Origin: Lachnospiraceae bacterium | Lineage (GTDB): Bacteria > Bacillota > Clostridia > Lachnospirales > Lachnospiraceae | Direction of reading: 5' to 3' | DNA: 64,000 nucleotides | Assembly (NCBI GenBank): GCA_022794255.1 | Contig: JAAWEL010000064.1 | Location: 1 to 64,000 of the forward strand | Part shown: in pieces, positions 1-64,000 of the stretch | How positions within the stretch are numbered: the first letter of the stretch is position 1 | Layout of the letters: every line of letters begins with the position of its first letter | Program-made: the position numbers and the translations under genes | The notes under the pieces: model-generated | The model's input: only the letters and a program-made list of their open reading frames with translations | Told to the model about the DNA's origin: nothing | Database searches by the model: none

Positions 1-410
1 GCTTTCGGCCGCTTCGCGCCATATTTGGAACGGGCTTTCTTGCGGTTGGCCACGCCTGCAGTATCCAGAGTTCCCCGAATAATGTGGTATCTGGTACCTG
101 GCAGATCCTTCACTCTTCCTCCGCGGATCAGCACCACGCTATGCTCCTGCAGATTGTGTCCCTCTCCAGGAATGTAGCTGGTAACCTCGATTCCATTGGA
201 AAGACGTACTCTGGCGATCTTACGAAGTGCAGAGTTGGGCTTCTTCGGAGTAGCGGTCTTAACTGCGGTGCAGACGCCTCTCTTCTGTGGGGAGGAGATA
301 TCGGTAGCACGCTTTCTCAAAGAGTTGTAGCCTCTCTGCAGAGCCGGTGCTGTGGACTTTTTCACCGATGTCTGTCTTCCCTTTCTCACTAACTGGTTAA
401 ATGTTGGCAT
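1..410 (-). CDS. rpsL: 30S ribosomal protein S12 (3' end cut by window)
   Basis: S12 is a component of the ribosomal decoding centre and the classic site of streptomycin-resistance mutations. The reverse-strand translation starts [12 protein letters not shown] and contains the S12 signatures [11 protein letters not shown] and [13 protein letters not shown]. It runs to the window edge at YGAKRPKA, so only about two or three residues and the stop are missing. The ATG at 410 follows AGGAGGTGAAAAGGA, an excellent Shine-Dalgarno. It is probably the first gene of the str operon (rpsL-rpsG-fusA-tuf), which would continue to the left. A near-perfect sigma-A promoter lies about 100 bases upstream. Confidence 0.98.
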
Positions 411-504
411 TCCTTTTCACCTCCTGTGATATTGTCTGTTGGTTGCTGTAAATCTTCAGCTTTTTGCACACAAAAAAATACAACGTGTTTTTGCACGCCT
501 CACC

Positions 505-533
505 ATTATATCTACATTACAAAATGCTGTCAA
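505..533 (-). promoter_or_regulatory. sigma-A promoter of rpsL / str operon
   Basis: On the minus strand TTGACA (528-533) and TATAAT (505-510) are separated by exactly 17 bases, a perfect match to the housekeeping consensus. Transcription would start near 498, giving a leader of about 90 bases before the rpsL ATG at 410. This is the strength expected for a ribosomal protein operon. Confidence 0.85.
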
Positions 534-594
534 GGGAATTTTTTCAAATTCATCAGAATAAAATGGAACAAACTTATAAAAAAGAGGATTTCTT

Positions 595-960
595 ATGAAT
601 GTTTCTGGCTCAAAAGTACTTTTGCGCTCTTTGCTGGCCGCTTATCTGCTGTCGGGTGTACTTCTGCTGATCCTTTCCTTTGCCCTCTACCGGCTGAAGC
701 TGGGAGAAGAACAGATCAATGCGGCCGTGTACGGAGTCTATGTGATTGCCTGCCTGTTCGGCGGCTTTCTGGCTGGCAAAGCCGCCTTGTCCCGCAGATT
801 CTTTTGGGGAATGATCACCGGCATTTTATACTTTGCCATTCTGTTTGCTATTTCCTGGCTGATGAACCGGGAGACCATGCCAGTGCCGGATCTCACTCAG
901 GCAGCTACTGTGCTGGCTTGCTGCGCTGTGGGCGGAACCGCAGGCGGGATGTTCAGCTGA
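595..960 (+). CDS. TIGR04086-type small membrane protein
   Basis: The 121-residue protein has about four hydrophobic segments (roughly 9-31, 43-60, 68-90 and 101-120) with Gly-rich turns such as GGFLAGK and a C-terminal GGTAGGMFS. This matches my recollection of the clostridial TIGR04086 membrane family, whose function is unknown. The start follows AAAAGAGGATTTCTT. It is the only plus-strand gene in the first 3.5 kb, and its stop codon lies inside the terminator hairpin at 944-976. No catalytic motif was seen. Confidence 0.75.
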   Translation: MNVSGSKVLLRSLLAAYLLSGVLLLILSFALYRLKLGEEQINAAVYGVYVIACLFGGFLAGKAALSRRFFWGMITGILYFAILFAISWLMNRETMPVPDLTQAATVLACCAVGGTAGGMFS

Positions 961-976
961 ACATCCCGCTTTTGTT
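944..976 (+). terminator. Intrinsic terminator overlapping a stop codon
   Basis: A perfect 12-bp inverted repeat (arms 944-955 and 958-969, loop GC) is followed by TTTTG. The TGA of the gene at 595-960 sits in the stem, so the last codons and the terminator share bases. The facing gene ends at 979, and the hairpin may serve both directions. Confidence 0.8.
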
Positions 977-978
977 TC

Positions 979-1431
979 CTATCCCCGGCTCCACCCAAAT
1001 TTCATCAAAATTGCCAGGATCAAAAGGGCGCTTCCTCCTGCAAGCACCGCCACATGCTTCATGGCAATACGGTTTGCCTGGTTATAGATCTCCTGGTCCT
1101 CCGCAACCATAAACTCATTGGGGTTATCTGTGTTATAGCGAATCTCACATTCAAAACCAGGTTCAAACCTTGTGATCTGGTCTGTAAAGAGCTTACTTTT
1201 TTTCTCGTATTCCACCCCTTCTGATTCAAAGCAGAACACAGGCCAGTAATAGGTTCTTCCCAGAAACACTTCTTCCTCCGCCCTTACCACCTGAGCCTTC
1301 GCTCTTCTGGTATAGAATTTGCGCGCTCTTTTAATCTCTGTCTTTAATTCCTCGCAGCTTTCTAAAATGGTCCGAAAACTAATCACAATCATTGCAATTC
1401 TCATCACAAGATAAACCAAACCATTTGCCAT
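979..1431 (-). CDS. DUF3592-like membrane protein
   Basis: The 150-residue protein has a hydrophobic segment near residues 5-20, a soluble middle with GRTYYWPVFCFESEGVEYEKKS and RYNTDNPNEF, and a C-terminal membrane segment (about 128-144). The pattern of a Y-W-P-V-F strand, a G-V-x-Y turn and a Y-N-P-x-N-P-like motif resembles DUF3592 proteins, whose role is unknown. The ATG at 1431 follows GAGGTG with good spacing. It lies 28 bases downstream of the CorC-type gene and may be co-transcribed with it. The family assignment is tentative. Confidence 0.6.
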   Translation of the reverse strand: MANGLVYLVMRIAMIVISFRTILESCEELKTEIKRARKFYTRRAKAQVVRAEEEVFLGRTYYWPVFCFESEGVEYEKKSKLFTDQITRFEPGFECEIRYNTDNPNEFMVAEDQEIYNQANRIAMKHVAVLAGGSALLILAILMKFGWSRG

Positions 1432-1459
1432 TGTAAAAACACCTCAAAACCATTCACTT

Positions 1460-2821
1460 TCAGGATGCCTGGCTTTCTGTCTCGGCCGGTTCATCCTTCC
1501 CCTGATGCTCTTTTCTGTCCTTATCATCTGTCTCCTCTGTTTCCTTTTCCCCTGCGCTTAGAATATACAGATGAATCTTTTCTATCCGGTTCTTCTCCAC
1601 GCTGTCCACTACCAGCCGCAACCCTTCATGGCTCACCTCTTCTCCCGCCTCGGGAAGATGATCCAAAAGGCCAATCACCAGACCGCCAATGGAATCATAA
1701 TCCTCGGATTCCAGTTTCAGATCCAGCCAGCTGTTTAAATCATCTAACTTGGTGGATCCGCTGACCAGATATTCGTCACTGGCAATCATTTTGACTGCAT
1801 CTTCCTCATCCTCGTCATACTCATCCCGGATCTCGCCAACGATCTCCTCTAGCATATCCTCCAAAGTCACCATGCCCGCTGTGGCACCGTATTCATCCAG
1901 AACAATAATAATATTATTGAAGGTTTTCCGGAGTTCCACCATAAGCTCTGCCGTGTTTTTATATTCGTATGTGTAGAGTGGCTGACGAAGAAAATCACGT
2001 ATGGCAAAAGGCTTTTCCTTTGTGTTGTGTTCTGCAAGCAGGATATCCTTTACATTGATAATGCCGATTACATTGTCTGTGGTGTCCTCATATACCGGGA
2101 AACGAGTAAATTTTTCCCGCCGGAAGGTCTCCATCAGCTCCTCAAAGGTGGTGTTCACATCCACCATTACCATGTCAATCCGGGGCACCATCACATCCTT
2201 TGCCACGGAATCCCCAAAATCGAACACATTGTTAATCATCTTCTTTTCTTCTGTCTCAATCACGCCTTCCTCATGGCTCACCTCCACAATGGTGCGCAGC
2301 TCATCCTCTGTGATGGCCTCCTGCTTCTTGTTGGGATCCACCCGCAAAAGAAAAAGAAATCCTAAGGAAAGCTGATTGATGCAAAAAATCACCGGGGTAA
2401 GCAAAGTCATCATCACCCAGATCACCCCTGCATAGCGAAGCGCCAACCGCTCTGAATGGATTGTCGCCAGGGTTTTGGGAGAAATCTCTCCAAAAACCAA
2501 TATTAACAGTGTCAGGATACCGGTTGCCACTCCCACTGCCTTACTGCCAAATAGTTGCATTGTCAGAGTTGTCATCAAGGAGGACGCTGAAAGATTCACA
2601 ATATTGTTGCCCACCAGAATGGTGCTCAGCATTTTCCCTGGTTCTTCAATCACCTTCGTCAGGGTAATTGCCCGTTTATCCCCTGCTTCTGCCAGAGTCC
2701 GCACACGCATGCGGTTTACCGTAGTGAGCGCCGTCTCTGCCGAAGAAAAAAAGGCAGAGAGGCAAAGCAGCACAACAACCGTACAGATCTGTATGCCCGT
2801 ACTGTCTCCTGAGTCTAACAT
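1460..2821 (-). CDS. CNNM/CorC-family membrane transporter (hemolysin-like)
   Basis: The 453-residue protein has a DUF21/CNNM membrane domain (about residues 5-190, with SAFFSSAETALTTVN at 22-36), a CBS-domain pair (about 205-330, PRIDMVMVD and EYGATAGMVTLEDMLEEIVGE) and a C-terminal CorC_HlyC domain (about 350-425). Such proteins are linked to Mg2+ or Co2+ efflux and resistance; older annotations say hemolysin. The C-terminal 30 residues are highly charged (E/D/K-rich) and look disordered. The ATG at 2821 has GGAG about 14 bases upstream, a rather long spacing. Confidence 0.9.
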   Translation of the reverse strand: MLDSGDSTGIQICTVVVLLCLSAFFSSAETALTTVNRMRVRTLAEAGDKRAITLTKVIEEPGKMLSTILVGNNIVNLSASSLMTTLTMQLFGSKAVGVATGILTLLILVFGEISPKTLATIHSERLALRYAGVIWVMMTLLTPVIFCINQLSLGFLFLLRVDPNKKQEAITEDELRTIVEVSHEEGVIETEEKKMINNVFDFGDSVAKDVMVPRIDMVMVDVNTTFEELMETFRREKFTRFPVYEDTTDNVIGIINVKDILLAEHNTKEKPFAIRDFLRQPLYTYEYKNTAELMVELRKTFNNIIIVLDEYGATAGMVTLEDMLEEIVGEIRDEYDEDEEDAVKMIASDEYLVSGSTKLDDLNSWLDLKLESEDYDSIGGLVIGLLDHLPEAGEEVSHEGLRLVVDSVEKNRIEKIHLYILSAGEKETEETDDKDRKEHQGKDEPAETESQAS

Positions 2822-2873
2822 AGAATTACATTAATCTCCTTTCAATTTTGATTTTCATAGGTTTTGCCTTATG

Positions 2874-3452
2874 TTACACTACTTCCTGTTTCTTGTCAAT
2901 TGATATTTCTGCTGAGGCAGGGCAAACCCCTTTCCCGGCACAGTAAGGGCAAAAAAGCAGCAGGCCAGAGCCAAGAAAGATGCAAATATCCCCCAGATTA
3001 AACACAACCTCCTTCAAAAACCCAAAACGCAGGCTGAAATAATCGACCACATACCCTCGCACATATCGGTCGTACAGATTACTTAAAGAACCACCGATTG
3101 TCAGTGACATGCAGATCTTTTCCATCCTTCTTCCCTTTGTCCGCATCATCTCCATCAGACTTCCTATCAGAACAGAGGTCAGCGTCATGGGAATCAGGCG
3201 CACCAGCTCCCTATGTTTTTCCATAAATCCAAAGGGGAAGCCGCCATTGTGGTTGCGGTATACCCAGATCTTATCCTTTGTCCCCGGAAATGGTCTGGGA
3301 AAGCTATCTGGATCCTGCTTTTCCACCTTATATTTCAGCCACTGATCTCCCACTGCCACCACCGTAATCAATCCGGCACAAATCATTGTCCTTATGGCAA
3401 TCCATCTGTTCTTTCTCTCCATACATAACACCCCATCTCTCAGTTTTTCCAT
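2874..3452 (-). CDS. lspA: Signal peptidase II (lipoprotein signal peptidase)
   Basis: LspA is an integral membrane aspartyl protease that cleaves the signal peptide of prolipoproteins after lipid attachment. Family motifs are present: VGDQWLK, the NHNGGFPFG loop, GGSLSNLYDRYVRGYVVDYF with the first catalytic Asp, and VFNLGDICIF with the second. The usual N-x-A-D motif reads N-L-G-D here, an Ala-to-Gly change that keeps the catalytic Asp. At 192 residues it is longer than the typical 150-165, mostly from an N-terminal extension and a Cys-containing tail. AAAGGAA precedes the ATG at 3452; an internal ATG at residue 11 (MERKNR) is an alternative. Confidence 0.88.
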   Translation of the reverse strand: MEKLRDGVLCMERKNRWIAIRTMICAGLITVVAVGDQWLKYKVEKQDPDSFPRPFPGTKDKIWVYRNHNGGFPFGFMEKHRELVRLIPMTLTSVLIGSLMEMMRTKGRRMEKICMSLTIGGSLSNLYDRYVRGYVVDYFSLRFGFLKEVVFNLGDICIFLGSGLLLFCPYCAGKGVCPASAEISIDKKQEVV

Positions 3453-3589
3453 AAAATTCGTTCCTTTTCCTAATTATCCCGGCATACTGATCATTCCTCT
3501 GTTTTTTCATTATACTATTTTAAGGGACAATGGTCAAATACATACGTATTCTCATATTCTGTTTATAAAAGACAAAAACGGAGGCCCTC

Positions 3590-5323
3590 ATGCCTTCATG
3601 CCAATATCCCCCTTCCTCTGAGGAATACATGGATTTCATCCTGCATTATTCCCCTCGCTCCCTCCAGTCCTTCTACGAGCTGGCACAAACCCACTGTGTC
3701 AATTTTGTGAGCCGTAGCTTTGCTGTAATCTATGCGCTCCAGGAAAACGCTGCTCCTTTAAACATCTCACGATACCCTTACAGCAGTATCCCTAAGCTTT
3801 TCGGCCTTTTGGACACCTCGGTTTTAGAAAGCAGCGGGGTTCTTCCTGTCTTTGACCAACCGGCTCTCCATGCAGACGGGCAGGGAGTCATCTTAGGAAT
3901 CATTGACACAGGAATCGATTACACCAACCCTTTATTTCTAAATCCGGATGGAACCAGCCGCATTTTAAGCATCTGGGATCAATCCATCGATTCAGAGGAG
4001 CCTCCCATTGAAATAAACGGTTTCCAGACATTTTACGGAACAGTTTATTCCCAGGAGCAGATTAATGAAGCGCTGAACTCCCAGACTCCCTATGAGCTGG
4101 TACCCAGCCGGGACACAGACGGCCACGGCACCTTCATGGCAGGAGTAGCCGCCGGCAACCGGATCGACCGCCCGGTTGCTTTCTCCGGTTCTGCCCCCAA
4201 TGCCTCGCTGGCCGTGGTTAAGCTAAAGCCAGCAAAACAGTATCTTCGAGATTTCTTTCTGGTCAATACAAAAGAATCCGTATTTCAGGAAAACGACATT
4301 ATGGCCGCCATCAGTTTTCTTCTAAGCCTAGCAAGCCAAAAGCAGCTTCCCCTGGTAATCTATCTGGGAGTAGGCACGAATCAGGGCAGTCATGAAGGAA
4401 AAAGTCCCTTAGGCCAGCAATTAGAAAATCTCAATGGTTATCTTGGCCTGGCCGTGGTAGCCGGAGCCGGAAATGAAGTAGGCTATCATCATCACTTTAT
4501 GGGAACTATGTCTCCGGAACAAGAATTTGAAGATATTGAGCTGCGGGTGGGGGCCGATGAAACAGGCTTTTGCATGGAACTATGGGCCCGGGAGCCAGAG
4601 CTTTACACAGTCGGTGTGGTATCTCCTTCAGGAGAGGTAATTGACCGCATTTCCTTGAATCTTAATGCTGAAACGGTCATCTCCTTCCGCCTGGATTCCA
4701 CCGTACTAACCGTCAACTATCAAAATTACGAGAGTGGTTCCGGAAGCCAGCTGATATTCATGCGTTTTCAGACTCCCTCCTCTGGAATCTGGCGAATCCG
4801 GGTGTATCCTACCGTATTTATCTCCGGCCGTTTCCATGTATGGCTTCCTATGCATGGCTTTTTGTCCGATCAAACCATTTTCCTTCGCCCTGACCCTGGT
4901 ACCACCGTCATGGATCCCGGAAATGCCGACATGCCCCTTACGGTGTCCGCCTATAATCATGGAAACAACAGCATCTATATTCATAGCAGCCGGGGCTATA
5001 CCCCTGGCGGGCGCATCAAACCGGATCTGGCCGCCCCCGGCGTGGATATCCAGGGACCTGCGATTGGAACCTCCATAGAAAAGGAGCTTTCCTTTACCCA
5101 TCGCTCCGGCTCCTCAGTGGCAGCCGCTGTGACAGCCGGTGCTGTAGCTGACATATTCACCTGGGGCTTTACCAATGGCAATGATCTGGGATTAAGCAAC
5201 ACTGCCATTGCCTCCATGCTGATTCGGGGTGCGGACCGAAATCCGGCTTTTACCTACCCCAATCCTATCTGGGGATATGGCACTCTGAATCTCTATCAGA
5301 GCTTTCTGCGGGACCGGGATTGA
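3590..5323 (+). CDS. S8 subtilisin-like serine protease, Csp-like
   Basis: The 577-residue subtilase has an intact triad: Asp106 in IIDTGID, His179 in DTDGHGT and Ser509 in SGSSVAAA, where the usual GTSMAAP-like motif has Ser in place of Thr. The oxyanion Asn appears in VAGAGNEVG. A long insert between His and Ser and the absence of a recognisable secretion signal resemble the clostridial CspA/B/C spore-germination proteases, which act on pro-SleC. The first 90 residues look like a short prodomain. The start follows ACGGAGGCCCTC. It stands alone, convergent with clpX. Csp assignment is inferred; another intracellular subtilase is possible. Confidence 0.8.
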   Translation: MPSCQYPPSSEEYMDFILHYSPRSLQSFYELAQTHCVNFVSRSFAVIYALQENAAPLNISRYPYSSIPKLFGLLDTSVLESSGVLPVFDQPALHADGQGVILGIIDTGIDYTNPLFLNPDGTSRILSIWDQSIDSEEPPIEINGFQTFYGTVYSQEQINEALNSQTPYELVPSRDTDGHGTFMAGVAAGNRIDRPVAFSGSAPNASLAVVKLKPAKQYLRDFFLVNTKESVFQENDIMAAISFLLSLASQKQLPLVIYLGVGTNQGSHEGKSPLGQQLENLNGYLGLAVVAGAGNEVGYHHHFMGTMSPEQEFEDIELRVGADETGFCMELWAREPELYTVGVVSPSGEVIDRISLNLNAETVISFRLDSTVLTVNYQNYESGSGSQLIFMRFQTPSSGIWRIRVYPTVFISGRFHVWLPMHGFLSDQTIFLRPDPGTTVMDPGNADMPLTVSAYNHGNNSIYIHSSRGYTPGGRIKPDLAAPGVDIQGPAIGTSIEKELSFTHRSGSSVAAAVTAGAVADIFTWGFTNGNDLGLSNTAIASMLIRGADRNPAFTYPNPIWGYGTLNLYQSFLRDRD

Positions 5324-5369
5324 CCATCATGTCCCAAAAAGCCTCCACCTGCTGCCTGGAAGAAGTTTT

Positions 5370-6821
5370 TTATCCCCGCATCTGAATGAGAGGCCCTCCG
5401 CATTTTTCCAGATAGGGCCGTGTTACCACCACGGAGCCGATATTGGGATCCTTTGGGATCTCATACATAATATCCAGCATATATTCTTCCAGAATCGCCC
5501 GCAGAGCACGGGCGCCTGTATCCCGCATCAATGCCTCCTGAGCAATCCATTCCAAAGCCTCATCCTCAAAAATCAGCTTTACCTCATCCATCTCCAAAAG
5601 CCTGGTATACTGCTTGAGTATAGCATTTTTCGGCTCCTTTAATATTTGAACCAGCAAGTCCTTCGTCAGCTTTTCCAAGGTAACAGTCACTGGAAGCCGC
5701 CCCAAAAATTCGGGAATCATGCCAAACTCCCTCAAATCTTTGTTGGTCACATGGCTCAGGATATTAGGATCCTCCTGATATTTATCCTTAAGCTCTGCTC
5801 CAAAGCCAATGGAGGAAGCTTTGTTCAGCCGTTCCCGTATGATACGTTCCATGTCAGGAAATGCCCCGCCGCAGATAAAAAGGATATGGTCTGTGTTGAC
5901 GGTCTTAAGAGGGGTCAGAGCATTTTTCTGGTTGGCTCCTACAGGAACCTCCACCCTGCTTCCCTCCAAAAGTTTCAAAAGCTCCTGCTGCACTGACTCT
6001 CCGCTTACATCCCGGGTATTGGTCTCCCTTTTTTTTGCAATCTTGTCTATCTCATCAATAAAAATAATCCCATGCTCTGCCCGGTCCACATCATTGCCTG
6101 CTGCGGCCAGAAGCTTAGACACCACACTCTCAATATCATCTCCGATATAACCAGCCTCCGTGAGGGAAGTGGCATCTGCAATTGCAAGAGGCACATCCAA
6201 AAGTCTGGCCAAGGTCCGCACCAGATAGGTCTTCCCGCTTCCAGTGGGACCAATCATCAAAATGTTGGACTTTTCAATGGTCACATCCTCGGCTTTGTCA
6301 TCTGCCTTCTTTCCAACTTTTTTCATACTCTCCGCGTACACCCGCTTATAATGATTGTACACAGCCACAGAAACCACCTTCTTGGCCCGCTCCTGGCCAA
6401 TCACATATTCGTCTAAGCGGCGCTTAATCACATGAGGAGCCGGAATATCCTTTAGCTCAAATCCCGGACCAGCATCTGCCTTTTTCTTCTTCACCTTCTG
6501 GCTTTTAGGAATCTGCATATAGGACTCTTCCTCCCCTTTTGGAGAAGGAACAAAATTCATATTCATAAAAGGCATTCCAGAAAGCTGGGAGAAATCAAGC
6601 TTAGACAGATCCATGTTTCCACCTATAACCGAATCAAAGGCCTTTTGCATACAGTCATGGCAAAGGCACATATTGCCGGGCATGACAATCATATTGCCGG
6701 CCTTGCTCTCAGGCCGGCGGCAGATATAGCAGATCTTCTCATACTCCTGCTCATCTCCATTATCCCTGTCTTCTCCTTCTGACTGCAGCTTCTGTTCGTT
6801 CTCTCTGTCCTTTTCTTCCAC
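5370..6821 (-). CDS. clpX: ATP-dependent Clp protease unfoldase ClpX (divergent N-terminus)
   Basis: ClpX is a AAA+ hexamer that unfolds substrates and feeds them to ClpP. Seen here: a zinc site (C31, C34, C54, C57), Walker A GPTGSGKT, Walker B IIFIDEID, pore loop AGYIGDD (usually GYVG), the ClpP-docking IGF loop (SIGFGAELK) and sensor/arginine-finger regions. At 483 residues it is about 60 longer than typical ClpX, with an acidic 30-residue N-terminal extension and a longer Lys-rich linker after the zinc domain. Start is GTG at 6821 after AGAGGATTAAGAA. tig and clpP are not adjacent, so it may be a second ClpX copy or a relocated one. Confidence 0.85.
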   Translation of the reverse strand: MEEKDRENEQKLQSEGEDRDNGDEQEYEKICYICRRPESKAGNMIVMPGNMCLCHDCMQKAFDSVIGGNMDLSKLDFSQLSGMPFMNMNFVPSPKGEEESYMQIPKSQKVKKKKADAGPGFELKDIPAPHVIKRRLDEYVIGQERAKKVVSVAVYNHYKRVYAESMKKVGKKADDKAEDVTIEKSNILMIGPTGSGKTYLVRTLARLLDVPLAIADATSLTEAGYIGDDIESVVSKLLAAAGNDVDRAEHGIIFIDEIDKIAKKRETNTRDVSGESVQQELLKLLEGSRVEVPVGANQKNALTPLKTVNTDHILFICGGAFPDMERIIRERLNKASSIGFGAELKDKYQEDPNILSHVTNKDLREFGMIPEFLGRLPVTVTLEKLTKDLLVQILKEPKNAILKQYTRLLEMDEVKLIFEDEALEWIAQEALMRDTGARALRAILEEYMLDIMYEIPKDPNIGSVVVTRPYLEKCGGPLIQMRG

Positions 6822-6856
6822 TTCTTAATCCTCTCTCTTTCCGCAGCAACCTGCAC

Positions 6857-6894
6857 AAATACTCAGAGCACGTTTAAAAGTGCTCTGAGTATTT
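6857..6894 (-). terminator. Hairpin terminator downstream of htrA
   Basis: A perfect 15-bp inverted repeat (6857-6871 and 6880-6894) with an 8-base loop separates htrA from clpX. The uridine tract is short (TTT only), so it may act as a weak terminator or processing site. Confidence 0.6.
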
Positions 6895-6938
6895 ATCTCT
6901 GTATCTACTATATTTCTATTTTACCAAAAAAGCAAGTC

Positions 6939-8372
6939 TTAATTGGTCTCTGCCACCTGTTTGTATCCTAAATTGACCTCCACGATCCGCTCTACATATT
7001 CTCCGTTTTCCAGAGACTGTACCGTGAGATTCACCTTGGTTCCCCCTTCATAATAGGTCAGCAATTCCTGCAGATCTGCCATTGACCGCACAGTCTGACC
7101 GTCAAACTTGGTAATAATGTCCTTTTCCCTCAGTTCGGAAGCTGCTGCTGCCCCATCCTCCACAATCTTATATACATAGACTCCTCTGGGCATCCCATAG
7201 GAGGCGGCGGCCATATCATCAATATTGGTTCCCTGGATTCCCAAATAACCCTGTTTTCCTTCTGGCACCTCCAGCCTGGTCTTCCGATTCATCAGTTCAT
7301 TGATAATATCCTGCGCCTTGGAAATAGGGATGGCGTACCCCATACCCTCCACCTCCGTGGAGGAATATTTGGCTGCATTGATTCCCACAACCTCTCCCCT
7401 CATGTTTAACAAAGCGCCGCCGCTGTTGCCGGGATTAATGGCTGCGTCCGTCTGGAGAAGGTTGCGACTAACTGAGTCCTGAGACCTTACTTCCCGATTC
7501 AGTGCGCTCACATAGCCTACCGTCACAGATTGTCCATATCCAAGGGCATTGCCAATCGCAATCACGCCCTGCCCGACTTTCAGCTCATCGGAATCTCCGA
7601 TCGTGGCCACCTTGATATTCCCCATGGTTTCTTCCTCAATGGAGGACAAAGGAACTGCGATCACAGCCAGATCACTCTCTGAATCGGTTCCTTTGATTGC
7701 TGCTGTCACAGACTTTTCATCGATAAAAGTCACCTTCAAATCTTTTGACCCTTCTACTACATGGTTATTAGTGACAATCAGAAGCTCATCATCATTCTGG
7801 CCGACAATAATACCGGAGCCACTGCCTGGAACCTCATATTTCTGGCTGGCTCCAAACCAAGTCCGCTGCTCCAAAACCATTGTGTTGGTAATCGCCACCA
7901 CGGATGGCATAGAAGCCTCCACAATGGAAGATACATCTGTCTGCAATGCCGGCATCACATTGGCCGTTGACTGCGTCTTTGAATCTGTCCGGGGTTCCAC
8001 TGTCGCCAGGCTGGCATGGCTTTCTTCCCTGGAACCGTACTGATCTCTCAGATATTCGCCAGCCGTATTGACCCCAAACATAGTGCCCCCGGCCACAGCG
8101 CCAAACAGTATTGCTGCTGCTGTAATTCCTGCCACCTTTCCTGCCATGGAACCTTTTTTTCCGGAATTTCTCGCCGGCTCCTGGGGAATGTGGGACATAT
8201 TCATCCGATTATATTGGGTTCCATAAAAAGAATCTGTGGTGTCCTGTCTCACCCATCCGTCCTGGCTTTCAGGCTTTTGCTGTATACTTTCGTCCTCTCC
8301 CCTAAATCTCTCCTGCTCTCCTCTTACTCCTTCTGCATTTTCATCTCTATAATCTCTGTTATCCTCATACAT
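6939..8372 (-). CDS. htrA: HtrA/DegP-family membrane-anchored serine protease
   Basis: The 477-residue protein has a hydrophilic acidic N-terminus, one membrane anchor (about residues 78-101), a trypsin-like S1C domain with His204 (NNHVVEGS), Asp234 (SDLAVIAV) and Ser317 (GNSGGAL), and a C-terminal PDZ domain (about 375-465). HtrA proteases degrade misfolded exported proteins at the membrane-wall interface. The start is the ATG at 8372, chosen because AAGGAG lies 10 bases upstream; an upstream TTG at 8393 would put that site inside the gene. Tandem repeats just upstream (8495-8514) may be an operator. Confidence 0.92.
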   Translation of the reverse strand: MYEDNRDYRDENAEGVRGEQERFRGEDESIQQKPESQDGWVRQDTTDSFYGTQYNRMNMSHIPQEPARNSGKKGSMAGKVAGITAAAILFGAVAGGTMFGVNTAGEYLRDQYGSREESHASLATVEPRTDSKTQSTANVMPALQTDVSSIVEASMPSVVAITNTMVLEQRTWFGASQKYEVPGSGSGIIVGQNDDELLIVTNNHVVEGSKDLKVTFIDEKSVTAAIKGTDSESDLAVIAVPLSSIEEETMGNIKVATIGDSDELKVGQGVIAIGNALGYGQSVTVGYVSALNREVRSQDSVSRNLLQTDAAINPGNSGGALLNMRGEVVGINAAKYSSTEVEGMGYAIPISKAQDIINELMNRKTRLEVPEGKQGYLGIQGTNIDDMAAASYGMPRGVYVYKIVEDGAAAASELREKDIITKFDGQTVRSMADLQELLTYYEGGTKVNLTVQSLENGEYVERIVEVNLGYKQVAETN

Positions 8373-8481
8373 AATCACAATCTCCTTTTTCAAAGTTTGA
8401 TATCATTTACCGTCAAGATCAACTGCACTTACTGCATCTTTCTCTGCGCTCATCCCCCGGCTTCTTTATGATTTCTATCTA

Positions 8482-8514
8482 CAATATAGCCTTGAATTGT
8501 GATAAAATTGTGAT
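8482..8514 (-). promoter_or_regulatory. Putative htrA promoter with tandem AATTGTGAT repeats
   Basis: Two identical 9-mers AATTGTGAT lie at 8495-8503 and 8506-8514 (period 11, about one helical turn). They sit just upstream of a minus-strand TATATT (8482-8487). No good -35 box is present, as expected if an activator binds the repeats. Bacterial htrA genes are often controlled by two-component regulators (CssRS in Bacillus). The link to any specific regulator is inference. Confidence 0.4.
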
Positions 8515-8538
8515 GGAATTATAATTTAAATGTGAACG

Positions 8539-8586
8539 AAAAAATATGCGGCTCCGAAATAATCCTCTCCGAAACCGCATATTTTT
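8539..8586 (-). terminator. Bidirectional intrinsic terminator after the LCP gene
   Basis: Arms AAAATATGCGG and CCGCATATTTT (about 8541-8551 and 8575-8585) enclose a loop that itself has short repeats (CTCCGAAA and CTCCGAAAC). U-rich tracts follow on both strands. It ends the leftward polysaccharide operon at the LCP gene. Confidence 0.75.
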
Positions 8587-8591
8587 GTTTT

Positions 8592-10742
8592 TTATTGTCC
8601 TGGCCCTGTGACCACGCCTCCGCCCGGAGAACTGCCTCCAGGACTCTGGCCGCCCATATCCATCGGCGATCCTCCGCTTCCTCCTGGTGATGAAGCTCCC
8701 GGAAAATTCTGATCTCCCCCAGGGCCGCTGTTATTCCCTGAAACGGTGGGATTCACCGGATTGGTGGTATTCCCGCCAGGTGATGGCGCAGGCTGCGGTG
8801 TGGGATTAACAGCCTGAGTGCTTCTGGTAGGCTCTGTGGTTCCCATGCCTCCCGGCCCTTCTAAGGACCCACGAGAAGGTTCAGTTCCCACCGGCCTTCC
8901 CGAAGGGTCTGTCTCGGCTGTGGTTGGTCGAACACTTGGCTGTTCATCCGTTCCGTTAGTCGGCCGAAGGCCTGGCCTGGTAGGATTCGCACTTGGTGTG
9001 CTCTCCCCCGGACGGATATTGTTTTCTTCTGTTTCAATTATATTGCCATTCTCATCCGTCTCTGGTTCCGTGGGACGAATACCCGGACGGTCAGACACAC
9101 TGCTCTCCAAAGGATCTCTGCCACCTGCAGTGCTTTTTCTGCGAACCAGCTCCCCGTCCTCATCCAGCGCCCAACCTATGGCAATTCCGTCCTCATCCGT
9201 CTCCTGCTCAACATAATCACCATCTGCATCTGTCTCCCGGGTAATTCTCTTTCTTACCTTCTTTCCATTGGAATTGAGTACATAAATATATTCATACCGG
9301 TCATCATCCTCTGCCTCTGTTGCCTTGGTTGTCTCTGCAGCTGCAGTCGTCTTGGGTGGCTGGATCACACCACCATCTGTATTCACACTCTTAACATAAT
9401 TCCCTTCCTTGTACATTCCCGAATCTGCTGCAATCTTTTTACTGATATTTTTCACAGTCTCAGAAGGAGCATAATCATCTGTGCCAAAGAGGAATTGATG
9501 AAGCTTAACCACATTAGTTTCAAGAGTCTGAGGAATAACGCAGGCACCCTTTTTCCCCATCTTCGCATCTCCCCGGGCCTCTGGAAATCCCATGGTTTCA
9601 CCCAAATGATATTTATTAATATTTTTCAGGCTGATATAAATATCATCCACCCACAAGCTGGTAGAAACCTGAGGAAACACCGTTCCCAACACCCGGTTTA
9701 AGGTATCAAAATCTGCTGTTTTGGCTTTCTCAAAGGCCAGCTTGATCACCTTTCTCTGGCGCTCTGTTCTGGCAAAATCCGTGTCCATTAAACGAAGCCG
9801 CCCGTAGGCCACCGCCTGAACGCCATCCAAATGATTCATCCCGGCATGACTTAAATGCGTGGAACCCACCCCTGTGGTTTTTGCTGTCTCCGTAATAAAA
9901 GAGTTGATATAGTAAAACTCTGCCTTACTCAGCTCTACATCCACACCACCTAAGATATTGATGGCATCTGCCACCGCCTTCCAGTTAAAGGTCACATAGT
10001 CTGTAATATTCAGATCCAGATTCCTGTTGAGCGCAGACATGGCCTGCTCCGGCCCTCCAAGAAAATATGCCTGGTTAAACTTATTGTAGGATCCCTCCTT
10101 GGATATATTTAGATAAGTGTCCCGAAACAGGGAAACCAGCTTAATTTCTCCAGTCTCCAGATTAATGTTACAGATAATATTTACGTCAGAATTGGTATCC
10201 TTATCAATGGTATTATCCCGGGCATCCACACCGAACACGGCAATGGTCCAGTACCCCTTTAACTTCTCCTTGGTAACTACATCCAGATCCTGATTCTCCA
10301 CCTGCTGCATATCAATCACCGGACGCTTTACCTGATTCATGAGCCTTACCATATAGCCATAACCGAAAATAAATATCAAGGCGAAGCATTCTGCTATAAT
10401 CATACCAATTATCCGGCGGCGCCTTCTCTTTCTGGCATTATCCTGTTCTCTCTGCTGAAAACTTCCCGCTGGCCTGACGCCACCGGCTGTCCGGGAACGG
10501 CCACCACCAGCTGTGCTGCCGGCCGCTGTCTGGACAGATGCCATCCGGCGCCCCGAATCGTATGCTCTTTCCTGGCCTCTCCCCCCTACCGGATGAACGG
10601 CAGCATCGTTCATCACCTTCAGACCGCCTGTCTGGCTGGCCGTTCCCGGTCGTTTTTCTGCTCCTGTCTGCCTTGCCATCCTGGGGTTTCTCCGGCTTTT
10701 GCGCTCCGGGCGCCTCAGTTCCTCATCATAATCTCGACTCAT
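8592..10742 (-). CDS. LCP (LytR-CpsA-Psr) family wall-polymer transferase
   Basis: LCP proteins transfer lipid-linked wall polymers (teichoic acids, capsules) to peptidoglycan outside the membrane. This 716-residue protein has a basic, low-complexity cytoplasmic head (1-108, ending in RKRRRRR), one membrane segment (about 111-131) and an LCP domain (about 165-400) with FGVDARD, LVSLFRDTYLNI, GGVDVEL, the YGRLR motif and the RTERQRKV motif. A tail of about 230 residues, rich in Pro, Thr, Gly, Ser and Glu, follows (about 480-716). The tail resembles a wall-spanning or mucin-like region and is longer than usual. It is the last gene of the polysaccharide locus, so it probably attaches that locus's product. 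Confidence 0.9.
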   Translation of the reverse strand: MSRDYDEELRRPERKSRRNPRMARQTGAEKRPGTASQTGGLKVMNDAAVHPVGGRGQERAYDSGRRMASVQTAAGSTAGGGRSRTAGGVRPAGSFQQREQDNARKRRRRRIIGMIIAECFALIFIFGYGYMVRLMNQVKRPVIDMQQVENQDLDVVTKEKLKGYWTIAVFGVDARDNTIDKDTNSDVNIICNINLETGEIKLVSLFRDTYLNISKEGSYNKFNQAYFLGGPEQAMSALNRNLDLNITDYVTFNWKAVADAINILGGVDVELSKAEFYYINSFITETAKTTGVGSTHLSHAGMNHLDGVQAVAYGRLRLMDTDFARTERQRKVIKLAFEKAKTADFDTLNRVLGTVFPQVSTSLWVDDIYISLKNINKYHLGETMGFPEARGDAKMGKKGACVIPQTLETNVVKLHQFLFGTDDYAPSETVKNISKKIAADSGMYKEGNYVKSVNTDGGVIQPPKTTAAAETTKATEAEDDDRYEYIYVLNSNGKKVRKRITRETDADGDYVEQETDEDGIAIGWALDEDGELVRRKSTAGGRDPLESSVSDRPGIRPTEPETDENGNIIETEENNIRPGESTPSANPTRPGLRPTNGTDEQPSVRPTTAETDPSGRPVGTEPSRGSLEGPGGMGTTEPTRSTQAVNPTPQPAPSPGGNTTNPVNPTVSGNNSGPGGDQNFPGASSPGGSGGSPMDMGGQSPGGSSPGGGVVTGPGQ

Positions 10743-10819
10743 GCACCATACCTCATCTTATTCATTGAATATCTGATCTTCTGAGCGTGTAAAACAAAAA
10801 CACAGATATCCTTCCCTGG

Positions 10820-12235
10820 TCAATAAGCATTTTTGTTAATAAAACCCTTAAAAACCGTCAGAAACAAAATTTTGAAATCTAATCCCAATGTCCAGTTTTC
10901 TATATAATACAGATCATGTTCGATTCGCTTCTCTATCGATGTGTCTCCCCGGTATCCGTTAATCTGGGCCCATCCGGTCATTCCGGGCCGTACCTGATGC
11001 TTAATCATATAACGGGGGATCTCTTCCTTAAACCGCTCCACAAAAAACGGTCTTTCCGGGCGCGGTCCCACCAGACTCATATTCCCCACCAGCACATTAA
11101 AAAGCTGAGGAAGCTCATCAATGCTGGTTTTGCGAATCAGTTTTCCCACCGGCGTCACTCTTGGATCATTGGGTGTGGTCCACTGGCCCTGCTCCTTATT
11201 CGGCGCCTGGACCTCCATGGAACGAAATTTATACATTTTAAAAGGCCGGTTGTGAAGGCCCACTCGCTCCTGGCTGTAAATCACTGGGCCTGGCGAGGTA
11301 AACTTGATCAAAATCCCTGTTATTATCATAACCGGGGAAAATAAAATCAAAGCGCCAATGGCTCCAAAAAAGTCCATAATGCGCTTGATTGTGGCGTTTA
11401 AAAGATCATTTAAGGGCACATGGCGAATATTGATCACCGGAAGTCCCTGGAGATCCTCCGTGTACGGCCTGGTGGGAATAAAACGATTATAATCCGGAAT
11501 AAACTTGGTGTGTACTCCGGACTTTTCACACTCTGCCACCATTTTTTCCAGGCCTGCATAGTCCTTAATGCTGAGGGTGATGGCAATCTCATCCAAAAGA
11601 TTCATATCCAGAATAGTCTTTAAGTTCTCAGTACTACCGATCACCCGCACGCCACGGTACTCATCTCCCCATGCTCTGTGATCATCTAAGATTCCTCTGA
11701 TCTGGTACCCCCATTCCGGATTGGCTCTCACCCGGTCAATATAGCTTTCTGCCGCCTTGCTGTATCCAATCAAAAGCACATGCTTCTGATTGTAGCCCTT
11801 AGAACGTATAGAGCGGAGGAAAATACGGATCAAATTCCTCTCCAGAGTCTCTGCACTGACATTGGTCACAAAGAAAAAAATCACCAGACGGCTGGAAAAA
11901 TGATGCGCAAAGGGATTTTTTCTACCCAGATACAGCACCATGCCAAACAGGAGAACTCCTATAATATTGGCCTTGCAAATATTGGCCAGCTCCTGTCTGC
12001 GTCCCTGCACCCGCTTTGGTGTAAACAGGTGAAAAACCGTATATAACAGCAGATAGACCGGCACAATGACCACCAGCGCTCCCAAATAGATCTCCGGGCG
12101 CAGCACCTCATTGGCGGCTCTGAACCATCCGCTGCCAATGGTGACATACCAGCTTAAAATATAAGCTGATGCAATCACTGCCCCATCAATCAGTACATGC
12201 AGGCGGTTCAATCTCTTTTGATTGTCTTTTATCAT
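10820..12235 (-). CDS. Initiating undecaprenyl-phosphate sugar phosphotransferase
   Basis: The 471-residue polyisoprenyl-phosphate hexose-1-phosphate transferase (WbaP/CpsE type) starts repeat-unit assembly by loading a sugar-phosphate onto undecaprenyl phosphate. It has four N-terminal membrane segments (about 14-125), a nucleotide-binding CoA-like domain (about 145-260) and the C-terminal catalytic domain with YKFRSM, KTSIDELPQL, VGPRPERP and RPGMTGWAQINGYRG. Start ATG at 12235 follows an AGGTAAG sequence. It lies 102 bases after the GT2 gene, with a possible internal promoter between them. The sugar specificity cannot be read from the sequence. Confidence 0.93.
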   Translation of the reverse strand: MIKDNQKRLNRLHVLIDGAVIASAYILSWYVTIGSGWFRAANEVLRPEIYLGALVVIVPVYLLLYTVFHLFTPKRVQGRRQELANICKANIIGVLLFGMVLYLGRKNPFAHHFSSRLVIFFFVTNVSAETLERNLIRIFLRSIRSKGYNQKHVLLIGYSKAAESYIDRVRANPEWGYQIRGILDDHRAWGDEYRGVRVIGSTENLKTILDMNLLDEIAITLSIKDYAGLEKMVAECEKSGVHTKFIPDYNRFIPTRPYTEDLQGLPVINIRHVPLNDLLNATIKRIMDFFGAIGALILFSPVMIITGILIKFTSPGPVIYSQERVGLHNRPFKMYKFRSMEVQAPNKEQGQWTTPNDPRVTPVGKLIRKTSIDELPQLFNVLVGNMSLVGPRPERPFFVERFKEEIPRYMIKHQVRPGMTGWAQINGYRGDTSIEKRIEHDLYYIENWTLGLDFKILFLTVFKGFINKNAY

Positions 12236-12297
12236 AACATCTTACCTGTACTTCCTGCCTGGAGACACTAGTGTATAAGGTGCCTCTGACGGTAACG

Positions 12298-12303
12298 ATT
12301 ATA
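12298..12303 (-). promoter_or_regulatory. Possible internal promoter (-10 box) of polysaccharide operon
   Basis: TATAAT on the minus strand lies about 60 bases upstream of the phosphotransferase gene. The -35 region is poor. It could give extra transcription of the initiating transferase and LCP genes. Confidence 0.35.
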
Positions 12304-12337
12304 CACGAATTTTTCTTATTGTACTATTAAATTTCTC

Positions 12338-13333
12338 TTAAATCTCCGGCTTTTCCAGCTTTTTACGAATATGGCGCCGGGAAAACTCATAGATATACAA
12401 GATAAAACCATACATCAACTCCCACTGGATTGCAAGATAATTATGGAGGTTTTCCCGGCGGTATGGTACCTTTTGTGTCCTGGAACAGGTCCGGATCCCC
12501 TCCCAAACTCCGAAGAAATAGTCTCTTCCAAAGCCAATTTTCTTAAAAAATCCATACTTCCCCACAATCCCCGCAAAAATAAAAGGACTGTTGATCAGAA
12601 ATTGTAAAAAGGGCATATTCTTATAATTCAGATAAACATTGTTTCGGGCCGCTAAACGGACCTTAAACCCATTGTACTTAGAACCGCTGGTGCCACTTCC
12701 TACATGGTACACCACAGCATCCGGACAGTACCGGTTATAGTATCCCGCAATTTTTGCCCGGTATCCCACATCAAGGTCCTCTAAGTAGGCAAAATGCATC
12801 TCATCAAAATAGCCGATTTTTTCAAACACCTGTCTCCTGTAGATCGCTGCCCCGGCACAGGCCGAAAAAACATGGCAGGGGCGGTTATAACGCCAGGTTT
12901 CCTGCCCCACCCCTCTTTGATACGCCCAGCCGATAATGCTGTACATGTCACCAGCGTCATCGATCAAATCCTGGTGGTACATCTGTATCATTTTAGGACT
13001 GACAGAAAAAATTTTCGGGGAAGCTTCAATAGCGTTTAAAAGTCTCTCCACATAGTCCGGCGCTGCCTTTGTGTCATTGTTGAGAAGAATCACATAAGGG
13101 GTGCCGGAAGCCCGGATCCCCACATTTACCGCCCCGGAAAAGCCTGTGTTTTCCGAAAGGAAGATGGCAGGCACCTGCTGCTCTTTGAGCCACTCCACAC
13201 TGCCATCTTTAGAGCCATTGTCCACCACCAGAATTTCAAAATCCTGCCTTGTCTGAACCGCCAATGCATCCACACAGTCCGGCAAAAATGAAAGCCCGTT
13301 ATAATTGGGAATAATCACTGTCACCTTTTTCAT
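12338..13333 (-). CDS. GT2 family glycosyltransferase (rhamnosyltransferase-like)
   Basis: The 331-residue GT-A glycosyltransferase starts with VTVIIPNYNGLSFLPDCVDAL, has a DNGSKDGS nucleotide-binding turn, ILLNNDTK as the DxD-like metal site and YLEDLDVGYR as the acidic catalytic region. The C-terminus is long and partly hydrophobic (about 240-315), suggesting membrane association. WbbL-type rhamnosyltransferases look like this, but the sugar is not determined. The ATG at 13333 is chosen because GGGAGGTATCTGAGCAA precedes it. A GTG at 13360 would give a GTGA overlap with the previous gene. Confidence 0.9.
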   Translation of the reverse strand: MKKVTVIIPNYNGLSFLPDCVDALAVQTRQDFEILVVDNGSKDGSVEWLKEQQVPAIFLSENTGFSGAVNVGIRASGTPYVILLNNDTKAAPDYVERLLNAIEASPKIFSVSPKMIQMYHQDLIDDAGDMYSIIGWAYQRGVGQETWRYNRPCHVFSACAGAAIYRRQVFEKIGYFDEMHFAYLEDLDVGYRAKIAGYYNRYCPDAVVYHVGSGTSGSKYNGFKVRLAARNNVYLNYKNMPFLQFLINSPFIFAGIVGKYGFFKKIGFGRDYFFGVWEGIRTCSRTQKVPYRRENLHNYLAIQWELMYGFILYIYEFSRRHIRKKLEKPEI

Positions 13334-13356
13334 TTGCTCAGATACCTCCCATCTGC

Positions 13357-15555
13357 TCACAGCTCAACATCCAGCTTGTAGGGTTCCCCGATCTTTTCCT
13401 TCAAAAGATCCCGGAGTGCAAAATTTGACTTGCGCAAGGTAAGATTGGGATTGTAGTAGGGGTCTCCCTTAGCCAGAATATCCGGCCACCGATTGGCAAA
13501 AATCCGGATCTCCCGATTAAACCGAGCCACTTTTTCCGGCGTATCCTCCAGACCACGAGATTTAGACTCGTAGTGATACATCAGAGCATAGGGGGCATAC
13601 ACCACCAAAAGCCCCCTGGCGCGCACCTTCATACAATAGTCAATATCATTAAAGGCCACTGCCAGCTCCTCTGTAAAGCCGCCTGCCTGAGAGAAAACCT
13701 CAGCTTTTGTCATCATACAGGCCGCTGTCACTGCACTGTAGTCCTGCGCGCACATGGCCCGGTGGAAATAACTGTTCTCTGCCTGGTGAAGGCCGATAAA
13801 AGTATGGCCTGCAATTCCCCCAAACCCCACCACTACACCGGCATGCTGGATGGTGTCGTCCTGGTATAAAAGTCTTGCTCCCACAGCACCCACATCCTCC
13901 CTCTGGCAAAAGCCCAGAAGTTCTTCGATCAGCCGGGGCTCGATAAGTTCTGTGTCATTGTTCAAAAACAGCAAGTACTCTCCCTTAGCCTGGGAGGCGC
14001 CGAAATTATTGATAGCTGAATAGTTAAATTCCCGTTCCCAGTATACTACCCTGACCTGAGGAAATTCCTTCTGAATCTCCTCGTAGTAAGCAAAAGTTTC
14101 CTTCGCCTTACTGTTGTTCTCAATAACAACAAATTCCAAGTTTTTGTAAGTTGCCTTTGCAAGAATTGATCGGATACAAAGATCCAAATCCTCTGTGTGG
14201 TCCTTGTTGGGAATCACCACAGACACCAAAGGCTCCCCTTTGATGCGAAAGGTAGTGTGGTAGATTCCATAATCCACTCCCTTTTCTACCTTGTCAGCCA
14301 AAATCCCGCACCGCTCATAATGAGCCATAATTGCCCGGGAGCCAGCCTCAAAAGCATACAGCTTACTCTCCGGATTGCTGGCAGTGGAGTCCTGATGACA
14401 GCGCCAGTGGTAAAGCACCTTAGGAATATGGTAAATCCCCTTTGCCGCCTCGCTGCACCGGAAAATAAAATCGTAATCCTGCGCCCCGTCAAACTCATGG
14501 CGAAAGCCTCCCACCTGTTCTAAAAGCGCTCTTTTCACAGTGAGAAGATGGCAGATATAATTGACGCTGGTCAAAAGATCCGGATTGAAATCTGGTTTGA
14601 AATGAGGGTCAAAGAGCGCGCCCCCATCCATGTCCAGCTTGTCCTCGTCCGAATAGATCATATCACATTCCGGATGGGAGGCAATGGCGGCGGCCACTTC
14701 ATAGAGAGCATACTCCGGCAGCGTATCATCATGGTCTGCCAGTATGATGTAATCCCCCTTAGCCATCTGTAGGGCAGCATTGGTATTCCCTGCTATCCCC
14801 CTGTTCTCCCCCAGATTCTGACAGTGGAAGCGGCCATCTCTCTTCTCATACCAGCTCATGACCCGTTCAACGATCTTTCCCTCTCCCTCAGGACTTCCGT
14901 TGGCCACACAGACCTCCCAGTTATCATAAGTCTGGGCCAGAATGGAGTCCATCATTTCCCGCAGATATTTTTCCGGAGTCTTGTAGGCTGGTATCACAAT
15001 GGAGAGAAGAGGCTGTACCGAAAGCTTTTCCTCTTTCTGTCTTTTTAGCTCCTCCTCGTCAGGCTTTGTTAAATCATACCACTCCTTATAATCATAATCA
15101 TTGTCTAATCCCTGAATTTTATGCTTAGATTTTAAGAGCAATGCCTTAATCCCATGCTTTTTTCCAAAATCCAAAGCCACCCGGACCGTCTCCATATTCA
15201 TCAGATCACGGATCTTTTCCATACGCTTGTAAGCCACACTGGCGCGCCTGGCAATCAGCTCTTCGTTAAACTTAATCCGAATGACTCTGCCGTCACAACG
15301 AATCAAAAGCCAATAGTTATGTCCCCGCTCATAAGGAAACTGAATATCAAATCCAAAATCCCGGTCATAGGTTTTCTTAAAATAAATCTGACTCACATCA
15401 TCCCGGCGGGTTGCCACATGGCGGAATTTCACCGGTTTCTTGTCCTGATTAAGCACCCGGAAGGCGGCTTTGGACTGAGGCGTTTTTCCCACCACCCAGC
15501 CGTTTAAGGTTATGGAGTTTTCACGGATTCTCACCACATCAATTTTATACTTCAT
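13357..15555 (-). CDS. Two-domain GT2 glycosyltransferase
   Basis: The 732-residue protein has an N-terminal domain of about 150 residues without recognised motifs, then two GT-A modules. The first (about 180-400) has LSIVIPAYKTPEKYL and MIYSDEDKLD; the second (about 440-680) has VSVVIPNKDHTEDLDLC, LLFLNNDTELI and FNDIDYCMKVR. Such tandem enzymes may add two sugars or polymerise a chain. The ATG at 15555 (MKYKIDVV) overlaps the end of the previous gene by 11 bases; a TTG at 15597 is a less likely start. It is the central gene of the glycosyltransferase trio. Confidence 0.88.
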   Translation of the reverse strand: MKYKIDVVRIRENSITLNGWVVGKTPQSKAAFRVLNQDKKPVKFRHVATRRDDVSQIYFKKTYDRDFGFDIQFPYERGHNYWLLIRCDGRVIRIKFNEELIARRASVAYKRMEKIRDLMNMETVRVALDFGKKHGIKALLLKSKHKIQGLDNDYDYKEWYDLTKPDEEELKRQKEEKLSVQPLLSIVIPAYKTPEKYLREMMDSILAQTYDNWEVCVANGSPEGEGKIVERVMSWYEKRDGRFHCQNLGENRGIAGNTNAALQMAKGDYIILADHDDTLPEYALYEVAAAIASHPECDMIYSDEDKLDMDGGALFDPHFKPDFNPDLLTSVNYICHLLTVKRALLEQVGGFRHEFDGAQDYDFIFRCSEAAKGIYHIPKVLYHWRCHQDSTASNPESKLYAFEAGSRAIMAHYERCGILADKVEKGVDYGIYHTTFRIKGEPLVSVVIPNKDHTEDLDLCIRSILAKATYKNLEFVVIENNSKAKETFAYYEEIQKEFPQVRVVYWEREFNYSAINNFGASQAKGEYLLFLNNDTELIEPRLIEELLGFCQREDVGAVGARLLYQDDTIQHAGVVVGFGGIAGHTFIGLHQAENSYFHRAMCAQDYSAVTAACMMTKAEVFSQAGGFTEELAVAFNDIDYCMKVRARGLLVVYAPYALMYHYESKSRGLEDTPEKVARFNREIRIFANRWPDILAKGDPYYNPNLTLRKSNFALRDLLKEKIGEPYKLDVEL

Positions 15556-16504
15556 CTGTCCCGGATTCCTTTTCAAAATTAAGTCGCTCTTCCTCAATTA
15601 CCAGAGGTCTCTTCATCACTCTTTGATTAATGGAAAGAACATATTCACCTACCATGCCGATAAAAAATATCTGCACAGACCCTAAAAACAACATTCCCAA
15701 CAGCATTGGCGCCATACCAGCCGGAAAACGATCCCACCAGATCAGCTTCATAATCAGATAGGCAAAAGCCACTATCAGGCTTACCCCACAGCTGACCGCC
15801 CCTAAAAAGGTTGCCAGGCGCAGGCCTGCCTTTGTATAGGAGGTAATACTAAGCATGGCCGCGTCATACAGCCGGTAAAAATTGTTGTGGGTTTTGCCTG
15901 CCCGCCGCTTCGGCTGCTCATAAGGAATTTCTTTCCGCTTATAGCCCAGCTCTGCCACAATCCCCCGAAGAAAGGGAGTGGGATCATCCAGTCTGCGCAA
16001 AACTTCAATAAACTCCCGGTCATAAAGGCCGGACCCGGTGAAATGTTCGATCTGATCCACCTCCGACAATTTGCGTATCAGCTTATAGTAGCAACTGCGC
16101 AGCCAGTACATAACTGGGTTTTCCTTGCTGCTGGTCTTGATGCCAATGACAATCTTGTACCCCTCCTCCCATGCCTTTACATACTTAGGAATCAGCTCCA
16201 CCGGATCCTGGAAGTCCGCCACCATGGCAATCACACAGTCACCTGTCACCTGCAAGAGCCCGTGATAAGGGGAATTGAACTGACCAAAATTCCTGGCATT
16301 AAAGATGGCCTTGATTTTCGGATTCTCGTTACACATCCGGCGCAGAATCGCACGGGTTTTGTCCTGAGAATCATTGTCAATAAAAACCAACTCATAATCA
16401 TACTGGGGAAGCTCCAGGCCTAAGAGTTCAATCACAGCCTGAGAAATCGGCTCCACATTCTCTTCTTCATTATAACAAGGTATCAGTATACTGATTGTTT
16501 TCAT
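15545..16504 (-). CDS. DPM1/GtrB-type membrane glycosyltransferase
   Basis: The 319-residue GT2 enzyme starts MKTISILIPCYNEEENV. It carries FIDNDSQDKT and MVADFQDPVELIP (the DxD-type site), IEHFTGSGLYDREF, and two C-terminal membrane helices (about 230-255 and 265-290). GtrB/ArnC-type enzymes move a sugar from a nucleotide donor to polyprenyl phosphate. The ATG at 16504 is strongly supported by GGGGAGGATGGA; the longer open frame upstream of it is not used. It would supply a lipid-linked sugar donor or modify the polymer in this locus. Confidence 0.9.
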   Translation of the reverse strand: MKTISILIPCYNEEENVEPISQAVIELLGLELPQYDYELVFIDNDSQDKTRAILRRMCNENPKIKAIFNARNFGQFNSPYHGLLQVTGDCVIAMVADFQDPVELIPKYVKAWEEGYKIVIGIKTSSKENPVMYWLRSCYYKLIRKLSEVDQIEHFTGSGLYDREFIEVLRRLDDPTPFLRGIVAELGYKRKEIPYEQPKRRAGKTHNNFYRLYDAAMLSITSYTKAGLRLATFLGAVSCGVSLIVAFAYLIMKLIWWDRFPAGMAPMLLGMLFLGSVQIFFIGMVGEYVLSINQRVMKRPLVIEEERLNFEKESGTDEV

Positions 16505-16548
16505 TCCATCCTCCCCGCCGCAAACCTGCGGATTATAGTCTAATCCTT

Positions 16549-17487
16549 TTACAGCCCTTGTTCCAGCATTTTCCTTATTCCCTGGGAAAAGGATATTTGC
16601 TCTGCCCAGATATGGTCTGTCAGCTCCTGCAGCATCTGTACTGCAGGGCAGATAGACAAAGCCCCCTCCCTGGCCTGGACAAAGGTACCATACTCTAAGC
16701 ATCCCCTGTTTTCACACAATTCATGAATCTCCTCCACAAAGGATCTTAAAGGACGGGTATCTTTGCTGGCCACATTGACTATATGAATCTGGCCTTTCCT
16801 TTTGTCACTATGCTTATAAAGCTCCACCACTGCCTTGGCTGCATCTGAAATTTCCATAAAGTTCCACTGGTGACGGCAGGCACTTAAAGAAACCGTCTTT
16901 CCCTGCGGCAGATCCCGAACCAGTGTGGAAATAATCGACCATGGATGGTCCCCCTTACCATATACACTAAAGAACCGCAGATGATAAAAGGTCATTCCCC
17001 AAACCTCGCACAGTTCCTTGGACTGACGGTAAAATTCCAGCTTAGCCTTTCCATATTCATTGACCGGATGGCACTCCCTCTTCTCCTCCATAATGCCATC
17101 CTCCATGATTCCGTACTCCACCCGGGAACCGGCATCCATGAAAATCTCACACCCCAGTTCTCTGGCCGCCCTCAGGCATTCCAGAGAAGCATCCACATTG
17201 GCCTTCTGGACAGCGGGAGAATCGATCTCCTCCCGGTTTACACCGCTCCATGCAAAATGCAAAAACCCGTCTGCCCGCCCCACAGCCTTAAGACAGACTC
17301 CTGCCTCTTTCAGAGACCCCAAAAGGACATGCATTCTCTCATGAACCGGAACCTGACTTTTGTTTGCCGAAAGGGGCCGAACCAGTCCGTACACCTCTGC
17401 CCCCTCCTCCAGCAAAAGTCTGGCCACATGGCTGCCGATAAACCCGCTAACCCCGGTCATCACAATCCGCTTTCCCTTTAATTCCAT
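16549..17487 (-). CDS. NAD-dependent epimerase/dehydratase (extended SDR), copy 1
   Basis: The 312-residue extended SDR has the Rossmann motif TGVSGFIGSHVA at its N-terminus, GSRVEYGI and the catalytic EYGKAKLEF (Y-x3-K), plus FFSVYGKGDHPW. Enzymes of this family reduce, dehydrate or epimerise nucleotide sugars. It is clearly paralogous to the SDR at 18658-19593, sharing E-Y-G-I, E-Y-G-K-A-K, Y-G-x-G-D-H-P-W and W-N-F, and the pair flanks a C-methyltransferase. The ATG at 17487 was chosen; a GTG at 17496 overlapping the upstream stop is equally possible. Confidence 0.87.
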   Translation of the reverse strand: MELKGKRIVMTGVSGFIGSHVARLLLEEGAEVYGLVRPLSANKSQVPVHERMHVLLGSLKEAGVCLKAVGRADGFLHFAWSGVNREEIDSPAVQKANVDASLECLRAARELGCEIFMDAGSRVEYGIMEDGIMEEKRECHPVNEYGKAKLEFYRQSKELCEVWGMTFYHLRFFSVYGKGDHPWSIISTLVRDLPQGKTVSLSACRHQWNFMEISDAAKAVVELYKHSDKRKGQIHIVNVASKDTRPLRSFVEEIHELCENRGCLEYGTFVQAREGALSICPAVQMLQELTDHIWAEQISFSQGIRKMLEQGL

Positions 17488-17492
17488 CTGTC

Positions 17493-18698
17493 TCACCTTT
17501 CTCCTATTCCCTCCAAGTGACTGGTGCGAAGAGCCAAAATCTCCACCTCAACGCCAAACCGCTGCCGGATAATCCCCCCAATCTCATCTGTATACCCGGG
17601 AGCCACGATCAAAATCACATCCACTGGCTCCTTAAAAAAATGATCCGGCGCTACAATCGGAAGGTGAGAGGCCGGGGCAAACCGTCCCTGCTTAAAGGGC
17701 GCAGAGTCGATTATATATTTGGCTGCTCTTCCTAAAACCGTGGTGGATGCCAGAGTAAAGCCCTGGTGGCTGGCGCCCCAGACAGCCAGAGTCTTTTCCT
17801 CTCCATGAAGCCGTTCTGCCAGCTCTTCCATCTCCCGGTTGGTAATCTTATAGCCCTGGGAGAGAGAATCAGAAAATTCCTCTCTTGTCTGATTCATATC
17901 CAAAATAGTATTCCTTTTTTGCGTCTTTTTCACGATCATGGAGATTGTATCCCGGTTTACCATCTCCTCCTCTACAATCAAAAATCCATTTTGCTCCAAA
18001 AGCTGCCGCAGAGTCCCAAAGGAATAGTAGGCTATATGGTCCCTTAAAAGCTCGTAGTAGCTTCCCTGCTCCAAAATATATTCCAGGGCTGGCACAGTCA
18101 AAAGTCCCATACCGTCCTCTGTCAGATTGTTCCAGATGGCCTGCAGCATTACATCCGGCTCTGGCTGATGCTCGAGAAAATTAAAGGAAAGAAACACGTC
18201 AAAAGGTCCGGATACTCCTTCAGGCGCATGCTCTCCCTCACCAAACACCTGATTTGACTTGCCGGCAAATTCCTGCCACACAGTAAGACCTGCCTCTCTG
18301 GCTTTCCTTACCAGATCTGGATTGTGTTCCATTCCATAAGCCCTGACAGGAAATTCTGTCAGCATCTGAAGAAATTCTCCCTGGCCGCACCCTACTTCCA
18401 GAAACCTTTTCCCCTCCAGATGATAGGTCTCAATCAAATGCCGGTACTGACAATGGCGCAGCTCTTTCATTGTGGTGGAAAGTCCCCCGGCACGAATCAC
18501 ATCTCTGTAATAGGAGACCGGTTCACAGTCAAACTGTACCAGGCCACAATGGCTGCACTGATACAATTCCAAGTCCAGCCCCTCATCTTCCTTTACTTCT
18601 CTCTCATCCGGAATGTTCTGGGCCGAAGCCGGTGCATTCCTTAAAAGAAAAACCGGTTTAGCCGGAAGCTGACTCCGACAGGCAATGCAATGTCTCAT
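17493..18698 (-). CDS. Sugar C-methyltransferase (SAM-dependent, zinc-finger type)
   Basis: The 401-residue protein has an N-terminal zinc-binding domain (CIACRS and CSHCGLVQFD), a SAM-binding Rossmann domain with FLEVGCGQGEFL, and a C-terminal Methyltransf_14-like domain (about 270-400, AVWGASHQGFTLAS and VAPGYTDEIGGII). This architecture is that of NDP-sugar C-methyltransferases (TylC3/NovU type), which methylate a deoxy-keto sugar at carbon. GGAGGGAATCT before the ATG at 18698 decides the start. The gene overlaps the upstream SDR by 41 bases, indicating tight co-expression. The product is probably a branched (C-methyl) sugar. Confidence 0.88.
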   Translation of the reverse strand: MRHCIACRSQLPAKPVFLLRNAPASAQNIPDEREVKEDEGLDLELYQCSHCGLVQFDCEPVSYYRDVIRAGGLSTTMKELRHCQYRHLIETYHLEGKRFLEVGCGQGEFLQMLTEFPVRAYGMEHNPDLVRKAREAGLTVWQEFAGKSNQVFGEGEHAPEGVSGPFDVFLSFNFLEHQPEPDVMLQAIWNNLTEDGMGLLTVPALEYILEQGSYYELLRDHIAYYSFGTLRQLLEQNGFLIVEEEMVNRDTISMIVKKTQKRNTILDMNQTREEFSDSLSQGYKITNREMEELAERLHGEEKTLAVWGASHQGFTLASTTVLGRAAKYIIDSAPFKQGRFAPASHLPIVAPDHFFKEPVDVILIVAPGYTDEIGGIIRQRFGVEVEILALRTSHLEGIGER

Positions 18699-19593
18699 AG
18701 ATTCCCTCCGCAAACGGCGTCTCCGGCCTCCAGCCGGTCTCCCCGCAAATTTTCCTTATATCCGGCAGCAGATCTGCCGGCCCTTCTGCATTGTCAGGCC
18801 TTTCCCCGCAGATATAGCTTCCCCGGAAGCCGCACAGGCTGTACATCTCCTGGACAAACGCCTTAAGTCTCCGGGTATCGCTGCCGGCCACATTGTAATA
18901 TCCAGCCTTTCCCTCTGTCAAAAGATGGGTCAGCGCAGATGCCGCGTCCTTTATATACAAAAAATTCCACCACTGGGTACATTCCCCCAGTTTTATTTCC
19001 TCCCCCTGCAGCCAGGTCCGCAAACAGGACTGAACCAGGGTCCAGGGATGATCTCCCGGCCCGTATATGCTGAAAATTCTTGTATGAATATACTCCATAT
19101 TCAAAGCTCTGCAAAGCTTTTCTGCCTGAAGGCCAAAGTCCACTTTTGCCTTCCCATATTCCGAAAGGGGATGGCAGGGCATATCCTCCGTGATCTGTTT
19201 GTGACAAATCCCATACTCTGCCTGAGACCCGGTGAAAAGAAATCTTTTACAGCCCATTTCAGCTGCTGTCTCAACGGCTTCCAGGGAGTTTGCCACATTG
19301 GCCTGTTGCACATCCCGCAAGGTCCGGTTATGGCTTCCGGATCCCTCCCAGCTGGTGTGAATCCAGGCATCTGCAGGCAGGGAAATCTGGTCTTTTATTT
19401 TCCCGATCTCCTCCATGGCCACCTGAGCCACAGTAAGTCTTTCCTGCTGCGCTCCCGACACATGATCCCACAGCTTCTTCATATTTCGGGATCCGGGCCG
19501 CACAATCCCATACACCTCGTGGCCTTCTCTCAAAAGCCGGCCAACCGTCACCCCGCCGATAAAGCTGGTGGCTCCTGTCACCACTACTCGCAT
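18658..19593 (-). CDS. NAD-dependent epimerase/dehydratase (extended SDR), copy 2
   Basis: The 311-residue extended SDR starts MRVVVTGATSFIGGVTV. The middle Gly of the GxxGxxG motif is Ser here. It has GSQAEYGI, SEYGKAKVDF (Y-x3-K) and FSIYGPGDHPWTLV. It resembles nucleotide-sugar reductases of deoxysugar pathways (abequose/paratose/YerF type), though the exact reaction is not determined. It follows the TPP enzyme by only 5 bases, so the two are likely translated together. It is a paralogue of the SDR at 16549-17487. Confidence 0.87.
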   Translation of the reverse strand: MRVVVTGATSFIGGVTVGRLLREGHEVYGIVRPGSRNMKKLWDHVSGAQQERLTVAQVAMEEIGKIKDQISLPADAWIHTSWEGSGSHNRTLRDVQQANVANSLEAVETAAEMGCKRFLFTGSQAEYGICHKQITEDMPCHPLSEYGKAKVDFGLQAEKLCRALNMEYIHTRIFSIYGPGDHPWTLVQSCLRTWLQGEEIKLGECTQWWNFLYIKDAASALTHLLTEGKAGYYNVAGSDTRRLKAFVQEMYSLCGFRGSYICGERPDNAEGPADLLPDIRKICGETGWRPETPFAEGIYETLHCLSESASG

Positions 19594-19598
19594 ATATT

Positions 19599-21731
19599 TT
19601 ACTCCGTTCCTTTCAGCCTTGGGATAATCATCATGGCATCCATCTCCTCCTCCGGCAGGAAAGGAGACAGATCCTCTAGTGGCGGCGAGATCAGAGTTCC
19701 ATCCTTCAGGCGTTTTGCCGATGATTTCGGTTCAAAATTCTGTTCCATGGTCACAAAGGCCTCACAGATCATGGGGCCATCAGCTGCCAGGGTTTTCTCT
19801 ATGGCTGCCGCCAGCTCCTCATTGTGACGGGCTGCCACATAGGGAAGGCCATAGGCTGCTGCCAGCTTTTCCATGTCCGGAAAGCTCAGATCATGGCTGT
19901 CCACTCCGATTCCCACCAAAGGCTCTCCAAAGAAATTTTTCTGGGTCTGGCGGATGGAGTGGTAGCCTCCGTTATTAATCAAAAAGATCTTAACTGGCAT
20001 TTTGTGATGGATAATGGTCTGCAGCTCCTGAATATTCATCTGGATACTGCCATCCCCAGTGAGAAGAATGACATCCTGTTCATATGGCTCTCCTGCAGAC
20101 GCCTTACGGCCTCCCCGGCAAAAGACTTCTTCCCTCCGGCCATCTGGCTCCTGCACTGCCATGCAGACGCCAATCGCTGCCGGCAGGTCATATCCCATAG
20201 CGGCGATTGCTGAATTGCTGATAAAACGCTGTCCTTTCTTAATCACATAAGCATGTCCGCCTGCCACACAGGCAGAGCCATTGCCCACCACTGTAATCTG
20301 ATTCTCTTTAAGCCGGCTGCTTAGCTCCCCCACAAAAGCATAGACATTAGCCAGTTTTGTGCTGTCAGGTTTTTTGTGCTCTGGCCGGATGACCGGATAC
20401 CGGTCCCGCCACATCCGGCAGGTCTGCAGCCAGTCCATCCCGGGAAGGCCTTTTCCCCCCTGGAATACAGGGACTATCTTCCCATCTGCAGAGCCATACT
20501 CCTCTCGCAGCACCTGACCCATCATCTCCAAAAGCTCTCTGGCATCTGCATGAACCCGCATGTCTGCATGAACACTGGGCTTTTTTAGTTCCTCCAAATC
20601 CACATCGCTGTAGATCACATAGGCTTCTCTGGCCCATGTCTGATAATTATACCCCACCTGGCGGATGCTCAAACGACTTCCCACAGAAAATAAAAGATCG
20701 CTGTTTTGAATGGCAAAATTCCCTGGCCGGTCCCCCATATTTCCCGCCCGTCCCACATAGAGGGGATGGGCATCCCAAATACAATCCTGGCTGTTCCACC
20801 CAGTCACCACCGGAATCCCCAGTCTCTCTGCCACTTCCATAAATTCCTCGTGGGCACCGGCTATGCGGATTCCATTCCCCGCATTCAGCACAGGTCTTTC
20901 CGCCTGAATGATTTTTTCAATTATATCCTTTGCCAACTTTCTTGTCACTTCAGGAGGAAGCTCCTGACGATGCTCTCCCCTGTCTGCATAATCCTCCGGT
21001 ATGGCATGAGGAGGCTCCTCCACCAGCAAAGGCTTCATCCCCCGGCTTCCTGCCAGTACTGCTGCCTTCAGGCTGTTTTCCTCTGCTGCCGCCACAACGG
21101 GAGTTCCCAGGGTATGATCCACTCCTACTGGGTGCATGGCCCAGCCGGTTCCCCCTGCCTCATAATCTGCCGCATCAAAGCCTGCCAACTGCTCTGTATC
21201 CACATATGCACCCTGCACATCCAGGGGAATATCCAGCCAGGACGGCCCGGGACGGCCGGAATATGCCAGGTAGAGAGCCTTTTCCAAACAGTACCGTATC
21301 CGCAAAGGATCCGTTACCATCTCACTGTATTTGGTCATACAATCAATGGATTTTACTATATCAAATTCCTGATCCCCCATAGCCCGGATCCCCACCCCAG
21401 ACCAGCGGGCTGTGGTATCGTAGCGCACCTGGCCTGACAAAACCAGCATGGGAATCGAATCCAGCCACCCTCCCACCACACCAGTGATTGCATTAGTACC
21501 CCCTGGCCCTGTAGTCACACACAGCACTCCGATCCGGTTGTGGATCCGGGCATAGGCCTCCGCAGCAATGGCGCACGCCTGCTCATGATGCTGGTATAAA
21601 GACCGAAGCCCTGGCTGATGCCCCAAAGCATCATTTAAATGCATGGCACCTCCGCCGGTAACGGCGAAAACCTGACGGATTCCTGACTCCACCAGCTTCT
21701 GAGCAATATAATTAGACACCTTTATTTTCAT
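19599..21731 (-). CDS. TPP-dependent enzyme, acetolactate synthase-like (sugar branching candidate)
   Basis: The 710-residue TPP enzyme has the PYR domain with the activating Glu in YQHHEQACAIAAEAYAR, the TTGPGGTNAITG motif, a central domain (about 262-440) and a PP domain with LLTGDGSIQMNIQEL and LINNGGY (the TPP-Mg site). The best functional parallel is YerE, which adds a two-carbon branch to a CDP-deoxysugar in yersiniose A synthesis; a plain acetolactate synthase is less likely in this setting. It carries two inserts, about residues 193-260 and 555-583, absent from 550-600-residue relatives. It is the first gene of the leftward operon. AGGAG precedes the ATG. Confidence 0.82.
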   Translation of the reverse strand: MKIKVSNYIAQKLVESGIRQVFAVTGGGAMHLNDALGHQPGLRSLYQHHEQACAIAAEAYARIHNRIGVLCVTTGPGGTNAITGVVGGWLDSIPMLVLSGQVRYDTTARWSGVGIRAMGDQEFDIVKSIDCMTKYSEMVTDPLRIRYCLEKALYLAYSGRPGPSWLDIPLDVQGAYVDTEQLAGFDAADYEAGGTGWAMHPVGVDHTLGTPVVAAAEENSLKAAVLAGSRGMKPLLVEEPPHAIPEDYADRGEHRQELPPEVTRKLAKDIIEKIIQAERPVLNAGNGIRIAGAHEEFMEVAERLGIPVVTGWNSQDCIWDAHPLYVGRAGNMGDRPGNFAIQNSDLLFSVGSRLSIRQVGYNYQTWAREAYVIYSDVDLEELKKPSVHADMRVHADARELLEMMGQVLREEYGSADGKIVPVFQGGKGLPGMDWLQTCRMWRDRYPVIRPEHKKPDSTKLANVYAFVGELSSRLKENQITVVGNGSACVAGGHAYVIKKGQRFISNSAIAAMGYDLPAAIGVCMAVQEPDGRREEVFCRGGRKASAGEPYEQDVILLTGDGSIQMNIQELQTIIHHKMPVKIFLINNGGYHSIRQTQKNFFGEPLVGIGVDSHDLSFPDMEKLAAAYGLPYVAARHNEELAAAIEKTLAADGPMICEAFVTMEQNFEPKSSAKRLKDGTLISPPLEDLSPFLPEEEMDAMMIIPRLKGTE

Positions 21732-21773
21732 AATCTGAAGCTCCTCTCGTTCCCGGAAGGGAGTTTTCTTCTG

Positions 21774-21782
21774 ATTATAGCA
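21774..21782 (-). promoter_or_regulatory. Extended -10 promoter of the polysaccharide operon
   Basis: On the minus strand TGCTATAAT (21774-21782) is an extended -10 element about 45 bases upstream of the TPP-enzyme start. The -35 region is not recognisable, which is usual for extended -10 promoters. Confidence 0.55.
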
Positions 21783-21915
21783 TATCCTGGAAGAAAATCC
21801 TACTCCCCAAAATCTTACGCTTTGCAGCTTTCGGTTTTTTCTTTTGGAAGGCCCCTGCCCCTTCCACTTCCAGCTCTGCCAGTAACCTTCACTTTTCAGA
21901 ACAAAAAATATCGGC

Positions 21916-21921
21916 TATAAT
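21916..21921 (+). promoter_or_regulatory. Promoter (-10) of the choline-binding-repeat protein
   Basis: TATAAT at 21916-21921 has TTTTCA 17 bases upstream (21893-21898), a partial -35 box. A short inverted repeat, CGGGAC/GTCCCG (21965-21982), lies in the leader between promoter and gene and could be a regulatory hairpin. Confidence 0.5.
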
Positions 21922-22010
21922 CGCAGAGTAATGCAAATATGGATTTTCGGCCACCAACCAACACCGGGACAGTTAAGTCCCGACACACAAAAAAGGAGAG
22001 TATTAAATCT

Positions 22011-23402
22011 ATGAAAAAACAAGTTCAGTTTCTGGCTGTATTATCCGCCGCAACAGTGATGACAGCGGTATCCCCTGAGTTATTTTCCTCAATTCCTGGA
22101 TTGGCGCAGACCTCGCTTGCAGCCTCCAAAGCCGGCTGGGTGGAAGAAGATGGAAGCCTCCGCTATCTGGACAGCGATGGATATCCGATCACTGACGACT
22201 GGAAGAAAAAAGACAACAACTGGTATTACCTGGATGAGGATGGTTATATCGCCCGCTCCACCATGGTAGATGAATACTATGTAGATGAAAACGGCATACG
22301 TGTATATAATCAGTGGGTCAGAGAAGACAATGATGACTGGGACGATGAAGAGTCAGACACCAACTGGTACTACTACGGAAACGATGGAAAATATATTGCT
22401 TCCCAGTGGCAGGTCATTGATGGAAAATCCTACTATTTCAACGAAGAGGGCCACATGGAAACCGGTATGCTGGAATTAGAAGGAGCCACCTACTATTTAG
22501 GCGGTCATGGCGATGGAGTTATGAAAACCGGATGGATTCAGCTGGAAAATGAAGATGACACCATTGATGCAGATTTCATCTGGCATTATTTTGACACCAA
22601 GGGCAGAATGGTGATGAATGAGGTGGATCGTAAGATCAATGGTCACTACTATACCTTTGAAAATGGCATCATGCAGACTGGATGGTATCTCCTCCCCTCA
22701 ACTGAGACAGAAGAAAACAGCGAAAACGCTTCTCCCTCCAATGGTGAGGAAGCAAATGCCAAGAACGTTGCTGACAAGCCTGTAACAATAGACTCCTACC
22801 AGTATTATGAGGAGGACGGAAAACGAGCCGAGGGGTGGTATCAGATCGAAGGCGCTCCGGGCATCAGCGAAGAGGGAGAAATCTTTACCTTCTATTTCAA
22901 AAAAGGCCGCCCCTACCACGCTGCCACCGGCATCCAGACCTTTAATATCAGCTCCAAACGATATGGCTTTAATACCAGAGGTGAAATGGAGACCGGACTT
23001 CAACTCGTAACTACAGAGGACGGAAGAACTGTCAATTACTACTTTGGCGATGATGGCGTTATGAGAACCGGCAAGCAAACCATCTATAATGAAGATCTGG
23101 ACGAGAATCAGACCTGGTTTTTCCTGACAGACGGAGGCAACAAGGGACAGGGCTTTAACGGCATCCGTGACAACAATGTGTACCGCCAGGGCCTGCGTCT
23201 GGATGCTGATCGGGATATGCGCTATGCCCCGGTTGAATTGGACGGAGTTGTTTATCTTGTAAACCCTTCCGGCTCTATTCAGAAAGCCTCCTCTTCCTCC
23301 AAGTCCGATGAAAGAGCAGACTTAGGAAAAGGCTTCAAAGATTTCAAGGACTCCAATGACAAAATCTGGACTGTAAATGTCAATGGCATTGTTCAGCAGT
23401 AA
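22011..23402 (+). CDS. Secreted cell-wall-binding repeat protein
   Basis: The 463-residue protein has a signal peptide (MKKQVQFLAVLSAATVMTAV, cleavage near residue 38) and then about ten choline-binding/CW_binding_1-like repeats with the G-W-x-x-x-x-x-x-W-Y-Y-x-D-x-x-G pattern (DNNWYYLDEDGY, GKSYYFNEEGHMETG, YYFGDDGVMRTG). It is strongly acidic. Such repeats bind choline-decorated teichoic acids or related glycans. No catalytic domain is present. The start at 22011 is supported by AAAAGGAGAG. It is divergent from the polysaccharide operon, so it may bind that polymer; this is inference. Confidence 0.85.
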   Translation: MKKQVQFLAVLSAATVMTAVSPELFSSIPGLAQTSLAASKAGWVEEDGSLRYLDSDGYPITDDWKKKDNNWYYLDEDGYIARSTMVDEYYVDENGIRVYNQWVREDNDDWDDEESDTNWYYYGNDGKYIASQWQVIDGKSYYFNEEGHMETGMLELEGATYYLGGHGDGVMKTGWIQLENEDDTIDADFIWHYFDTKGRMVMNEVDRKINGHYYTFENGIMQTGWYLLPSTETEENSENASPSNGEEANAKNVADKPVTIDSYQYYEEDGKRAEGWYQIEGAPGISEEGEIFTFYFKKGRPYHAATGIQTFNISSKRYGFNTRGEMETGLQLVTTEDGRTVNYYFGDDGVMRTGKQTIYNEDLDENQTWFFLTDGGNKGQGFNGIRDNNVYRQGLRLDADRDMRYAPVELDGVVYLVNPSGSIQKASSSSKSDERADLGKGFKDFKDSNDKIWTVNVNGIVQQ

Positions 23403-23450
23403 AAACAAAAGATAAAGCATCCGTTCAAATGCTAATTGAGTTACACATCG

Positions 23451-23500
23451 AAAACAGACAGCATGGAGCCATCAACCCAACTCCTTGCTGCCTGTTTTTT
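23451..23500 (+). terminator. Intrinsic terminator between convergent genes
   Basis: Arms of about 17 bases (23451-23468 and 23481-23497, with two mismatches) are followed by TTTTTT. It ends the wall-binding gene and could also serve the opposite GH13 gene, whose stop is at 23524. Confidence 0.8.
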
Positions 23501-23523
23501 GATTTCAATCTCAAAAAGATAAA

Positions 23524-25566
23524 TCAGAGATGACAGAAAAGGGCTCCTGAATACGCAGGAAGCAACAGGGCAAGCTTTCCATTCTTTACCTGGAAATCCT
23601 TTGAGCCCACATTATATCCATCCTTGTGCGTCATGATATACTGTTTAAGAGTCCATCCATCTGAGATTCCCAGCTCCCACACTGGAATCTCCACATGACG
23701 CTCATTTTCATTATTGTTTATAATCACCACACATTGATTTGTTCCATACATACGACCATAGGCAATCAGATTCTGATCCTCTAAAAGCTGCTTTATGGAT
23801 CCTCTTCTCAACGCCGGCAATTCCTTATGAATAAGAATCATATAGCGATGAAATTCTATCAGCTCATAGTCCTCCTTACCCCAGGGATAAGTCCGGCGGT
23901 TATCTGGATCTGTCCACCCGCAAACCCCAGCCTCATCACCATAGTATAAGGTGGGCGCTCCTGGCCAGGTCATCTGGATCAGTACTGCTTCCCGGAGCAC
24001 CTCTTTCCTGATACCAGTGCCAGCCATCTCTGCCCCCATAGTTCCGATTCTTCCCACAGTCCGGTTTGTGCGGGTCAGAAAACGGCTGTGATCATGGTTG
24101 GAAAGCTGATTCATTGCAACCATAACTGATGGTGTCTGCATACGGCTCATATGATATTTCATATTTCTGAAAAAGCTTCCCCCATCTCCCAGCATATCCC
24201 CGTTATACTCATCGCTGTGTTTCTCCATACCAGTCAAAAACCAGGTAACCGGCTCCATAAAGGCATCATAATTCATCACCGAATCCCATTGATCCCCCTG
24301 CAGCCAACAGCTGGGATCTCCATAATGCTCTGCCAGAATAATAGCATTGGGATTGGCTGCCTTGACTGTTTTGCGGAAATCATGCCAGAATTTGTGATTA
24401 AATTCACTGCTATGGCCTAGATCTGCTGCCACATCCAAACGCCAGCCATCTACAGAGTAAGGTGGTGATACCCATTTGCGGGCAATCTCCATAATGTAAT
24501 CATAAAGCTTCGGCGATTCCTCATAATTTAGCTTAGGAAGGGTATCATGGCCCCACCAGCCATCATAATTCATGTTGAAGGGCCAGCCATCTTCCTTATA
24601 GAATTTGAAAAAGGTCCGGTAGGGACTGTCCTTTGACTCATATGCTCCTGGCTCATATTTTCCCTGATGAGCATAGATCAGCTCCCGGTCCAACCATTTG
24701 TTAAAAGAACCACAGTGATTAAAAACCCCGTCAATAATCACCTTCATTCCACGCTTGTGAACCTCTTCCATAAATTCAGCAAAGAACTGGTCACTGGCCT
24801 CCAGATTTTCTGGAGATGCAGCACGGATCTGGTAGCGGGTAGCGTTCTCGTTATTTGTGGCATCTTCCGCCACCAGCTCCCCTCCATCCTTTACAATCTT
24901 CCCGTAATGGGGATCAATGTGGTCATAATCCTGCGTGTCATATTTGTGATTGGAAGGAGATACAAACAAAGGATTAAAGTAGATCACCTCCACCCCCAGA
25001 TACTGCAGATAATCCAGCTTGTCCCACACTCCCTGCAAATCCCCGCCATAGAAGCATCCCACATCCATGGTGGATGGGTTTCTCTCCCAGTCCTCTACCC
25101 GGTGGACCGGCCTTCCAATATACACATACTCACAGGAAAGCACATCATTCTCTTTATCCCCGCGGCAGAAGCGGTCAACGAATATCTGATACATTACCGC
25201 CCCTTTCGCCCAGTCCGGTGTGTGGAACCCTGGCGTGATCCGAAAATCATGACCAGCACCATACTCTCCACACGGGCCTAGGCGATTATAATAGCAGATC
25301 TCATTTCCTTTTACAATCTTAAAATAATAATGTCTCGGCGTATTCCCTGCCACAATTACATACTTATAATAATCAAACAACAGATCGGAGGATACTTTTA
25401 TCATCCGGGCTTCCAGATTTCTCTCTTCTTCTACATAAAATACAACATCCGCATCATTTTTTGCTGTCCGGAAACGAAACACCACCCGATCTCCCGCATC
25501 AGGCTCCTCCGGCTTCCGATAATCGAAAGTCTCGTCCGTAAACAATGCCCTATGATTCAATCCCAT
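23524..25566 (-). CDS. GH13 alpha-glycosidase (neopullulanase/cyclomaltodextrinase-like)
   Basis: The 680-residue intracellular GH13 enzyme hydrolyses alpha-1,4 (and possibly alpha-1,6) glucans. It has an N-terminal CBM34-like beta domain (about 1-115) and a TIM barrel with the conserved regions DGVFNHCG, VDGWRLDVA (nucleophile Asp), IILAEHYGD (acid/base Glu) and QLSNHDHSRF (Asp). All catalytic residues are intact, unlike the GlgX homologue at 33523. There is no signal peptide, so it acts on imported or stored glucan. A good sigma-A promoter lies at 25620-25648. Confidence 0.9.
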   Translation of the reverse strand: MGLNHRALFTDETFDYRKPEEPDAGDRVVFRFRTAKNDADVVFYVEEERNLEARMIKVSSDLLFDYYKYVIVAGNTPRHYYFKIVKGNEICYYNRLGPCGEYGAGHDFRITPGFHTPDWAKGAVMYQIFVDRFCRGDKENDVLSCEYVYIGRPVHRVEDWERNPSTMDVGCFYGGDLQGVWDKLDYLQYLGVEVIYFNPLFVSPSNHKYDTQDYDHIDPHYGKIVKDGGELVAEDATNNENATRYQIRAASPENLEASDQFFAEFMEEVHKRGMKVIIDGVFNHCGSFNKWLDRELIYAHQGKYEPGAYESKDSPYRTFFKFYKEDGWPFNMNYDGWWGHDTLPKLNYEESPKLYDYIMEIARKWVSPPYSVDGWRLDVAADLGHSSEFNHKFWHDFRKTVKAANPNAIILAEHYGDPSCWLQGDQWDSVMNYDAFMEPVTWFLTGMEKHSDEYNGDMLGDGGSFFRNMKYHMSRMQTPSVMVAMNQLSNHDHSRFLTRTNRTVGRIGTMGAEMAGTGIRKEVLREAVLIQMTWPGAPTLYYGDEAGVCGWTDPDNRRTYPWGKEDYELIEFHRYMILIHKELPALRRGSIKQLLEDQNLIAYGRMYGTNQCVVIINNNENERHVEIPVWELGISDGWTLKQYIMTHKDGYNVGSKDFQVKNGKLALLLPAYSGALFCHL

Positions 25567-25619
25567 ATATCTCTCACCATTCTCTCCTCTAAATGTGTTC
25601 TCTCATTGTCAGTATTCCT

Positions 25620-25648
25620 ATTTTAATCAATTCTTTTCCAAGATACAA
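25620..25648 (-). promoter_or_regulatory. Sigma-A promoter of the GH13 gene
   Basis: TTGTAT (25643-25648) and TAAAAT (25620-25625) on the minus strand are separated by 17 bases. The start codon is at 25566, so the leader is about 45 bases. Confidence 0.6.
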
Positions 25649-25740
25649 GCCGTTTCTTCAATTTTTGTTCAAATTCGGAAATATATTAAAGAAAAAAGGA
25701 GTTTTTCTGCCAGCTAAAAAACAAACTATACAACAGAAAT

Positions 25741-25776
25741 AAAAGAGAAAGAGCCAACGGGGTAGTTGGCTCTTTC
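25741..25776 (-). terminator. Intrinsic terminator after ftsH
   Basis: The minus-strand stem GAAAGAGCCAAC / GTTGGCTCTTTC with a 6-base loop is followed by a TCTTTT tract. It would end the tilS-hpt-ftsH transcript. Confidence 0.8.
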
Positions 25777-25926
25777 AGGAGAAGGTATTTCGTTTCTTAT
25801 GGGGTGTAGCAAAAACTATATAATGTATTGGGGGGTTACGTCTATTATAATAACATAAACGAAGAAACAAGTGTGCACAAACATGAAAAAAATACGAATA
25901 TTTTTTTGTGCATGTGTGACAGTCTC

Positions 25927-27753
25927 CTATACTCCCTGCAGATTTACATCAAATAATGCCTCAAATTCCGATTGACCAATCTTCTCTTTCTCTACCAAAA
26001 GCTCACAACACCGCTCCAGCACACTCCGGTGTTGCAGAATAATCTCCCTCGCCTTTTTATAGCATTCATCAATAATCCGTTTTACCTCTGCATCAATGGC
26101 ACTGGCCACCTGTTCACCGTAGCTCCTGGCATGTGCAAGATCCCGTCCGATAAACACTTCATCCTCATCGCTCCCATAGTCAATCATACCCACCGTCTCC
26201 GACATGCCGTACTTTGTCACCATGGCCCGGGCTATCTTGCTGGCATGTTTGATATCCTGGGACGCTCCAGTTGTCACATCTTCAAAGATAATCTCCTCAG
26301 CAATCCTTCCGCCTAATGATACCATAATATCCTGAAGCATTTTGCCCTTGGTGTTAAACATCTCATCCGCGCTGGGCAGCGGCATGGTATAGCCTGCCGC
26401 CCCGATTCCTGTGGGAATGATGGATACAGTATGAACCGGTCCCACATCCGGCAGCACATGAAACAAGATAGCATGCCCTGCCTCATGGTAGGCAGTGATT
26501 CGCTTTTCCTTCTCTGAGATTACCCGGCTCTTTTTCTCTGCACCAATACCTACTTTCACAAAGGAACAGTCAATATCTGCCTGTAAAATAAAAGAGCGAT
26601 TATCCTTTGCCGCATGAATGGCAGCCTCATTCATCAAATTCTCCAAATCCGCTCCTGTAAAGCCAGAGGTGGTGCGAGCCACCCGGGCCAAATCCACATC
26701 ATCTGATAAAGGCTTTTGCTGAGAATGGACCTTTAAAATCTCCTCCCGACCTTTCACATCCGGCCGCCCCACAGCAACCTTTCGGTCAAAACGTCCTGGA
26801 CGAAGGATGGCAGGATCCAAAATATCCACTCGGTTGGTGGCCGCCATAACAATGATTCCTTCATTGACGCCAAAACCATCCATCTCCACCAGAAGCTGAT
26901 TTAAGGTCTGTTCCCGCTCATCGTGGCCGCCTCCCATGCCAGTGCCTCTGCGGCGGGCCACCGCATCAATCTCATCGATAAAAACAATACAGGGAGCATT
27001 TTTCTTGGCATCCTCAAACAGATCCCGAACTCTGGATGCTCCCACACCCACAAACATCTCCACAAAGTCGGAACCGGAAATGCTAAAAAAAGGCACCCCC
27101 GCCTCCCCGGCCACAGCCTTGGCCAGCATTGTCTTACCTGTTCCTGGAGGTCCTACTAAAATCACTCCCTTGGGAATCCTGGCACCTACACTGGTATATT
27201 TCTGGGGGTTTCGGAGGAAATCCACCATCTCCTCTAAATCCTCCTTCTCCTCCTGAAGTCCTGCCACATTTTTAAAATTCACCTGACTGCTGTGGGTCAT
27301 CCTGGCGCGGCTCTTTCCAAAATTCATCATCCTGGAATTGGTCCCACCACTGGCGCTGGCCCGCATGTTCATCATAATAATCAAAACCACTGCCATGGCC
27401 ACAGAGATCCCCACCGGCAAAATCACACTGATCCAGTAATTGCTCTGGGGAACATTGTTTATCAAATAATCAATATCTCTGGCCTCCAAAAGCTTTCTGG
27501 CCTCATTGACATCTGACACATAGGCCGTATACTCCTGACCCCCCATCAAAAATGCCACCTCGCCTGTTGGTGCCTGTTCGTTCTGGTTGATCATGACCTG
27601 GGTAACAGCCCCGTCATCTAAAGCCTGCAAAAATGCCTGATTGGTCAGGCGCTGCTGACTCCCTCCCTGAAGTGCCTGAGTAAACCAAAGCATTGCCACT
27701 AAAAGCAATGCCAAAAGCAAAACTCCGGTTCCTCGAAACGTCTGTTGTCTCAC
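25927..27753 (-). CDS. ftsH: ATP-dependent zinc metalloprotease FtsH
   Basis: FtsH is a membrane-anchored AAA+ protease that removes damaged membrane proteins and short-lived regulators. The 608-residue protein has two membrane segments (about 10-28 and 104-125), Walker A GPPGTGKT, Walker [11 protein letters not shown], the second region of homology ([20 protein letters not shown]) and the zinc motif HEAGH. The start is the GTG at 27753, chosen because AAGGAGG sits 9 bases before it; a TTG at 27774 would bury that site in the gene. It follows hpt, the conserved Firmicute order. Confidence 0.95.
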
Positions 27754-27804
27754 TGAATGTTGCCTCCTTGTCAACTGCCGTTTTGCTGGCGGCAGTATTT
27801 TAGA

Positions 27805-28329
27805 TTACAATTCTACCACTCCTATAAAAGGCAGGTTCCTATACTTCTGAGCATAGTCAAGCCCATACCCTACCACAAATTCATCTGGTATCTGAAAACA
27901 GGTATAATCCACCTTCACCTGCTTCTTCACCCGGCGCTCCGGCTTATCTAAAAGAGTACACAGACGGATGCTGGCAGGCTCCCTCTGCTTTAAAACCTCT
28001 ATCAGATAAGAAAGGGTGCGGCCTGAATCAATGATATCCTCCACAATCATTACATCTTTGCCCTTTAAAGATTCGTCCAGATCCTTGACAATCCGGACTA
28101 CCCCGCTGGATTTGGTGTCATCCCCATAGCTGGATACTGACATAAAATCCAAGCTGACTGGCATAGTCAGCCGTTTTGCCAGCTCACAGGTAAAAAATAC
28201 ACCGCCCTTCAAAATGCAGATCAAATGAATTGCCTTCCCCGCATAATCTTTGTTGATCTTCTCTGCAACCTCACTGATCCTTTGATTAACCTCTTCCTCT
28301 GACAATAATACCCGAATCTTATCCTCCAT
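27805..28329 (-). CDS. hpt: Hypoxanthine phosphoribosyltransferase
   Basis: The 174-residue enzyme salvages hypoxanthine or guanine with PRPP to give IMP or GMP. The PRPP-binding signature VMIVEDIIDSGRTLSYL is intact, and CILKGGVFF and FVVGYGLDYAQKYRNLP match the family. GGAGGAAAAGGAT precedes the ATG at 28329, which fixes the start. The first codons overlap the tilS stop by 11 bases, pointing to translational coupling. Confidence 0.95.
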   Translation of the reverse strand: MEDKIRVLLSEEEVNQRISEVAEKINKDYAGKAIHLICILKGGVFFTCELAKRLTMPVSLDFMSVSSYGDDTKSSGVVRIVKDLDESLKGKDVMIVEDIIDSGRTLSYLIEVLKQREPASIRLCTLLDKPERRVKKQVKVDYTCFQIPDEFVVGYGLDYAQKYRNLPFIGVVEL

Positions 28330-29815
28330 ATCCTTTTCCTCCGTAAAATTCCACCTGTAATATTGTATGCGTATCTTCCACAATTTTATAGTATTCACTG
28401 ATCCGGTATCCGACCACCCAAAGCACATGATTCCCTTCTGCCAACAAAGGAATCTTTCCCCGAATCATCCTGGGAATCTTTTCGTCAATCAAAAACCTTC
28501 TCAATGTCTTGCGCTGCCCTCCCGCTAATGTTAAAAAGTCTCCCGGATGTCGAAAACGGATCGATAGTGTATCTTTTATTCTATCATAGTCAAACCATTT
28601 CGTATACTCTTTTTTGGGAATTTCTGTCCCTTTATCCCGGGAAAACACACGAAATTCCATGTTTCCCACCTGTAATGGCATATTTCCTAAATCTGGCAGA
28701 GAAATCATAAACTCCTCATGCCTTTTTTCGGGCAGCTCCTCTTCTTCTTTGCCAAACTCTGTCCCCCTTGTTTTCTCAATGCCAATTTCCCCATAGGTCC
28801 TGATAGCCTTCATGCCTCCGGGAAGATCCCATCTGCCTCCAACCTTTCCCTCCGCCAAATGGGCAATCTGTTCAAAATGCCCGAATGTAATGTCCTTTAG
28901 CTCCGGTACTGTAAGCTCAATCATATGCCGAATAAGATATGTGCGGATAATCGGCTCCTGTTCCCGAAATACATCCAAAGCCATAACCGCCCGGAAAGCA
29001 TCTCCCTGTCTCTCCTCTTTTCCAAACTTATCCCAAAGCCTCTTGGCCTGATTAGCCAGATACTGGTCTGCCTGACCAAAAATCTGTCCGGCTCTCAGTA
29101 CATTCTCCACGGCCCGTCTGTTCACATTCTCTGTAACATAGGGAATCAATTCTCTGCGAATCCTGTTGCGCGTATAATCTTTCGATTCATTGGTAGAATC
29201 CTCACACCATCTAAACCCATTGCTCTCAAGATACTGAAAAATCTCCTGCTTCCCAACCCCTAAAAGGGGCCGGATGCGGTTTCCCTGAACCGGCTGGATT
29301 CCGGCCACCCCTCTTAGCCCGCTTCCGCGAAAAAGATGATGAAGAATCGTTTCCGCATTATCATCCCTGTGATGAGCCAAGGCAATCCAAACCGGACGCC
29401 CCTTATCCCCATGCTCTCTTTTCCCCGTATTATCCTCCTGTTCATTCTCTGCTTTTTTCTCTGTCTCCCAACCGCGCGCCTCCTCTTCCAGAGCCTCATA
29501 CCGAAGTTTCCTTCCCGCTTCCTCTAGAGAAAGCCCTTGCTCCCTCCCATACCCTGGCACATCCCGATACACCACTTTCAGCGGCACTCCTAACTCTCCG
29601 CAGAGTCCCCTCACAAACTCCACATCCCTGTTCGCTTCCTCCCCCCGAATCCCATGATGCACATGAACTGCCCGAAGCCTCAAACCAATCTGGTTCTCCA
29701 CTAAAACTGCTAAAAGACAGACAGAATCCCCTCCGCCTGATAAAGCAACCACCACCCGGTCCTCTGGCTGAAGCATCCCCCACTCCCTCACAAACGCCCA
29801 AACTCTCTCCCACAT
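28319..29815 (-). CDS. tilS: tRNA(Ile)-lysidine synthetase
   Basis: TilS converts C34 of the tRNA-Ile CAU anticodon to lysidine, allowing AUA decoding. The PP-loop motif ALSGGGDS is at residues 23-30, followed by VHVHHGIRGEEA and IALAHHRDDNAET. The C-terminal half (about 290-498) fits the TilS substrate-binding and C-terminal domains. The 498-residue length is normal to slightly long because of a charged insert near residue 120. GGAGGGACAGAT precedes the ATG at 29815. A good promoter lies just upstream. Confidence 0.94.
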   Translation of the reverse strand: MWERVWAFVREWGMLQPEDRVVVALSGGGDSVCLLAVLVENQIGLRLRAVHVHHGIRGEEANRDVEFVRGLCGELGVPLKVVYRDVPGYGREQGLSLEEAGRKLRYEALEEEARGWETEKKAENEQEDNTGKREHGDKGRPVWIALAHHRDDNAETILHHLFRGSGLRGVAGIQPVQGNRIRPLLGVGKQEIFQYLESNGFRWCEDSTNESKDYTRNRIRRELIPYVTENVNRRAVENVLRAGQIFGQADQYLANQAKRLWDKFGKEERQGDAFRAVMALDVFREQEPIIRTYLIRHMIELTVPELKDITFGHFEQIAHLAEGKVGGRWDLPGGMKAIRTYGEIGIEKTRGTEFGKEEEELPEKRHEEFMISLPDLGNMPLQVGNMEFRVFSRDKGTEIPKKEYTKWFDYDRIKDTLSIRFRHPGDFLTLAGGQRKTLRRFLIDEKIPRMIRGKIPLLAEGNHVLWVVGYRISEYYKIVEDTHTILQVEFYGGKGYGG

Positions 29816-29856
29816 ATCTGTCCCTCCGCATCATTTTATCCACTGCACATAACTAA

Positions 29857-29885
29857 ACTATACCCACATTCCCACCACCTTGCAA
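29857..29885 (-). promoter_or_regulatory. Sigma-A promoter of tilS-hpt-ftsH
   Basis: TTGCAA (29880-29885) and TATAGT (29857-29862) on the minus strand are spaced by 17 bases, about 40 bases upstream of the tilS ATG. Together with the terminator to its right, it separates tilS-hpt-ftsH from spoIIE expression. Confidence 0.65.
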
Positions 29886-29894
29886 CCCTTTTCC

Positions 29895-29941
29895 AAAAAA
29901 CGAAAAAGCACCGCCATGCAGGGGCATCCCCCACATAGCGG
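29895..29941 (-). terminator. Intrinsic terminator after spoIIE
   Basis: The minus-strand stem CCGCTATG/CATGGCGG, with an inner GGGG/CCCC pairing, is followed by TTTTTCGTTTTTT. It lies directly after the spoIIE stop at 29948. Confidence 0.75.
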
Positions 29942-29947
29942 CAGCTC

Positions 29948-31378
29948 TCACCTTCTCCAGATTCCTCCCACCAAAACCATCATATCATCTCTGCACCATT
30001 CGTCCCCGTTCATCCCTTTATGGCAGCTCCCCAAAGCAAACTCCAATATCTCATCCGCCATTTCCTGCACACTATGTACTTCCATACTCTCAATGTACTC
30101 CCGGAGACTTCCTTCCTTATCCTCCCCTGGACAGCCTTCCAAAACCCCGTCAGTAACCATAATGACCCGGTCCCCGTCCCAAAGCTTTTTAGACAGCAGC
30201 ACCGGCTCCACCTCACCCAAAACCCCGGCAGGCACCTCTCCCGCTTCCAGCACATCCACCCCATTGCCACTTAGAACAAAGGTTGCAACTGCTCCTAGTT
30301 TCATGGCTTCTAGCACCCCCGTATGGAGATCCACACAGCAAAGATCCAATGTGGCCGGATGCTGCTCCTCTCCTGTCAGCATCAAAACTGTATTAACCAT
30401 TTTAAGAGCCGCCCGGGCCGAAAATCCTGCTTCTAAAAGTTGCTGTGCCAACTCCACAACCCGCTTACTCTCCACAAAGGCCTGCTCTCCACTTCCCATT
30501 CCGTCTGATACGCTCATAATCACCTGTCCGGGTATCTCTTCGGAATATGTATAATTATCCCCGGAAAGAATCTCCCCTTCCCGCGGCAAATTCGCCACAC
30601 CATGCATCATCCGGTATCTTCCTGCCTCTGAAAAATGGATCGTAGCAGTCTGCTTTGTCACAAGAGCCCGGGTGTCCTTGGGCGCATACCAGCCTTTATT
30701 TCCCATAGCATGTCCCAATAGCTCTGCTGCCTCCCGGGCTGTCACACACCGTCCATTGACCGTGCGCATGGTCAGATAAGCTTCTCTCTGCCGGTTCTCA
30801 TGCTCCAAAAGCAACAGATTCTCTACCACCATATGATGCTGTCGGAATATCCTCTTTACCGCCTCTCCCTTGACTCCTGTAATATCCGATGCCTGCTCCA
30901 TCATATGCGCAAACTCTTCCAGAATCACGGCCAGCTCCCGAAATTGCACCATCACCGTATCCCGGCTTTCCAGGAAACGGTTCTTCCACTCCAGGTTCAT
31001 GGTGGCCCGCCCTAAGTTCCTGTTTAATTGGGACACATAATCTTCCCTCCTTCTGCAGGACTCCAGAAAAAAACGGGGCATGTCCTCAAACTCCACCTTC
31101 CCCTTCTGTTCAAATGCTCTTAAAAGGTAATACAGATAATAACTGTCCTCTTTTTTGCTGTCACTGTACAGATTGCACCGGCTGCAATCCTGACACACCA
31201 TAGCCGCTGACATCTGCATAGCCGCCAAAGCATCCTCCCTGGTCAAACCTGGATTGCCATCCATTTCATCCTGGCAAGATCTGGCCAATATTCCCAGAGA
31301 CCGGGCCATCTCACCCAAACGGCTGGCCGTATATACATTCACATCCGCCATGTCCCGGCGTTTTGTTCGTCTCCACAC
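29948..31378 (-). CDS. spoIIE: SpoIIE-family serine phosphatase lacking the membrane domain
   Basis: SpoIIE dephosphorylates SpoIIAA and so activates sigma-F in the forespore. The 476-residue protein ends in a PP2C domain (about 255-476) with GDNYTY, SVSDGMGSGEQA, VTDGVLEG and DDMMVLV, so the metal-binding Asp residues are kept. The N-terminal part (1-250) fits the SpoIIE regulatory region, including CQDCSRCNLY. The ten-helix membrane domain of the roughly 800-residue classical protein is absent: no hydrophobic segment is seen and divIC ends only 73 bases upstream. The GTG at 31378 follows AGGAGGGGATTTTT. Gene order identifies it as the spoIIE of this genome. Confidence 0.85.
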   Translation of the reverse strand: MWRRTKRRDMADVNVYTASRLGEMARSLGILARSCQDEMDGNPGLTREDALAAMQMSAAMVCQDCSRCNLYSDSKKEDSYYLYYLLRAFEQKGKVEFEDMPRFFLESCRRREDYVSQLNRNLGRATMNLEWKNRFLESRDTVMVQFRELAVILEEFAHMMEQASDITGVKGEAVKRIFRQHHMVVENLLLLEHENRQREAYLTMRTVNGRCVTAREAAELLGHAMGNKGWYAPKDTRALVTKQTATIHFSEAGRYRMMHGVANLPREGEILSGDNYTYSEEIPGQVIMSVSDGMGSGEQAFVESKRVVELAQQLLEAGFSARAALKMVNTVLMLTGEEQHPATLDLCCVDLHTGVLEAMKLGAVATFVLSGNGVDVLEAGEVPAGVLGEVEPVLLSKKLWDGDRVIMVTDGVLEGCPGEDKEGSLREYIESMEVHSVQEMADEILEFALGSCHKGMNGDEWCRDDMMVLVGGIWRR

Positions 31379-31421
31379 AAAAATCCCCTCCTAAGCCACA
31401 TTATATGCGTTAGGAGAGGAT
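31376..31421 (-). promoter_or_regulatory. Terminator-like hairpin enclosing the spoIIE ribosome binding site
   Basis: In the minus-strand RNA a 12-bp stem (arms from 31410-31421 and 31383-31394, one G-U pair, 15-base loop) is followed by UUUUU and then the GUG start codon of spoIIE. The second arm is UUAGGAGGGGAU and contains the Shine-Dalgarno. The structure could terminate divIC transcripts, block spoIIE translation, or both. Confidence 0.65.
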
Positions 31422-31450
31422 TATATGCCTGCCATTTCCAATACTCTGTA

Positions 31451-31798
31451 TTATCTGGATGAAGGTTTTAACAAAATCTCATCTGGTTTTACAAGTCCCA
31501 GCTTCTGTTTTGCTACTTCCTCCACATATTGCTTTGTCTGTACATACACCTCATACTCTTTTAAATCTTCAGCCCTGCTCAGCTCCCGGTCATACTGCTG
31601 CTGTAAAAGCCCTTCCCGTTCCTGATACTCTAAGTCTCTCTTCTCCATTGCCGCTATTCTGACATTAACTACCACTCCCAGGCAAAACACTACCAATGTG
31701 ATACCCACAATTGCCATCCGGTTGCCGGAACGGTCCTTCTTTTTCTTTTTTCCCTTCCTTTTTATGTCTCCAGTCATTCTCATAAGCTCACCTGCCAA
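31451..31798 (-). CDS. divIC: Septum formation initiator (DivIC/FtsB family)
   Basis: DivIC is a bitopic division protein that works with FtsL and DivIB at the septum. The 115-residue protein has a very basic cytoplasmic N-terminus (KRKGKKKKKDR), one membrane segment (about 28-50) and an extracellular coiled coil (about 52-90), then a short VEEVAKQKLGLVKPDEI motif typical of the family. It lies between yabQ and spoIIE, as in other endospore formers. MRMTGD at residue 6 is an alternative start. Confidence 0.88.
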   Translation of the reverse strand: MAGELMRMTGDIKRKGKKKKKDRSGNRMAIVGITLVVFCLGVVVNVRIAAMEKRDLEYQEREGLLQQQYDRELSRAEDLKEYEVYVQTKQYVEEVAKQKLGLVKPDEILLKPSSR

Positions 31799-31820
31799 AG
31801 TTCTCTGTCTTTTCCATTTA

Positions 31821-32162
31821 TCACCGGTTCCGTTTTGATAACCTTATTCTAAAGCATCTCCTCAGCTTTTTCAACACTTTTCGGAAAAATGCACTGCACA
31901 GTCGGTCATAGAATATCATGGTTAAAAGCACTGTCCCTATGACATACAGCCGCAGTGCCCCGTCATTTTCCCTGTATAACAGATAAAACACGACAAAACC
32001 AGCGAAAATCCAGTAGATCAGATCTTCAATCCCAACCCACAGCCATCCATGGCGAACCACAGCCCGAAATGCCCTCAAAAAATCATATAAAGCCATGAGG
32101 CCAGCGCCTGTGGCTGCCCCCATCATTAAAAGTCTTGCCTCAAAATGAATGTCCGGACTCAT
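31821..32162 (-). CDS. yabQ: Spore cortex biosynthesis protein YabQ
   Basis: YabQ is a membrane protein needed for cortex formation. The 113-residue protein has three or four hydrophobic segments (about 10-26, 41-62, 70-88), with the family-like MALYDFLRAFRAVVRH and EDLIYWIFAGFVVFYLLY. The ATG at 32162 (MSPDIHF) was chosen because AGGAAAAGAGGCGG precedes it; a longer reading would overlap yabP. It sits directly after yabP, as in Bacillus and Clostridium. Confidence 0.85.
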   Translation of the reverse strand: MSPDIHFEARLLMMGAATGAGLMALYDFLRAFRAVVRHGWLWVGIEDLIYWIFAGFVVFYLLYRENDGALRLYVIGTVLLTMIFYDRLCSAFFRKVLKKLRRCFRIRLSKRNR

Positions 32163-32178
32163 CTTTCCGCCTCTTTTC

Positions 32179-32463
32179 CTACCGGAACAGGCGGACAAAA
32201 AATGACTGTCCCGCCTTGCGGTATGCCTCATTCGAGGAATAGGTCATACTGTCCACTGTACCTGTGACATCCACCTCTCCCTTTTCCACTGAGAGCCTGC
32301 TCACATGGAGATCCTTCCCCTTTAAGGTCAGCAGTCCCAGATCCGTGTCCATAACCACCTGGTTCTCATCAAACGAAACTACCTCCCGCACCCCTGTCAG
32401 ATTGGCTGCAGCACGGTTCTGCAGAAAACAGGCGTGAGGGCGATTTCCTGATTTTTCCTCCAT
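32179..32463 (-). CDS. yabP: Sporulation protein YabP
   Basis: The 94-residue YabP protein has the family core (RAAANLTGVREVVSFDENQVVMDTD and GLLTLKGKDLHVSRLSVEKGEVDVTG). YabP and YabQ are sigma-E-dependent and act in the mother cell on cortex or coat assembly. The start at 32463 is fixed by GGAGGT eight bases upstream. Its neighbours are the S4 RNA-binding gene and yabQ. Confidence 0.88.
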   Translation of the reverse strand: MEEKSGNRPHACFLQNRAAANLTGVREVVSFDENQVVMDTDLGLLTLKGKDLHVSRLSVEKGEVDVTGTVDSMTYSSNEAYRKAGQSFFVRLFR

Positions 32464-32544
32464 GCAAAAAGACCTCCTGCTATATGAAACACCTGGTTTC
32501 AATATATGAGGAGATCTTTTTTATTATTCCATTTTATATTCCGC

Positions 32545-32784
32545 TTACAGATACCTATACAGCTCCCTGGCATCATCTTTGCGAACCGTCTCCTGGACAT
32601 CAAGCACCTCTACATTCACTGAGCTGGTGCCAAACTGTATCTCTATGATATCTCCCACCTTGACACTTACCGATGCCCTGGCAGGCTTCCCATTCACCAA
32701 AACCCGCCCAGCATCACAGGCTTCATTGGCCACTGTACGGCGCTTAATCAGGCGGGATACCTTTAAATATTTATCCAGTCTCAT
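32545..32784 (-). CDS. rqcP: S4-domain RNA-binding protein RqcP (YabO)
   Basis: The 79-residue protein is an isolated S4 domain (MRLDKYLKVSRLIKRRTVANEACDAGRVLVNG). In Bacillus, RqcP helps RqcH add alanine tails to stalled nascent chains on 50S subunits. It starts four bases after the HU stop, so the two are likely translated together. It matches the family in length. Confidence 0.9.
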   Translation of the reverse strand: MRLDKYLKVSRLIKRRTVANEACDAGRVLVNGKPARASVSVKVGDIIEIQFGTSSVNVEVLDVQETVRKDDARELYRYL

Positions 32785-32787
32785 TGA

Positions 32788-33063
32788 TTATTCGTTTACC
32801 ATATCCTTTAATGCCTTGCCGGGCTTGAACTTAGGACTCTTGCAGGCTTCAATCGGCATGGTCTCACCAGTCCGGGGATTTCTTCCCTCTCTTGCTGCTC
32901 TTTCAGAAACCTCAAATGTCCCAAAACCAACCAATTGTACTTTATCACCATTCTTTAAAGCCGCAGACACAACATCTGTAAAGGCTTTCAGCGCTGCTTC
33001 CGCATCCTTCCTGGAGATTTCTGCTTGTTCTGCAATGGCTGCTATCAATTCAGTCTTATTCAT
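32788..33063 (-). CDS. hup: HU-family DNA-binding protein
   Basis: The 91-residue HU protein starts MNKTELIAAIAEQAEISRKDAE and has the beta-arm signature GFGTFEVSERAAREGRNPRTG. It binds and bends DNA as a dimer. It is the first gene after a strong sigma-A promoter and sits in the mazG-HU-S4-yabPQ order seen in many Firmicutes. Confidence 0.96.
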   Translation of the reverse strand: MNKTELIAAIAEQAEISRKDAEAALKAFTDVVSAALKNGDKVQLVGFGTFEVSERAAREGRNPRTGETMPIEACKSPKFKPGKALKDMVNE

Positions 33064-33130
33064 GTTTAATTCCTCCTAAAAATCGTCTGGTACCGCTCTT
33101 ACCGCTACCTTGAAATAGTGTACTCTACAA

Positions 33131-33159
33131 TTTATATCCGTTTTACTACTATTTGTCAA
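33131..33159 (-). promoter_or_regulatory. Sigma-A promoter of hup-rqcP-yabPQ-divIC
   Basis: On the minus strand TTGACA (33154-33159) and TATAAA (33131-33136) are spaced by 17 bases. The -35 box overlaps the last codons of mazG (stop at 33156). It is one of the best promoter matches in the window, fitting an abundant HU protein. Confidence 0.8.
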
Positions 33160-33536
33160 GGTTTTTTGTCTTTTTCCTGCTTTTTAATCTTATTCCACAA
33201 ATCCAGACTTTCTTCTGGCGAAAGAGCCCTTTTGTCTCCAAACACATGGGGGTGACGGCGGATCATTTTTTCACATACAACATCCACCACATCCTCCAAC
33301 CCAAAGTACCCCTGCTCTCTGGCAATCTGACTGTAAATCACCACATGAAACAGAAGATCTCCCAACTCTTCACAGAGATTTTCCATATCTTTGTGATCGA
33401 TGGCCTCAATAACCTCCCCAGTCTCCTCCATCAGGCAAGGCTTTAAACTCTCAAAGGTCTGCTTTCTGTCCCATGAACAGCCCTGATCTGAGCGCAGAGT
33501 CTCCACCACTGACACCAGCTCATCAAATGTATGCAT
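33156..33536 (-). CDS. mazG: MazG-family nucleoside triphosphate pyrophosphohydrolase
   Basis: The 126-residue single-domain MazG has CSWDRKQTFESLKPCLMEETGEVIEAI and NLCEELGDLLFHVV, the E-x-x-E and E-x-x-D metal-binding pairs. It hydrolyses NTPs to NMP and pyrophosphate and is thought to clear abnormal nucleotides. The N-terminal tetrapyrrole methylase domain of YabN-type fusions is absent. It overlaps the end of the GlgX-like gene by 14 bases. Confidence 0.92.
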   Translation of the reverse strand: MHTFDELVSVVETLRSDQGCSWDRKQTFESLKPCLMEETGEVIEAIDHKDMENLCEELGDLLFHVVIYSQIAREQGYFGLEDVVDVVCEKMIRRHPHVFGDKRALSPEESLDLWNKIKKQEKDKKP

Positions 33537-35460
33537 CCGATTCCTCCGTCTCCTGTTCTGCAGCCCGCTCTTTCAGCTTCTTCCCAATAAGCACCAAAAT
33601 AGTCCGTGCCGGCACCATGATTTGCTTTTGACTGGGTGTCTGAGGCTCTTTTCCTGGTTCAAAATATCCATTCTCTTTCCCACTGTCTGTATCAAAAGCC
33701 ACATGCCATCCCATTCCCTTAGGCAGATGAGGCAGGGCAAACGCATGGGGCTCCCAATGCATATTATAAGCAACAAAAAAACTGTCATCCCCTGTACCAT
33801 CAGACTTGCGCCCGTACTCTCCCCAGTAGAGGATTCCCAACTGACGCCGAAAGCTGTCAAATTCAGGAACCCAGGCCCGGACACCGTGATAGGACACATC
33901 CGGATAACCGCACACCTTATAATCCATCATCCGCGGCTGGGTTCTTCCATGGAATACCGGATGCGCTTTTCTGAAAGCAATTACATATTTGACAAACGCA
34001 AACAGATCCTGATTTTTTTTCAAAAGACCCCAGTTTAGCCAGGAAACAGCATTGTCCTGACAATAGGCATTGTTATTTCCATTTTGTGAATTGCCAAACT
34101 CATCTCCAGCCATAAGAAGAGGAGTACCCTGACTGAGGAATAAAAGAAGAAATGCATTGCGAAGCTGCTTCCTTCTCAGCTCTACCACCTTCTTTTTTCG
34201 GACTGGTCCCTCTACACCGCAATTCCAGCTATAATTGTAATTCGTACCGTCCTGATTCTCCTCTCCATTGTCCTCGTTATGTTTCTGATCATAGCTTACC
34301 GAATCCACAAGGGTAAATCCATTGGTATTAGCCATATAGTTGATCACGCCATAACTGTCAGGATTGCGCCTGGTGCGCAAAGCCAGCTGGCTTATCTGTC
34401 CTTCATCCCCCTTTAAAACCCGCCGCATGTCCACAAGAAATCCATCATTGTATTCTCCCAGACACTTGACTTTTGCCTTTACCCCCTCCCTTTCCCAGGA
34501 ACAGGCCCATAACTTTGTCCCTGCCAGATAAGGATCCTGCACTAAAAGCTCCATTGACGCTGTCCCTGTTAGATGGATTCCGTCCACATGGTATTCCCGC
34601 ACCCAGCGGCGCACCATATCCATCACAAATACCGGAGATTCCTCCCCAGTAAAGAAAAGCTCTGTCACCACCTCGATCCCGGCCCTGTGAAGTTCCTTTA
34701 CCAGCTGTTTGAACTCAACATCCGGCTTTCGTCTCTTTCCCGCATAGGATGCCTTTGGCGCCCCGTTAAAGGCCTGCCCGTAGCCCCAATAATTCAGCCT
34801 TCCGTCAGCTTCCTTTTTCTGTCTGGGCCCTCCGCTGTACCGGGCTGTCATCACCTCCTGAAACTCTGCCACTGGCATCAGCTCCACCGTGGTGATCCCA
34901 AGCTCTTTTAAATAAGGAATCTTCTCTAAAATACCCCGGAAGGTTCCCTTCTCCTTCACTCCGGATGAAGAGTGCTTTGTAAATCCCCGGACATGAAGCC
35001 GATATACAACCGACTCCTCATAGGGAATCTTAAGGGGAGTATCATCTTCCCAGTCAAACTGCTCCAAACGGACCGGACTCCGCAAAAGGGAATGAATCTG
35101 CTCTGCCTTCCCCCACTCTTCCTGTCCTGTAAAAACACGTCCATAGGGATCACTAAAAAGTATCCCATCCGCCTCAAAAGCATATTCCAAGCGATCCAGA
35201 TTCTTCCCAAGCACCGTCATCTCCCATACATTTCCCACCCGGTTCTCTTTAGGAAAGGGGATCTTTAAAAAATTATGCTGTTTTTTTTCCGAATCCTCCT
35301 GTTGCTCTTCCTCCATAATATGTGATGCTGATGGCGTAAATAAAACCAGACTACAGCTCTCTGCCCCCACTGCCACAGAGACATGAATTCCCCCGTCTAC
35401 TTCTGTAAGCCCAAATGGATATGCTTTTTGATCCTTGTTGTCAATCTTATACTGCCGCAT
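33523..35460 (-). CDS. GlgX/isoamylase-family (GH13_11-like) protein without catalytic residues
   Basis: The 645-residue protein has the GlgX layout: a CBM48-like N-terminus, then HVRGFTKHSSSGV, GTFRGILEKIPYLKELGITTVELMPV, NYWGYGQAFNGAPKASY and LLMAGDEFGNSQNGNNNAYCQDN. In all four GH13 regions the key residues are changed: region I reads VVTELFFTGEE instead of ..DVVFNH; region II VDGIHLTG, nucleophile Asp to Thr; region III KLWACSW, Glu to Cys; region IV NTNGFTL, HD to TN. Hydrolysis is therefore unlikely, and a glucan-binding or regulatory role is inferred. The ATG at 35460 (MRQYKID) has AAGGTGGCTGGAGA upstream. Confidence 0.85.
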   Translation of the reverse strand: MRQYKIDNKDQKAYPFGLTEVDGGIHVSVAVGAESCSLVLFTPSASHIMEEEQQEDSEKKQHNFLKIPFPKENRVGNVWEMTVLGKNLDRLEYAFEADGILFSDPYGRVFTGQEEWGKAEQIHSLLRSPVRLEQFDWEDDTPLKIPYEESVVYRLHVRGFTKHSSSGVKEKGTFRGILEKIPYLKELGITTVELMPVAEFQEVMTARYSGGPRQKKEADGRLNYWGYGQAFNGAPKASYAGKRRKPDVEFKQLVKELHRAGIEVVTELFFTGEESPVFVMDMVRRWVREYHVDGIHLTGTASMELLVQDPYLAGTKLWACSWEREGVKAKVKCLGEYNDGFLVDMRRVLKGDEGQISQLALRTRRNPDSYGVINYMANTNGFTLVDSVSYDQKHNEDNGEENQDGTNYNYSWNCGVEGPVRKKKVVELRRKQLRNAFLLLFLSQGTPLLMAGDEFGNSQNGNNNAYCQDNAVSWLNWGLLKKNQDLFAFVKYVIAFRKAHPVFHGRTQPRMMDYKVCGYPDVSYHGVRAWVPEFDSFRRQLGILYWGEYGRKSDGTGDDSFFVAYNMHWEPHAFALPHLPKGMGWHVAFDTDSGKENGYFEPGKEPQTPSQKQIMVPARTILVLIGKKLKERAAEQETEESDAYI

Positions 35461-35543
35461 TCTCCAGCCACCTTTCTTCTGCCTGCCATTCTTATTCGGT
35501 TGTCTTTTGCCACTCCTTCTTCTCGCCAGAGATAAACTCCCAC

Positions 35544-36299
35544 CTATCTTAAACACAGCTCCACAGGACAGTGATCCGATCCCATAACCTCGCTGTGAAT
35601 CCATGCCCCTGAAAGCCTCTCTGTCAAACTCTCTGATACACAAAAATAGTCAATACGCCATCCGGCATTCTTTTTCCGGGCGCCAAACCGATAGGACCAC
35701 CAGGAGTATGCGCCCTCCTGTTCCGGATAAAAATACCGGTAGGTATCCACAAACCCGGTATTGAGAAGCTCTGTAAATTTTCCCCTTTCCTCATCGGTAA
35801 ACCCGGCATTTTTTCGGTTGGTTTTCGGGTTTTTCAAGTCAATCTCCTGATGAGCCACATTAAAATCACCACAAAATACCACTGGTTTTTTCTGCTCCAG
35901 CCCTTTTAAATATCCCCGCCACACATCCTCCCACTCCAGACGATAATTCAGCCGAGCCAGACCATCCTGGGAATTTGGAGTATAGCAGGTGATTACATAG
36001 TAATCCTCAAACTCTGTGGTGATCACCCTCCCCTCCTGGTCGTGTTCCTCTATGCCCATACCATAACTTACAGACAAGGGCTCCCTTTTTGTAAAAACTG
36101 CTGTCCCAGAGTAGCCCTTTTTCTGCGCATAATTCCAGTACTGATGGTATCCGGGAAGAGCAAGATCGATCTGTCCCTGTTGCAGCTTTGTTTCCTGAAG
36201 GCAGAAAATATCCGCTTCTGCTTCCTGGAAATAATCCAGAAATCCTTTGCCCACACACGCTCTAAGGCCATTGACGTTCCAGGAAATCATTTTAGTCAT
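35544..36299 (-). CDS. xth: Exodeoxyribonuclease III (AP endonuclease)
   Basis: The 251-residue enzyme cuts DNA at abasic sites and removes 3'-blocking groups. Motifs [35 protein letters not shown] and GSDHCPV carry the metal-binding and catalytic Asp, Glu, Asn and His residues. The start at 36299 is fixed by a perfect AAGGAGAACTT. Its first bases overlap the end of the nucleotidyltransferase gene by 8. Confidence 0.95.
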
Positions 36300-37212
36300 A
36301 TAAGTTCTCCTTATACACACCCTGATCAACCAGCTGGCGGATCGCCCTCATCACAGCCGCCTTGTCCTCCTGATATGTCACTCCAAACCAACGATCCTTG
36401 GTCTCTAATACCCTGACCCGAGCCTTTCCCTCCTGAATCAACTGATCTATCAACTTAGGAAGAAGATACTCTGCTTTTAAATTTCCTGCCGCACTGTCCA
36501 AAAACTCCGGAAATCTTTTTTCCAGCTCCTGTAAAAAGGCAGGGGGCAGCCCCCACATATTCATGGATACATACTGATCCGGGCTTACAGTCACCGGATT
36601 TCCCCCCTCATCATTAGCAAAAAGTTCCTTGCCCCTTTGCTGGATATCATAGGTTTCTGTCACCTGGCCTAAGGTGCCATCTTCTCTGATACAGCAAACA
36701 CCCCGGGTCACTGTGCCGTTCTCGCTGAGCGTATTGGATAAAATAAAGCCTGCCATGCACATATCGTATACTGCTGCCTCCGTATCCATCTCCTTTACCA
36801 TATACTCATGAATTTTTCGGAAAGCCTCTTTCCCATAATAATCGTCCGCATTGATCACAACAAAGGGCTCATTCACAATTCCCTTTACAGAAAGGACTGC
36901 CTGGCCGGTTCCCCAGGGCTTTTTCCTTCCTTCCGGCACCGTATACCCTTTGGGAAGCCCGGTCAGTTCCTGATATGCATAAGCTACATCAGCCACCTTC
37001 TCAATCCGGTTGCCAATGATCCGCTTAAAATCTTCCTCCAGATCCCGGCGAATGATAAATACAATCCGGTTAAAGCCTGCTTCCAATGCATCATGGATCG
37101 AATAATCCATAATAATCTCCCCATTTGGTCCCACTGGCTCTAACTGTTTGATACCGCTGCCAAACCGGCTTCCAATACCTGCCGCCATAATCACCAATGT
37201 GGTTTTTTTCAT
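36292..37212 (-). CDS. Sugar-phosphate nucleotidyltransferase-like protein
   Basis: The 306-residue protein has the nucleotidyltransferase fold: [28 protein letters not shown] at the N-terminus (the G-x-G-x-R loop and a K-P-like segment) and [13 protein letters not shown] as the metal-binding Asp region. Family members join a sugar 1-phosphate to an NTP, but this clade lacks a clear substrate assignment. GGGAGGATAAAGTGCA precedes the ATG. It is translationally coupled to xth by overlap. It might supply activated sugar for the polysaccharide locus; that is only inference. Confidence 0.85.
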
Positions 37213-37277
37213 TGCACTTTATCCTCCCTTTTGGAACAAGGCTGCCAAACTCAGGCAGCCCTCACCATTTGCTGTGA

Positions 37278-37904
37278 CTATTGAATTTTACCGATCCCGG
37301 GATAATACCGGAAAAGTACCTTTGCCACAATCTTCTCCTTTTTAACATAAGTATTCTTCCAAAACCGGGCATCCTTTGAATGATTACGGTTATCACCCAG
37401 CATAAAATAGCATCCCTCCGGCACCTCAAAATGAACCGGTTCCTCCGGTATCATAGGTTCCCGTATATAATCCTCCTTTAAAGGTTCCTCTGATCCATTG
37501 AGATAGACATGGCCGTCATGAATATCCACCGTATCCCCCGGCAAACCGATCACCCGCTTCACATAGTAGATCGTTTCATCGTCCGGAAAACGGAAGATCA
37601 CAACATCCCCTCTTTCCGGCTCTGCAAACAGATAAGACAGACGGGAACCGATCACCCGGTCATTCGTCATAATGGTATTTTCCATGGAACCGCTGGGAAC
37701 CTTGCTGTTGGCAATGATAAACGTATTTAACACCAGCGCAATCACCGCCGCCGACACAATAATCTTTACCCATTCCCACAGCTCTTTCTTCCAGTTGACT
37801 TTTTCCTTTTGGGGAACCTGCCAGCCCTCCTCTGCAGATTTGCCTGGTGCGTTTCTGTCCTCTGGGTATTCTCCCGGCTCCTGATAATTTCTGTTTTCAC
37901 TCAT
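37278..37904 (-). CDS. lepB: Signal peptidase I
   Basis: The 208-residue S26A protease cleaves secretory signal peptides at the outer membrane face. It has one N-terminal anchor (about 45-66), the catalytic Ser in KVPSGSMENTI, the catalytic Lys in YYVKRVIGLPGD and box E GDNRNHSKDARFW. The first 40 residues form a hydrophilic cytoplasmic head. AAAGGACAG precedes the ATG. It follows prs by 13 bases, suggesting read-through from the prs promoter. Confidence 0.95.
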   Translation of the reverse strand: MSENRNYQEPGEYPEDRNAPGKSAEEGWQVPQKEKVNWKKELWEWVKIIVSAAVIALVLNTFIIANSKVPSGSMENTIMTNDRVIGSRLSYLFAEPERGDVVIFRFPDDETIYYVKRVIGLPGDTVDIHDGHVYLNGSEEPLKEDYIREPMIPEEPVHFEVPEGCYFMLGDNRNHSKDARFWKNTYVKKEKIVAKVLFRYYPGIGKIQ

Positions 37905-37917
37905 TATGCTCTGTCCT

Positions 37918-39090
37918 TTATAATTTTCTATATTTGTCCAGCAGCTTATTGATTCTTCTTGTAGGATTCAAAAGCTCGCTGAGAGAATCATCATGATTCA
38001 GATTATCAATAATCAGAGCAATATACTTACTCATATCCACATTGATGTAATAAGCGCGAGATAAAAGCTCCGGAGTCTGGTAAACTAAATTGGTAGTCAG
38101 AATCCGGTCAATCATTCCATTGGCATAGTACTCATCAAACTTGGCAAGCCCATTGGTAAACAGACCAAAGGTAGCGCAGACAAAAACCTTTCTTGCCTTC
38201 CGCCGCTTCAACTCCTTAGCCACATCCAACATACTTTCTCCCGATGAGATCATATCATCAATAATCAGTACATCCTTGCCCTCCACGCTGGATCCCAAAA
38301 ATTCATGGGCCACAATGGGATTTCTGCCATTGACAATACGGGTGTAATCCCGGCGCTTATAGAACATCCCCATATCCAGTCCAAGCACATTGGCAAAATA
38401 CACAGCGCGGCTCATCCCCCCTTCATCTGGGCTGATCACCATCATGTGATCGCTGTCAATATCCAGCTGCCGCTCTTCCTTCAGAAGATATTTGATGAAC
38501 TGGTATATAGGCTGCACCGTCTCAAACCCTTTAAGGGGAATGGCATTCTGAACCCGGGGATCATGGGCATCAAAGGTGATGATATTCTCCACTCCCATAT
38601 TAGTCAGCTCCTGAAGAGCCAATGCACAATCTAAGGACTCTCTGCTAGACCGGCGATGCTGACGGCTCTCATACAAAAATGGCATAATCACATTAATCCG
38701 GCGGGCCTTGCCTGCCGCCGCAGCGATTACCCTCTTTAAATCCTGAAAATGGTCATCCGGAGACATACGGTTGGTCATACCACACAGAGAATAGGTAAGA
38801 TTATAGTTGCACACATCAACCATAATGTACAGATCATCTCCCCGGACCGACTCCTCAATCGTTCCCTTTCCTTCCCCGGAGCCAAAACGAGGAGTCTTGG
38901 CCTCCACAATATAAGAATCTCTCTGATAGCCGGCAAATGCGATAGTTGACTTATGTTCGCTTTCCCGCTCTTTTCTCCATGCCACCAGCCAGTCATTTAC
39001 CCTTGCTCCCAGCTCAGCACAGCTTTTCAGTGGTATCAGCCCCAATGGCCCTACCGGAATCGTCTCAATCGTTTTCTCTTCGTAGATCAT
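37918..39090 (-). CDS. prs: Ribose-phosphate pyrophosphokinase
   Basis: PrsA makes PRPP from ribose 5-phosphate and ATP for nucleotide, His and Trp synthesis. The 390-residue protein is a long clostridial variant (the usual length is about 315). Key parts are FLYESRQHRRSSRESLDCALAL, ITFDAHDPRVQNAI and the PRPP loop VLIIDDMISSGESML. The extra length is mainly an N-terminal extension of about 60 residues. GGAGGAAAAAC precedes the ATG. It has its own strong promoter. Confidence 0.93.
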   Translation of the reverse strand: MIYEEKTIETIPVGPLGLIPLKSCAELGARVNDWLVAWRKERESEHKSTIAFAGYQRDSYIVEAKTPRFGSGEGKGTIEESVRGDDLYIMVDVCNYNLTYSLCGMTNRMSPDDHFQDLKRVIAAAAGKARRINVIMPFLYESRQHRRSSRESLDCALALQELTNMGVENIITFDAHDPRVQNAIPLKGFETVQPIYQFIKYLLKEERQLDIDSDHMMVISPDEGGMSRAVYFANVLGLDMGMFYKRRDYTRIVNGRNPIVAHEFLGSSVEGKDVLIIDDMISSGESMLDVAKELKRRKARKVFVCATFGLFTNGLAKFDEYYANGMIDRILTTNLVYQTPELLSRAYYINVDMSKYIALIIDNLNHDDSLSELLNPTRRINKLLDKYRKL

Positions 39091-39143
39091 GTTTTTCCTC
39101 CATGTATGATTGTGGTGAATCCGTATGCTTTTGGTGTGTTTCC

Positions 39144-39172
39144 TTTATATCATTATGCTTCATTCAAGTCAA
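39144..39172 (-). promoter_or_regulatory. Sigma-A promoter of prs (lepB)
   Basis: TTGACT (39167-39172) and TATAAA (39144-39149) on the minus strand are spaced by 17 bases. The -35 box overlaps the dnaC stop region at 39169. Confidence 0.7.
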
Positions 39173-40167
39173 GATAATCCCCGAAAATTTCTCTTTTTCA
39201 TGCGGATATCCCCCCCATAAAGAGGGACCGTGGCATAATGGCTCATGATGCGTGAGGTAACCCGGTCTGAATATGTATCACGAAGCATTCCCATGGACAG
39301 ATTGGTGGAAATAATGGTGCCTTTCTGCCGGCTGATCCGCTCATTGACACAGTAAAACAGCTGGGAGGACACAAACGTGTTATTGACCTCTGTTCCCAAA
39401 TCATCAATAATAAGCATCTCACATTCCAGAATATGACGGTAGCTCTCCTCAACCTCCTCCGAAATCTCCCTGCCAAACTTGCATCGGGAGAGCAGTTCAA
39501 ACAGATCCTGAGAAGTCAGACAGATCACAGAAATATATCGGTCAATCAGCACCTTTGCAATGCAATTGGTAAGAAATGTTTTCCCCACGCCTGTACTTCC
39601 TGTAAACAGAAGGTTTCTCCCTCTTTTCGGAAACTCTGCTGCAAACTCCTGGCAGTTTTTCACCACCATCCTCATATAAGCGGCCTCTGTCATTCCCAAA
39701 TGATCCAAACGGATATTTTCATCATACCACGCATACGAAAGCGTGTCAAAATTCTCCGCTTGCAGCACCTGTCGGATATTGGACTGCGCATACAAAATCC
39801 TGGTTCTTGCCTGCTCAAAGCAATGGCATCGCTTTCCCATGGCATAGCCGGTGTCCTGGCAATCCGGGCATCGAAAACGCAGCTCCATATAATCGGTTGG
39901 GTACCCGGCCTCCTTTAAAAGCTGTCTTTTTTGCCTCCTTAAATCTTCAAGCCTTTTCTTAAACCGTTCCTTCGCACTGTCATCCCCGCTTAACACCTGC
40001 TTAGCCGATGCGGCCCCCTCAGATCGTATCGCCTCATCTACGCTCCGAATCTCCGGCACCACCCTGTAAACCTCTTCAACCCGTCTCTGTCTGTCATAGC
40101 GGTTTTCCAGCTGCTGCTTCTCATAGTCTCTCATCACCTCATTGTACTGAGAATTGTTAAGTGCCAT
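39169..40167 (-). CDS. dnaC: DnaC/DnaI-type replicative helicase loader
   Basis: The 332-residue AAA+ ATPase loads the DnaB helicase onto DNA. It has an N-terminal region with a zinc motif (CPDCQDTGYAMGKRCHC, about 99-117), Walker A FTGSTGVGKTF and Walker B MLIIDDLGTEV, followed by STNLSM. The zinc motif plus ATPase layout matches DnaI. The ATG at 40167 is preferred over the adjacent GTG at 40170. It follows dnaD by 33 bases and forms one operon with it. Confidence 0.9.
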   Translation of the reverse strand: MALNNSQYNEVMRDYEKQQLENRYDRQRRVEEVYRVVPEIRSVDEAIRSEGAASAKQVLSGDDSAKERFKKRLEDLRRQKRQLLKEAGYPTDYMELRFRCPDCQDTGYAMGKRCHCFEQARTRILYAQSNIRQVLQAENFDTLSYAWYDENIRLDHLGMTEAAYMRMVVKNCQEFAAEFPKRGRNLLFTGSTGVGKTFLTNCIAKVLIDRYISVICLTSQDLFELLSRCKFGREISEEVEESYRHILECEMLIIDDLGTEVNNTFVSSQLFYCVNERISRQKGTIISTNLSMGMLRDTYSDRVTSRIMSHYATVPLYGGDIRMKKRNFRGLS

Positions 40168-40200
40168 CACTGCCTCTCTCTCTGAAATTCTTTTTGCTTT

Positions 40201-41265
40201 CTATGCCTGTCCAATCCAGCTTTTTACCTGATCTAAAACCATGGCATCATAATCTGTCTGACGTTGCTCAAAATTGTGGAATTGGTTTGTTGCCCTCTTT
40301 CCAGTCGCGTTTCTCTTTTTTCCCTGGCGTTTTTCATCCAACACTGCCACATCCCGGACCGTCCTCACCCCAGCCTTTTTCCACTCACTGAGAATCTTAT
40401 CTGCATACGGAAAGCTGGGAGTATGGGTCGCTTCCATAGTCCGGTTACATGCTTCCAGAACCAGCTCTCTGGAAAAACCATAAACGGAAAACCACTTCTC
40501 AATCATCTGTTTCTCCTTCTCACCGGGTTTTCGCCCTGTCAGGCCAAAACAGCGCATAACTGCAAAAGAATCCTTGGTAAACCCGCTGGCATAAGCTCTG
40601 GCAGATTCTACTGTGTTAAGCCCCCGCTCATGCCAGTTCAGACCTACTGTCTCAATATAACGGATACTGGTATGCCCTCCCTGAACACAGTATTCTACCA
40701 GATATTCCAAAAGTTCCGTTGTCATATGAAGGCCGTCATAAAGGTAAGCAAAGACTTCACATTCACGAGAAGTAAAAACTTTGTTTAAATACTTCTGAGC
40801 TATGTATAAAAGCTGAGTAAAATCTTCATCCTCTGCTAAGCGGTTCACCTGTTCCTGACTGTACACCGGCCGGCCGGAAGCCGATGTCTGTTCTGAGGCT
40901 TTTGTCAAAGCAGCGGTCTGTTCCCGACTATCCTCACTCTCACTGCGGATCACCACAGTCCTGTCCTCCAAAGCCGCCTCTTCCAATGAGGGCTGTAATT
41001 GCCCTGGTGCCTTCCTGCTCTCTGTCTCTTTCTTCTCCATCTGAAGCACTCCTAGTTTTTCCCAGTAAGCAAGGGCCCTTTTTACATCTGACTCCGTATG
41101 GTTTAATGCATCAGCAATCCTGTCAATATCCACCGGCTCCTGCTGATGCCGCAGCAAATACAGATACACCTTCACGTATTCTCCATTGGCCGCCGCCATA
41201 TATCGGTCAACAAACTCATTGGCCACCAGCGTTGCTTCCATCTGAAAACTGCAGATCATATCCAT
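40201..41265 (-). CDS. dnaD: DnaD-domain replication protein
   Basis: The 354-residue protein has an N-terminal winged-helix region (about 12-75, YVKVYLYLLRHQQEPVDIDRIADALNHTE), a variable charged linker (about 80-140) and a DnaD-like domain (about 145-225, FTSRECEVFAYLYDGLHMTTELLEYLVEYCV), with a second DnaD_C-like stretch (about 255-310). DnaD and DnaB proteins remodel the origin and recruit the helicase loader, here encoded next to it. Start ATG at 41265; an adjacent GTG at 41268 is possible. The promoter region carries tandem DnaA boxes. Confidence 0.88.
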   Translation of the reverse strand: MDMICSFQMEATLVANEFVDRYMAAANGEYVKVYLYLLRHQQEPVDIDRIADALNHTESDVKRALAYWEKLGVLQMEKKETESRKAPGQLQPSLEEAALEDRTVVIRSESEDSREQTAALTKASEQTSASGRPVYSQEQVNRLAEDEDFTQLLYIAQKYLNKVFTSRECEVFAYLYDGLHMTTELLEYLVEYCVQGGHTSIRYIETVGLNWHERGLNTVESARAYASGFTKDSFAVMRCFGLTGRKPGEKEKQMIEKWFSVYGFSRELVLEACNRTMEATHTPSFPYADKILSEWKKAGVRTVRDVAVLDEKRQGKKRNATGKRATNQFHNFEQRQTDYDAMVLDQVKSWIGQA

Positions 41266-41330
41266 CACTTCCCACCCTCTCTATTATTTTCTATTCTAGC
41301 ACATCCTTTTTCAAAAAGAAATAGGCGCAT

Positions 41331-41530
41331 TTATCCACCGAATGAATTGTGGATAATGTGGATAAAGTGGATAAACCATAACGAATCTCTTGTCAAACCA
41401 TGTCAAAATCAATCGTTTTCTGCCAAAATCAGGGGATTTCGGAAAATCGTGGATTTCCGTCCGAAGAAAGAAAAAATCCACATAGTCTCTTACCTCAAAA
41501 AGTGGAAAACTATGTGGATAATGTGGATAA
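41331..41530 (-). promoter_or_regulatory. Cluster of DnaA boxes upstream of dnaD-dnaC
   Basis: Four exact TTATCCACA boxes (minus strand) lie at 41348-41356, 41357-41365, 41513-41521 and 41522-41530. One-mismatch boxes lie at 41366-41374 (TTATCCACT, minus strand) and 41331-41339 (TTATCCACC, plus strand). The boxes abut with a 9-base period: three in a row near the dnaD promoter and two in a row beside the murC stop. A minus-strand extended -10 (TGCTAGAAT) follows near 41296. DnaA likely regulates dnaD-dnaC here. Confidence 0.75.
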
Positions 41531-42910
41531 CTATTTCCCAAGAAGCCTTTCCCCAACCTTTACAATGTCTCCGGCGCCCATAGTTATCAACAAATCACCT
41601 GGGGAACAATTTTTTAAAATAAATGTTTCAATTTCATCAAACGTGGAAAAACAGCTTACGGGAGTGCCCAGTTTTGCAATCCTCGCCCCTATATCCTCCG
41701 AGCTTACCCCCAGTGTGTCCGTCTCCCGGGCCGGATAGATCTCTGCCAGAACCACCTGATCGGCTGCCGCTAACTCTCTGGCAAAATCATCCAAAAGAGC
41801 TTTTGTGCGGGAATAGGTGTGAGGCTGGAATACACACCACAGCTTCTTATGCGGATAGTTCTTGGCTGCTCTTAAGGTGGCTGCAATCTCCTGAGGGTGG
41901 TGTGCATAGTCATCAATGATGGTTATGCCTCCCACCTTCCCCTTTTTTTCAAATCTTCGCTCTGTTCCCGAAAATCCTGCCAGGCCTTTTAAGATCGCCT
42001 CCATGGGCACTCCTAAAGCCTCTGCGGCTGCCACTGCGGCCAAGGCATTGTACACATTGTGTTCCCCAGGCACTCCTAATCGAATCCGGCCGGCCGGAAC
42101 ACCTTTTTTCATCAGAGTGAAAGACGGACAGGCCACTTCATCATAGGAGATATCTGTCACACCATAATCCCCCTTCACTCCATGGCCCAAAATCACCACC
42201 TGGCAAGCCAGCCCCTGAGTAATTTCCTCCGGATTATCTATGGCCCCATCCAAAATCAGCAGTCCCTCCTTTGGCAGCCTGCCGGCAAAACTTTTAAAAG
42301 AATGGCGGATATCATCCAGATCCTTAAAAAAATCCAGATGATCTGCCTCTATATTAAGAATCACCTCAATGGTAGGGAAAAATTCCAGAAAGCTGTTTGT
42401 ATATTCACAAGCCTCTGTGACAAAAAGCTCCTGCCCTCCCACCCGGATGTTTCCTCCGATTGAGTGGAGGATTCCCCCCACCGATACGGTAGGATCCATA
42501 TCTGCTGCCAGCAAGATCTCTGTCACCATAGAGGTTGTTGTTGTCTTTCCATGGGTTCCCGCTATAGCCAAGGCATGATGGTAATTTTTCATCATCTGAC
42601 CCAAAAGCTCCGCGCGGCTCAGCATGGGAATCCCCCGGCGTTTTACCTCCTGATACTCTGGATTGTCCGGATGGATGGCCGCTGTATACACAGCCAAATC
42701 AATCCCATCGCCAATGTTTTCTGCCCGTTGTCCGTAAAAAATTTTTGCCCCGCAACCTTCCAGATGGTCAGTCAGACCACTTTCATGGGCATCTGATCCC
42801 CTGACTGCAAATCCCTCCTGTAGCAGAATCTCTGCTAAACCGCTCATACTAATCCCGCCGATTCCTATAAAATAAACGGTCAATGGTTTTTGAAAATCAA
42901 TCTGATACAT
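41531..42910 (-). CDS. murC: UDP-N-acetylmuramate--L-alanine ligase
   Basis: MurC adds L-Ala to UDP-MurNAc, the first step of peptidoglycan stem synthesis. The 459-residue protein has the N-terminal Rossmann motif FIGIGGISMSGLAEIL, the ATP-binding GTHGKTTTTSMV, HLDFFKDLDDI and the C-terminal DDYAHHPQEI and FQPHTYSR signatures. All expected Mur ligase motifs are present. Its stop codon directly follows the tandem DnaA boxes. Confidence 0.96.
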   Translation of the reverse strand: MYQIDFQKPLTVYFIGIGGISMSGLAEILLQEGFAVRGSDAHESGLTDHLEGCGAKIFYGQRAENIGDGIDLAVYTAAIHPDNPEYQEVKRRGIPMLSRAELLGQMMKNYHHALAIAGTHGKTTTTSMVTEILLAADMDPTVSVGGILHSIGGNIRVGGQELFVTEACEYTNSFLEFFPTIEVILNIEADHLDFFKDLDDIRHSFKSFAGRLPKEGLLILDGAIDNPEEITQGLACQVVILGHGVKGDYGVTDISYDEVACPSFTLMKKGVPAGRIRLGVPGEHNVYNALAAVAAAEALGVPMEAILKGLAGFSGTERRFEKKGKVGGITIIDDYAHHPQEIAATLRAAKNYPHKKLWCVFQPHTYSRTKALLDDFARELAAADQVVLAEIYPARETDTLGVSSEDIGARIAKLGTPVSCFSTFDEIETFILKNCSPGDLLITMGAGDIVKVGERLLGK

Positions 42911-43134
42911 AATCCTTATGTCCCTTTCTACTTATCCGGCATCCGCCGGCTGCTTCCATTTGAATGTTTTGTCTGTCACAATCCCTTTACTTTTACTTCT
43001 TTTTTCTCTGAAAGTCAATATTTTCTTCCTATTTTGGTGGTTTTCCAACACTTTTTTACTATCCCTTTTTAAGGTTTTGTATTATACTATCCTGGTAAAC
43101 AACAAGTAATGCTAAAAAGGATCATTAAACTACC

Positions 43135-45954
43135 ATGAAAATTATCAAAACGGTTCTTACCTGCACTGCCAGTTTTTTTATAACTCTTTTTGGTATCTTA
43201 GGCTGGCTTTTACAAAGTGTTTTACAGCTTTTTTCCCTAGCTCTGGTCGCATTCCTTTTGTCTGTCCTTTTCATCTATGCCAGAGTAAAGCCGGATTTGG
43301 ATCACTGCCGTCAGGTGGCTTATGATAAGCTGGCTCAGATGGAACGACAGGATTTCCGAATGCTCTCTGACACAGAAATTTATGACAAAGACGGCAATCT
43401 GGCCGGGCTGATCAATGCAGGGCACTACGAATATGTGCCGATCAGTCAGATCAGTTTAAACGTTCAAAATGCCTATATAGCGCAGGAAGACCGCCGGTTC
43501 AAAAGCCACACTGGTGTGGACTGGATCGCCACTGCCCGGGCGGCCCTTGCTCTGATAAAAAACAGGGGCGTCATCACCCAGGGCGGCAGTACCATCACCC
43601 AGCAGGTAATCAAAAACACATACCTCACCCAGGAAAAAAGCTTTACCCGCAAGGTTGTGGAAATCCTTCTGGCACCGGAGATTGAGAAGGAATATTCCAA
43701 GGCAGATATTATGGAATTTTACTGTAATACCAATTTTTACGGAAATCACTGCTATGGCATTCAGGCAGCAAGCCGGTACTATTTTGGCAAAGATGCCTTA
43801 GAGCTGACCCCTGGTGAAGCTGCTGTTCTGGCTGGCATCAGCAACAGTCCTTCTGCCTATGACCCAGTCAAAAATCCGGAGGCTGCTCGAGACAAACGCA
43901 ATGATGTCCTGGAAAGTATGTATGAGGTCGGCTATATCTCTAAAACAGAATATGATGCCTATCTTTCTCAGCCTTTAAAGATTGTTCAGGAGGAAGCCGA
44001 AGGTACAGATGAAAACTATATGAGCAGCTATGCGATTCACTGTGCTGCCATAGAACTTATGAAGCTGGATCATTTTAATTTCCGTTATACCTATGAGAAC
44101 AAGGAAGATTATACCGCCTACATGGAGAGCTACCAGGCTCTCTACAACGAAAAAAATGATCTGATACGGGCCGGAGGCTTTCGCATATACACCTCCCTGG
44201 ATCTGTCCCTTCAGGGACTTTTGCAGGCTCAGATCGATGAGGGACTCTCCTCCTACACAGAGTTACAAGACAATGGCAAATATGCTCTTCAGGGGGCCGG
44301 GGTCATTGTGGACAACCAAAGCAACTATGTGGTGGCTATTGTGGGAGGAAGAGGGGAGGAGGATCCCTTCAACCGGGCTTACTTAAGCGCCCGCCAGCCT
44401 GGCAGCACCATAAAGCCCCTGATCGATTACGCCCCTGCCTTTGACACCGGAGAATATTATCCATCCAGGCTGGTGGATGACCATAAATGGGAGGACGGGC
44501 CTTCCAACAGCGGCGGCAGCTACCATGGAGAGGTCACTGTCCGGGAAGCTCTAAACCGCAGCTTAAATACAGTGGCCTGGCAGATCCTTGAGGATATCGG
44601 AGTCAATTTCGGGCTGGAATATCTGGGAAAAATGAATTTCCATAAAATTACATATATTGACAATAATATTCCTTCCTTAAGCATAGGCGGCTTCACCAAT
44701 GGCCTGCGAGTGGTAGACATGGCAAAAGGTTACAGTACTCTGGCAAACAGAGGGGTATATAATGACCGCACCTGCATCCTGAAAATCGAGCACGAGCAAA
44801 AAGGCAATCTGACCCAGGGAAAAAGACCTCAGGCGCAGCAGGTTTACCAGGAGGACACAGCATACATGATTACGGATATTTTAAAGGGAACACTTACAGA
44901 GCCCTTTGGTACCGGTCATGGTCTGGCATTGTCCGGAGGTATGCCTGCCGCTGGTAAGACGGGAACCACCAACAGCAGCAAAGATACCTGGTTCTGCGGC
45001 TATACCCGCTATTACACCACTGCCATCTGGGTAGGCTATGATATTCCCAGGGCCATGCCAGGTATTTTTGGAAGCACCTATGCGGGCCGTATATGGAAAG
45101 GTGTTATGGATGAACTCCATACCGGGAAAGAACCTTGGGACTGGGAAAAGCCTGCCACCGTAGAGTTGTTGACAGATTCAAAGACTGGCATCACGGACCT
45201 GGTTAGTACCACCGCTCAGCTGAGGGCACAGCAAAGCCTTTACGATAAGGAACAGCGCCGTCTGGAAAATGAGCTTTCCGCCGGGGTGGATGCCTTTGAA
45301 AAGAAAACCATTGAGACTGTGGAGGACACATACTGGGTAAAGGAACAGTATCAAAAAATGATAAGTCAGCTAAATCTTCTAGATGAAGGAAACCTGCGAG
45401 GCCAACTGTTAGAACGGCTCACCACCCGGTATAAAACCTTCTCCGTCACGATTCAGGAGATGGATGAGACCATTGCCCTTTATGAGATACAGCGAGCCCG
45501 GGAGGAAGCCAAAGCTCAGGAAAGAGCAGAGGAGGAGGCAGTCAAACGCCGGGAGATCCTGGAGATTGAAACCCGTAAAAATGAATTCCTGACTGCGCTT
45601 CAGAATGTGGAGGCACTGGAGTACCAGGCTCCCAATGCCCGAGAGCTGATTACCACTGCCATAAACAAGCTTCCTCTGATTGCTGATTATCAGGAAGCCG
45701 AGTCTTACACCCAGCGTTTAAACACTGCCATCACCCGCATCTCCACCCTGCCCACTGCAGAAGAATGGCAAAAAACGAAAGACGCCCGTCAAGCTGCAAA
45801 AGATCAGGACCAGCAGGCTCTTCAGCAGCAGCTCTCCTTGCAGCAGCAACGGCTTGAGGCTACCCTAAACCGGGAGCAGCTAAAATGGAACACCAATATA
45901 GAGGGCATCGCCGGCAGCACCAGTGCTGTAATCACAACGGGAAAGGAAAAGTAA
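43135..45954 (+). CDS. Class A penicillin-binding protein (PBP1-type)
   Basis: The 939-residue bifunctional enzyme polymerises glycan strands and cross-links peptides. It has an N-terminal anchor (about 8-48), a GT51 domain with catalytic Glu118 (IAQEDRRF) and QGGSTITQQ, and a transpeptidase domain with SxxK at Ser424 (PGSTIK), SLN in NRSLNTVAW and KTGT at about 608. The last 250 residues (about 690-939) are a charged coiled coil rich in Gln and Glu, much longer than in typical PBP1A. The Shine-Dalgarno is weak (AAAGGATC, about 13 bases away). It is followed by a small membrane protein gene after 6 bases. Confidence 0.93.
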   Translation: MKIIKTVLTCTASFFITLFGILGWLLQSVLQLFSLALVAFLLSVLFIYARVKPDLDHCRQVAYDKLAQMERQDFRMLSDTEIYDKDGNLAGLINAGHYEYVPISQISLNVQNAYIAQEDRRFKSHTGVDWIATARAALALIKNRGVITQGGSTITQQVIKNTYLTQEKSFTRKVVEILLAPEIEKEYSKADIMEFYCNTNFYGNHCYGIQAASRYYFGKDALELTPGEAAVLAGISNSPSAYDPVKNPEAARDKRNDVLESMYEVGYISKTEYDAYLSQPLKIVQEEAEGTDENYMSSYAIHCAAIELMKLDHFNFRYTYENKEDYTAYMESYQALYNEKNDLIRAGGFRIYTSLDLSLQGLLQAQIDEGLSSYTELQDNGKYALQGAGVIVDNQSNYVVAIVGGRGEEDPFNRAYLSARQPGSTIKPLIDYAPAFDTGEYYPSRLVDDHKWEDGPSNSGGSYHGEVTVREALNRSLNTVAWQILEDIGVNFGLEYLGKMNFHKITYIDNNIPSLSIGGFTNGLRVVDMAKGYSTLANRGVYNDRTCILKIEHEQKGNLTQGKRPQAQQVYQEDTAYMITDILKGTLTEPFGTGHGLALSGGMPAAGKTGTTNSSKDTWFCGYTRYYTTAIWVGYDIPRAMPGIFGSTYAGRIWKGVMDELHTGKEPWDWEKPATVELLTDSKTGITDLVSTTAQLRAQQSLYDKEQRRLENELSAGVDAFEKKTIETVEDTYWVKEQYQKMISQLNLLDEGNLRGQLLERLTTRYKTFSVTIQEMDETIALYEIQRAREEAKAQERAEEEAVKRREILEIETRKNEFLTALQNVEALEYQAPNARELITTAINKLPLIADYQEAESYTQRLNTAITRISTLPTAEEWQKTKDARQAAKDQDQQALQQQLSLQQQRLEATLNREQLKWNTNIEGIAGSTSAVITTGKEK

Positions 45955-45960
45955 TATACC

Positions 45961-46473
45961 ATGGATCAGAAAGAGCTATCTTCTGAAGCAAAAGAAACAG
46001 CAGATATTCAAAAAGCCATAGAAAAAATTGCAGATGGTGAAACAGACCGGCTTGCCGAACTTCCTTCTGTTCCATTTCTTCCAGAAGAAATGGAAACCGG
46101 AGAGCCGCCCCCGCCTTTACAGGACACCAAAGCTTCCCAGACAAAGGTTCTTCCAAAGCTAACCACGGTTTCTGAACCATCCCCCAATGTTCCGGAATCC
46201 AAAGCTGCCCCAAACACTATAAAGGACAGCGATTCCGTTCAGATCCATCGATGGTTCTTTACTTTTATGTGTATGAATATCCCTCTAATCGGATGGATTT
46301 ATCTGCTTTATCTGGCTTTCATCAAAAAATATCCCGAACGAAGAAGCTTCGCTCGGGCCTATCTCTTTTATAAACTGATCTTTTTGATCATTAGCGTCCT
46401 CATCCTGGGGATCTTGATTTACATTGGTCTTGATCTTCTGGATCAGCTTTTAGCCTATATGGAGATGCTGTAG
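45961..46473 (+). CDS. Small membrane protein co-encoded with the class A PBP
   Basis: The 170-residue protein is not recognised. It has an acidic, Pro-rich and probably disordered first 95 residues, then two membrane helices (about 101-121 and 138-160) joined by a basic loop (KKYPERRSF). It starts 6 bases after the PBP stop, so the pair is very likely co-translated. This suggests a regulatory or scaffolding role for the PBP, by context only. Confidence 0.7.
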   Translation: MDQKELSSEAKETADIQKAIEKIADGETDRLAELPSVPFLPEEMETGEPPPPLQDTKASQTKVLPKLTTVSEPSPNVPESKAAPNTIKDSDSVQIHRWFFTFMCMNIPLIGWIYLLYLAFIKKYPERRSFARAYLFYKLIFLIISVLILGILIYIGLDLLDQLLAYMEML

Positions 46474-46488
46474 CCTTACAGCATCTCC
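46461..46488. terminator. Perfect hairpin between convergent genes
   Basis: A 12-bp perfect stem (46461-46472 and 46477-46488) with a GCCT loop includes the stop codon of the small membrane protein gene. No uridine run follows on either strand, so terminator activity is uncertain. Confidence 0.5.
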
Positions 46489-46496
46489 GGCCACAA

Positions 46497-48614
46497 TTAT
46501 ACTTCGAAAATCAAATCCCCATAGCTGGGGAATGGCCACAATTCCTTATCTACAATCATTTCCAGCCGGTCTGCCGGTGTTCTCAGCGCTTCCATAGCCG
46601 GCACCACCTTGTCATGGTAAGCATGTGCCTGGATCATTCCGGCCTCCATAGCCCCGCATTTCTCTGTGATATCAATCAGGTTTGCCAATGCCACTTTCAT
46701 ATCCGACAGCATGTCTGATGTCTCCACCAATAATTCTGCCTGTACGCTGGTATCCGCCTCCGGACAAGCCGTTTTCACTCCATTTAGGGAGGCTGCCAGA
46801 TGAGTGGTGTACCGGATAACAGCCGGAATGATCTGCTTGCTTGCCATATCAATCATGGTGCGGGCTTCAATATTAATCACCTTAGAGTAGGCCTCATACT
46901 CTACCTCTGCCCGGGATTCCAGCTCAGCTCTGGTAAATACACCAAACTCCTCATACAACTTTACAGCTTTCTTAGTTGTCAAGGCCGGGATAGCCTCCAC
47001 CATAGAGCGGATGTTAGGCAATCCTCTCTTTTCAGCCTCCTCCACCCAGGCATTGGAATATCCGTTTCCATTGAAAATGATTCTCTTATGCTCTTTTAAA
47101 AGATGCTTGATCATATCATGGACTGCGGTATCGAAATCCTCCGCTGCCTCCAGCTCATCTGCCGCCTCTTTAAACGCTTCCGCCACTATGGTATTTAATA
47201 CCACATTGGGCGGCGCAATAGAGTCAGAGGAGCCTACCATACGAAACTCAAACTTATTCCCTGTAAAGGCAAAGGGCGAGGTGCGGTTCCGGTCTGTGGC
47301 ATCCTGGTCCAGATCAGGCAGGGTAGCTACCCCTGTCCTTAAGGTGCCGCCCTTCTTGGAATGGGTTGCCTCTCCAGTACTGCAAAGCTGATCAATCACA
47401 TCCTCTAACTGCTCCCCCAAAAACACAGATATAATCGCCGGCGGAGCCTCATTAGCTCCCAGGCGGTGATCATTTCCCACATCAGCCGCAGACTCCCGAA
47501 GCAGATCCGCATGAATATCCACAGCCTTTAAAATGCATCCCAAGACCAGCAAAAACTGAATATTTTCGTGAGGGGTCTCCCCAGGACTTAACAGATTCAC
47601 CCCGTCATCCGATGTCAGAGACCAGTTGTTGTGCTTACCAGAGCCGTTGACTCCTGCAAAGGGCTTTTCATGAAGCAGACAAGTCAGTCCATGACGTCCT
47701 GCCACCTTTTTTAAGGTCTCCATCACCATCTGGTTGTGGTCTACTGCCAGATTCGCCTGATCATAGATAGGTGCCAGTTCGTGCTGAGCCGGCGCCACTT
47801 CATTATGCTGGGTCTTGGCTGTCACCCCAAGCTTCCACAGCTCCTCATTGACCTCCTTCATGTAGGAACCAATCCGCTCTCTGATAGCGCCAAAATAGTG
47901 ATCTTCCAGCTCCTGTCCCTTCGGGGGCATAGCGCCAAACAGGGTTCGGCCTGCATAGATCAGATCCTTTCTCTGTAAATATTTAGCACGGTCTACCAGG
48001 AAATATTCCTGTTCCGGACCCACACTGGGACATACCCTTTTTGCCCTGGTGTTGCCAAACAGCCTAAGAATCCTTAAAGCCTGCCCGTCAATAGCCTGCA
48101 TGGAGCGCAGAAGAGGGGTTTTCTGATCCAGGGCCTCCCCTTTGTAAGAACAAAAGGCCGTGGGAATGCAAAGTGTTACACCAATGGCGTCTTCACGGAG
48201 AAATGCCGGAGAAGTGCAGTCCCAGGCAGTGTAGCCTCTGGCCTCAAAGGTAGCCCTCAGACCACCTGATGGAAATGACGAGGCATCCGGCTCCCCTTTG
48301 ATCAGCTCCTTACCAGAAAACTCCATGATCACCCGTCCCTCCGTATCCGGCGCGGAAATAAAGGAATCATGCTTTTCTGCCGTCACACCAGTCAAAGGCT
48401 GAAACCAGTGGGTATAGTGAGTCGCCCCCCGCTCAATTGCCCATTCCTTCATAGCATGAGCCACCACATCTGCAATGGACGGGTCAAGCTCCACGCCATC
48501 CTCCATAGTTTTCTTCATCTTCTTAAACACACTTTTGGGAAGGCGCTCCTTCATCACTACTTCATTAAAAACATTTTTGCCAAAAATTTCTGCTATCTTT
48601 ACCATCTCACTCAT
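46497..48614 (-). CDS. glnN: Glutamine synthetase type III
   Basis: GSIII makes glutamine from glutamate and ammonia. The 705-residue protein is in the GSIII size range (700-730) and starts [18 protein letters not shown]. It has [65 protein letters not shown] and [10 protein letters not shown], the metal and substrate segments of this type. AGAGGAAAGGAATTT precedes the ATG at 48614. A longer upstream frame is rejected because it spans a leader hairpin. A promoter lies at 48738-48766. Confidence 0.94.
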
Positions 48615-48693
48615 AAATTCCTTTCCTCTCCTGGAAATCTTTATTCCCAAAACATCCACCTGCGGGGCATCCCCATCTGTAACGGCAGAAAAG

Positions 48694-48727
48694 GTGCCCT
48701 CCCTCATCCATAAGGAAGAACACCTTT
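48694..48727 (-). promoter_or_regulatory. Leader stem-loop of glnN mRNA
   Basis: In the minus-strand transcript AAAGGTG and CACCTTT (near 48721-48727 and 48690-48696) pair at the base of a structure with an internal CCTTA/TGAGG hairpin. It begins within about 10 bases of the predicted transcript start. It could be an attenuator, but no known riboswitch was recognised. Confidence 0.35.
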
Positions 48728-48737
48728 GTTCTTTATT

Positions 48738-48766
48738 AAAATAAACTATCTGCCTCAAAAATGCAA
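48738..48766 (-). promoter_or_regulatory. Sigma-A-like promoter of glnN
   Basis: TTGCAT (48761-48766) and TATTTT (48738-48743) on the minus strand are spaced by 17 bases. The predicted start near 48731 gives a leader of about 115 bases. Confidence 0.5.
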
Positions 48767-48950
48767 GCACTTTTTTGTGATTTTCTCTATTTTGGCGTGT
48801 TTGCTTTAATTTCTCAAATCACCCCATGAAAAAACGTCATTTCGCCAAAATCTCCCCCATCAGGCTCTCTGCCACAAAAAGGGACATTCCTGCTATTCAG
48901 AAATGCCCCTTTCTAAAATACCCTTTATTGCTTATTGTTCATTCTTGCTC

Positions 48951-49814
48951 TCACGCCTTACCCACAGAACCAAACAGCTCCATCTTTTCCTTCACGGTCT
49001 CCTTGATAGCAGCCGCACCAGGAGCTAACAGCTTTCTGGGATCAAAGCCCTTGCCCTGCTGATCCTTACCAGCCTCAATATACTCACGTGTAGCAGCCGC
49101 AAAGGACAGCTGGCACTCAGTATTTACATTGATCTTAGCCACCCCCAGGTCAATAGCCTTCTTTATCATGTCAGCAGGAATACCTGTTCCACCATGAAGC
49201 ACCAAGGGCATCTCACCAGTTTTCTCCTGAATGGCAGCCAATGTGTCAAAACTTAATCCCTGCCAGTTCTCTGGATATTTGCCATGAATATTGCCGATTC
49301 CTGCTGCCAGGAAATCAATCCCCAGATCTGCAATCGCCTTGCACTCATTGGGATCTGCACACTCACCCATGCCTACCACTCCGTCTTCCTCACCACCAAT
49401 GGAACCGACTTCTGCCTCAATGGACAGACCCATTGCATGAGCAACCTTTACTAATTCCTTGGTTTTCTCCACATTCTCCTCGATGGGATAATGAGAACCA
49501 TCAAACATAATGGAGGAAAATCCTGCCTTAATACACTTGTAGCATCCCTCATAACTGCCATGATCCAGATGCAGAGCAACCGGAACTGTGATATTCATCT
49601 CCTCGATCATAGCCTTTACCATAGCAGCCACAGTCTTATAACCGGTCATATACTTGCCAGCGCCCTCAGACACACCCAGAATAACCGGGGAATTCAACTC
49701 CTGTGCGGTAGCCAGAATAGACTTGGTCCACTCCAGGTTGTTGATGTTGAACTGTCCTACTGCATAATGTCCCGCTTTTGCCTTTTTCAGCATTTCTGTT
49801 GCAGATACTAACAT
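48951..49814 (-). CDS. fba: Fructose-bisphosphate aldolase, class II
   Basis: The zinc-dependent aldolase splits fructose 1,6-bisphosphate in glycolysis. The 287-residue protein has GHYAVGQFNINNLEW, VALHLDHGSYEG (catalytic Asp and zinc His), SIMFDGSHYP, EAEVGSIGGEEDG and LVLHGGTGIP with KINVNTE at the phosphate site. GGAGGATTATGAA before the ATG at 49814 fixes the start. A minus-strand TATAAT at 49900-49905 is a likely -10 box. Confidence 0.95.
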   Translation of the reverse strand: MLVSATEMLKKAKAGHYAVGQFNINNLEWTKSILATAQELNSPVILGVSEGAGKYMTGYKTVAAMVKAMIEEMNITVPVALHLDHGSYEGCYKCIKAGFSSIMFDGSHYPIEENVEKTKELVKVAHAMGLSIEAEVGSIGGEEDGVVGMGECADPNECKAIADLGIDFLAAGIGNIHGKYPENWQGLSFDTLAAIQEKTGEMPLVLHGGTGIPADMIKKAIDLGVAKINVNTECQLSFAAATREYIEAGKDQQGKGFDPRKLLAPGAAAIKETVKEKMELFGSVGKA

Positions 49815-49899
49815 TTCATAATCCTCCATTTCATCATTTATACTTCCACTCTTCCCCATTGCAGGGGACCACAGGCCAAAGCCTGTACGATTCTGCACT

Positions 49900-49905
49900 A
49901 TTATA
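49900..49905 (-). promoter_or_regulatory. Likely -10 box of fba
   Basis: TATAAT on the minus strand lies about 85 bases upstream of the fba ATG, in an AT-rich stretch. The -35 box is unclear (TTCAAA at a 15-base spacing). Confidence 0.45.
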
Positions 49906-50024
49906 ACCCATTTTTTACCGTTTGAATAGTATAACTTTTCACAATCTTTTCCCACTGTTTTTGTCTGTTGTTACAGAGCAGGACACGGTTTGTCAGCAGG
50001 CTTATACATGCTTTTCATCTATGA

Positions 50025-51521
50025 TTATAAGCCGAGAATCTCTGCCACAGTGCTTTCCATGGTTTCCACATCACATTCCCTGTTATGGCGGATCTTGGCA
50101 TTGCGAATCTCCTCCACTGCCGGGGGTATGGCCACACCTGCAGCCCTGCACAGATCATCCATAATAGCAAACTCCTCCTTATCCCCCTGATCGCCGAATA
50201 CCGCTTCCATCACGCTGTGAGAGAACTTGTATGGACTGGCTGTGGAGGCGATCACTGTAGGCGTGGTATCTCCGGTTTCTTCCACATATTTGCGGTAAAC
50301 ACAGGACGCTACTCCGGTGTGAGTATCAATCATATATCCTGTCTTATCAAACAACCGCTTAATCTCTGCCCCATTCTCCGCCTCTGTGGCATATCCGCCT
50401 CTGAAGTCTGCCATGCGGGTGCGCATTTCTTCTGTCACTTGGTAGGCTCCGGTTTTGGCAAGCTGCTCCATCAGTTTTCTGTTGGCCTCAGCATCACATC
50501 CTGTGCTCAGATAGATCAAACGCTCCAGATTACTGGAAATAAGAATATCCATGGATGGAGAACTGGTCAGAATAAATTCCCTCTTTTTGTCATAAACTCC
50601 TGTCTCAAAAAAATCATACAATACCTTGTTTTCATTAGAGGCACATAAAAGCAGTTTTACCGGCAGCCCCATTTGCTTAGCAAAATAAGCAGCCAGAATA
50701 TTGCCAAAATTCCCTGTGGGAACCGTAATATTGATCCCATCCCCTTCTTCGATCTTTCCGTTTTTGATTAGACGGGAATATGCATACACATAATATACCA
50801 CCTGAGGCACCAATCTGCCTATGTTGATGGAATTGGCTGAGGACAACTGGAATCCCTTCTCTGCCAGCCTTTTACCAAATTCCTGATCCCCGAAAATCTT
50901 TTTCACACCGGTCTGCGCATCATCAAAATTGCCATGGATAGCCACTACATTCGTGTTCTCCCCCTTCTGAGTCACCATCTGCAGCTCCTGCACCCGACTG
51001 ACTCCGCCTTTGGGATAAAATACAATAATCCGGGTTCCCGGCACATCTGCAAAGCCTGCCATAGCAGCTTTTCCCGTATCACCGGAGGTAGCAGTAAGAA
51101 TTACAATCTCATTTTCCACATGGTTCTTCTTTGCCGCTGTGGTCATAAGATAAGGAAGAATCGACAAGGCCATGTCCTTAAAAGCTATTGTACTGCCATG
51201 AAAGAGCTCCAGATAATAAGCCCCATCCGCCTCCCGCAAAGTTGCAATCTCCTCCGTGTCAAATTTGCTGTCATAAGCCGAGCGAATGCAGTATTTTAGC
51301 TCTTCTTCCGTATAATCTGTCAAAAACAGATGCATTACCTCATAGGCCAGCTCCTGGTAAGACATTTCTGCCAAATCTTTTAAAGAAATCTCCAGTCTTG
51401 GAATCATGGATGGCATATACAGTCCGCCGTCCTCTGCCAGACCCTTTAATATAGCGCAGGAAGCCGTCAGTCCCTTCTCCCCGCCTCTGGTACTTTGATA
51501 AGATAAATTTGCCATACTCAT
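50025..51521 (-). CDS. thrC: Threonine synthase
   Basis: The PLP enzyme converts phosphohomoserine to threonine. The 498-residue protein starts MSMANLSYQSTRGG and has the PLP Lys in HGSTIAFKDMAL, the TATSGDTGKAA loop, NSINIGRLVPQVVYY and VPTGNFGNILAAY. It is the long (yeast/E. coli-type) form. AGAGGAATAG precedes the ATG at 51521; a second ATG six bases later is an alternative. Its own promoter is at 51571-51599. Confidence 0.95.
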   Translation of the reverse strand: MSMANLSYQSTRGGEKGLTASCAILKGLAEDGGLYMPSMIPRLEISLKDLAEMSYQELAYEVMHLFLTDYTEEELKYCIRSAYDSKFDTEEIATLREADGAYYLELFHGSTIAFKDMALSILPYLMTTAAKKNHVENEIVILTATSGDTGKAAMAGFADVPGTRIIVFYPKGGVSRVQELQMVTQKGENTNVVAIHGNFDDAQTGVKKIFGDQEFGKRLAEKGFQLSSANSINIGRLVPQVVYYVYAYSRLIKNGKIEEGDGINITVPTGNFGNILAAYFAKQMGLPVKLLLCASNENKVLYDFFETGVYDKKREFILTSSPSMDILISSNLERLIYLSTGCDAEANRKLMEQLAKTGAYQVTEEMRTRMADFRGGYATEAENGAEIKRLFDKTGYMIDTHTGVASCVYRKYVEETGDTTPTVIASTASPYKFSHSVMEAVFGDQGDKEEFAIMDDLCRAAGVAIPPAVEEIRNAKIRHNRECDVETMESTVAEILGL

Positions 51522-51570
51522 CTATTCCTCTCAATCTTAATCATTCTTTTGCTTCCTCTTTTTCCTGTAA

Positions 51571-51599
51571 ATTGTAACATACTTTACTATCCTGTGCAA
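51571..51599 (-). promoter_or_regulatory. Sigma-A promoter of thrC
   Basis: TTGCAC (51594-51599) and TACAAT (51571-51576) on the minus strand are spaced by 17 bases. The leader is only about 45 bases, leaving no room for a T-box. Confidence 0.65.
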
Positions 51600-51604
51600 G
51601 CATG

Positions 51605-51655
51605 GAAAGGATAAAGCTGCCGCCCGGAAGGTCCCCCGCAGCGACAGCTTATAAT
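51605..51655 (-). terminator. Hairpin terminator after the phosphohexomutase gene
   Basis: The minus-strand stem AAGCTG...CAGCTT (51645-51650 with 51613-51618), with GC-rich inner pairing, is followed by TATCCTTT. It lies about 35 bases after the stop at 51690. Confidence 0.55.
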
Positions 51656-51689
51656 TCATATATGTATCATCCCCCACTGGGAAATCAGC

Positions 51690-53426
51690 TTACAGAAGCT
51701 TATTGACAACTGCCATCAATGCCTCACCCAAAGCATTGGACTTGGCTTCTGCATCCTCTAAGGAGCTCCCTTTTACTCCATAATAGAACTTGATCTTGGG
51801 CTCTGTACCGGAAGGACGAATGCATAACCATGCATTGTCATTCATATCATAATACAGCACATTGGAAGAAGGAAGCCCGGTAGGCTTCACCTCTTTGGCA
51901 GCCATATCCTTGATGGTATCCATCTTGTAATCCCGTGCAGATACTACCTTATAATCACCAAAGCCTGTGGGAGTCTCATTGCGGAATGTCTCCATAATAG
52001 ACTGGATCTTTGCTAAACCTTCAATTCCTGACAGACCAATGGACTTAACCGCATCTTTATAATAGCCATACTTCTCATACATAGCCACCATGGCATCCCA
52101 CAGGGTCATATCCTTTGTCTTATAATAGGCTGCTGCCTCACACAGAGCCACACTGGCGGACACGGCATCCTTATCCCGAGCGTAAGTACCAATCAGGCAG
52201 CCATAGCTCTCTTCCATGCCAAACATGTAGTGGCCTACCCCTGTATTCTCTTCTTTAAGGATCTGCTGTCCAATCCACTTAAAGCCTGTCAGACATTCCA
52301 CCAGCTTACAGTTATAGGAAGCCGCCACTGCGTCAATCAGGTTGGTGCTGACAATAGACTTGACCACTTCACCGTCTGCAGGGATGGCATTTTGAGCTGC
52401 TTTCTGGCTCAAAACATACTCACACAGCAGAGAACCGGACATATTCCCTGTAAGAGAAATATACTCTCCAGACTTTTTGTCCTTAACATAGACACCCAGA
52501 CGATCCGCATCCGGATCTGTGGCAAGAACCAGGTCTGCATCAATCTCCTTAGCCATCTTAAGTCCCAGGGCAAAGGCCTCTGCTGCTTCTGGATTTGGAT
52601 AACTGACTGTGGGGAACTCCCCGTCCGGCAACTCCTGCTCAGGAACCACATAAACATGAGTAAACCCGATCTCCTTGAGCACCCGGCGCACCGGTATATT
52701 GCCTGTACCGTGGAGAGGGGTATACACGATTTTTATGTTGTCCTGCATTTTATCAATCGCATCCTGATTCACCACTTGAGCCTTAACATTTGCTATGTAT
52801 TTATTGTCAATCTCAGCTCCAATCACATCATAAAGCCCTGCCGCTTTGGCCTCGGACGCACTCATGGTCTTTACCGTGGAAAGATCTTCAATAGCCAGAA
52901 CCTCCTCCGTCACACCCTTGTCATGAGGCGGGGTAAACTGAGCTCCGTCCTCCCAATACACCTTGTAGCCATTGTACTCTGGCGGATTATGGCTTGCCGT
53001 CACATTGATCCCGGCGATACAGCCCAGCTCCCGTACAGCAAAAGACAGCTCCGGCGTAGGGCGCAAAGACTCAAACTTGTAAGCCTTGATCCCGTTGGCC
53101 GCCAGTGTGCGGGCCGCTTCATCGGCAAACTCTGGTGACATACGGCGAGAGTCATAGGCAATGGCTACTCCCTTAGAAGCCCCTCCCTGTTTGATAATAT
53201 AATTGGCAAGCCCCTGGGTCGCCCGGCGAACCACATAGATATTCATCCGGTTGATACCAGCTCCGATAATCCCCCTCAGACCAGCTGTGCCAAATTCCAA
53301 GTCCATGTAAAATCTTTCCTTAATCTCATTTTCATCGCCTGCAATCCCGCGCAGCTCTGCCTTGGTATTCTCATCAAAATACGGATTGGCCAGCCACTCC
53401 TCATAAATCTTCATGTAATCCTTCAT
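51690..53426 (-). CDS. Phosphoglucomutase / phosphomannomutase
   Basis: The 578-residue alpha-D-phosphohexomutase interconverts hexose 6- and 1-phosphates, supplying glucose 1-phosphate for glycan and nucleotide-sugar synthesis. It has the N-terminal GTAGLRG, the phosphoserine loop TASHNPPEYNGYK, the metal loop ATDPDADRLGV, the sugar loop FGMEESYGCL and the phosphate loop RPSGTEPKIKFY. Its length and motifs fit PgcA-type enzymes. GGAGGGAGTATTTAGTTT precedes the ATG. Confidence 0.94.
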   Translation of the reverse strand: MKDYMKIYEEWLANPYFDENTKAELRGIAGDENEIKERFYMDLEFGTAGLRGIIGAGINRMNIYVVRRATQGLANYIIKQGGASKGVAIAYDSRRMSPEFADEAARTLAANGIKAYKFESLRPTPELSFAVRELGCIAGINVTASHNPPEYNGYKVYWEDGAQFTPPHDKGVTEEVLAIEDLSTVKTMSASEAKAAGLYDVIGAEIDNKYIANVKAQVVNQDAIDKMQDNIKIVYTPLHGTGNIPVRRVLKEIGFTHVYVVPEQELPDGEFPTVSYPNPEAAEAFALGLKMAKEIDADLVLATDPDADRLGVYVKDKKSGEYISLTGNMSGSLLCEYVLSQKAAQNAIPADGEVVKSIVSTNLIDAVAASYNCKLVECLTGFKWIGQQILKEENTGVGHYMFGMEESYGCLIGTYARDKDAVSASVALCEAAAYYKTKDMTLWDAMVAMYEKYGYYKDAVKSIGLSGIEGLAKIQSIMETFRNETPTGFGDYKVVSARDYKMDTIKDMAAKEVKPTGLPSSNVLYYDMNDNAWLCIRPSGTEPKIKFYYGVKGSSLEDAEAKSNALGEALMAVVNKLL

Positions 53427-53516
53427 AAACTAAATACTCCCTCCTGTATTTTTCCTGTCAGGCTCCCCCTGGCAGTGTCACTGATGAAAGCCAGATATCA
53501 GCTCTCAGTTATTTCT

Positions 53517-53545
53517 ATTATATAATAAGATGTTTCCTGCGTCAA
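53517..53545 (-). promoter_or_regulatory. Sigma-A promoter of the phosphohexomutase gene
   Basis: TTGACG (53540-53545) and TATAAT (53517-53522) on the minus strand are spaced by 17 bases, which is 11 of 12 consensus positions. The leader is about 85 bases. Confidence 0.75.
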
Positions 53546-53568
53546 AAGGTTTCTGTGGCGAAATCTCT

Positions 53569-54564
53569 TTACCCCTTTATCCGTTCCAAAAAACGGCCCC
53601 TTGCTTCCTGCTGACTCTTCAAATTCTGAAGCTTCTCCACATTCTTTGCCGGAGTCCATGCCTTGTTGGCATTGTAATAATAGTTCAGCTGCTTCCAATA
53701 TTTCTCTGGATATAAGAACAGATAATACAGGCAGGCCCGGTCCTCCTCATCCATGGGAAGCACTTTATCATACCCTTCTGTCATGGCCAACCCCAGCCGT
53801 TCATCCCACCCATGCTTTTCCATCACCTTGCGCATAAAGTGATATAGATCTGCCATCTGCTTCCCCCGGTGCATCTGGTTAAACTCAATCACCGCCACCT
53901 CTCCGGTTCCCATGAGAAGATGGTGCTGGTTTAAATCTCCATGGCACAGAAAAAGGCGGTTCTCATCCTGCCTCTCTTCCAGCTCCTTTAGTCCATTCTG
54001 AGCCTCTAAGGCCTGGTCATAAAACTCTGTGAAATTCCCCATGACACAAAGCTCAAATTGGCTTTTTTTCCTTTTACTGCTAACAAATGTCCGCACCCGC
54101 TTCATCTCCCGCGTGTGACGCCTCATCTCTGAACTGAGCCCAGGAGGTACCATTGATCCAGAATCCCACTCCTGGCGCCAGGTTATCTTTCGAAAGGCCC
54201 TGTGCAGCCGGGCAATCCAGGAAACAGCTGCCAGAATCTCCCGGCTGTCCTTTAAATTGCATTCTCTGTTTACAAACCAATCCTTAAAAATATACTTTGT
54301 CCCATCTTCCCCAGAGGTGATAAGCTCTCCTTCCCGATTCCGCATATACTGATCAACAGAACAGATTCCCTGTCCCTTTAGCTCTTTGAGGACTGCCTCT
54401 TCAAACTCTAATCTTTTCAGACTGCCCCGGTATTCCTTTAAAAGCTTCACCCCATCCTGGCGCTGGCAAATCCAGGCGCCCCGCCCCCGGCGAATCTCCA
54501 GGGTCTCTCCCTCATACTGTTGTATTACATCCAGATAATTGTCATTCAAGCCTAACCCCTCCAC
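53569..54564 (-). CDS. CotS-family spore coat kinase-like protein
   Basis: The 331-residue protein has the aminoglycoside-phosphotransferase fold used by CotS and YutH coat proteins. It shows LLKEYRGSLKRLEFEE (ATP-binding Lys region), WIARLHRAF and the catalytic loop LFLCHGDLNQHHLL, with VIEFNQMHRG at the metal site, where the usual Asp is replaced by Glu. Spore-coat kinases of this type are made late in the mother cell. A sigma-E-like promoter is present at 54609-54637. GGAGGGG precedes the ATG. Confidence 0.85.
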   Translation of the reverse strand: MEGLGLNDNYLDVIQQYEGETLEIRRGRGAWICQRQDGVKLLKEYRGSLKRLEFEEAVLKELKGQGICSVDQYMRNREGELITSGEDGTKYIFKDWFVNRECNLKDSREILAAVSWIARLHRAFRKITWRQEWDSGSMVPPGLSSEMRRHTREMKRVRTFVSSKRKKSQFELCVMGNFTEFYDQALEAQNGLKELEERQDENRLFLCHGDLNQHHLLMGTGEVAVIEFNQMHRGKQMADLYHFMRKVMEKHGWDERLGLAMTEGYDKVLPMDEEDRACLYYLFLYPEKYWKQLNYYYNANKAWTPAKNVEKLQNLKSQQEARGRFLERIKG

Positions 54565-54608
54565 TCATTTACCGTAACAGTCCAGCCATTTGCTAACCGG
54601 CTACTTCC

Positions 54609-54637
54609 AACGTATGAGTAAAAAGGCCAAAATATAC
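54609..54637 (-). promoter_or_regulatory. Putative sigma-E promoter of the cotS-like gene
   Basis: On the minus strand GTATATT (54631-54637) and CATACGTT (54609-54616) are spaced by 14 bases. The sigma-E consensus is roughly ATATT, 14 bases, CATACAnT. The transcript would start about 40 bases upstream of the ATG. Confidence 0.6.
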
Positions 54638-54676
54638 ATAACAGTTCTGATTCTTCGGGACAATTAACAATAAACC

Positions 54677-56062
54677 TTAAGGGTGGAACTTGTAATAAGA
54701 CTGTCCTGGCGTCATCCCACCCCGGTAGGAGGCCAGTTCACTGACTGTCACAAGCTGGTATCCCCGGCGAATCAGCTCAGGAATCACGATCTCACTGGCC
54801 CCGGCTGCAGTGTCATACAGGTCATGCATCAGGATAATATCTCCGTCCTTCACGTGGTCTAACACCGCTGAGACCGTAGCATCTACATCTCTCGTTTTCC
54901 AGTCAAGTGTGTCAATAGACCATAGAATTGCAGGCATGGAAATAGCTCCTGCCACTCCCATTCCTGCGTCATTAGTAGCTCCTCCGCAGGGTCTCATGAG
55001 CACCGGAGTCACGCCTCCGGCATTTGCCACCACCTGATTCGTCAGCTCCAGCTGCCGTTCCAGCTCTGCTGGATCCACCTTGGTCATAAGCGTGTGATCA
55101 TACGTGTGGTTGGCCACCTCACAGCCTTGTTCTACCATCTGTCGGATCGTTGCCTCAAATTTTTGAGCCCGGCTGCCCACCATAAAAAAGGTTGCCTTTC
55201 CTCCATTCTCCCTCAAAATTTCCAGAATCCTTGGCGTGGAGTTCTTAGATGGTCCGTCATCATAGGTCAGAGCCACCATAGGCTTTGAGGGATCAATCTC
55301 CCCTGCATAGGAAATCCCTTCCTCCTGCCGCCTGGCCACTGAGACCCGGATGCCGTCCACTCGCAATCCCACACCGAACTGTCCTGCCTCCTGCCCGTTT
55401 TTCGCCCAGTCTGTCCATGCATTATTCTGAAGGACGCTGTACAGCACATCATAATATTCTGCTAACTCTCCGGTAAGGCGTATGCTGATTGCCTCTAAAG
55501 GCAATTCCCCACCGGATCCTCCTGCCTCATCGGCATTGGACTGCCAATCCAGCCATCCGCTTCCACTTAAATTTACCTTATATTCAATTGTGCCGGACAT
55601 CCCCTCCGGCTGATTATGTAAAGTAACCCGCAAAGCCGTGATGTATCCCCCCGCCGGAGCCATCCCATAGGAATTATCTGCAAAATAATGGCTCCACCCC
55701 TTTCCCTGGACATGAATGCCATAGAGTGCTCCCATCTTTGGAACCTCCACCAAAGGTCTTTTCACCTGAGCGGTCTGCCGTACCTCATCTTCCGGCAACA
55801 GCACTCCGGCCCTCACAGCCTCCTGCCTGCCTTTTTGACCGGAGGCTCCTCTTCGTTCTCCCTTTATCCGGTCAACCGCCATCACAACAGTCGCTACGCT
55901 CACAGCCACCAGACAAAAACACAACATTCCCTGCATCAGACGTACTTTAAAAAATTGCTCTCGTTCCCTTCTTCTTTTCTGCCCTCTCCTTTTCTGTTGA
56001 TAAATTTTCTCCCGCTGCTCATATGCTTCCAATCTGCTTTCTTCTGGCATTTTCCCCTTCAC
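54677..56062 (-). CDS. Polysaccharide deacetylase with hydrophobic-W repeats
   Basis: The 461-residue protein has a basic N-terminus, one membrane anchor (about 47-66), two ChW (clostridial hydrophobic W) repeats (about 112-240, with GKGWSHYFAD, GSGWLDWQSNADEAGG and NAWTDWAKNGQEAGQ) and a C-terminal NodB domain (about 265-450). The catalytic and metal residues are TYDDGP, NHTYDH, RPCGGA, DTLDW and ILMHDLYD. It is predicted to deacetylate peptidoglycan or another wall glycan. It may act in vegetative or spore wall; the sequence does not decide. Confidence 0.9.
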   Translation of the reverse strand: MKGKMPEESRLEAYEQREKIYQQKRRGQKRRREREQFFKVRLMQGMLCFCLVAVSVATVVMAVDRIKGERRGASGQKGRQEAVRAGVLLPEDEVRQTAQVKRPLVEVPKMGALYGIHVQGKGWSHYFADNSYGMAPAGGYITALRVTLHNQPEGMSGTIEYKVNLSGSGWLDWQSNADEAGGSGGELPLEAISIRLTGELAEYYDVLYSVLQNNAWTDWAKNGQEAGQFGVGLRVDGIRVSVARRQEEGISYAGEIDPSKPMVALTYDDGPSKNSTPRILEILRENGGKATFFMVGSRAQKFEATIRQMVEQGCEVANHTYDHTLMTKVDPAELERQLELTNQVVANAGGVTPVLMRPCGGATNDAGMGVAGAISMPAILWSIDTLDWKTRDVDATVSAVLDHVKDGDIILMHDLYDTAAGASEIVIPELIRRGYQLVTVSELASYRGGMTPGQSYYKFHP

Positions 56063-56224
56063 TTCCCTCTATATTAAAAATTTCTGTGGTCTGTTTTCTC
56101 CAATCGGTAACTCCGACTAAATTACTGTCTCTATTGTAATATAACAAAATTCCCATCGTCAACCGGAATCTCCTTCCTTTTCCATTCTATTGTACCTTTC
56201 ACCTGTAAAAAAGTTGTATCATAA

Positions 56225-56262
56225 ACAAAAAACCGCCATAGGCTTCCTGCCATGACGGTTTC
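56225..56262 (-). terminator. Intrinsic terminator of the small Cys-rich gene
   Basis: The minus-strand stem ACCGTCATGG / CCTATGGCGGT with a GU pair is followed by TTTTTTG, about ten bases after the stop codon. Confidence 0.75.
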
Positions 56263-56270
56263 CTGCTTTT

Positions 56271-56423
56271 TTATCCGCGGCAATGTCCATCTTTTCCTCG
56301 TCCCGGACAGCCGGAGCAGCCACAACTGCAGCCACTCTTTCCTGCTTTCACATCCCTTGCCTTTTTCCACAAAATTACAGCTACCGCGCCTGCAACCCCG
56401 ACAAGAATCACCAGATCTGCCAT
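56271..56423 (-). CDS. FeoB-associated Cys-rich membrane protein
   Basis: The 50-residue protein was missed by length-limited gene finding. It has one membrane helix (about residues 3-19, LVILVGVAGAVAVILW), KKARDVKAGK, and a Cys cluster GCSCGCSGCPGRGK ending HCRG. This matches the FeoB_associated family found with the FeoB ferrous iron transporter. The ATG at 56423 follows AAGGAGAG. No feoAB gene lies in this window, so it is an orphan. The Fur box and promoter upstream and the terminator downstream make it a single-gene iron-controlled unit. Confidence 0.85.
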   Translation of the reverse strand: MADLVILVGVAGAVAVILWKKARDVKAGKSGCSCGCSGCPGRGKDGHCRG

Positions 56424-56529
56424 CGTCCGTATCTCTCCTTCTTTCTCTGTCTATGCTTTTATTATCTGTATCTGCCTGATATCTATGGACATATATATCC
56501 TATCTGCAGCGAAACATTTTATTTTAAAT

Positions 56530-56578
56530 ATTATACTGTCAGTTTCCTTTTTTGTCAACGATTTTGAAAATCATTATC
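56530..56578 (-). promoter_or_regulatory. Perfect sigma-A promoter with adjacent Fur box
   Basis: TTGACA (56553-56558) and TATAAT (56530-56535) on the minus strand are spaced by 17 bases. At 56560-56578 a 19-mer matches the Fur consensus GATAATGATAATCATTATC at 16 of 19 positions. The box abuts the -35 element, so Fe-Fur binding should block RNA polymerase. Confidence 0.75.
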
Positions 56579-56624
56579 ATATTTTATCCCAATCAAGCCT
56601 TACTGTTCTCTTGGCCAAAAGGCC

Positions 56625-57056
56625 TTACTGAAAAATTACCGGATTTTCCAAATATTCTGTCTGAATCACAATATAGGGATAGGATTTTTCCACCCCCACC
56701 GTTTCCCCCTTCTCCGGCCCTTTAAGCTCTGTATCAATGACAATGGAATTTTCCGTCAAGTACAACTCATCCACAGAGATACTGTATCCCCCGGTAGCCT
56801 GCTCCCCATATCCCACTGCTATGTACAATCCCTGGTCATTGCTATAGGTAAGCTTAAAAGGGGCTATTTTTTTCTCCTCCACCAGGCTTTTTAATTCCTC
56901 TGGCAGCTCTGTTTCCCCCACCACAGTAAATTCCAGATCACGTACCTTATCCTGATTCTCCTTCTCCACACTGCAGCCGGTCAGAAAACGCACCATTAAT
57001 ACCCAAAACAGCAAAAAAACCGCCCATACCATTTTCCCATTGATCCTTTTGCCCAT
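56625..57056 (-). CDS. PrcB-domain lipoprotein
   Basis: The 143-residue protein has a lipoprotein signal (VWAVFLLFWVLMVRFLTGCS, lipobox L-T-G-C, Cys about 28). The mature part resembles the PrcB C-terminal domain: YIAVGYGEQATGGYSISVDEL and KGPEKGETVGVEKSYPYIVIQTEYLENPVIF. In Treponema, PrcB is part of a protease complex, but most clostridial homologues have no known role. GGGAGGTTGTT precedes the ATG. Confidence 0.75.
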   Translation of the reverse strand: MGKRINGKMVWAVFLLFWVLMVRFLTGCSVEKENQDKVRDLEFTVVGETELPEELKSLVEEKKIAPFKLTYSNDQGLYIAVGYGEQATGGYSISVDELYLTENSIVIDTELKGPEKGETVGVEKSYPYIVIQTEYLENPVIFQ

Positions 57057-57153
57057 AACAACCTCCCATAAAATTTGACTACTACCAATCTATTCAGGGA
57101 CAGTTCGTCCTATGATTAAAAAGTTAATATACCGCAAATTTTTCCGTATTTTC

Positions 57154-57182
57154 TTGTCAAATATCCCAGGATATTTTAAAAT
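57154..57182 (+). promoter_or_regulatory. Promoter of the alcohol dehydrogenase with palindromic operator
   Basis: TTGTCA (57154-57159) and TAAAAT (57177-57182) are spaced by 17 bases. A perfect 18-bp palindrome, AAATATCC-CA-GGATATTT (57159-57176), fills the spacer. A repressor bound here would directly block polymerase. Confidence 0.65.
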
Positions 57183-57229
57183 AGAAACCACTGCAATCTG
57201 CAGAAACTTCTGGAAAGGAAAAAGCCCTT

Positions 57230-58441
57230 ATGAATATTATAAAAAAATGCTACTGCCGTACCTTTCAGGCAGCTTTTCGCGCAATAGTGCCACTGCTCCC
57301 CTACCGGCCTCCGCGGCTGATTCCCAATGTTTCCGGACTGCCAGATATCTTAAAAAACCACTGCTGTCGCCGGATATTGATCGTCACGGATCCATCCATA
57401 AGCCGCCTTGGGCTGACCAGGACATTAGAGAAAGCACTCACTGACAACAAAATCTTGTTTTTTGTCTATGCCCAAACCAATGCCAACCCTACTTCTGACA
57501 ATGTGGAGGAAGTTCGGAGCCTCTATCTTAAGCATGACTGTGATGCCATCATTGGCTTCGGAGGCGGTTCCAGCATGGACTGTGCCAAAGCTGCCGGGGC
57601 TCGCATCGCAAGACCTGACCTTCCTTTAAAAAAGATGAAGGGTATTTTAAAGATACGCAAAAAACTCCCCCTTCTCATTGCTGTACCCACCACTGCCGGA
57701 ACCGGAAGCGAAGCCACCATAGCCGCTGTGATCACCGATTCTGTCACACGGCATAAATATTCTATCAATGATTTTCCCCTGATTCCCTCCTATGCAGTAC
57801 TAGACCCGGCCATTACTGTCAGTTTGCCTCCCTTAATCACGGCCACCACCGGCATGGATGCACTGACCCACGCTATAGAAGCTTACATCGGCAACACTAC
57901 TACCAAAGATACCCGGAAAGCGGCATTAAAGTCCGTTCACCTGATCTTTTCTAGCCTGGAGAAGGCTTATCTGGATGGCTCTGACCTTCAGGCCCGCAGA
58001 AAGATGCTAATTGCCTCCTATTATGCTGGTTGTGCTTTTACTAAATCCTATGTGGGATATGTTCACGCCATTGCCCACTCTCTGGGAGGCCAGTACAATG
58101 TCCCTCATGGGCTGGCAAATGCGGTTCTTCTTCCTTTCATTCTGGAAGCATATGGGTCCTCTATCTATAAAAAGCTCAAAAGCCTTGCCATTGCTGCAGG
58201 CCTTGCAGATAAAAACACGCCCTGCAAAGAAGCAGCCTGCCAGTTTATTGCTGCAATTCACAATATGAAAAGGCGATTTGAAATCGGAAACACAATCCCG
58301 GAAATCCAGGAAAAGGATATCAAAAAACTGGCACAATATGCAGACAAGGAAGCCAATCCCCTCTACCCCGTGCCTGTGCTGATGAATGCCAAAAATCTGG
58401 AACAATTTTATTACCTGCTGATGGAGGATGCTTCCTTTTAA
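57230..58441 (+). CDS. Iron-containing alcohol dehydrogenase
   Basis: The 403-residue group III alcohol dehydrogenase has the NAD-binding GFGGGSSMDCAKA, PTTAGTGSEAT, and metal-site GMDALTHAIEAYIG and AHSLGGQYNVPHGLANAV, which supply the Fe-binding His residues. It interconverts alcohols and aldehydes (or ketones); the substrate is not known. AAAGGAAAAAGCCCTT precedes the ATG. It is followed by an aldehyde dehydrogenase locus, so the pair could oxidise an alcohol to an acid. Confidence 0.92.
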   Translation: MNIIKKCYCRTFQAAFRAIVPLLPYRPPRLIPNVSGLPDILKNHCCRRILIVTDPSISRLGLTRTLEKALTDNKILFFVYAQTNANPTSDNVEEVRSLYLKHDCDAIIGFGGGSSMDCAKAAGARIARPDLPLKKMKGILKIRKKLPLLIAVPTTAGTGSEATIAAVITDSVTRHKYSINDFPLIPSYAVLDPAITVSLPPLITATTGMDALTHAIEAYIGNTTTKDTRKAALKSVHLIFSSLEKAYLDGSDLQARRKMLIASYYAGCAFTKSYVGYVHAIAHSLGGQYNVPHGLANAVLLPFILEAYGSSIYKKLKSLAIAAGLADKNTPCKEAACQFIAAIHNMKRRFEIGNTIPEIQEKDIKKLAQYADKEANPLYPVPVLMNAKNLEQFYYLLMEDASF

Positions 58442-58520
58442 AAAAATTTTTATTAAATAATTAATTATTAATTTAATTAATCTTTTATATGACTTTATTT
58501 TTAACTTTCAATCTGCAGTG

Positions 58521-58535
58521 TGAACAATTTGTTCA
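58521..58535 (+). promoter_or_regulatory. Palindrome upstream of the aldehyde dehydrogenase
   Basis: TGAACAA-T-TTGTTCA is a perfect inverted repeat with 7-base arms, 15 bases upstream of the start codon. The half-site is not that of Rex. It could be an operator for a different regulator. The region upstream (58442-58500) is nearly all A and T. Confidence 0.45.
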
Positions 58536-58550
58536 AAAGAAAGGAGACTT

Positions 58551-59932
58551 ATGGATCAACAACAAATCAAACAGCTTATAGAAAAACAACGCTCCTGGTT
58601 TTTCACTGGTGCCACTTTAAAAATTGAGCGCCGCATCCAGGCTCTTAACAAGCTAAAGGCCTGCATCATAAAGCACGAATCTGAAATCAACGAAGCACTC
58701 TGCAAGGATTTGGGGAAAAGCCCTTTTGAGAGCTATATGTGCGAGACCGGCTTAGTCTTAAGTGAGATCACCTACATGATCAAACACATCCGTCAATTTG
58801 CCACAGATCGGATGGTTCCCACCCCCCCCTGGCCCAATTCTGCTCCCGTAGCTATCAAAAATCATCCCCCTATGGGGTTGTTCTGATTATGAGTCCATGG
58901 AATTATCCGTTTCTTTTGACTATGGATCCATTAGTAGACGCCATTGCTGCAGGAAATACAGTTATCCTAAAACCCAGCGCCTACTCTCCTAATACCAGCC
59001 AGCTTATCTTCTCCATGCTAAGCCAATGCTTTGATGAAAGGCTGGTTGCTGTTGTAACCGGAGGTCGGGCCGAAAACACCACACTTCTTGAGCAGCATTT
59101 TGACTATATCTTCTTTACTGGCAGTCAAGCCGTGGGCAAGGAGGTCATGAGACAGGCCGCCACCCATCTGACCCCTGTCACCTTAGAGCTGGGAGGCAAA
59201 AGTCCCTGTGTGGTGGATCAGACTGCTAACCTTCGTCTGGCCGCCCGGCGCATTGTGTTTGGAAAGTTTCTCAATTGCGGCCAAACCTGTGTGGCTCCTG
59301 ATTATATTTACTGCGACAAAACCATAAAAGACAAACTTATAAAAGAAATTCAAAAACAAATCCACAAACAGCTGGGCAGGCAACCTTTGGATAATCGCAA
59401 TTATGGAAAAATCATCAACGAAAAGCACTTTAAACGCATATTTTCCTTAATTGACCCAAACAAGGTAGTCATTGGCGGCAGTGGGGACAAGGACTCTCTA
59501 CGGATCGAACCTACGGTTATGGATCTTGTAACTTTTGATGATGCGATCATGAAAGAAGAAATATTTGGTCCTGTACTTCCGGTGTTGACCTACGAGTCTC
59601 TGGATGAGGCAATTCATAAGATAAACGCTCTTCCTCATCCTTTAGCTCTCTACATCTTTACCAATGACTGCCACACAGCCCGAAGGATCACTGCACGCTG
59701 TGGTTTTGGCGGCGGCTGCATTAATGACACCATCATCCATCTTGCCACCAGCCAGATGGGTTTTGGCGGATTTGGTGAGAGTGGCATGGGCTCCTATCAC
59801 GGAAAGGTAGGTTTTGATACTTTTTCTCATAAGAAAAGCATTGTGGACAAGAAAACCTGGTTGGATCTGCCCATGCGGTATCAGCCATACAGGCAATTGT
59901 ATGATAAGCTGATTCATCAGTTTCTGAAATAA
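58551..59932 (+). pseudogene. Aldehyde dehydrogenase split by a frameshift at a C8 run
   Basis: Two consecutive frames together encode an aldehyde dehydrogenase of about 460 residues. The first (58551-58886) gives the N-terminal part up to residue 95. From the C8 run at 58832-58839 the homology continues in another frame, reading SSPYGVVLIMSPWNYPF and then VTLELGGKSPCVV, GKFLNCGQTCVAPD with the catalytic Cys, and EEIFGPVLPVL. Removing two C or adding one restores the frame. GGAGACTT precedes the ATG. It may be a real inactive or phase-variable gene, or a homopolymer sequencing error. It is paired with the alcohol dehydrogenase upstream. Confidence 0.85.
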
Positions 59933-59936
59933 TAGC

Positions 59937-59970
59937 AAGGAGAGCCATCCATCCCGAATGGCTCTCCTTT
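59937..59970 (+). terminator. Intrinsic terminator between convergent genes
   Basis: Stem AAGGAGAGCCAT / ATGGCTCTCCTT with a 9-base loop, then TT. It ends the aldehyde dehydrogenase unit and may also serve spoIIID from the other strand. Confidence 0.8.
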
Positions 59971-59985
59971 GCATTACTGCATTCA

Positions 59986-60261
59986 TTAGTCGTCCTGTTT
60001 GCTGCAGATGGCCAACCGGTGCTGATATTTCTCCCTGGTAGCCAGCCCACCGCGGATATGTCTCTCCGACTTGTTCACATCCAACACCACCCGGGCCTGA
60101 GCCGCCAGGGACGGATTGATATGCTCCAGGCGATCTGTTACATCTTTATGTACCGTACTCTTACTAATCCCAAACCTTTTCGCTGTCTGCCGTACCGTTG
60201 CATTGTGGTCTATGATGTAATTAGCGATTGCCACCGCCCGCTCTTCAATATAATCCTTCAT
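59986..60261 (-). CDS. spoIIID: Sporulation transcriptional regulator SpoIIID
   Basis: SpoIIID is a small DNA-binding protein that switches mother-cell gene expression after sigma-E. The 91-residue protein starts MKDYIEERAVAIANYIIDHNATVRQTAKRFGISKSTVHKDVTDRL, which holds the helix-turn-helix (about 22-43), and has the basic ERHIRGGLATREKY. Its length matches the family. A sigma-E-type promoter lies upstream. Confidence 0.96.
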   Translation of the reverse strand: MKDYIEERAVAIANYIIDHNATVRQTAKRFGISKSTVHKDVTDRLEHINPSLAAQARVVLDVNKSERHIRGGLATREKYQHRLAICSKQDD

Positions 60262-60288
60262 GGTTTTACCCTTGAGAACGTTTTTTAC

Positions 60289-60316
60289 ATCTTATGCAAA
60301 GGCCTCCTTCAATATG
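60289..60316 (-). promoter_or_regulatory. Putative sigma-E promoter of spoIIID
   Basis: On the minus strand CATATT (60311-60316) and CATAAGAT (60289-60296) are spaced by 14 bases, close to the sigma-E consensus. The -35 box is inside the end of the DUF1015 gene. spoIIID is sigma-E-dependent in Bacillus, which supports the call. Confidence 0.65.
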
Positions 60317-61565
60317 TTTCGGAGTTTAAAGAATGAATAAACAGCCCGCTGCGCAGCTTAGGCTCAAACCAGGTAGACTTCGGAGGCATTAAAAGCCCTT
60401 CATCTGCCACCGAAAACAACTCCTGTATCGAGGTTGGATACATGGAAAATGCCACCGCCCCAGCCTTACCGTCCACCAGCCGTTCCAGCTCCGCAAGTCC
60501 CCGGATCCCTCCCACAAACTGAATCCTTCCATCGATTCTCGGATCTCCGATCCCCAGTATTGGCGCCAGAAGAAGATCTTGAAGAAGAGACACATCCAAT
60601 CCTTTAACCGGGTCATTGGTAAGATATGCCTCCTTCACCGTCAGCTGATACCATTGACCATTAAGATACATCCCCATTTGATGACGATTTTGAGGCTGAC
60701 ATCCTCCTTCTTCCTTCCATTTGTCTACTTCAAACCGCTCTTTAACAGCCTTCAGAAATTCCTCTTCCGTCTTTCCATACAAATCCTTCACCACTCGGTT
60801 ATAGGGCATGATCATCAACTGATCATCCGGAAAAAGAACAGACAGAAAGAAATTAAAAGGCTCCTCCCCTGTATATGACGGATTCTCCTGCCGTCTCTTA
60901 AGTCCCACCTTGACCGCTGATGCGGCGCGGTGGTGTCCGTCTGCAATATAGATTGCCGACATCCTGGAAAAATTGTTTTGGATACGGGAAACCTTGTCCA
61001 TGTCTGCAACCTTCCACACCCGGTGCCGGATCCCATCCTCTGCGGTAAAATCATAGAGAGCCTTTTCTTTACAGGCCTGCTCCACGATTTGATTCAGCTC
61101 CTTTTCTGAGCGGTATGCTAGAAAAATAGGCCCTGTGTGAGCATCCGTCACATCCACATGGCAAATCCGGTCCTGTTCCTTATCCTCCCGGGTATTCTCA
61201 TGCTTCTTAATCACACCGTTTATATAATCATCCACCCCGGCACAAGCCACAATCCCTGTCTGGCTGCGTCCGTTCATGGTCAGCTCATACACATAATAGC
61301 ACTCGTCCTGGTCGCTGATTAAGATTCCATTCTCCTGCCAATCCGTCAAAAGCTTTCTGGCCTTCTCATAGACCTTGGGATCATGCAGATCCACCTCATC
61401 TGGAAACTGCGTCTCAGCCCGGTCAATTGCCAGAAAGGACATCGGATTTTTCTCTGTCTCTGCCTTTGCCTCCTGCCGGTTGTAAACGTCATAGGGAAGT
61501 GCCGCCACTTTGGACGCCACTTCCCCATTGGGACGGATACACCGGAATGGTCTTACATTTGCCAT
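60309..61565 (-). CDS. DUF1015 family protein
   Basis: The 418-residue DUF1015 protein has the N-terminal NVRPFRCIRPNGEVASKVAALPYDVYN, QTGIVACAGVDDYINGVIKKHENTREDKEQDR, IYIADGHHRAASA (the conserved GHHR motif) and a C-terminal VGGIRGLAELERLV. The function is unknown; the gene is often linked to serA and serC in Firmicutes, as here. The HENTR and GHHR motifs suggest a phosphate-handling site; this is inference. It follows serA by 44 bases. Confidence 0.9.
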   Translation of the reverse strand: MANVRPFRCIRPNGEVASKVAALPYDVYNRQEAKAETEKNPMSFLAIDRAETQFPDEVDLHDPKVYEKARKLLTDWQENGILISDQDECYYVYELTMNGRSQTGIVACAGVDDYINGVIKKHENTREDKEQDRICHVDVTDAHTGPIFLAYRSEKELNQIVEQACKEKALYDFTAEDGIRHRVWKVADMDKVSRIQNNFSRMSAIYIADGHHRAASAVKVGLKRRQENPSYTGEEPFNFFLSVLFPDDQLMIMPYNRVVKDLYGKTEEEFLKAVKERFEVDKWKEEGGCQPQNRHQMGMYLNGQWYQLTVKEAYLTNDPVKGLDVSLLQDLLLAPILGIGDPRIDGRIQFVGGIRGLAELERLVDGKAGAVAFSMYPTSIQELFSVADEGLLMPPKSTWFEPKLRSGLFIHSLNSETY

Positions 61566-61609
61566 ATCGGTTCTCCTTTTTCTTTACAAATTATCACGGT
61601 TTTCAACTT

Positions 61610-62773
61610 TTACTGAATCACCCGCACCCGCAAAATCCCTTCAATCGCATTCAGCTTTTGAACGGTCATATCATCTGGCTTCTTGTCCAGATCCATCAGG
61701 GTATAGGCAAATTTATCCCGGCTCTTATTAGTCATATCGGAAATATTTATTCCACAGGATGCCATCATACCAGTTATCTGACCGATCATGTTAGGAACAT
61801 TCAAATGCATCACAGCAACACGGCTGGCAGTTTTGCAAATTCCCATATCGCATACCGGATAATTGACAGAATTATGGATATTTCCATTTTCCAGATAATC
61901 CATCATCTCCATAACCGCCATTCTGGCACAATTGTCCTCGGATTCTTCTGTAGATGCACCCAGGTGAGGAATTACAATGGCATTTTTCATGTGGGCTGCC
62001 TTGGGGTTGGGAAAATCTGTGACATACTTTTTCACCTTTCCGGACTCCAAAGCATCTGCCATGTCATCATCATTGACCAGCAAATCTCTGGCAAAGTTAA
62101 GAACCACCACCCCATCCTTCATTGTGGAAATCGTCTCCTTATTAAGCATCCCCCTGGTGGAATCCATTAACGGTACATGAATGGTGATGAAATCACACTC
62201 CTGGTAAATGCTGTCCACACTGGTAATATGCTTTACATCCCGGGAAAGCATCCACGCTGCATTGACAGATATATAGGGATCGTACCCATAAACTTCCATG
62301 CCAAGAGCAGCTGCAGCATTGGCCACCTCAGCCCCAATAGCTCCCAGGCCAATGACCCCTAACTTCTTTCCCTTGATCTCCCCACCGGCAAAAGCTTTTT
62401 TGCTCTTCTCTACAGATTTAGAAATATTCTCATCTTCCTTGTTGTCCTGGCACCAGGCAATGCCCCCCACAATATCCCGGCTGGCCAGCAGCATACCTGC
62501 CAGCACCAGCTCCTTCACTCCATTGGCATTGGCTCCCGGCGTATTAAACACCACAATTCCATCCTGAGCACATGCCTCAAGAGGAATATTATTTACACCA
62601 GCCCCGGCTCTTGCAACTGCAAGTAAAGAATCAGAAAATGTCATCTCGTGAAGAGATGCACTCCGAACCAGAATCCCCTCAGCCTCCTGGATATTGTCTG
62701 TCACACTATAATCTTCAGTCAAAAATCCCAAACCATATTGAGAAATTGCATTTAAACAATGGATTTTCTTCAT
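61610..62773 (-). CDS. serA: D-3-phosphoglycerate dehydrogenase
   Basis: SerA oxidises 3-phosphoglycerate to phosphohydroxypyruvate, the first step of serine synthesis. The 387-residue protein has GVIGLGAIGAEVANAA (NAD-binding), NFARDLLVND, the catalytic His in VIPHLGASTEES and a C-terminal ACT domain (about 320-387) for serine feedback. It overlaps serC by ATGA, so the two are translationally coupled. Confidence 0.94.
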   Translation of the reverse strand: MKKIHCLNAISQYGLGFLTEDYSVTDNIQEAEGILVRSASLHEMTFSDSLLAVARAGAGVNNIPLEACAQDGIVVFNTPGANANGVKELVLAGMLLASRDIVGGIAWCQDNKEDENISKSVEKSKKAFAGGEIKGKKLGVIGLGAIGAEVANAAAALGMEVYGYDPYISVNAAWMLSRDVKHITSVDSIYQECDFITIHVPLMDSTRGMLNKETISTMKDGVVVLNFARDLLVNDDDMADALESGKVKKYVTDFPNPKAAHMKNAIVIPHLGASTEESEDNCARMAVMEMMDYLENGNIHNSVNYPVCDMGICKTASRVAVMHLNVPNMIGQITGMMASCGINISDMTNKSRDKFAYTLMDLDKKPDDMTVQKLNAIEGILRVRVIQ

Positions 62774-63855
62774 GCCTGATGTGCCTCCTCAAATTTCTTC
62801 ATAAATTCCACCAGCTTTTCCACACCTTCAACCGGCATGGCATTGTAAATACTAGCCCGCATACCACCCACAGTTCTGTGCCCCTTCAGATTCACAAACC
62901 CGGCAGCTGTAGCCTCTTTGATAAACTGAGCATCCAGATCGGCATCACCCGTCACAAAGGGAACATTCATCAGAGACCGGTCTTCCTTTACCACGGTTCC
63001 CTTAAAAAGCTTGCTCTCATCCAGGAAATCGTAAAGGATCTTTGCCTTCTTTTCATTGTACTCCTTCATCGCGCTTAAGCCACCCTTTGCCTTCAGCCAT
63101 TTAAAAACTTTGCCGCAGATATAGATGCCATATGCCGGTGGCGTGTTATACAGAGACTTGGCATCTGCATGCGTCTTGTACTGACACATAGTGGGAGTTC
63201 CCTCCAGCACATCCTCTGTGATCAGATCTTCCCGAATAATCACAATCACCACACCAGCCGGCCCGATATTTTTCTGAACACCACCGTAAAGCACCCCATA
63301 TTTGGTTACATCCACCGGCTCAGAAAGGAAGCAGGAAGAGACATCTGCCACCAGGGTCTTTCCCTTCGTGTTAGGCAGAGTTTTATATTTGGTACCGTAA
63401 ATCGTATTATTCTCGCAGATATATACATAGTCTGCATCCTCATCAATCGGCAGATCGGAGCAGTCTGGAATATAGCTAAAGGTCTTATCCTCGCTGGATG
63501 CCACAGCCACGGCCTTTCCGTACTTTTTCGCTTCCTTAAATGCTTTCTTTGCCCATTGTCCGGTGATGATATAATCTGCCACGCCATTTTTCATCAGATT
63601 CTGAGGAATCATGGAAAACTGGAGATGGGCGCCGCCCTGTAAAAACAGCACCTTGTAATTGTCCGGAATATTCATTAACTCCCTTAAGTCTGCCTCAGCC
63701 TCCTGAATAATAGTCTCAAAGGCTTTGGAACGATGGCTCATCTCCATCACAGACATACCCGTTCCCTTATAATCAAGCATTTCTTCTGCCGCTTCTTTTA
63801 AGACCTCTTCCGGCAGCACCGCCGGACCTGCCGAAAAGTTATAGACTCTTCCCAT
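62770..63855 (-). CDS. serC: Phosphoserine aminotransferase
   Basis: SerC converts phosphohydroxypyruvate and glutamate to phosphoserine. The 361-residue PLP enzyme has VYNFSAGPAVLPEEVL at the N-terminus, FLQGGAHLQFSMIPQNL, VADVSSCFLSEPVD and the PLP Lys in LYGGVQKNIGPAGV. GAGGAGGAAAAGCA precedes the ATG. serC and serA form the serine operon with DUF1015 downstream. Confidence 0.96.
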   Translation of the reverse strand: MGRVYNFSAGPAVLPEEVLKEAAEEMLDYKGTGMSVMEMSHRSKAFETIIQEAEADLRELMNIPDNYKVLFLQGGAHLQFSMIPQNLMKNGVADYIITGQWAKKAFKEAKKYGKAVAVASSEDKTFSYIPDCSDLPIDEDADYVYICENNTIYGTKYKTLPNTKGKTLVADVSSCFLSEPVDVTKYGVLYGGVQKNIGPAGVVIVIIREDLITEDVLEGTPTMCQYKTHADAKSLYNTPPAYGIYICGKVFKWLKAKGGLSAMKEYNEKKAKILYDFLDESKLFKGTVVKEDRSLMNVPFVTGDADLDAQFIKEATAAGFVNLKGHRTVGGMRASIYNAMPVEGVEKLVEFMKKFEEAHQA

Positions 63856-63877
63856 TGCTTTTCCTCCTCAACTTCTT

Positions 63878-64000
63878 CTATTTAATTTTTAAATCTGTAT
63901 CATCAAACGCATCCTGGATAGGAGCCCCCGGTGATACCATGGGATATACCTTATCATCACAGTTGATCTGACAATCGATAACCACCGGAGCATTCAGGCT
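63878..64000 (-). CDS. ilvB: Acetolactate synthase large subunit (C-terminal fragment, cut by window)
   Basis: The last 40 codons of a minus-strand gene read SLNAPVVIDCQINCDDKVYPMVSPGAP and end in TDLKIK before a TAG. This is the C-terminal signature of the catalytic subunit of acetolactate synthase. The gene continues beyond the right window edge. It is about 20 bases upstream of serC, so it may be in the same operon. Confidence 0.85.
   Translation of the reverse strand, partial: SLNAPVVIDCQINCDDKVYPMVSPGAPIQDAFDDTDLKIK

Follow-up and report, generated by a model that had tools for sequence, protein, structure and literature searches.

Two clusters of DnaA boxes lie in the gap between murC and dnaD of this Lachnospiraceae genome, one of them embedded in the predicted murC terminator and the other on the promoter side of dnaD. 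We propose that DnaA would bind both clusters, bridge them by a loop and control, more likely activate, the predicted dnaD-dnaC operon; judging from sequence, we give this reading a probability of about 0.55.

Results

DnaA boxes between murC and dnaD

The window, that is, the whole stretch of 64,000 nucleotides analysed, contains a leftward-transcribed gap of 265 bases (41266-41530). Upstream of it lies murC, the UDP-N-acetylmuramate ligase gene (41531..42910, minus strand; an open reading frame with the Mur_ligase, Mur_ligase_M and Mur_ligase_C domains), and downstream lies dnaD, encoding a primosome protein of the DnaD/DnaB_2 family (40201..41265, minus strand; PF07261 DnaB_2, E 2.7e-38). 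An AAA+ gene follows dnaD (39169..40167, minus strand; IstB_IS21 1.1e-13, Bac_DnaA 6.2e-6), and its Pfam matches and place after dnaD suggest that it encodes a DnaC/DnaI-like helicase loader. The flanking genes checked with Pfam are those of MurC, DnaD (DnaB_2), the DnaC/DnaI-like AAA+ protein, a PRPP synthetase-like protein, HPF and SecA.

The distal cluster is a run of two abutting boxes (41513-41530) that match the DnaA-box consensus TTATCCACA exactly, both on the minus strand: box 1 (41522..41530) directly adjoins the murC stop codon (41531-41533), and box 2 (41513..41521) abuts box 1. The proximal cluster, on the same strand, is a run of three abutting 9-mers (41348-41374), made of a one-mismatch box (TTATCCACT; 41366..41374) and two exact boxes (41357..41365 and 41348..41356). 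An inverted one-mismatch box on the plus strand (41331..41339) adjoins the predicted dnaD promoter, whose extended -10, TGCTAGAAT, lies at 41293..41301 (minus strand) and is conserved in the alignment of relatives; an inverted box at an offset of about 190 recurs in close relatives. The coordinates thus bear out the initial annotation of this DNA, which had described four exact and two one-mismatch boxes, abutting in a three and then a two, between the murC stop and the dnaD promoter. The same genome encodes a DnaA with the HTH domain PF08299, and from this and the box consensus we infer that DnaA is the probable regulator at this site.

The density of boxes had been called unlikely by chance, and the numbers agree. 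When the gap (268 bases, murC stop codon included) was shuffled 20000 times with dinucleotides preserved, no shuffle had more than 1 exact box vs 4 observed, and the Poisson probability of four exact boxes in 200 bp at the genome-wide rate is ~4e-11. The 3.42 Mb draft (90 contigs) contains 98 exact boxes, as compared with 14 occurrences of the reversed control pattern, so that the 9-mer is ~7-fold commoner than its control. At least three exact boxes within 200 bp are found in two places of the genome only, the murC-dnaD gap and C83:115201-115316 between hpf and secA (this count was run on seven contigs with close boxes, and the remaining box list was judged by eye). The exact tandem 18-mer TTATCCACATTATCCACA has four genome copies, two at each of these places. 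The genome-wide scan suggested in the initial annotation therefore yields one other similar cluster only.

Conservation in the Lachnospiraceae

Comparison with relatives, the other check suggested there, shows that the boxes are widely kept between murC and dnaD; neither of the two outcomes named there as refuting was thus seen. Of 397 family genomes, 222 contain the exact tandem 18-mer, and the reversed control has 0 occurrences in every row. Among the matches listed there are 30 tandem loci, the window's included: 21 are at murC-dnaD and 7 by hpf, one lies between dnaA and rpmH (L058) and one, judged by eye, between Fur-like and HIT-like genes (L038).

A dnaD similarity match was found in 392 of the 397 genomes. 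From these we assembled a set of 110, made of the 30 listed loci and 80 of the next 86 rows (six were skipped, not by their boxes); five in which murC was absent from the piece were dropped, and the 105 used lean to closer relatives. At least one exact box was present in 100 of the 105 gaps and at least two in 81; the tandem was found on the dnaD strand in 58 gaps and on the other strand in 0, and of 292 exact boxes 275 have the orientation of dnaD. No 9-mer is found in more of these gaps than TTATCCACA (97 of 105), whose 292 exact copies compare with a shuffle mean of 0.61. The first exact box begins 0-4 bases from the murC stop in 82 of the 105. Long gaps have two runs, the distal one at offsets 0, 9 and often 21 and the proximal one frequently around 156/165/174; short gaps (112-150 bp) have one run only.

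Two further panels were anchored on MurC and picked blind to the boxes, giving 144 usable gaps after murC: 58 of the 60 genomes G001-G060 (panel 1) and 86 of 90 further handles of distinct genus (panel 2), the latter leaning to more distant relatives and containing no genome fetched earlier. Exact boxes numbered at least one in 120 of the 144 gaps (50/58 and 70/86) and at least two in 95 (37/58 and 58/86). The exact tandem occurred on the dnaD strand in 60 gaps (28/58 and 32/86) and in none of the 144 on the opposite strand, with 295 of 309 exact boxes oriented with dnaD. The gene after murC is dnaD in 140 of these gaps; the other four run off the piece or are followed by an unrecognised gene. 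No exact box was found in 24 of the 144, and four gaps of panel 1 had none even at one mismatch (L292, L295, L336 and L352, with L292 and L295 measuring only 11 and 69 bases). A MurC scan of named genomes gave 80 loci among the matches listed, 77 of them usable and some of the same species as genomes of the other sets; an exact box was present in 76 of the 77 and the tandem in 47. These relatives include Lacrimispora, Enterocloster, Hungatella, Blautia, Mediterraneibacter, Butyrivibrio and Lachnospira, from which the family is very likely the Lachnospiraceae.

The distal cluster overlaps a predicted murC terminator

The predicted intrinsic terminator of murC occupies 41471..41519 on the minus strand: the segment 41519-41506 pairs with 41489-41476 and is followed by a U-tract, and seven of the nine bases of box 2 form the foot of the stem. 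The predicted RNA fold has -23.9 kcal/mol (z -2.77; 2 of 200 shuffles were as good). A simple promoter and terminator scan, whose loops were of 3-8 only, missed both this long-loop terminator and the conserved extended -10, and no known Rfam family was found at E<=1 over 41000-41800.

We aligned the stem in 51 relatives picked, out of 83 with box 1, for having both box 1 and the TGTGGATT terminator arm; the arm is absent in the other 32. The upper stem covaries, with 95.7% of cells paired in the 51 relatives as compared with 30-49% in slid versions, and with 70 doubly changed stem cells vs 22.3 in shuffles, a number reached by 0 of 500. Counted by stem pairs with any double change the alignment gives 5, no excess over shuffles (102 of 500 reach 5). 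The seven pairs in the box part of the stem are invariant or nearly so, which is partly due to the selection of rows. Just past the U-tract many of the relatives' gaps also contain a conserved TTTACATAA, exact in 39 of 105, and a number of them have a TTCGACA motif further downstream.

The two runs are spaced with a period of about 11 bp

In 109 gaps with two abutting runs we measured how far the first proximal abutting box lies from the distal run. The commonest distances were 154-157 (37 gaps) and 163-168 (28 gaps); smaller groups occurred near 88, 99, 121, 143 and 176, and some gaps had in-between values such as 135, 146 and 180. The best period in this first set was ~11 bp; it was picked from this set and recorded before a second set was fetched. 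A lineage clustering of the first set placed 92 of the 109 genomes in one cluster, and its n=18 is crude and was replaced by the following tests.

In the second set, of 38 two-cluster genomes, R was 0.52 at 11.0 bp (Rayleigh 3e-5), with a phase of 0.02 vs 0.08 in the first set. Without two near-copies of earlier regions the result was R 0.52 (n=36, 7e-5), at a 70% identity cut R 0.46 (n=29, 0.002), and with distinct distance values alone the probability was 0.001 to 0.01. Shared descent was addressed by sister-pair contrasts on a MurC tree of both sets (140 leaves, 70 pairs), in which six periods were examined. Where the distance changes by at least 4 bp, it tends to do so by close to a multiple of 11 (mean cosine 0.39, n=39, p ~1e-4), and also when steps of 8-10 bp are left out (mean cosine 0.35 at 11 bp, n=29, p 0.003). 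Contrasts of exact boxes only were weaker, with z 2.6 at 11 bp and z 2.4 at 9 bp; on a bifurcating tree the 60 pairing repeats of this test amount to about one pairing, not to 60 tests. Since the exact-only contrasts give z 2.4 at 9 bp, the inter-run signal is partly confounded by the 9-bp slots of the boxes. The short gaps have one cluster, and therefore no loop of the two-run kind would form there.

Boxes lie upstream of the predicted dnaD promoter

The sequence TRTGnTATgAT is conserved before dnaD in an alignment of 21 relatives, and once repeats are removed, 258 of 293 gaps have the extended -10, which marks a putative promoter and start site. A box on either strand, with up to one mismatch, overlaps the stretch from -35 to -10 in 4 of the 258 gaps, none of them exact, and lies downstream of it in 4 of 258. 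The region upstream of the -35 is the usual site of contact activators.

Distances from the proximal abutting run to the extended -10 gave a mean cosine of 0.58 at 10.5 bp (n=27). When measured from the last one-mismatch box in the two-cluster set the values were 0.22 at 10.5 bp (p 0.035) and 0.33 at 9 bp (p 0.002). No period was found in the one-cluster set, nor in three distances to the dnaD start codon. The phase between run and promoter depends on how a box is defined, and we regard it as suggestive, supporting evidence only.

A second locus at hpf, and tandem boxes in other families

The second cluster of the genome (L003:9202-9317, corresponding to G000:C83:115201-115316) has five exact boxes between hpf and secA, arranged as two abutting pairs and a single one. 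Upstream of hpf an exact box is present in 27 of 54 family genomes and the tandem in 14 of 54, making this site less constant than that at murC-dnaD. Of 26 spacings between runs at hpf, 25 are of 41-44, 52-54, 76 or 97 bp and one is of 39, with R 0.88 at 11 bp, uncorrected for descent.

For 375 genomes from outside the family, the matches listed contain 57 exact tandem sites, spread over 52 of the genomes, and 44 of the 57 were examined in pieces of ~3 kb. No MurC or DnaD was within reach of these 44; 2 of them lie by hpf and 9 by a solute-binding-protein gene. In another Clostridia family (f24; L171-L174, L255-L264) the tandem lies past the dnaB 3' end and before an oxidoreductase-like gene at 12 of 14 sites, or 13 of 14 if a site with only the next gene in reach is included, and at hpf in 1 of 14. 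The neighbour of the tandem in four other families (L146-L151, L162, L267, L268) is a family-3 solute-binding-protein gene, and several of these tandems are part of a stretch rich in boxes. A common rule that would place tandem boxes at helicase-gene promoters was rejected, as the f24 boxes are at the dnaB 3' end and the 44 sites have neither MurC nor DnaD nearby.

Position in the chromosome

The genome of the window is a draft of 90 contigs, and we turned to 17 single-contig relatives, taking the second DnaA-like AAA+ match as the loader gene and dnaA as a marker of oriC. The loader gene is 2.4-13.5% of the chromosome away from dnaA in all 17 (five chromosome sizes were rounded). In 14 of the 17 it is head-on to the expected fork direction, which is unexpected for origin-near replication genes. 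GC skew across the window gave no firm replication arm.

In the genome of the window, the murC-dnaD cluster is an intergenic cluster away from dnaA, on contig C28, and dnaA is on C20. There dnaA has a boxed intergenic region of its own, with boxes spaced differently from those at murC-dnaD. About 16 kb from dnaA, two exact boxes in inverted orientation and separated by 23 bp were also seen (L005:8889-8920; G000:C20:26888-26919), inside an open reading frame that by eye resembles an Orn/Lys/Arg decarboxylase.

Discussion

A proposed DnaA loop at the helicase-loader operon

Four observations go beyond the initial annotation: the terminator overlap, the spacing of the two clusters, the second locus at hpf and the nearness of the locus to dnaA in single-contig relatives. 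We propose that DnaA binds the terminator-embedded distal cluster and the promoter-side proximal cluster, and that the bound DnaA may bridge the two by a DNA loop, which would control the predicted dnaD-dnaC helicase-loader operon. Activation seems the more likely sign, because the boxes almost never overlap the predicted -35 and -10 and sit at the usual place of upstream-contact activators. Transcription coming from murC would be kept away from the DnaA complex by the terminator, and DnaA, once bound, might itself contribute to ending murC transcripts. Some titration of DnaA would follow from the sites themselves, as a side effect.

If this is correct, DnaA control of dnaD would close a feedback loop, since B. 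subtilis DnaD is reported, in the available text of a review, to inhibit cooperative DnaA binding (PMC5295017). A broader proposal, to which we give somewhat less than an even chance, is that of a cell-cycle switch used throughout the Lachnospiraceae, in which the DnaA loop sets the supply of helicase loader, DnaA and DnaD form a feedback, and hpf belongs to the same regulon.

The initial annotation had offered two functions, coupling of loader expression to DnaA activity or titration of DnaA. The former is favoured, because the one-sided orientation, the phasing between runs and, less firmly, the phasing to the promoter are traces expected of a loop regulator; with the locus close to dnaA in all 17 single-contig relatives, titration may still be a side effect or even the main role. 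As a chief function we consider titration unlikely, if the most serious of the alternatives. Boxes of high affinity close to the origin, duplicated soon after replication begins, would sequester DnaA and postpone re-initiation. The multiple exact boxes fit such a role, as does the distance of 2.4-13.5% from dnaA; tandem boxes at other loci in other families are what titration sites could also show, and there is a precedent in the six B. subtilis clusters outside oriC described in the accessible portions of two reviews (PMC5295017, PMC13220808). However, titration needs no single box orientation, no helical phasing and no place at the dnaD promoter, and conservation of gene order alone could hold the locus near the origin.

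It is also possible, though we think it clearly less probable than titration, that the loop lets DnaA repress dnaD, or that DnaA is mainly a roadblock or terminator aid against murC read-through into dnaD. The predicted terminator has box 2 as its foot, and terminator-bound DnaA is described, in the text available, as blocking transcription at E. coli asnC and adding to attenuation at datA (PMC10950094). Yet a pure roadblock needs no proximal cluster past the terminator and near the promoter, and many short-gap genomes keep boxes without the TGTGGATT arm (32 of 83 being without it); a box lies over the -35 or -10 in just 4 of 258 gaps.

That the repeats are kept purely as an RNA element, a terminator or attenuator unrelated to DnaA, is very improbable: the stem does covary, but its box part is invariant while the upper stem varies (partly by the choice of rows), the hairpin takes in neither box 1 nor any of the proximal cluster, the 18-mer is found again upstream of hpf, and the 9-mer is ~7-fold above its reversed control. 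A second replication origin or an origin remnant, suggested by the two groups of boxes, is the least credible of all and was set aside, as the gap does not adjoin dnaA, which has its own boxed intergenic region on another contig (C20).

What is known in detail about the control of replication initiation comes from a small number of models such as E. coli, B. subtilis and Caulobacter. In the large gut family studied here, a conserved and regularly spaced DnaA-box element accompanies the genes of the next step, helicase loading. If the DnaA loop that we propose does set DnaD levels and DnaD restrains DnaA, this would be a feedback on initiation timing that we did not find described in the models.

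Comparison with known systems

In the literature searched, mostly without subscription papers, the murC-dnaD element appears unreported: 'DnaA box' with 'Lachnospir-' returned an unrelated plasmid paper only, and 'DnaA box' with 'hibernation' returned none.

A first likeness is that of the six DnaA-box clusters (DBCs) of B. subtilis, which are also outside oriC and whose joint deletion leads to early initiation (Okumura et al. 2012, as summarised in the available parts of the reviews PMC5295017 and PMC13220808). Their loci differ: in the accessible text of PMC4447404 the top-20 regions bound by DnaA in vitro include gcp-ydiF, ywlC and yqeG-sda and none at dnaD, and secA and yvyD do not occur in it. 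Neither did we meet abutting tandem 9-mers, terminator overlap or two-cluster phasing in the portions of the DBC accounts at hand.

The DnaA regulon offers a second likeness, as its members have DnaA boxes at replication-related promoters; according to the text available they include sda in B. subtilis (PMC4447404) and the helicase gene dnaB in Caulobacter (PMC8203912). In the accessible part of the latter, a review of DnaA as a transcription factor, dnaD does not occur.

A third likeness is found where DnaA sites meet the end of a transcript. At E. coli asnC, DnaA bound at the terminator of the gene blocks transcription (cited in PMC10950094); as at murC-dnaD the sites are at a gene's terminator, and the available text mentions no helicase-loader operon for asnC. 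At E. coli datA, DnaA box 1 overlaps the glyV-X-Y terminator, as box 2 does the predicted terminator of murC, and a datA box adjoins the -35 of a further promoter, again from the accessible parts of that paper (PMC10950094). As far as these parts go, datA differs in that it inactivates ATP-DnaA together with IHF and in its gene context, which is unrelated to that of murC-dnaD. To our knowledge, IHF is not expected in Firmicutes. If the overlap at murC-dnaD is functional in the way that we propose, its echo of datA would suggest that the joining of a DnaA site with the end of transcription arose more than once.
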